A stretch of DNA of 34,371 nt, from positions 1 to 34,371 of the forward strand of contig CAJXTO010000002.1 of NCBI GenBank assembly GCA_913061245.1, read 5' to 3'. Shown one piece after another: positions 1-34,371 of the stretch. The notes under the pieces were generated by a model. That model searched no databases. It was not told where the DNA came from and saw only the letters and a program-made list of their open reading frames with translations. Made by a program: the position numbers and the translations under genes. Each line of letters begins with the position of its first letter. Within the stretch, counting starts at the first letter, position 1. Source of the stretch: an uncultured Oceanospirillales bacterium (GTDB lineage: Bacteria; Pseudomonadota; Gammaproteobacteria; Pseudomonadales; Litorivicinaceae).

Positions 1-24
1 GACAAATAGCTGGCCCTGCGGCAT
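1..24 (-). CDS. gmk: Guanylate kinase, N-terminal fragment (partial, runs off the window)
   Basis: Minus strand from ATG at 24 reads MPQGQLFV, matching the start of Gmk (MAQGTLYIVSAPSG...); divergent gmk/rph context is common. Confidence 0.55.
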
Positions 25-95
25 GAAAGATCCGTTTGAGATAGTCATAATACGATTAATTACCTAAAGCTTAGTTCAATTAGAGAGGTTCTGCC

Positions 96-815
96 ATGCG
101 ACCAAGCGGCCGCGCATTCGATGCACTGCGTCCAATTTCTTTCACTCGTCGATTCACGCGCCACGCGGCGGGTTCAGTTTTGGTTGAATTTGGTGATACC
201 AGAGTGCTTTGTACAGCGTCTGTTAACGAACAGGTTCCACGCTGGATGAAAGGTAAGGGGCAAGGATGGGTCACGGCTGAGTACGGTATGTTGCCTGGCT
301 CAACGCACACGCGCTCTGATCGAGAAGCTGCGCGCGGCAAACAATCCGGTCGGACCCAAGAGATTCAGCGGTTAATTGGCCGATCGTTAAGAGCGGCTGT
401 TGATTTGAAGAAGCTCGGTGAGCGCCAAATCACGATCGATTGTGATGTTTTACAAGCTGATGGTGGAACTCGAACAGCATCGATTACTGGAGGCATGGTT
501 GCTTTGGTTGATGCGATCAATGGTTTGCAGCGCGATGGGTTGCTATCAGAGGATCCCTTGATCGACTTTGTTGCTGCTGTATCCGTTGGGATTTACAAAG
601 GCCAACCAGTGTTGGATCTCGACTATCCCGAGGATTCGAGCGCGGATTCAGATTTGAATTTAGTGATGGCTGAAGGGCCGAAATTGATCGAAATACAAGG
701 CACCGCAGAGGAAGCTCCATTCAGCCGAGACGAGCTCAATGCGTTACTTGATCTGGGCGAGCGTGGGATTGCGCAGTTGATCAGTGCACAGAAAAAAGCG
801 TTGGCGGAGGGTTAA
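96..815 (+). CDS. rph: Ribonuclease PH
   Basis: [43 protein letters not shown]... typical RNase PH. Confidence 0.97.
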
Positions 816-1606
816 TCCTCTTCCTCATCGCTGATTGAAATGTCGTAATCGACGATCAAAGGGACTCGATCGTCGAACGGTCGTTTTGCGACGTAGCCAG
901 CGGCGAGCACGCGTCTTGCGATTTCAAGCGATGCTAATTGAAGGTCCGTTCGCCAGGCGCCTGGATTTGGCATATCGAAGACGTCTGGACCGGGAAACCA
1001 GCTATATGCAGGCTCATTGGCGAAAACCTCACGGAATGCATCAACATAGCCGACGTCATTCAAAAGCGTATCGATCCAATGGCGGTCTTCTTTTGTAAAC
1101 CCGGGCGACTCGTTGTGTTGATGCCATTCTTCAAGGTCGAGTGTGCGTGCAGCAACACCAAAATCACCACAAAAAATAAAATGGCGTCGTTTCTTACGGA
1201 TCTTCCGCATCCAGGTCTCGAGTGATTCCAGAAAGGCCGCTCGTAATTCCTTGGGATCAGCAGTTGGTGATGGTGGAAGAATGGAGACCACACTCACATG
1301 CTCAAAATCAGCTTGGATATATCGTCCATCCCGATCTAAATCGTATGAGCCCAACCCCCGCATGACCGCTTTGGGTGTGTGTCGCGTGAAAATGGCAACA
1401 CCACCGGTATCCTCATTTTCACCTTCAAAATAAAAAGCCTCAAAGCCTTCGGGGCAGAAGCGAGCATCGTCCATGACTTTGTATTCGCGTACGCGCACAT
1501 CTTGGAGACAGATTACATCCGCATCCTTGCTCGCTAGCCATTCGGTTAAACCTTGCTTTACGGCCGAAATAAGACCGTTACATCGCAGGCTGATTACGCG
1601 CATCAA
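812..1606 (-). CDS. crc: Crc-like protein of the exonuclease III/AP endonuclease family, probably catalytically inactive
   Basis: End-to-end similarity to recalled Pseudomonas Crc ([23 protein letters not shown]...CG, PLIVDYD); location between rph and pyrE as in Pseudomonas. Confidence 0.8.
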
Positions 1607-1688
1607 AAGATTTTTTGTCCCTGAAGTGAGTGACCAGATGAACTGGTGTACTATTTTTAAACGATTATTGTAATGTTAGACGTGTCTT

Positions 1689-2336
1689 ATGTCCCCATAC
1701 AAGCGTTCCTTTTTGGAATTAGCCCTTGATGCCAACGCACTGAAGTTTGGCGAATTCACTCTGAAGTCGGGCCGAGTGAGCCCTTATTTTTTCAACGCAT
1801 CTGCATTTTCCAGTGGGCGCCAACTGCAAATTCTCGGCCGATGTTATCGGGATGCCATCGCAGATTGTGGCGTGGAATTTGATGGATTATTTGGGCCTGC
1901 ATACAAAGGGATTCCGCTTGCAAGCTCAGTTGCAGTTGCCTTTGCAGACGAGGGCAACGATTACCCAGTGTCGTTCAACCGTAAGGAAGTGAAAGATCAC
2001 GGTGAAGGTGGGACGTTGCTTGGTGCACCGCTTAAGGGCCGAATCTTAGCAATTGATGATGTGGTGACGGCTGGAACGGCGGTCCGAGAATCAGTCGATT
2101 TTATCGAGAACCAAGGGGCGAGTTTGTGCGCATTTTGTGTTGCAGTTGACCGACAGGAGCGTGGACAAGAAGGCTCTGGGTCTGCGCTCGCCGAGCTCTC
2201 TGAGACCTTTCAATTGGTCCCGATTTCGATTGTTACACTTGATGATATTTTGGCGTTTGCTGCAGATGATCCGCGGGTTGCAGATGACGTTGCGCCGCGT
2301 ATCGAGGCGTATCGCGCTCAATACGGGGCGCTTTGA
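1689..2336 (+). CDS. pyrE: Orotate phosphoribosyltransferase
   Basis: MSPYKRSFLELALDANALKFGEFTLKSGRVSPYFFN..., PRPP motif ILAIDDVVTAGTA. Confidence 0.97.
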   Translation: MSPYKRSFLELALDANALKFGEFTLKSGRVSPYFFNASAFSSGRQLQILGRCYRDAIADCGVEFDGLFGPAYKGIPLASSVAVAFADEGNDYPVSFNRKEVKDHGEGGTLLGAPLKGRILAIDDVVTAGTAVRESVDFIENQGASLCAFCVAVDRQERGQEGSGSALAELSETFQLVPISIVTLDDILAFAADDPRVADDVAPRIEAYRAQYGAL

Positions 2337-2337
2337 T

Positions 2338-4612
<2,275 letters not shown>

Positions 4613-4613
<1 letters not shown>

Positions 4614-5062
4614 TAGCGTGTTCCTGTGTGGCCAAATCCACCTTCACCACGCTCAGACGCATCGAAATCATCAACTTCGACAAAATTGGGCTGAATAACA
4701 GGCGTGATGATCATCTGTGCAATTCGATCCCCAGGCTCAATAGTTTGTGGCTCGGTACCTCTGTTCCATGTGGAAATTTTGAGTTCTCCCTGGTAGTCAG
4801 AATCAATCAGTCCGACTAGATTGCCGAGCACCAGACCGCGGTGTCCGAGTCCACTTCGAGGTAGGATCATCGCGCACAGCTTCGGATCTTCAAGGTGGAT
4901 TGCAATGCCCGTTCCAATCAACATAGTTTCTCCTGGCGCAAGCGTTACTGCTTGATCGAGACATGCACGCAAATCAACCCCAGCAGAACCTGGTGTACCG
5001 ACCTCAGGGATAGGCCATTCGTTGCCAACACGAGGGTCGAGACGTTTAAATTTCAGGTTCAT
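4613..5062 (-). CDS. dut: dUTP diphosphatase
   Basis: [35 protein letters not shown]..., [15 protein letters not shown]-terminal [10 protein letters not shown]. The 4613..5266 ORF start is an upstream extension into coaBC. Confidence 0.96.
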
Positions 5063-5063
5063 T

Positions 5064-6296
5064 TCAAATCCTTTTCGGTAAGAGTGTAGAAAGGGTTGTA
5101 AGGATGTCCTTGGACACCTCGGATTTGGCTCCGGCAGCGAGCTCTTGTTCGCCATCGGCATACACAATTGTGACTTGTGTTGTGTCTTGTCCAAAAATTT
5201 CGCCATCAGCGACGCAATTCGCGATGACAGCGTCGAGTGATTTCTTAGCGAGCTTTTGCTTTGCATTTTGCAAAACCGATTCGGTCTCTGCTGCGAATCC
5301 GACCACTACGGGTGGGCGATTTGGGCCGGCAGCGACTGACTGAATAATGTCGGGATTTTCAATCAATGTGATTTGAGATAAATCGTTTTTAGACTTTTTC
5401 AGCTTTTGATCTGAAACGGATGCAGGGCGCATGTCGCACACGGCTGCAGCCCCAATAAATAGGTCAATCCCATCAAGTGATGCCTGAACAGCAGTGTGCA
5501 TTTCGCTGGCCGTTTCAACGTCGATTCGCTTCACACCGGCTGGTGTGTCGAGATGCACTGGGCCCGCGATCAATGTCACTGTCGCGCCAAGTCGGTTTGC
5601 GGCTTCGGCCAATGCAAATCCCATTTTGCCGGATGAGCGGTTGGCGAGATATCGCACCGGGTCGATAGGCTCATGTGTAGGGCCTGCTGTAATAACAACT
5701 TGAGTTCCTGCAAGTGGACCGCGATTGAGGGATGTTTCAAGTGTGTCGACGATGTCGAGCGCCTCGCTCATCCGTCCCGAGCCCATATCGCCGCATGCTT
5801 GAATCCCTGAATCTGGGCCGATGACGTGCGCCATTCGAACAAGACGACCCAGATTGTCTTGCGTCTCTGAATGTTTCCACATCTGTTGATTCATTGCGGG
5901 AGCAATCGCTTTCTCACATGCAGATGCAGCCCAGAGAGTGGTCAGTAAATCCGGAGCTCTGCCATGTGCGAGTTGGGCCATTGTGTTGGCAGTGCAGGGG
6001 GCAACGAGGATCAGATCAGCCCAGCGGGCCAGTTCAATATGCCCCATGCCAGCTTCTGCTTTGGGGTCGAGCATTGAGATTTTAACCTCGCGCCCGGTCA
6101 GCGCTTGGAAGGTTAAAGCGCTGACGAAAGCCGTAGCAGATTCAGTCATCACAACTTGCACAATTGCGCCACGGCGACCGAGTTCTCGGGCCAGCTCACA
6201 AGCCTTATAACAAGCAATCCCGCCTGTTACACCAAGCACAATATGTTTGTTTTGGAACCAAGATGTTTGCGTCACTGACGTTCCCTTGTCATTCAA
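5064..6296 (-). CDS. coaBC: Bifunctional phosphopantothenoylcysteine decarboxylase/phosphopantothenate-cysteine ligase
   Basis: [24 protein letters not shown]...APAMNQQMW; CoaB domain [27 protein letters not shown]. Confidence 0.97.
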
Positions 6297-6358
6297 GCGC
6301 CAACCATATCACGAGTGACCCAAACTTCGGATGCCCAAATAAGCGATCAATTGGCTCT

Positions 6359-6387
6359 TGTATGTTCTTTCTGGCGACGGTATCATT
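6359..6387 (+). promoter_or_regulatory. Candidate sigma70-type promoter for rpmB-rpmG
   Basis: TTGTAT (6359-6364), 17-nt spacer, TATCAT (6382-6387), about 46 nt before the rpmB ATG. Confidence 0.5.
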
Positions 6388-6433
6388 CGCGTCCATTTTT
6401 TCACGGTCTGTGCAACCAGAGGCGGATCTAATT

Positions 6434-6670
6434 ATGTCAAAAGTGTGCCAAGTAACAGGCAAGGGTCCTGCAACCGGCAACAATGTGTCGCATTCGAACA
6501 TCAAGACGAAGCGTCGCTTCCTCCCGAACCTGCATTGGCATCGGTTCTGGGTTGAATCTGAGAAGCGTTTCGTGCGTCTTCGTGTTTCTACGAAAGGAAT
6601 GCGCATTATCGATAAACTGGGGATTGATGCTGTTTTGGCAGATATCCGCTCACGTGGCGAGAAGGTGTAA
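6434..6670 (+). CDS. rpmB: 50S ribosomal protein L28
   Basis: [39 protein letters not shown]...; ATG at 6434 inside the longer 6164..6670 ORF. Confidence 0.97.
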
Positions 6671-6673
6671 ACC

Positions 6674-6829
6674 ATGCGTGACAAAATTAAATTGGTATCG
6701 TCTGCTGGTACTGGTCATTACTACACAACTGACAAGAACAAGCGGAACACTCCAGATAAGCTCGAATTCAAAAAGTACGATCCCGTTGTTCGCAAGCACG
6801 TGATGTACAAGGAAGCGAAAATTAAGTAA
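6674..6829 (+). CDS. rpmG: 50S ribosomal protein L33
   Basis: Short ORF absent from the supplied track: [51 protein letters not shown]. Confidence 0.96.
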
Positions 6830-6835
6830 AGGCTC

Positions 6836-8696
<1,861 letters not shown>

Positions 8697-8739
8697 ATGC
8701 TATCATCTCGTCTCGAGTTTTTTAGGATTTCCAATTGCC

Positions 8740-9810
8740 ATGACATTCGATCCACTTTTGCTTATTGGTATCGCTGTATTCGTTGTGTTGATCGCTTGGT
8801 TTCTGTTCGGGCGAAAAAAAGCCGCGCCTGAAGCGCCTGATCAAGCTCAGGACATTGCGCCTGAATCGACCAATGCGTCTGTGGTTGCTGAAGTTGTCGA
8901 GCCCGTTAGTTTCTTTAAAGCGCTATCGCGCTCACGGTCTCAGTTATCTAACAGTCTGAAGGGCTTATTTAGCGGTGGTTTCGATGAAGAGATCCGGGAC
9001 GATCTTGAAGCCATCCTTCTATCGTCTGACGTTGGCGTTGAGACGACGGACTGGGTGCTAGATACGCTTGAGGAGCGCTCCAAGCAAGAAGGCATATCGG
9101 ATGCAGATGGTTTATTAACGCTTCTAAAGGAGATCTTGGCATCGACTTTAAGTGCATCTGAAGTGGTTGTGGATGAGCGTTCGAATACACCGCATGTCAT
9201 TTTGATGATCGGTGTGAATGGTGTTGGTAAGACGACCACCATTGGGAAACTTGCGCATCGGTATCAAGCTGATGGTCGATCAGTGGTGCTTGCAGCTGGT
9301 GATACATTCCGTGCAGCTGCTGTTGAGCAATTGAAAACATGGGGCGAGCGAAACGGAGTTCCGGTCATCGCTCAAGACACGGGTGCTGATTCAGCATCAG
9401 TACTCTACGACGCGTGTGAGTCGGCGAAAGCACGAGGTACTGACATTGTGTTGGCTGACACCGCTGGACGTCTTCAAAACAAAGCGAATTTGATGAATGA
9501 GCTTGAGAAGATTGGTCGGGTGCTCGGTAAGCTCGACATTGGCGCGCCACACGAAGTGCTGTTAGTTCTTGATGCAGGCACGGGTCAAAATGCGATCAGC
9601 CAAGCCCGTGAGTTCTCAAAAGCCATCCAGCCGACTGGTTTGGTGTTAACAAAGCTTGATGGCACTGCGAAGGGTGGCATCGTGTTTGCGCTATCTCGTG
9701 AGTTCGGGCTTCCGATTCGTTATGTCGGTCTCGGTGAAAAAGCTGAGGATTTACGTGCATTTGATGCATCCGCATTCGTTGACGCGATGTTTGCGGAGGC
9801 TTCTGAGTGA
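8740..9810 (+). CDS. ftsY: Signal recognition particle receptor FtsY with a predicted N-terminal hydrophobic segment
   Basis: GVNGVGKTTTIGKLA, DTFRAAAVEQL, DTAGRLQ, TKLDGTAKGG; ATG at 8740 encodes MTFDPLLLIGIAVFVVLIAWFLFGRKK. Confidence 0.96.
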   Translation: MTFDPLLLIGIAVFVVLIAWFLFGRKKAAPEAPDQAQDIAPESTNASVVAEVVEPVSFFKALSRSRSQLSNSLKGLFSGGFDEEIRDDLEAILLSSDVGVETTDWVLDTLEERSKQEGISDADGLLTLLKEILASTLSASEVVVDERSNTPHVILMIGVNGVGKTTTIGKLAHRYQADGRSVVLAAGDTFRAAAVEQLKTWGERNGVPVIAQDTGADSASVLYDACESAKARGTDIVLADTAGRLQNKANLMNELEKIGRVLGKLDIGAPHEVLLVLDAGTGQNAISQAREFSKAIQPTGLVLTKLDGTAKGGIVFALSREFGLPIRYVGLGEKAEDLRAFDASAFVDAMFAEASE

Positions 9811-10481
9811 TTGAATTTGAGAGCGTTGCCAAAGTCTATGATGGCCAACGTGAAGCGCTCTCTGATGTGAACTTCCGTCTTGCGCCTGGTGAGATGGCGT
9901 TTCTCACGGGGCATTCTGGAGCGGGTAAATCGACGTTACTGCGTTTGATTTTAGGTTTAGAAACCGCCTCATCTGGAGTGGTTCGTGTAGCGGGTACGGA
10001 TTTATCCACGCTGTCAGGTGAAAAGCTTGCGCGTTACCGACGTCGTGTTGGCGTGGTATTTCAGGATCCGAACTTGGAAGAAGACTTATCAGTCTACGAT
10101 AACGTGGCGTTGCCGCTTCGTATTTCTGGGTTTAGTGAATCAGAAATTCCAAAACGAGTGAAAGCCGCTTTATCGCGCGTTGATCTGTCGGATCAAGCGA
10201 ATGCGAGTCCGCGTGTACTTTCAGGTGGACAGCAGCAACGAGTCGGTATCGCCAGAGCGATCGTTCATCGGCCTGCACTTTTGGTGGCTGATGAGCCAAC
10301 AGGAAACTTGGATCCAGAGCTCTCGGCTCGCGTGATGCGGATGTTCACCCAATTCCAGCAGTTGGGTGTGACTATTTTGGTTGCGACTCACGAGCGGGCG
10401 GTTGTCGAATCGTTACCATTCCGTCGGTTAGTTATTGAGAAAGGCTGTCTCGTCTCTGATGGCATGGGAGCCAATCGATGA
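9807..10481 (+). CDS. ftsE: Cell division ATP-binding protein FtsE
   Basis: ABC ATPase Walker A GHSGAGKSTLLRL, LSGGQQQRVGIARA; between ftsY and ftsX. Confidence 0.95.
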   Translation: MIEFESVAKVYDGQREALSDVNFRLAPGEMAFLTGHSGAGKSTLLRLILGLETASSGVVRVAGTDLSTLSGEKLARYRRRVGVVFQDPNLEEDLSVYDNVALPLRISGFSESEIPKRVKAALSRVDLSDQANASPRVLSGGQQQRVGIARAIVHRPALLVADEPTGNLDPELSARVMRMFTQFQQLGVTILVATHERAVVESLPFRRLVIEKGCLVSDGMGANR

Positions 10482-11383
10482 ATCGTTGGATCTTAGATCA
10501 TACGCAAGCGATCCATGATGCTTGGAAGCGCACGTCCGATCGGTTGACGCAGTTCATAGTTTTGGTCTGCTTGCTTGGCATTTTGTTAGCGATTCCTGGT
10601 TGGCTCGCACAAATTTGGCTCGGGATGGCTTCGCTTGTTCCTGAAGACGCTGTTCAGAGTGAGGCGATTGTTTTTTTAAAACAGGATCTCGAAGTCGAAG
10701 CACGAATTGACCTCGAGCGTACGCTTTCAGAAATGCCGGATACCGATCAGATCGTTTTCGTACCAAGGAGTGCGGCGCTTGAGCAGTTGAGTAAGCAAGA
10801 CGGATTAGAGCCGATTGCCGATTTAAAGGCGAATAATCCATTACCTGACGCGCTTCGAGTGAAATTTTCTGTGCAGGGGATCGAGGCGCGTGAAAATCAA
10901 ATCATTGAGACACTCGCTGCTGATCGACGCGTGCTGTCATTGAGATACTATCCGTCGACACGAATTCAATACGCGTCTCTCGTTGAGATGCTTGGTTTTC
11001 TGGGTATTGGTTTATCAGTACTGACCATCATCGGGGTTTTGATGGCTGTATTCTTGGTTGCGGCAGCCGATGTGGTGGATGATCGACGTCGGATTGAGCT
11101 GTATACCCTATTGGGCGCGTCCCGGCGCTTTATTCGAAGACCCTATTTGTATCGAGCAACATTGCTCGGCGTCCTCGCAGGTTTGAGTGCATGCCTTGTG
11201 ATTACCTTGCTAAATGAGGTATTGTCCTCGGCCCTTGCATCAAATTTGAAAGCCTTGGATTCGCGGCTTGAGAATATTCCCATGGACGGTCGGATACTTA
11301 TTGGTGTTGCATCAATTGCAGTACTGGCGAGTTGGGTTGGTGCAGAGCGCGCTGTAAATCGGCGATTGAAAGCCCTTCATTGA
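10478..11383 (+). CDS. ftsX: Cell division permease-like protein FtsX
   Basis: Four-TM FtsX topology; RRRIELYTLLGASRRFIRRPYLYRA motif; overlaps the ftsE stop. Confidence 0.93.
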   Translation: MNRWILDHTQAIHDAWKRTSDRLTQFIVLVCLLGILLAIPGWLAQIWLGMASLVPEDAVQSEAIVFLKQDLEVEARIDLERTLSEMPDTDQIVFVPRSAALEQLSKQDGLEPIADLKANNPLPDALRVKFSVQGIEARENQIIETLAADRRVLSLRYYPSTRIQYASLVEMLGFLGIGLSVLTIIGVLMAVFLVAAADVVDDRRRIELYTLLGASRRFIRRPYLYRATLLGVLAGLSACLVITLLNEVLSSALASNLKALDSRLENIPMDGRILIGVASIAVLASWVGAERAVNRRLKALH

Positions 11384-11423
11384 TGACAAAAGGGCGTGAA
11401 TCGCAGTTGATTTTCGGCGCAGT

Positions 11424-11451
11424 GGAACTAAAAAAGAGTTATATTGTCTAT
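11424..11451 (+). promoter_or_regulatory. Candidate sigma-E (RpoE/AlgU)-type promoter of rpoH
   Basis: GGAACTA (11424-11430), 15-nt spacer, GTCTAT (11446-11451), versus consensus GGAACTT-N15-GTCTAA. Confidence 0.6.
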
Positions 11452-11495
11452 ATACTAAGACGAAAGGCTAAACAGGGAGGTCGGCGACGTTACAT

Positions 11496-12380
11496 ATGCA
11501 TGAGCTAGCTGAAACGAGGTGTTTTGTGCCTAAAAAATCAAATTTACCTGTAGAAGTGTTACTTCCAGGCGGTCAGATTGAGGCCTACATTCAGGCCGTC
11601 AGTCAGATTCCGATTTTGACCGCGGAAGAAGAAAAAGAAATTGCTGATCGTTTGTACTACGACAACGATCTTGATGCCGCACGTTCATTGGTTATGTCGC
11701 ACCTGCGCTTTGTTGTGCACATTGCGCGTAGCTACTCTGGATATGGTCTGCCTCAGGCTGACTTGATTCAAGAAGGCAACGTCGGTTTGATGAAGGCTGT
11801 GAAGCGTTTCAACCCAGAAATGGGCGTTCGCTTGGTGTCCTTTGCTGTGCATTGGATCAAAGCTGAAATGCACGAGTACATCTTGAAAAATTGGCGGATC
11901 GTTAAAGTCGCGACCACTAAAGCGCAACGCAAGATGTTCTTTAACTTAAGAAGCGCCAAGAAAAAATTGGCGTGGTTCACTGCTGATGAAGTGAAGAGTG
12001 TTGCGAATGACTTGGGTGTCAGTGAAGACGTCGTTCGGCAAATGGAAGGTCGACTCGCTGCACAAGACATGGCATTTGATGGTTATTCAGATGACGATGA
12101 TGATCTGTCGCTATCTCCGTCTCAGTACCTCGAGGCATCGAACGCTGATCCTGCCGATATTTTGGAAAAACAGGATTGGACGCAAGATTCGACCGATCGA
12201 TTGTATTCAGCCTTGTCTGATTTGGATGACCGAAGCAAAGACATTTTGGCGAGTCGCTGGTTAGCCGACGAAAAAGCTACTCTGCACGAGCTTGCGGGCA
12301 AGTATAATGTCTCTGCGGAACGTATTCGTCAGCTTGAGAAGAATGCGATGAAGAAGGTGAAAACGGCGCTCGTTGCTTAA
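11496..12380 (+). CDS. rpoH: RNA polymerase heat-shock sigma factor (sigma-32)
   Basis: [62 protein letters not shown], RpoH box [18 protein letters not shown] start at 11526 with SD GAGGT is an alternative. Confidence 0.95.
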
Positions 12381-12397
12381 ACGGACGGATGTTTTTC

Positions 12398-12425
12398 AAA
12401 AAAGGCCGCTTATGCGGCCTTTTTT
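12398..12425 (+). terminator. Rho-independent terminator after rpoH
   Basis: AAAAAAGGCCGC-TTAT-GCGGCCTTTTTT, perfect stem with T-tract. Confidence 0.93.
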
Positions 12426-12440
12426 ATTCAAGGAATGTGC

Positions 12441-12638
12441 ATGCAAATATCGGTCAATGGCGAGGCTGAGAGCATTGAGCCTCAAACGCTTGAGAGTTAT
12501 CTCACGACAAAATCATTATTAGGTCGCCGCATTGCTGTTGAGCGAAATGGCGACATTGTCCCGAAATCGCAATTTTCCGAAGTCATACTAGAGGATGGCG
12601 ATGTTCTTGAAATCGTACATGCCATTGGAGGAGGTTAA
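12441..12638 (+). CDS. thiS: Sulfur carrier protein ThiS
   Basis: MQISVNGEAESIEPQTLESYL...EVILEDGDVLEIVHAIGGG, C-terminal GG. Start could be 12435. Confidence 0.93.
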   Translation: MQISVNGEAESIEPQTLESYLTTKSLLGRRIAVERNGDIVPKSQFSEVILEDGDVLEIVHAIGGG

Positions 12639-13418
12639 GTGACAGACACAATTCAAGTAGGTTCATACACGCTTAAATCCAGATTACTTGTTGGCACTGG
12701 GAAATATCGTGATTTGGATGAAACAGGTCGGGCTATTGAAGCAAGCGGCGCGGATGTCGTTACCATGGCAGTTCGCAGGACCAATTTAGGCCAGAACCCA
12801 AACGAACCTAATCTATTGGATGTGATATCTCCTGATCGTTACACACTTTTACCGAACACAGCCGGGTGCCATACGGCAGATGACGCAGTTCGAACTTGTC
12901 GGCTTGCGCGTGAATTGTTGGATGGTCATAACCTCGTGAAGCTTGAGGTTATCTCAAAGTCGCGGACCCTCTACCCAGACGTTGTCGAAACCTTGACCGC
13001 TGCGCGTACCTTAGTTGCCGATGGTTTTGAAGTGATGGTGTATACCTCAGATGACCCATTGATCGCGCTTGAGCTCGAAGCGATTGGTTGTGTCGCTGTC
13101 ATGCCACTTGGTGCACCGATTGGCTCAGGTCTCGGTCTACAAAACCCTTACAATATCCGCGAAATTCTCGATAACTTAAAAGTACCTGTCATCGTCGATG
13201 CAGGCGTTGGTACCGCATCAGATGCGACTGTCGCGATGGAGCTCGGTTGCGAGGGTGTTTTGATGAATACAGCAATTGCCGAAGCAAAAGATCCAATCAA
13301 AATGGCGCATGCGATGCGACTCGCTATCGAAAGTGGGCGTCTTGCTTATGAAGCTGGACGCATGCCGAGAAAACGATATGCAGATGCTTCGAGCCCTGAG
13401 ACTGGTTTGATTGAATGA
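12639..13418 (+). CDS. thiG: Thiazole synthase
   Basis: [46 protein letters not shown] start adjoining the thiS stop. Confidence 0.97.
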
Positions 13419-14119
13419 TTGAAGAATCGAAGAAGCGAACGATTCGGAGTTTTGTGCTTCGAGCAGGTCGAATGACTGATGCGCAAGATAAGGCGTATCA
13501 GACCCTATGGGATGAGTATGGTCTTGTTTGCAATCACCATAGGCTCGATCTTCAGACAACATTTGGGCGTGAAGCTCCGGTGGTCTTTGAAATCGGTTTT
13601 GGTATGGGGGATTCGTTGTTAAGCCAAGCGCTGAACGAGCCCGAGCGTGATTTTATCGGTGTCGAAGTTCATAAGCCTGGTGTAGGTCGCTTGATGAATG
13701 AAGCGAAGAAGGCGGGCGCCACCAACCTCCGTGTGATTTGCGAAGATGCTGTTGAGGTGCTGTCTGATGGCCTAGGGCCTCAGTCGCTTGAAGGTGTTCA
13801 GATTTATTTCCCGGATCCCTGGCATAAAAAGCGTCATCACAAACGACGTATCGTACAGGCAGATTTCATTAACCTTCTCGCCCATCGCGTGCGTTTGGGC
13901 GGTTTTTGTCATCTGGCAACTGACTGGGCCCCCTATGCTGAATGGATGGTCGAGAAGTTTAGTCAAAGTGCTGCTTGGCATAATACGTCCGAAGATGGGG
14001 ATTTTGTCCCGCGTCCCGACCGTCGTCCGATCACAAAGTTTGAGACCCGCGGTGAGCGTTTGGGACATGCAGTGTTTGATTTGGTGTATGAGCGAAAGGC
14101 TTCAGATCAGCATCTCTAA
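13415..14119 (+). CDS. trmB: tRNA (guanine-N7-)-methyltransferase
   Basis: [14 protein letters not shown]...[12 protein letters not shown]...[16 protein letters not shown]. Confidence 0.97.
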
Positions 14120-15223
14120 AATGTGATTGAGGTGGCGCCAGCCAAGTTCGGAAGTCTGAAAGCGCCCGGATGTCAGTAAATCCAATCGGTCTGCTTCCTT
14201 CAAATGTGTCGCTCGAAACGCAACGGGATCTAGCCCGGTTCTTTCCTCAAAACACGCATACGAGATTCCAGATTTCAATCGCAGTCCATTCATTAAACAT
14301 TCAGCACCGAGATGGCCATCTGACAGAGGCGTTTCGGTCGCATAACAGTCAGTGCGGGCAAGGTAATTGGATGGTTGCCTTGTTCGTTGCGTGCGAATCA
14401 CCCCACGCTCGGTCGTGATCTTTCCATGTGCGCCTGCCCCTATCCCAAAGTAATCACCGAACTCCCAATAATTCAAATTGTGTTTGGCTTCTTCTCCAGG
14501 CTTGGCAAATGCAGACACCTCATAATGTGCAAGACCCATGGATTCGATGATCTCACTCCCGATCTCTTCAGTGTCTTCAAGGAGATCTTCATCTGGAAGC
14601 TTGGGGGGCTTTGAATAAAACGCCGTGTTGGGTTCAATCGTGAGTTGATACCACGATAGATGCCTAATCTCGAGGTCTCGGACGACCTCTAAGTCGTCCC
14701 GTGCAATCGCGGGCGTCTGGCCTGGTGTTCCATGCATGAGATCAACATTGATCCGTGAAAAGCCGACTGCTTTCGCATGCTCGATCATCGCGATAGCTTG
14801 GGTTCTGTCGTGAATTCGGCCCAGTGCTTTAAGAACATCCGTATTGAAGCTTTGAACGCCTATCGATAACCGGTTGATTCCTAATTCGTAATAGCCACCT
14901 AGATGTCCTAGATCCAATGTCCCTGGATTGGCTTCCAGGGTAATCTCAGTCGTATCTGAGATTAAATTGAGCTCCCGGAGCTTTTTAAATAGTGGCTCGA
15001 GGTGTTGTGGCGGAAATAGACTTGGGGTGCCTCCACCAAAAAATAATGAAGTAAAAGGAGTTGCCCCGTAGCGTTCAAGATCGGCATCTAAGTCATGGAC
15101 TAAAGCTTGACCATATCCCGCAAAGTCAGGATCAACTTGTTCATGACTATTAAAGTCACAATAGGGGCATTTCCGAACACACCAAGGGATGTGAATGTAG
15201 AGCGAACGCGGTAGAGAATTCAC
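14102..15223 (-). CDS. hemW: HemW-like radical SAM protein
   Basis: LYIHIPWCVRKCPYCDFNSH CxxxCxxC, SLFFGGGTPSLF. Confidence 0.95.
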   Translation of the reverse strand: MNSLPRSLYIHIPWCVRKCPYCDFNSHEQVDPDFAGYGQALVHDLDADLERYGATPFTSLFFGGGTPSLFPPQHLEPLFKKLRELNLISDTTEITLEANPGTLDLGHLGGYYELGINRLSIGVQSFNTDVLKALGRIHDRTQAIAMIEHAKAVGFSRINVDLMHGTPGQTPAIARDDLEVVRDLEIRHLSWYQLTIEPNTAFYSKPPKLPDEDLLEDTEEIGSEIIESMGLAHYEVSAFAKPGEEAKHNLNYWEFGDYFGIGAGAHGKITTERGVIRTQRTRQPSNYLARTDCYATETPLSDGHLGAECLMNGLRLKSGISYACFEERTGLDPVAFRATHLKEADRLDLLTSGRFQTSELGWRHLNHILEMLI

Positions 15224-15816
15224 CTGAGAAGCGATCTGAGTTCGATAACGGCAAGTCCGCGGTGACTGATCTGATTCTTCGTTTCTGAATCAAGCTCGGC
15301 AGCCGTCTCTTTGAGACCGTCAGGAAGGAAAATTGGGTCGTAACCAAAACCTCCATCTCCCCGGGGCGCATCAATGATTTGCCCATGCCATCGTCCAATA
15401 ACAACGATAGGATCTGGATCGGTTGAGTGACGAACGAGGGCGAGCGCGCAAATATAGTGGCCTTTCCGATCGTCGCCACGGAGAGCATTCATGCGATCAA
15501 GTAACAACTTCAGATTGTCCTCGTCTGACGCATTGCTTCCAGCGAAGCGCGCTGAATAGAGGCCAGGAGCACCATCGAGTGCTGGAATAACGAGTCCGGA
15601 ATCATCTGCCAGCGCGGGAAGTTTTGTCACCGCTGATGCATGGCGCGCTTTTAGCAGTGCGTTCTCGATAAAACTGAGTCCAGTCTCCTCAGGGGAATCG
15701 ATGTGCAGGTCAGTTTGAGGGATGACTTCGGTTCCGAAGTCAGAAAAGAGCTTCGAAAACTCACGCAGTTTGCCTTTGTTTCCACTGGCTAAAACGAGTC
15801 TGTTATTAGTCCACAT
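15220..15816 (-). CDS. rdgB: XTP/dITP pyrophosphatase
   Basis: LVLASGNKGKLREFSKLFSDFG...ADDSGL...GDGGFGYDPIF; ATG at 15816. Confidence 0.96.
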   Translation of the reverse strand: MWTNNRLVLASGNKGKLREFSKLFSDFGTEVIPQTDLHIDSPEETGLSFIENALLKARHASAVTKLPALADDSGLVIPALDGAPGLYSARFAGSNASDEDNLKLLLDRMNALRGDDRKGHYICALALVRHSTDPDPIVVIGRWHGQIIDAPRGDGGFGYDPIFLPDGLKETAAELDSETKNQISHRGLAVIELRSLLR

Positions 15817-16240
15817 AAACTTGGTGCTTGAAGTTGATATCAATCGCCTTTGCGTTCGCAGGAATAACCTCGAGAGCAATCTGGATTTCTTCCTCGCTCG
15901 TCACACGCACAGGTGCGAGGTAATAGATTGCTTCGTCACCCTCATCAATTTCTCGAAAGGTCAGGGTTTGGGTTTGTCCGAGTAGATTCTTTGAAAAACC
16001 TGTGACAGATGCGGGCACTGCACCACGCGCCTGGCCGTCAGGCTGAACTTTCAATACGACGACATTAATTAGAGCTTGGCGACGGCTTCGCTCAAAGCCA
16101 TAGGTTGAGGCTACATCTTGGGTTAAAAATGTTGATGGAAAGGGTTGGATTTGAACCTCAAACCCCTGTTCTCTCACAATTTCAGTGGCATGGGTGCTGA
16201 GTGTCCAACAGCACAAAAGGGCCGCGATGATCTGTCGCAT
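15806..16240 (-). CDS. DUF4426 domain protein with signal peptide
   Basis: [18 protein letters not shown] signal peptide then a DUF4426-like sequence; location metW-[this]-rdgB as in Pseudomonas. Confidence 0.8.
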   Translation of the reverse strand: MRQIIAALLCCWTLSTHATEIVREQGFEVQIQPFPSTFLTQDVASTYGFERSRRQALINVVVLKVQPDGQARGAVPASVTGFSKNLLGQTQTLTFREIDEGDEAIYYLAPVRVTSEEEIQIALEVIPANAKAIDINFKHQVYVD

Positions 16241-16836
16241 TAAGACTCCTTGGTTAGTCGATAAACAGCAACTTCTCCAAAGAGATTGGGCCAAACTGTC
16301 CCAAGCCAAGTGCGTTTTCCAGATAGGTTTGAAGTGTCTTTGTCGAGGATCCGAATGGAAAGCGTCTGACAGAGTTCTTCGAAGTCCCGGAATGTTGAGA
16401 GATGAATATTTGGTGTGTCGTACCACGGGTTTGGCAACTGTGGGTTCACTGGCATGTGGCCTGCTAGACCCAACTGGATACGGTTCCTGATATACGCAAA
16501 GTTCGGAAACGTCACAATCGCTTCACGGCCAACACGCAGCATTTCAGACAACGCGAGATCTGGCCGGCGAATCGCCTGTAATGTTTGAGTCATGATGACC
16601 GTGTCAAACTGTTGATCATTGAAGTTTGATAGACCTCTGTTTAAGTCTTGCTGAATCACACTAAGACCCAAATCGAGACAAGTCGCGATTTTGTCTGGAT
16701 CCAATTCGAGACCGAGCGCATCAATCGCATGCGTCTCGACTAATTGCGCAAGCAGTCGGCCATCACCACAGCCGAGGTCGAGAACCCGCGAATTCTTGGC
16801 AATCCAATCTGGAATGCGATAGGAATGCGAAATCAT
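16240..16836 (-). CDS. metW: Methionine biosynthesis protein MetW
   Basis: [17 protein letters not shown]...[24 protein letters not shown]; adjoins metX. Confidence 0.94.
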
Positions 16837-17969
16837 ACGTTACCCCCCAAATCCTGATGTACGCGATCCATGAACGCTTTAAAAATTCGTTCATAAGTCG
16901 CATCGGGGATGAGAAACGCATCGTGACCGTGCGCAGATTCGAGGCGCGTATAGCTCACAGGCTTTCCGGCTTGAATGAGGGCATCAACGATTTCTTCAGA
17001 CCGGGATGGAGAGAAGCGCCAATCTGTGGTGAATGACAGCACTAAAAACTTGCACTGAGTTGTACTCAATACTTCTGGTAACGGGATCGATTCGTTTAGA
17101 GTCGGATCGAAATAATCAAGTGCGCGTGTCATGAGGATGTATGTGTTGGCGTCAAAGCGCCCACTAAATTGCTCACCTTGATATCTCAAGTATTGCTCGA
17201 CAGCAAAATTAACACCCTCTGCATCGCGATCTTCCCGCGGAAGGCTGCGGCCGAATTTTTCGCCCATGGAGACATCAGAAAGATATGTAATGTGTCCAAC
17301 CATGCGCGCGAGACCAACCCCTGAAGCCGGGATGACATCGTGATCTGCATAATCCCCATCGAAGAAATTGGGGTCTCGCATGATTGCTTGGCGGGCAACC
17401 TCGTTAAACGCGATATTTTGCGCAGTGAGCCGAGGTGCAGCAGCAATAATGGCGGCAGCCCCAACCCGCTCAGGGTAGGTAATGGACCACTGCAGGGCCT
17501 GCATACCACCAAGCGAGCCGCCGACAATTGCAGCAAACTTCTCGATCCCTAAATGATCGGCGAGCCTTGCTTGTGCGTGAACCCAATCAAGCACGGTGAC
17601 TTCAGGGAAAGAGGGTCCGTAGGCTTTACCGGTTTCAGGGTTGATGGATAGTGGACCTGTCGATCCTGAACAGCCCCCTAAGTTATTGAGGCTGACAACA
17701 AAAAAACGATCCGTGTCGATGCTCTTACCCGGTCCAATGTAATGATTCCACCAACCCGGTTTATTGGACTCTGATTCGTGGTATCCAGCGGCATGGTGAT
17801 CGCCACTCAATGCATGACAGACGAGGACCGCATTTGATTTATGTGCATCTAATGTCCCGTATGTTTCGACCATGAGGTCATAGCGCGGTAAATATCCTCC
17901 GCGCTCTAGAGTAAGCGGTGTCTCAAATGGAATAAGTTCGGGAGTAACAACCCCGAGTGATGCAGTCAT
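16833..17969 (-). CDS. metX: Homoserine O-acyltransferase (acetyl/succinyl specificity not determined)
   Basis: [45 protein letters not shown] alpha/beta hydrolase motifs. Confidence 0.95.
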
Positions 17970-18559
17970 TAACTGATTCCAACGAAGAACTGGGCCACTG
18001 TCTGTGACATGCCCATCGACCGTGCTGGACCACGGATAACCATAGCTTCAAGCAGATTGATTACAACAAATAAAAGGATTGGAGATAGATCAAGGCCACC
18101 AAGATCTGGAACAATTTTCCTAAACGGTGCAAGGAAAGGTTCCGATAATTGATACAAGAGTTCAGCTCCTGGATGTGATGCGCCTGGCGCTAACCACGAT
18201 AAGATGATCATCCCAAGCAAAGCGTAAAATACGAGATTAATCATCACGCCGAATACCGACAAAATCGACCAAACGATGAGTTGCGCGATTCCTGGCATAC
18301 CGCCGAGCAACAATAAACAGACGCCGGCTCCAACAGCTTGGATGACAATAGCTGCGACTAATATCCCGACATTGAAGGATCCAATGGTCGGAAGGCCGCT
18401 GAACACTGCAGTCAGTGGCGCAGTAAAGCGATTGATGCCTTGGGAAATAGGGTTATAAAAATTTGCTTGAGCCAGTTGCAGTAAGAAGCGAAGGCCCACC
18501 AGCGCCACAACGACTGAAATTGCAGTGTTGAGAACGTAAAAAATTAGATTTGCTTCCAT
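17969..18559 (-). CDS. YggT family membrane protein
   Basis: Hydrophobic protein with two YGGT-like repeats ([56 protein letters not shown]). Confidence 0.92.
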
Positions 18560-18597
18560 GTGACTCCCTTTGTCTAGCGCTTAGCCTAACGTAAATT

Positions 18598-19413
18598 TCA
18601 GGGTGCGTCTTTGGATAGCTCGCCTGCGCGATCTCTGGCCGCAATCAGTGCACGATCGACCAGATCTGCGAAGTCACCTTCATTGAAAACATGTAATGCA
18701 GCTTCCGTTGTTCCACCCGGTGAAGTAACTCTCTGCCGCAATACATCAGGACCCACATCTGATAATTCAACCATGCCAGCTGCGCCTTTTGCTGTTTGAA
18801 TAACGAGGGCCTTGGCAACATCGGGTGAGAGTCCGAGTCGGATTCCTGAATTAATTAAGTTTTCAATCATCAAGAAGAAGTACGCGGGCCCCGATCCAGA
18901 GACTGCTGTTACAGCGTCAATCGCCTCTTCATTTGGCACCCATAGTGCATGGCCGCATGCCTCAAAAATTTTCTGTACAGCCTCTTTAATATCGTCATCG
19001 AGTTCCGTGTCTGATGCGAGAGCGGACATCCCTTCGCCAATCAATGCAGGCGTATTGGGCATGACACGAACCACAGGGTTCTCTGCGTCGTTCAATTGAC
19101 GACGAATGCCGCGAATCGTAATGCCTGCAGCGATTGAGATAATGATCTGCGTTTTTTTGACTGAATCAGCAATACTAGCGAGAACTGAATCCATGATTTG
19201 GGGCTTCACAGCGAGGACAACAAGATCAGCTTGCGCCATCACTGGAGCACTGTCTTGGAAACTGGCTACACCCATAGCCGACAGTGCTTTTCTGCATTCT
19301 GCATTTGGATCTGAGACGAGAATATCGCTCGACGACCGACCACTTTTTAAGAGGCCAGCAATAATCGCTTGGGCCATGTTGCCGCCGCCAATAAATCCGA
19401 TCTGATGATTCAT
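18598..19413 (-). CDS. proC: Pyrroline-5-carboxylate reductase
   Basis: IGFIGGGNMAQAIIAGLLKSG...VRVMPNTPALIGEGMSAL...SGSGPAYFF...VTSPGGTTEAAL. Confidence 0.97.
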   Translation of the reverse strand: MNHQIGFIGGGNMAQAIIAGLLKSGRSSSDILVSDPNAECRKALSAMGVASFQDSAPVMAQADLVVLAVKPQIMDSVLASIADSVKKTQIIISIAAGITIRGIRRQLNDAENPVVRVMPNTPALIGEGMSALASDTELDDDIKEAVQKIFEACGHALWVPNEEAIDAVTAVSGSGPAYFFLMIENLINSGIRLGLSPDVAKALVIQTAKGAAGMVELSDVGPDVLRQRVTSPGGTTEAALHVFNEGDFADLVDRALIAARDRAGELSKDAP

Positions 19414-20117
19414 ACTGTGTCCTTTGGGGGTCGTGCTCCGAAGAGTGCCGTTCCGATTCGCACCATAGTACTGCCCTCGATGACTGCAAGCTCTAAATCG
19501 TTCGTCATTCCCATCGAGAGGGTATCAAAGATTTCTGGTGTTGGATGGCAGCCTTTCAACTCATCAAACAGTGATTTGAGCTTTTGGTGAGCTCGTTTTA
19601 AATCATCATCGCTCACCGGGTCTGGAATCGACATTAAGCCGCGGAGCCGTAAGTTAGGTAACGCCCAAATGGCTTCAGCTAATTGCTTTAAGTTGTCAGG
19701 CGCCACGCCTGATTTGGTTTCTGCGAGGTCAACGTTAACCTGAATGAGGATATTGAGGGGCTCGCCCGTTCTGGCCTCGTTGAGACGACTTGCTATTTTT
19801 TCACGATCAACCGTATGCACCCAGTCAAATTCAGTGGCGATGATTTTGGTTTTATTGCTTTGAATATGACCGATGTAATGCCATTCGATATCGAAGTTGC
19901 TGAGTGCATGGATCTTATCGACAGCTTCTTGCACATAGTTTTCGCCAAAGCGTTTTTGTCCAAGTCGAGCAAGCACTTCGACATCAGATGCAGGTTTCGT
20001 TTTAGACACGGCAAGTAAATGAACTGAGCCAGATGCTCGATCGGCTGCGACTTCCGCGTCTCGAATAGACGATTCGATGAGTGAGAATTGATGCGTGAGT
20101 TCAGCAATGCGGTCCAT
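19410..20117 (-). CDS. YggS/PROSC-family pyridoxal-phosphate homeostasis protein
   Basis: VHLLAVSKTKPASDVEVLARLGQKRFGENYVQEAVDK...WHYIGHIQSNK...SMGMTNDLELAVIEGSTMVRIGTALFG. Confidence 0.96.
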   Translation of the reverse strand: MDRIAELTHQFSLIESSIRDAEVAADRASGSVHLLAVSKTKPASDVEVLARLGQKRFGENYVQEAVDKIHALSNFDIEWHYIGHIQSNKTKIIATEFDWVHTVDREKIASRLNEARTGEPLNILIQVNVDLAETKSGVAPDNLKQLAEAIWALPNLRLRGLMSIPDPVSDDDLKRAHQKLKSLFDELKGCHPTPEIFDTLSMGMTNDLELAVIEGSTMVRIGTALFGARPPKDTV

Positions 20118-20119
20118 TG

Positions 20120-21379
20120 TTACGGCGCGATATGCAGTCCATTAATCCAAGACCCCATCACCCTCCCAGGTAATGTTTGTCCAAATAATGGGCTGTTCGT
20201 TCCAGCGCTCAACCAATGGTCTTGGTCGTAAGTTGTTGAGCCATTTGGATCAAAAAGTACGCAATCAGCAGGATTGCCATATTGAACCGAGCCGAGCTCT
20301 CTCTGGTTAATCACTTGGGCTGCTTTACTCGTCATCGCTAGCAGCGACTGTTCAAAAGATAATTCACCGCTTTGATCGAGTTTGAGAAGAAGTTGGATGA
20401 CACCTTCAATCAGGCTCATTCCCTTTTCTGTTTCTGGGAATGGAGCGAGTTTTGCCCCTGTCTCATGCGGCGAGTGATCGGAAACGATTAAATCAATGGT
20501 TCCGTCGACCACCCCAGCGATCAGGGCCAGTCGATCGTCTTCCGTTCGCAGTGGACGCTCGAGATGGAAATTCGGGTCGAGATTGACGATGGCCTGCTCG
20601 GAATACAATAAGTGACCCAAGGTCACGTCACAGGTGATTTGAAGGCCTTTTGCTTTGGCTTCGCGAATACGATCGACTGATGTTTTGGTCGTGATGCGGG
20701 AAAAATGCGCACTCACTCCGGTGGCTTCGACCAAGTCAAGGTCGGCGCCAAGGCCTAAGGTTTCAGATAAAGGAGAGTTCAGCGAGAGGCCAAGTCCAGT
20801 TCCGATTTGTCCCGCATGTGCGCACCCCCCAGCAAAGTCACGTGATTCAGAATCCAATATCACTCGGATACCGAGGCTTTGGGCATATTTCAGGGCGTTG
20901 AATTCAATTTTTCTCGAGGTAAATGGGCGATTACCTTGCGCTAAAGCCACACATCCAGCGTCGACAAGCGCTGCCATCTCGGACAAGTGAGTACCGCCAC
21001 CACCTTGGGTTAGCATAGCGGTAGGCAGAACTCGGCAATGGCCTGATGCATTGGCTCGCTCAAGAACAAGGCGAACGTCCGCCGGAGAGTCGACTACTGG
21101 GTCTGTTGTTGGTGTTGCCACCACAGATGTGACACCTCCAGCAACTGCTGCTCGGGTCTCAGATGCAATCGTGCCTTTATGTTCGAGACCAGGCTCTCGT
21201 AAGTTCACCCTGAAGTCGATGAGACCGGGTACGAGCCAAGCCGCCTCTCCGTTGATCTCGGTTGCATCAGACAGGGTATTTGGATCAACGAATACGGCTT
21301 GGTCGATGCCGATCTCTGTCGCGCCATGCAAAGGGCTGCCTGGTGAGATGATTTGAACATTTCGGATGATCACACTCAC
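20120..21379 (-). CDS. pyrC': Dihydroorotase-like protein lacking canonical zinc ligands (PyrC' type)
   Basis: Amidohydrolase fold; zinc motif DxHxHxREPG replaced by [10 protein letters not shown]; downstream of pyrB. Confidence 0.88.
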
Positions 21380-22350
21380 GAATGACCCCCTTGCTGTGTC
21401 GACAATGTCATCGCCATGACAGCCATTCTGATCGCGATCCCATTGGTTACTTGATCGAGGATGACGGCTTGGGGTCCGTCGGCAACTTCATTAGCGATTT
21501 CAACACCTCGGTTGATCGGACCAGGGTGCATCACAATTGCGTTGTCTTTTGCGAGCGCTAGGCGCGACTCAGTCATACCGTAAAGATTAAAAAACTCGCG
21601 TTCACTCGGTAATAATGCGCTAGTCATCCGTTCTTTTTGTAGTCGGAGTAAGACCACCACATCGACGTCACGTAAGCCATCGTCGATATTGTGAAAGGTG
21701 TGCACACCGAGGTGTCCTAGATCAGAAGGCAGTAACGTGCCTGGACCGATGGCTCGAATATCAGGGCAACCCATGCCTCGAAGTCCATGAATCAGAGAGC
21801 GGGCGACGCGTGAGTGTTTAAGGTCACCAATAATTGCGACCGAGAGATTCGCAGGATCACCTTTGTGCTTCCTGATGGTCATCAAGTCGAGGAGTGCTTG
21901 AGTCGGGTGTGCGTGAGTTCCATCGCCTGCGTTGATGACTGCGATATTCGGAGTTACGCGATCGGCGATGAAAAACGGTGCTCCGCCAGCACTATGGCGA
22001 ACAACGAAGAGATCTGCCTGCATTGCTTCGAGATTTTTCAATGTGTCGAAGAGCGTTTCGCCTTTCGATGCGGAGCTTGTTCGAATATCGAGCGTGACAA
22101 CATCAGCACTTAATCGGTGAGCAGCGATATCAAAAGTGGTTCGAGTACGTGTTGAATTCTCAAAGAACAAATTTACAACCGTCTTCCCACGCAGCAGAGG
22201 AACCTTTTTCACGGGTTGTCCTTGCGAAGAAAGAAACGTTTCGGCGGTATCGAGAAGTTCAGTAATGAGGGATTTTGGAAGGCCTTCGGTCGTCAGGAGA
22301 TGTTTCAATCGTCCGTCTGGTGTGAGCTGGAGCGCAGCTGGACCGTGCAT
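21376..22350 (-). CDS. pyrB: Aspartate carbamoyltransferase catalytic subunit
   Basis: [45 protein letters not shown]. Confidence 0.97.
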
Positions 22351-22358
22351 GGCGTTCC

Positions 22359-22862
22359 TTATTCCGAGTCCGGGGTCATGAGCACTAATGGCTCAGGTCC
22401 GACTAGTTTACACCGCCCAACCCCCTCTTCGCCAAGAGATTCTCCAAGGAAAGTTGGTTCGATTGGTAATTCACGACCGCCACGGTCGAATAAAATGCCG
22501 AGATTGATTGCGCCTGGTCGTCCGTAGTCAAAGAGAACATTGAGGGCTGCACGAATGGTCCTGCCGGTAAACAATACGTCATCAATGAGCAAAATATTCT
22601 CGCCATTGAGCTGCTGAGGCATCCGGTTTGTCGTTCCCGACCGTTTGAGCCCGCTGGTCTCAAAGTCATCGCGATACAGTGAGATGTCGAGGGTTGCAGG
22701 TTCTTCCCATTCAAGGGCCTCGCATAGACGCGTAGCAACCCAAGCGCCACCTGTATGAATTCCGACCACCAATGGCGCACTATCAGCGTAGCCATTGCGA
22801 ACTTGGCTGATTAGGTTTTGCAGGGCGGCTTCAGTCGCCTGTTGAGAACGAATCTCATGCAT
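22359..22862 (-). CDS. pyrR: PyrR-type uracil phosphoribosyltransferase/pyrimidine operon regulator
   Basis: [16 protein letters not shown]...[25 protein letters not shown] at 22862, overlapping the ruvX stop. Confidence 0.94.
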
Positions 22863-23268
22863 GTTGCTCTCCAAGCCAGCGCTCAAGGATGACGCTTGCG
22901 GCTGTTGCGTCGAGTTTTCCATCTTGGTCGCCCGCTCTTCCTTGATAATTCAAATGTTCACGTGCTTCGCGGGTACTGTGGTACTCATCAATGTATGCTA
23001 CTTGTACACCAAATCGGCCGTGGATGCGTTGACCGAATTTTTTCGCGCGCTCAGCCATATCGCTCATCGCTCCATCTTCATGGAGCGGTAGTCCAACGAC
23101 AACAACATCCGGTTTCCATTCCGCTAAGAGCTTCTCTACGGCATCCCACTGGGGTGTTCCGTCTTTGGCTGGCAGGGCAGTAAGAGGGCTGGCTGTTTGG
23201 GTCAGGGTTTGCCCAGTTGCAACTCCGATGCGTGACAGCCCATAGTCAAAGCCGAGCGCCAATGGCAT
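22855..23268 (-). CDS. ruvX: Putative Holliday junction resolvase RuvX/YqgF
   Basis: LGFDYGLSRIGVATGQTLTQTASPL...VVVGLPLHEDGAMSDMA...YIDEYHSTREA. Confidence 0.95.
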   Translation of the reverse strand: MPLALGFDYGLSRIGVATGQTLTQTASPLTALPAKDGTPQWDAVEKLLAEWKPDVVVVGLPLHEDGAMSDMAERAKKFGQRIHGRFGVQVAYIDEYHSTREAREHLNYQGRAGDQDGKLDATAASVILERWLGEQHA

Positions 23269-23837
23269 TAGGCGTGGCCTGCACCTTGGGACAGTTGAAT
23301 GGGATCAATACCAAGCTGCGCCAGCGCAGCACGCTGCCGATCTGCAGTCGGAATCTGGAAAATTACATCAGCATCCCAAGGCACATTGATCCAAGTGTTA
23401 GCGGCCATTTCCGACTCCAATTGGCCTTCAGACCAGCCAGAATATCCCAAAATGAAAATGGCATCTCCGTGATTAAGCGCATCGATCGCCAGCGGCAATA
23501 CATCAGGGCTTGATGCGAGATAGAGCCCGTCGAGCACTTCCACCACATCATCTGTGATTGGATGATTGGAGAGTAAGAATCCGCGTTGAGGTTCGACAGG
23601 CCCGCCATTCATAACGGGTACATCGGGATCCAGGGCATCTGCCGCTTCAAGTCCGAGCTGCTCAAAAATTTCCTGAACAGAAAACTCGGTTGGCTTATTG
23701 ACAATAAATCCCATTGCGCCGGTTTCGCCATGCTCGCACATGAGTACCAGTGATGAGTCGAAAACGCCGTCTTTGAGATCTGGCATCGAGACTAAAAATT
23801 GGCCGTTAAACAGTGTTTGTCCTGAATCATCGCTCAT
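23268..23837 (-). CDS. algH: YqgE/AlgH family protein
   Basis: GQFLVSMPDLKDGVFDSSLVLMCEHGETGAMGFIVNKP; start may be at 23855. Confidence 0.94.
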   Translation of the reverse strand: MSDDSGQTLFNGQFLVSMPDLKDGVFDSSLVLMCEHGETGAMGFIVNKPTEFSVQEIFEQLGLEAADALDPDVPVMNGGPVEPQRGFLLSNHPITDDVVEVLDGLYLASSPDVLPLAIDALNHGDAIFILGYSGWSEGQLESEMAANTWINVPWDADVIFQIPTADRQRAALAQLGIDPIQLSQGAGHA

Positions 23838-23877
23838 GGATTGGATCTCTTTCACGAATGCATATACCTAGTTTAGC

Positions 23878-24831
23878 TCACTCATTAAAAAGTGCTTGGA
23901 AAAAGTCTTTCCCAATTGTTGTCCCCGCCTGTGCATCGATTTCTCGAACACAAGTCGGGCTGGTCACATTAATCTCTGTGAGATGGCCGCCAATGACGTC
24001 CAGTCCAACGAATAACAACCCGCGCTCCAAGAGAGTTGGACCGACAGTTTCAGCGATTTCTCGTTCGCGATCTGAAATCGGCATTGCAACTCCACGCCCG
24101 CCAGCGGCTAGATTGCCACGGGTTTCACCTTGCGATGGAATTCGTGCGAGAACATGTGAAATTGGTTGCCCGTGGAGTACTAGGACGCGCCGATCACCAT
24201 CGATAATTTCAGGCCGGTACTCTTGCGCCATGACGAGCCGAGACTCGTTCGGAGAGAGCGTCTCTAGAACTGCTCCGAGATTCAAGCCATCAGCGGTAAT
24301 TCGAAAGATTCCAGAGCCGCCCATGCCATCAAGCGGTTTCAGGATGATGTCGCCCTGTGTTTTTTGAAAGTTGCGGATGTCGTCGTGTTTCGATGAGACC
24401 ACTGTCTTTGGCATCAAAGCACTGAATTCCGTTGCGAATAGCTTTTCATTGCAGTCGCGAATCGCTTGAGGGTTGTTAACGACTTGTACCCCCAGGTGTT
24501 TGGCTCGCTCCAGAATGTGAGTGCCATACAAATATTCGCTATCAAATGGCGGATCAACACGGATTAAGATCACATCTAGACTGCTGAGCGATGCCTGAAC
24601 GGGATCGCCCAGAGAGGCAAAGTTGTCTTTTACGCCATCGATGACTTTGACCTCGTGCATGATGGCTTTCGCCTCACCGTGATCAATAGATAGCCCGTTC
24701 TTCGGGAGATACACAATCTCATGGCCAAGATCTTGTGCCGCTAACATCAGAGCAAAGCTGGTGTCTTTGTATGGCTTGATACCCTCGATTGGATCCATCC
24801 AGAATCCGATACGCTTGGTCTGTGTTCCCAC
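23878..24831 (-). CDS. gshB: Glutathione synthetase
   Basis: IGFWMDPIEGIKPYKDTSFALMLAAQ...ILKPLDGMGGSGIFRI...GLDVIGGHLTEINVTSPTC. Confidence 0.97.
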   Translation of the reverse strand: MGTQTKRIGFWMDPIEGIKPYKDTSFALMLAAQDLGHEIVYLPKNGLSIDHGEAKAIMHEVKVIDGVKDNFASLGDPVQASLSSLDVILIRVDPPFDSEYLYGTHILERAKHLGVQVVNNPQAIRDCNEKLFATEFSALMPKTVVSSKHDDIRNFQKTQGDIILKPLDGMGGSGIFRITADGLNLGAVLETLSPNESRLVMAQEYRPEIIDGDRRVLVLHGQPISHVLARIPSQGETRGNLAAGGRGVAMPISDREREIAETVGPTLLERGLLFVGLDVIGGHLTEINVTSPTCVREIDAQAGTTIGKDFFQALFNE

Positions 24832-24840
24832 GTGTCTTTC

Positions 24841-25548
24841 CTAGTATTGGCCGTATTGCTGTCCGAGCAAAGTGAGACCAACAATCGCTGCGGTCTCTGC
24901 TCTCAATATTCTGGGGCCAAGTGACATCGGTTTCACCTGCTTTTTTAAAAGGGTGTCGATTTCCGCATCACTAAAGCCACCCTCGGGACCGATCAACAAG
25001 AGTGACTCTTGTGCTGGATTGATTTGGACTGAGACTGTTGCTGGATGGGCGACAATTGATTGTTCGGGGAGTGGGAGCTCATTGAGTTGCGCTGGCTTCT
25101 GAAGGCGAGGAAGCCAGTTATTTTCTGATTGTTCGCATGCATTAACCAAAATTTCTTGCCAATGGCTCCACTTTTTTTCGAGTCGATCCGCTTTAGGTGG
25201 CGAATCCGTGAATTGTGTAATGATCGGCTGAATTGCAGTCACACCGAGTTCGGTTGCTTTCTGTAATGCCCAGTCAAAACGGTCTGATTTAATGAGTGCA
25301 AGGCCGAGTGTCACCGGCAGACGGTGATCTGGGGTCTCTGAAATATTAAGAATTTGGACAGTTGTTTCGCGTTTGCTGATATCTGTGATGATTGCTTGGC
25401 AAACACAGCCATTACCGTCAAAAAGCTCAATCTTTTGTTCTGTCTTCGCGCGTAAAACGCGTGAAAGATAGTGATGATTGCGTTCAGATAAAACCACCTC
25501 GCCTGTCGCGTGACCGAAGGTGTCCGCATACAGACGAGGGGTTCTCAT
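24841..25548 (-). CDS. rsmE: 16S rRNA (uracil1498-N3)-methyltransferase
   Basis: HHYLSRVLRAKTEQKIELFDGNG...LLIGPEGGFSDAEID...SLGPRILRAETA. Confidence 0.95.
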   Translation of the reverse strand: MRTPRLYADTFGHATGEVVLSERNHHYLSRVLRAKTEQKIELFDGNGCVCQAIITDISKRETTVQILNISETPDHRLPVTLGLALIKSDRFDWALQKATELGVTAIQPIITQFTDSPPKADRLEKKWSHWQEILVNACEQSENNWLPRLQKPAQLNELPLPEQSIVAHPATVSVQINPAQESLLLIGPEGGFSDAEIDTLLKKQVKPMSLGPRILRAETAAIVGLTLLGQQYGQY

Positions 25549-25550
25549 GA

Positions 25551-26942
25551 TTAGTACTTGTAAGTTTCAGGCTTGAATGGACCGTCGACTGAAACGCCAA
25601 TGTACTTCGCCTGTTCTTCTGTCAGCTTGGTAATCACACCACCAAAGCCTTCAACCATGCAGCGCGCAACCTCTTCATCAAGCTGCTTTGGCAGCACTTC
25701 AATCTGAATATTGTTGGCCTTTTCTGCTTCAGGAAGTTTTGCAAAGCCACGCTGATACATTTCGATCTGAGCGAGGACTTGGTTTGCAAATGATCCATCC
25801 ATGATACGAGAAGGGTGGCCAGTCGCATTGCCGAGGTTCACGAGGCGACCTTCTGCAAGTAGCAACAAGTAGTCGTCATCTGCATTCGAGCGGAAGACTT
25901 GGTGCACTTGAGGCTTTACTTCTTCCCAGCGCCAGTTCTTGCGCATATAGGCGGTATCGATTTCGTTGTCGAAGTGGCCGATATTACAAACGATTGCTCC
26001 CTTCTTTAGACACTGAAGCATCGCGCTATCGCACACATCGATGTTACCTGTTGTTGTTACAAGTACGTCTGTATCTTCAAGCAGGCGCGTATTGATGTCT
26101 TTTGCTTGACCTGTTTTCACGCCATCTTGATACGGGCTAACAACTTCAAATCCGTCCATACAAGCCTGCATCGCACAGATTGGGTCAGATTCTGTGACGC
26201 GCACGATCATGCCCTCTTGGCGAAGACTTTGTGCAGAGCCCTTGCCCACATCGCCGTAACCAATGACAAGTGCGCGCTTGCCTGACAGAAGCATGTCTGT
26301 ACCGCGTTTGATCGCATCATTCAGCGAATGACGGCAACCGTACTTGTTGTCGTTTTTCGATTTTGTCACCGAATCGTTTACATTGATTGCAGGGATTTTC
26401 AGCTCGCCGTTATTCAACATTTCCACCAAACGATGGACACCTGTTGTTGTTTCTTCAGTCACACCGTTAATGTGAGCGAGCATCTCTGGATACTTCTCGT
26501 GAACCATTGCAGTCAAATCGCCGCCATCGTCGAGAAGCATGTTTGCATCCCAAGGCGCGCCATCTTTCAAAATGGTCTGCTCAACACACCATTCGCCTTC
26601 CTCGTTCGTTTGGCCTTTCCATGCGTAGACAGGAATTCCGGCAGCAACCATTGCAGCGGCAGCTTCATCTTGTGTTGAGAAGATGTTGCACGAGCTCCAG
26701 CGAACGTCCGCGCCAAGCGCTACGAGCGTTTCGATGAGGACAGCTGTTTGCACAGTCATGTGGATACAGCCAATGATTTTTGCGCCTTTCAGTGGCTGCT
26801 CGGCTGCATATTTGTCGCGAAGGCGCATCAATGCTGGCATTTCATTCTCTGCCAGACGAATTTCTTTGCGTCCCCAATCTGCCAAGGACAGATCTTTAAT
26901 TTTGTAATCGCCGTTTAATACGTCGGTTGGTAGTGCGCTCAT
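25551..26942 (-). CDS. ahcY: Adenosylhomocysteinase
   Basis: [27 protein letters not shown]...[14 protein letters not shown]...C-terminal FKPETYKY. Confidence 0.98.
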
Positions 26943-26960
26943 GATGTTGCCTCTCTTTGA

Positions 26961-28124
26961 TTACAGCTTCGCGGCTGCGTCAGCTAGTGCTTGCGCGCGA
27001 TCTGTGCGCTCCCAAGTTAGATCCAAGTCATCGCGTCCAAAGTGGCCGTAGGCAGCTGTTGGGCGATAAATCGGGCGATTTAGATCGAGCATGGTTGAGA
27101 TTGCTCTCGGGCGCAAATCAAAGTGCGCGCGAACCAGCTGGTCCAATTGTGCGTTTGTGTAGTTTGATGTACCAAATGTCTCAACCCGAATTGATGTTGG
27201 TTCTGCGACGCCGATTGCGTATGACACTTGGACTTCACAGCGGTCTGCAAGGCCGGCCGCAACCAGGTTTTTCGCAACATAACGCGCAGCATAGGCTGCC
27301 GAACGGTCAACTTTCGATGGGTCTTTTCCAGAGAAGGCACCGCCGCCGTGACGTGCCATGCCGCCGTATGTATCAACAATGATTTTACGACCTGTAAGGC
27401 CTGCGTCACCAACAGGACCGCCGATGACGAATCGGCCGGTGGGGTTGATGTGGTATTTGGTTTGATCAGTGAGCCACGCTTCCGGCAACACAGGTGCAAT
27501 GATGTGTTCTTTCACTTCGCGCTGAAGTTGCTCTAACGATACGTCTTCATCATGCTGTGTTGAGAGAACAACAGCATCAATACCAACGATGGTGTCACCA
27601 TCGTATGCAAATGTGACCTGACTTTTTGCATCAGGACGAAGATATGGGAGGTCGCCATTTTTACGAACTTCAGCTTGGCGACGAACCAAGTTGTGCGAGT
27701 AATGAATTGGAGCAGGCATCAGGCTGTCTGTTTCATTGGTCGCGTAGCCAAACATCAAACCTTGGTCGCCAGCACCTTGCTCATGAAACTCTGTTTCATC
27801 AACGCCTTGTGCGATGTCTTGTGACTGCTTGCCGATACCGTTCAGTACCGCACATGTGTTGCCATCAAAACCCAGTGATGAATGATCATATCCAATATCC
27901 AGGACGACTTGGCGGATGATGTCTTCAATATCCACCCACGTATTGGTGCGTACTTCGCCAGACACGAGGACCAATCCAGTTTTAACCATCGTTTCGATGC
28001 CGGCACGTGTGTGTTTGTCGTCTGTAATCAATGCATCAAGGATCGCATCCGAGATCTGATCAGCCATTTTATCTGGATGGCCTTCAGATACAGATTCTGA
28101 GGTGAAATAGGTCAAATCGGTCAT
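26961..28124 (-). CDS. metK: S-adenosylmethionine synthetase
   Basis: [27 protein letters not shown]...[12 protein letters not shown]...[19 protein letters not shown]. Confidence 0.98.
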
Positions 28125-28157
28125 TGCAAGTGTCCTGAGTCCGTAAAAGCAAACATA

Positions 28158-28185
28158 ATTGTATAAAGATATCTTTATATGTCAA
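28158..28185 (-). promoter_or_regulatory. Strong candidate sigma70 promoter of the metK-ahcY operon
   Basis: Minus strand: TTGACA (28185-28180), 16-nt spacer, TACAAT (28163-28158). Confidence 0.75.
28162..28179. promoter_or_regulatory. Perfect 18-bp palindrome in the metK promoter spacer (candidate operator)
   Basis: TATAAAGATATCTTTATA equals its own reverse complement; lies between -35 and -10 and overlaps the first two bases of the -10. Confidence 0.75.
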
Positions 28186-28275
28186 TGTGATGCGGAAATC
28201 CTGTCTTGTGGTTCTCTTCAGGTTTCATAACAATGCGTGTTCTAAATTTTTCTCGGTGATTAGAAAGGACGTCAT

Positions 28276-30255
28276 ATGACTGACCGCAGGACGCTCGCCA
28301 ACGCGATTCGATTTCTAAGTATTGATGCTGTGCAGGCAGCCAATTCAGGGCATCCAGGAGCCCCAATGGGGATGGCTGATATTGCCGAAGTCTTATGGCG
28401 AGGGGTGCTTCGTCATAACCCTGAGAATCCGCAATGGGCCAACCGAGACCGTTTCGTGTTGTCGAATGGACACGGCTCGATGCTGATCTATTCATTGCTT
28501 CATTTAACTGGGTACGACGTCACGATTGATGATTTGAAGTCATTCCGCCAGCTCCATTCTCGAACTCCAGGTCACCCTGAGTATGGCTATACAGCTGGTG
28601 TTGAAACGACGACAGGTCCGTTAGGTCAGGGGCTTGCCAATGCGGTAGGGATGGCGCTCGCCGAGAGAACGTTGGCTGCTCAGTTCAACCGAGACCAGTT
28701 TCCGATTGTTGATCATTACACCTATTGCTTCGCAGGTGATGGCTGCCTAATGGAAGGTGTGAGCCATGAGGCGTGTTCGCTTGCCGGTACTTTGGGCCTT
28801 GGCAAGTTAATCGTTTTCTACGATGACAACGGGATCTCGATCGATGGTGATGTGCGAGGCTGGTTTAGTGATGACACACCGGCGCGTTTTGAATCTTACG
28901 GATGGCAGGTGATTCGGGGTGTTGATGGACATGACGCCACAGAAGTTGAAACAGCTCTAAAAACAGCGCGCCAGGAAACCTCGCGTCCAACGCTGATTTG
29001 TTGCCGGACTGTGATTGGGTTTGGATCACCAAATCTCGCCGGAAGTGAAAAAACGCACGGTGCTCCACTTGGAGATGCTGAGATTCAAGCGACGCGCGAC
29101 GCAATGGGATGGAGCTATGGTCCATTCGAGATTCCTGCCGATATTCAGGCGGCCTGGAATGCAAAAGAGCAGGGTGCTAAAGCACAGGCTGAATGGGATC
29201 AACTATTTGCAGCGTATCAAAAGCAGTATCCAGATTTAGCTTCTGAGTTCGAACGTCGCATCCAGGGGGATCTCCCGCAGAATGCACTTGCCGAATTCGA
29301 TAAGGCGATTACTGAGACGCAATCAGAATCACCGAAGCTGGCCACTCGGAAGGCCTCGCAGAATGCGATTGAAGTGGTGGCGAAGCTCTTCCCAGAAACA
29401 TTGGGCGGCTCTGCCGATTTGGGGCATTCAAACCTAACGGTATGGCCCGAATGTCAGGCAAACAGTCAAGACAACCCGGGTGGAAACTACATGCACTATG
29501 GCGTGCGTGAGTTCGGCATGTGTGCACTCATGAACGGTATTGCTTTACATGGCGGATTCCTTCCGTTTGGCGGAACCTTCCTTATCTTCATGGAGTACGC
29601 TCGTAACGCGGTGCGGATGGCCGCTTTAATGAAGCAGCGTGTGATCTATGTCTTCACTCACGATTCGATTGGTCTCGGTGAAGATGGGCCAACACACCAA
29701 CCGATTGAGCAGCTTGCAAGCTTGCGCTCGACTCCAGGTTTGGAGACTTGGCGTCCATGCGATACCACGGAAACCTTTGTCGCTTGGAAAGAGGCTGTCA
29801 GCTATCAGGGGCCGACCGCACTTGCGCTGTCGCGTCAGGGACTCGCAAACCAGCCGCGTGATGAACAACAAGTCGCAGACATCGCACGTGGTGGTTATGT
29901 GCTGAAAAAAGAGACAACTGCACTTGAGATGATCTTGATTGCTACAGGCTCTGAGGTTGAATTAGCTGTGGCAGCTTCTGAGTCACTTGGTTCTGGGGTT
30001 CGAGTCGTATCGATGCCATCGACGAGTCGATTTGATCAGCAAGACGCAGCCTTCCGGGAGTCGGTGCTTCCTGCAGCCTGTACGAAGCGGTTAGCGATTG
30101 AAGCAGGCCATCCTGATGGATGGTACAAGTATGTCGGATTGAACGGCGATGTCGTTGGGATGCGAACCTTCGGTGAATCTGGACCTGGTGGTGATGTGAT
30201 GAAGCACTTTGGGTTCACGGTCGATCATGTTGTCAGTAAGGCTAAGGCGCTCTAA
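28276..30255 (+). CDS. tkt: Transketolase
   Basis: [37 protein letters not shown]...[16 protein letters not shown]...[23 protein letters not shown]. Confidence 0.97.
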
Positions 30256-31272
30256 TTGGCTTGGCGACTCGGAATCAATGGTTATGGTCGAATCGGTCGG
30301 TGCGTTGTTCGAGCACTGGCCGAGCGAGGTCTTTTTGATCGCATCCAGCCGGTCCTGATCAATGACCCGGCGGATGCCGAGAGTCTTATTCACCTGACAC
30401 ATTACGATTCCACTCATGGACGATCGGAGCGTTTGTTCCAAACGGATCCGACTGGTGGTTATTTGCTGAATGGCCGTTCGATCGCGCTGACGCAATCAAT
30501 GACGCCCGGGGCAATCGATTACCATCAGACGCCGGTCGATGTTGTATTAGAAAGTTCGGGCCGATTTGCCAATCGCGAATCAGCAGATGCGCATCTCAGT
30601 GCTGGTGCACCACGGGTCCTCATCGGCGCTCCTGGAGGACCTGATGTCGATCTGACTGTTGTTTTCGGTTTGAATCACCATAGTCTCAACGACTCTCACC
30701 AGGTGATTTCGGCAGCGAGTTGTACGACAAACTGTCTTGCCTTGGGCGTTTCTGGCTTAACGCGATCGGTTGAGATCGAACGCGGCTTTTACACAACAAT
30801 TCATGCAGTGACTAACGACCAAGTGTTGATCGATAGCGCGCACCGAGACCCGCGTCGAGGTCGCTCAGCACACAGCTCAATGATTCCAACAAGTACTAAC
30901 GCGATCAGAGCGCTTGAATGGGTTATGCCTGAATTGTCGGGCCGCATCCAAGGGTTCTCTATGCGCGTTCCTACGCAAAATGTGTCATGCGTGGACCTTA
31001 CAGTGGAATTCAGTCGCGAAGTGACAGAGACCGAGATTATGGATGCCATGCATCAGTGGTCTCAAATCCAGGGTGGGTTATTTGCTGTCAATGAAGAGCC
31101 ATTGGTTTCAATCGATTTTAACCATCATCCAGCATCATCGATTTTTGATGCCACGCAGTTGATGGTCAATGGGCGACTTGTGAAGTTGCTCTTTTGGTAT
31201 GACAACGAATGGGGATACTCCAATCGCGTCATCGATTTATTGCTGCATTGGCAGTCCATTTCTAGGGAGTGA
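30256..31272 (+). CDS. Glyceraldehyde-3-phosphate/erythrose-4-phosphate dehydrogenase family protein
   Basis: [41 protein letters not shown]; tkt-[this]-pgk-fba context; TTG start directly abutting the tkt stop. Confidence 0.92.
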
Positions 31273-32435
31273 ATCAAATGATAAAAACCATGTCTGATTT
31301 GAACGTGCAAGGAAAGCGTGTATTGGTTCGTCAGGACTTAAATGTTCCAGTCAAAGATGGCCAAGTGACATCGACCGCGCGTATTGACGCTGCATTACCA
31401 ACGCTTCAAGCATTGCTTGCGCAAGGCGCAAAAGTCGCTGTGATGAGCCACTTGGGTCGCCCTGAAGAGGGTGCTTGTGAACCAGAATTCAGTTTGGCTC
31501 CTGTTGCGAAAACGTTATCGGATAAATTGGGTAGACATGTCCCGCTTATTGCAGACTGGATCGATGGCTTTGAGCAAACCGATGATTTGGTACTGCTTGA
31601 GAATGTTCGATATCTCAAAGGCGAAAAGAAAGACGATGAAGTGCTTTCCAAGAAGATGGCTTCCTTGTGTGATGTGTATTTAATGGATGCATTCGGGACA
31701 GCTCACCGCGCGCAGGCATCCACGCATGGTGTTGGTCGCTTTGCTCCTGAAGTCGCAGCAGGACCGTTAATGGCAGCTGAGCTCGAGGCTCTTGGGAAAG
31801 CACTCGCAAATCCAGAGCGCCCAGCTGTTGCCATCGTCGGGGGTTCTAAAGTGTCGACCAAGCTTGATGTATTAACAGAGCTTGCAAACCAAGTGGATCA
31901 AATCGTCGTTGGCGGCGGGATTGCCAATACTTTCTTAGCAGCAGCCGGCTTTCCTGTTGGAAAATCACTGATGGAAGCAGATTTGATCGATACGGCTAAA
32001 GCGTTAATGTCCAAAGTGGATATTCCGTTACCTGTCGATGTTGTGGTTGCGACTGAGTTTTCCGCTGATGCGACAGCAACGGTGAAGCGAGTCGAAGACG
32101 TTGCTGATGACGACATGATCCTTGATGTTGGCCCTGACACGCAGGCGTCCTACCAAGGCATGATGGCATCTGCTAAGACCATCTTGTGGAATGGACCAGT
32201 TGGGGTGTTTGAATTCCCTCAGTTTGAAGGTGGAACACGTGCGCTGTCGATGGCTATTGCGGCTAGTGATGGGTTTAGTCTTGCAGGCGGTGGTGATACG
32301 TTGGCAGCGATCGATCAGTTTGGAATCTCTGATCAAATTAGTTATATCTCAACTGGCGGCGGTGCTTTCCTCGAGTTTGTCGAAGGGAAAGAGCTGCCGG
32401 CGGTTCAAATGTTGAAATCCAGAAATGATTCATAA
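31269..32435 (+). CDS. pgk: Phosphoglycerate kinase
   Basis: [21 protein letters not shown]...[10 protein letters not shown]...[15 protein letters not shown]. Start GTG 31269 or ATG shortly downstream. Confidence 0.97.
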
Positions 32436-32444
32436 GGAGTCTTC

Positions 32445-33509
32445 ATGGCATTAATCAGTTTGCGCCAAATGCTGGACCATGCTGCGGAGCAGGGTTACGG
32501 TGTTCCAGCATTCAATGTGAACAACCTTGAGCAAATGCGCGCAATTATGGAAGCGGCAGATGCAGTCGATGCGCCCGTGATCGTACAAGCCTCTGCAGGT
32601 GCCAGAAAATATGCGGGTAGCCGCTTCCTGAGTCACCTCATTGAAGCAGCCATCGAAGAATTCCCTCATATCCCGGTTTGCATGCATCAGGACCATGGAG
32701 CATCTCCGGATGTCTGTCAGCAATCCATTCAACTGGGCTTTTCTTCGGTCATGATGGATGGCTCGCTAATGCCGGATCAGAAAACGCCTGCAAGTTACGA
32801 CTACAACGTTGAGGTGACTGCTTTAACGACACGGATGGCGCATGCTTGTGGTGTTTCAGTTGAGGGTGAACTCGGTTGTTTGGGCTCACTCGAAACTGGC
32901 CAAGCTGGCGAAGAAGATGGTGTTGGTGCAGAAGGAACCTTATCGCATGACCAGATGCTGACTGATCCTGATGAAGCTGCTGACTTTGTTAAAGCGACTC
33001 AGGTGGATGCGTTGGCGATTGCTATCGGAACATCGCATGGTGCGTACAAGTTCACGCGTCCACCAACCGGAGATATTCTTGCGATCGATCGGATTAAAGC
33101 GATCCACGAACGGATTCCGGATACGCATCTCGTGATGCATGGATCCAGTTCTGTTCCTCAGGACTGGCTTGCGATCATCAATGAGTTTGGCGGTGAAATC
33201 CCGGAGACTTATGGTGTTCCAGTCGAAGAGATTCAGGAAGGCATTAAGTATGGTGTTCGCAAAGTGAATATCGATACGGATTTGCGCTTAGCATCGACGG
33301 GTGCGATTCGTCGCTATCTCGCGAATAATCCAGCTGAATTCGATCCGCGGAAATACTTCAAAGAAGCGACCAAAGCGATGAGCGATATCGTGAAAGCACG
33401 CTATGAAGCATTTGGCTGTGCGGGCCAAGCCTCAAAGATCAAAGTGATCGGTCTTGAAGCGATGGCAAGTCGTTATTCGTCCGGTGAATTGGATCCAAGG
33501 ATCTCCTGA
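32445..33509 (+). CDS. fba: Fructose-bisphosphate aldolase class II
   Basis: [22 protein letters not shown]...HQDHGAS...VEGELGCLG...[14 protein letters not shown]. Confidence 0.97.
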
Positions 33510-33536
33510 TCACAGATGGGGAGGCTGAGGGCCTCC

Positions 33537-33571
33537 TCAGGGACCTAGGATTCCCTGAATCAAAATTTTTT
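33537..33571 (+). terminator. Candidate terminator after fba
   Basis: TCAGGGA-CCTAGGAT-TCCCTGA stem, then ATCAAAATTTTTT; overlaps two alternative upstream hairpins. Confidence 0.6.
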
Positions 33572-33627
33572 ACGAGCTCTATACTCCAATGGTGAGTTCT
33601 TTTGATTGGTGTTACATGTCACGCACC

Positions 33628-33636
33628 TGATATGAT
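33628..33636 (+). promoter_or_regulatory. Candidate extended -10 promoter of the toxin-antitoxin pair
   Basis: TGATATGAT (TGn-TATGAT) 18 nt before the GTG at 33654; no strong -35 seen. Confidence 0.45.
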
Positions 33637-33653
33637 TCTATGGAGGAAATTCG

Positions 33654-33875
33654 GTGGAGTTAGGCTTGATGAGTGTGTCTGAGCGCGTGGGACGATACCG
33701 AGATCGCTTAAGGGCGCAAGGTCTCCGTCCTGTTCAAATATGGGTTCCTGATACGAGGAGTCCCCACTTTTTAGAAGAATGTCGCCGTCAGTCGCTTCTA
33801 ATCAAAGACGACCCACTCGATGACGATATCAATGAATGGTTGGGCAAGGTGGCTGACACGGATGGCTGGCGGTGA
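33654..33875 (+). CDS. Antitoxin MazE-like protein (DUF3018-type)
   Basis: SVSERVGRYRDRLRAQGLRPVQIWVPDTRSPHFLEECRRQSLLI; overlaps a MazF-like ORF; SD GGAGGAAA upstream of the GTG start. Confidence 0.85.
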   Translation: MELGLMSVSERVGRYRDRLRAQGLRPVQIWVPDTRSPHFLEECRRQSLLIKDDPLDDDINEWLGKVADTDGWR

Positions 33876-34195
33876 GACGCGGTTGTTTAGTCACGGTTAC
33901 GCTGCAGGGCGATTACGGTAAGCCGAGGCCTGCGCTTATTGTTCAATCAGACTTTTTTGAGGCACATCCATCAGTGACTGTTCTGCCAATCACAAGTGAT
34001 TTGAATTCGGCGCCATTATTTCGAATTACAGTTGGTCCAGGCGAAGCGACAGGTCTTACTAAGCAATCTCAAATTATGGTCGACAAAGTTCAAACGGTTT
34101 CAAAAAAACGGATTGGCAAAGTTATAGGATCTGTTGATGACGCTGAGCTGCTACAAGTCAATCGAGCTCTCGCGGTTTTTCTCGGGATTGTTTAG
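33872..34195 (+). CDS. MazF/PemK-family endoribonuclease toxin
   Basis: RRGCLVTVTLQGDYGKPRPALIVQSDFF...VTVLPITSD...GLTKQSQIMVDKVQTVSKKRIGKVIG; GTG start overlaps the antitoxin stop by 4 bp. Confidence 0.9.
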   Translation: MRRGCLVTVTLQGDYGKPRPALIVQSDFFEAHPSVTVLPITSDLNSAPLFRITVGPGEATGLTKQSQIMVDKVQTVSKKRIGKVIGSVDDAELLQVNRALAVFLGIV

Positions 34196-34208
34196 GTTAC
34201 TCTCAAAG

Positions 34209-34229
34209 CCGACCCCACGTGAGGGTCGG
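34209..34229. terminator. Candidate bidirectional terminator between the toxin gene and serA
   Basis: CCGACCC-CACGTGA-GGGTCGG stem between convergent genes, followed by the T-rich ATTTAATTT on the + side. Confidence 0.6.
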
Positions 34230-34243
34230 ATTTAATTTAAGCT

Positions 34244-34371
34244 CTAAAACAGCACGCGGCAGCGGATTGTCCCTTCGATTTCAGAGAGTTTTTCGAGCGC
34301 CACATCGGAGTAGTCTCGGTCAACGTCGATAACGACATAGCCGATTTTGTCGGATGTTTGTAGGAACTGAG
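34244..34371 (-). CDS. serA: D-3-phosphoglycerate dehydrogenase, C-terminal ACT domain (partial)
   Basis: Minus-strand reading QFLQTSDKIGYVVIDVDRDYSDVALEKLSEIEGTIRCRVLF* matches the SerA C-terminus. Confidence 0.88.
   Translation of the reverse strand, partial: QFLQTSDKIGYVVIDVDRDYSDVALEKLSEIEGTIRCRVLF

What the first reader, a model, noticed from the sequence alone, without database searches (positions are those of the whole stretch)
28158..28185. Perfect palindrome filling the spacer of the metK-ahcY promoter: candidate SAM-cycle repressor operator
Minus strand reads TTGACA-TATAAAGATATCTTTA-TACAAT. The 18-bp perfect palindrome TATAAAGATATCTTTATA lies directly between a consensus -35 and a 5/6 -10, where a repressor would block RNA polymerase. 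The first two genes, metK and ahcY, are core SAM-cycle enzymes. Established knowledge: the ArsR-family regulator SahR represses metK/ahcY/metF/metH-type genes in diverse Proteobacteria in response to S-adenosylhomocysteine. No regulator gene is in this window, so SahR identity is inference.
Basis: partly seen in the sequence, partly recalled or inferred. Interest (0 to 1): 0.62.

Follow-up and report, generated by a model that had tools for sequence, protein, structure and literature searches.

The report
SahR operator in metK-ahcY promoter
The perfect DNA palindrome in front of the metK-ahcY genes is almost certainly the docking site of SahR, a known repressor that senses S-adenosylhomocysteine; the marine gammaproteobacterial genus that carries it uses the alphaproteobacterial version of regulator and site in place of the one its relatives have.

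Summary
In the window's own genome (a Litoricola/Litorivicinus MAG, OM252 group) the only other copy within 3 mismatches lies 15 bp upstream of an ArsR-HTH + methyltransferase gene that heads a sahR-metF-metH operon. Across 15 genus metK promoters the 28-bp promoter/operator block has 26 invariant positions, against 7 of 67 in the flanks. The site fits the 20-bp consensus I derived de novo upstream of alphaproteobacterial-type sahR genes, A(C/T)ATAAAGATATCTTTAT(G/A)T, not the operator of the other Pseudomonadales, ATATCAAAATATTTTGATAT. The canonical gamma SahR gene, which sits between tkt and metK in other families, is absent here; the regulator groups with alpha-type SahR and shares its recognition helix. 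A relative outside the family carries both systems, each with its own operator. So this is an ordinary SahR regulon, but with regulator and operator swapped as a pair. In four relatives a third operator copy precedes a SAM-V riboswitch. SAH response and DNA binding are inferred, not shown.

The parts
28162..28179 (.). SahR operator: 18-bp perfect palindrome TATAAAGATATCTTTATA (20-bp register 28161-28180)
   Evidence: matches alpha-type SahR consensus; conserved in genus
28180..28185 (-). -35 hexamer TTGACA of the metK promoter
   Evidence: invariant in 15 genus loci
28158..28163 (-). -10 hexamer TACAAT (TATAAT in some relatives); its first 2 bases are also the last 2 of the palindrome
26961..28124 (-). 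metK, methionine adenosyltransferase, first regulated gene
   Evidence: TIGR01034, 604 bits
25551..26942 (-). ahcY, adenosylhomocysteinase, 18 bp after metK, presumed same transcript
   Evidence: TIGR00936, 524 bits
28276..30255 (+). tkt, transketolase, divergent neighbour; in other families of the order the canonical sahR gene lies between it and metK, here it is absent
23878..25548 (-). rsmE and gshB, co-directional and nearly touching ahcY; possible read-through targets
   Evidence: co-transcription is inference

Best explanation
28162-28179 is the operator of SahR, an ArsR-family repressor with a fused methyltransferase-like domain encoded elsewhere in the same genome (contigs C95/C91) at the head of a sahR-metF-metH operon. 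A SahR dimer bound across the spacer and the edge of the -10 blocks RNA polymerase at the metK promoter; when S-adenosylhomocysteine rises it binds SahR, the repressor leaves, and metK-ahcY and sahR-metF-metH are made, clearing SAH and rebuilding methionine and SAM. Regulator and operator are the alphaproteobacterial type and have replaced the tkt-sahR-metK type of other Pseudomonadales. Shown: sites, gene context, conservation, operator type, recognition-helix type, absence of the canonical regulator. Inferred: binding, repression, SAH as ligand, direction of gene transfer.
For: Second and only other genomic copy (1 mismatch) at C95:828-845, 15 bp upstream of an ArsR-HTH + Methyltransf_11 gene; metF and metH follow. 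Five other genus genomes each have the pair, one at metK and one at sahR. Footprint: 26/28 promoter-operator positions invariant in 15 loci versus 7/67 in flanks. De novo consensus from 49 alpha-type sahR upstream regions, excluding this genus, gives ACATAAAGATATCTTTATGT; window score p 2.4e-11 per position. Recognition helix GQSQPRVSRHLKLL is shared with alpha-type SahR, canonical is vkQpgMSHHLKVL. Published SahR core regulon is sahR, ahcY, metH, metF, metK with a 20-bp palindrome that differs between alpha and delta/gamma (PMC4239095).
Against: No binding, expression or ligand data for this organism. The published logo (Figure S1 of PMC4239095) could not be read, so the motif comparison rests on my own derivation. 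The sahR gene of the window's genome is split over two contigs. The AU test does not formally exclude grouping this SahR with the canonical gamma one (p 0.096).
Confidence: 0.92

Rival explanations
1. The site is bound by SahR but SahR here responds to SAM (as proposed for SamR) or acts as an activator.
For: A SAM-sensing relative, SamR, is proposed in Xanthomonadales (PMC4239095).
Against: Targets are the SAM cycle including ahcY, the pattern tied to SAH sensing in that paper; the site covers the spacer and -10 edge of a near-consensus promoter, a repressor position; SamR-type sequences fall on their own long branch with a different helix.
Confidence: 0.1
2. Another regulator (MetJ, MetR or an unknown one) owns the palindrome.
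For: Any dimeric regulator can use a palindrome; no binding was shown. No tool result favours this (one search gives the MetJ and MetR motifs).
Against: MetJ uses AGACGTCT repeats and MetR ATGAA-N5-TTCAT (PMC4239095); neither fits. The only other site sits on the sahR promoter, as expected for autoregulation.
Confidence: 0.03
3. Chance AT-rich palindrome with no function.
For: A perfect palindrome of this length turns up in about 15% of simulated windows.
Against: Invariance across diverging genomes, exactly two copies in the right places, and match to an independent matrix.
Confidence: 0.01

Closest known systems
SahR regulon of Alphaproteobacteria (sahR-metF-metH and relatives)
   Same: ArsR + methyltransferase regulator, gene order sahR-metF-metH, operator A(C/T)ATAAAGATATCTTTAT(G/A)T, same recognition helix
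   Different: Found here in a gammaproteobacterial family, and controlling metK-ahcY at the place where the native sahR gene lies in related families
Canonical gammaproteobacterial SahR (between tkt and metK; PA0547-like)
   Same: Lies at the same metK-ahcY promoter region in related families
   Different: 23-30% identical, operator ATATCAAAATATTTTGATAT, absent from all nine Litorivicinaceae genomes tested
SamR of Xanthomonadales
   Same: ArsR-family relative of SahR, metK among its targets (PMC4239095)
   Different: 24-bp motif, separate branch, different helix; ahcY not a target

Membership tests
SahR regulator/operator system | Regulator has ArsR-type HTH plus SAM-methyltransferase-like domain | tested here: met
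   HTH_5 47 bits and Methyltransf_11 70 bits
SahR regulator/operator system | About 20-bp palindromic operator of SahR type | tested here: met
   De novo consensus and score; published logo itself not readable
SahR regulator/operator system | Operators at core targets: sahR, metH, metF, metK, ahcY | tested here: met
   metK-ahcY site and sahR-metF-metH site
SahR regulator/operator system | Uses SAH hydrolase (ahcY) pathway | tested here: met
   ahcY present
SahR regulator/operator system | SAH is the ligand that releases the repressor | not testable with these tools
   needs a binding assay
SahR regulator/operator system | Direct sequence orthology to the experimentally studied Desulfovibrio SahR | not tested
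   Desulfovibrio SahR was not fetched; the link runs through alpha-type SahR and PMC4239095
Canonical gamma (Pseudomonadales) SahR | Gene between tkt and metK, operator ATATCAAAATATTTTGATAT | tested here: not met
   gene absent and operator differs
Alphaproteobacterial-type SahR | Groups with alpha SahR in a tree | tested here: inconclusive
   Nested inside with SH-aLRT 96-97; AU test against grouping with canonical gamma p 0.096
SAM or SAH riboswitch control of metK | Rfam riboswitch in the metK leader | tested here: not met
   no Rfam match in the window at gathering thresholds

The most novel reading that the evidence does not exclude
Litorivicinaceae replaced the native gammaproteobacterial SahR and its operator by a horizontally acquired alphaproteobacterial sahR-metF-metH cassette, with the operator at the metK-ahcY promoter changing in place to the new type; a relative outside the family still carries both systems, which looks like an intermediate state, and in some family members the acquired operator is stacked on a SAM-V riboswitch so that one transcript could read both SAM and SAH.
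Probability: 0.65. Interest if true: 0.55.

Novelty: new member of a known kind. Interest (0 to 1): 0.42.

Why it matters
It turns a guess from bare sequence into a regulon prediction for a marine group (OM252/Litoricola) that includes a non-MAG genome record, LSUCC0096. It also offers a clear natural case of a regulator and its operator being exchanged together at an essential promoter, with a genome holding both, which makes the route of regulatory replacement testable.

Tried and rejected
Weaker third matches in the genus were checked: the GTAAAGATGTCTTTAT site lies inside a gene that looks like trpB, that of G000 C85 inside a 1304-aa ORF, that of G154 inside a 711-aa ORF that looks like pnp (gene names by eye); all treated as coding-sequence coincidences. 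A perfect 16-mer in G055 lies near a glycosyltransferase, not SAM-cycle genes, and is treated as chance. Many single-mismatch hits in other families of the order are scattered and were not pursued. No riboswitch in the window. Viral collections hold no relative of the SAM-V-linked small protein nor the operator + SAM-V string.

Full report
OBSERVATION. The minus strand carries TTGACA (28185-28180), a 16-nt spacer and TACAAT (28163-28158), and the perfect 18-bp palindrome TATAAAGATATCTTTATA occupies 28162-28179. It fills the spacer and overlaps the -10 by two bases. It is the strongest sigma-70-like site in the region, 11 of 12. The genes downstream are metK and ahcY, with tkt divergent. A perfect palindrome of this size alone is not rare (about 15% of simulated windows), so its meaning depends on the following tests.

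OWN GENOME. The window's genome (1.58 Mb, 206 contigs, 90% complete) holds exactly two matches within three mismatches: this one and TATAAAGATATCTTTATG at C95:828-845; the reversed control pattern gives none. The second lies 15 bp upstream of a gene for an ArsR-type HTH fused to a methyltransferase domain. The gene runs off C95 and continues on C91, where metF and metH follow; in the near-complete relative G014 the order sahR-metF-metH is intact on one contig. At sahR the palindrome again lies between promoter-like hexamers, TTGAAC and TATTAT, with the start codon only a few bases after the -10, so the mRNA may be leaderless (inference).

CONSERVATION. All five other genus genomes in the order sample have exactly two such sites, one at metK and one at sahR. 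In 15 metK promoters of the genus, aligned without gaps, 26 of 28 positions of the -35/palindrome/-10 block are invariant, against 7 of 67 in the flanks (mean identity 0.99 against 0.72). The sister genus keeps a degenerate palindrome at the same place (ATATAAGGATTTGCTTATAT).

WHICH OPERATOR. I derived motifs de novo upstream of two sets of sahR genes. Canonical Pseudomonadales sahR (22 loci, all beside metK and many with tkt on the other side) gives ATATCAAAATATTTTGATAT, which contains the ATC-N10-GAT published for gamma SahR (PMC4239095). Alpha-type sahR (49 loci, Litoricola excluded; two come from Steroidobacteraceae and one from a Terriglobia MAG) gives ACATAAAGATATCTTTATGT. The window site is the second type: 31.7 of a possible 34.9 bits, p about 2.4e-11 per position.

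WHICH REGULATOR. Named relatives show that the genus is Litoricola/Litorivicinus (records LSUCC0096, HIMB30), the OM252 group (PMC8269220 is a study of that group, seen here only as a search hit). In the phylum sample the closest relatives belong to another class (about 136-248 bits), well above the best other gammaproteobacterial hits (113 bits or less). The named relatives outside the family are two further gamma MAGs (47-50% identical) and then mostly Acetobacteraceae/Rhodospirillales. A search with the canonical gamma SahR finds no ortholog in nine Litorivicinaceae genomes, only the alpha-type protein and lone methyltransferases. The tree nests the family inside alpha-type SahR with SH-aLRT 96-97, but an AU test against grouping with canonical gamma gives p 0.096, so transfer is likely rather than proven. 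The recognition helix agrees with the operator type: GQSQPRVSRHLKLL in both Litoricola and alpha-type, vkQpgMSHHLKVL in canonical gamma.

INTERMEDIATE. G048, of another family of the order, carries both: canonical SahR between metK and tkt with a perfect gamma-type operator, and the alpha-type sahR-metF-metH with a perfect alpha-type operator.

MECHANISM. SahR represses SAM-cycle genes and responds to SAH in Desulfovibrio, and was predicted across Proteobacteria with core targets sahR, ahcY, metH, metF and metK (PMC4239095, PMC8877191). Here the operator covers the core promoter of metK-ahcY, so steric block of RNA polymerase, relieved by SAH, is the natural reading. Binding, repression and ligand are inferred. 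Genes after ahcY (rsmE, gshB and further) are packed in the same direction and may share the transcript; this was not tested.

SIDE FINDING. In four relatives (G147, G149, G155, G159) a third operator copy sits just upstream of a SAM-V riboswitch (RF01826: 38.9, 41.1, 30.9 and 37.8 bits; gathering score 41, so only one reaches it), which directly precedes the start codon of an uncharacterised small protein. SAM-V was described from marine alphaproteobacteria and Bacteroidetes (PMC6061858, PMC2704228). SahR (SAH, transcription) over SAM-V (SAM, translation) would read both metabolites on one transcript. The window's own genome shows no SAM-V.

VERDICT.

Noticed in passing
L180:2486-2925, L185:2055-2494, L190:78-517, L177:2047-2534: Third SahR-type operator directly upstream of a SAM-V riboswitch (RF01826, 31-41 bits, gathering 41) in four Litoricola genomes; in three the leader precedes an uncharacterised ~115-aa protein (MSYIHDLTTTALNLID..., no Pfam or PHROG match, nothing credible in NCBIfam) next to an ABC transporter; in L177 the genes that follow are different and also unknown.
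   Followed up: partly
L237:2534-2553 and L078:3881-3896: Genome G048 carries two complete SahR systems, canonical gamma (metK locus) and alpha-type (sahR-metF-metH), each with a perfect operator of its own type.
   Followed up: yes
L189:491-506: In a sister-genus genome a perfect operator core lies upstream of metH, with another reading frame between sahR and metH.
   Followed up: partly
L087 and L091, downstream of sahR: In two Litoricola genomes metF/metH after sahR look reduced or missing (metF match stops early, pdxB follows within about 500 bases).
   Followed up: no
L107, about 21-41 bases upstream of sahR at 1825: A Steroidobacter MAG, also gammaproteobacterial, has an alpha-type sahR-metF-metH with an alpha-type operator (ATATAAGGACATCCTTATAT).
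   Followed up: no
window 20120-25548 (-): rsmE, gshB, yqgE and, further down, pyrB run co-directionally and nearly touching after metK-ahcY; if co-transcribed, glutathione and pyrimidine genes would sit under the same operator.
   Followed up: no
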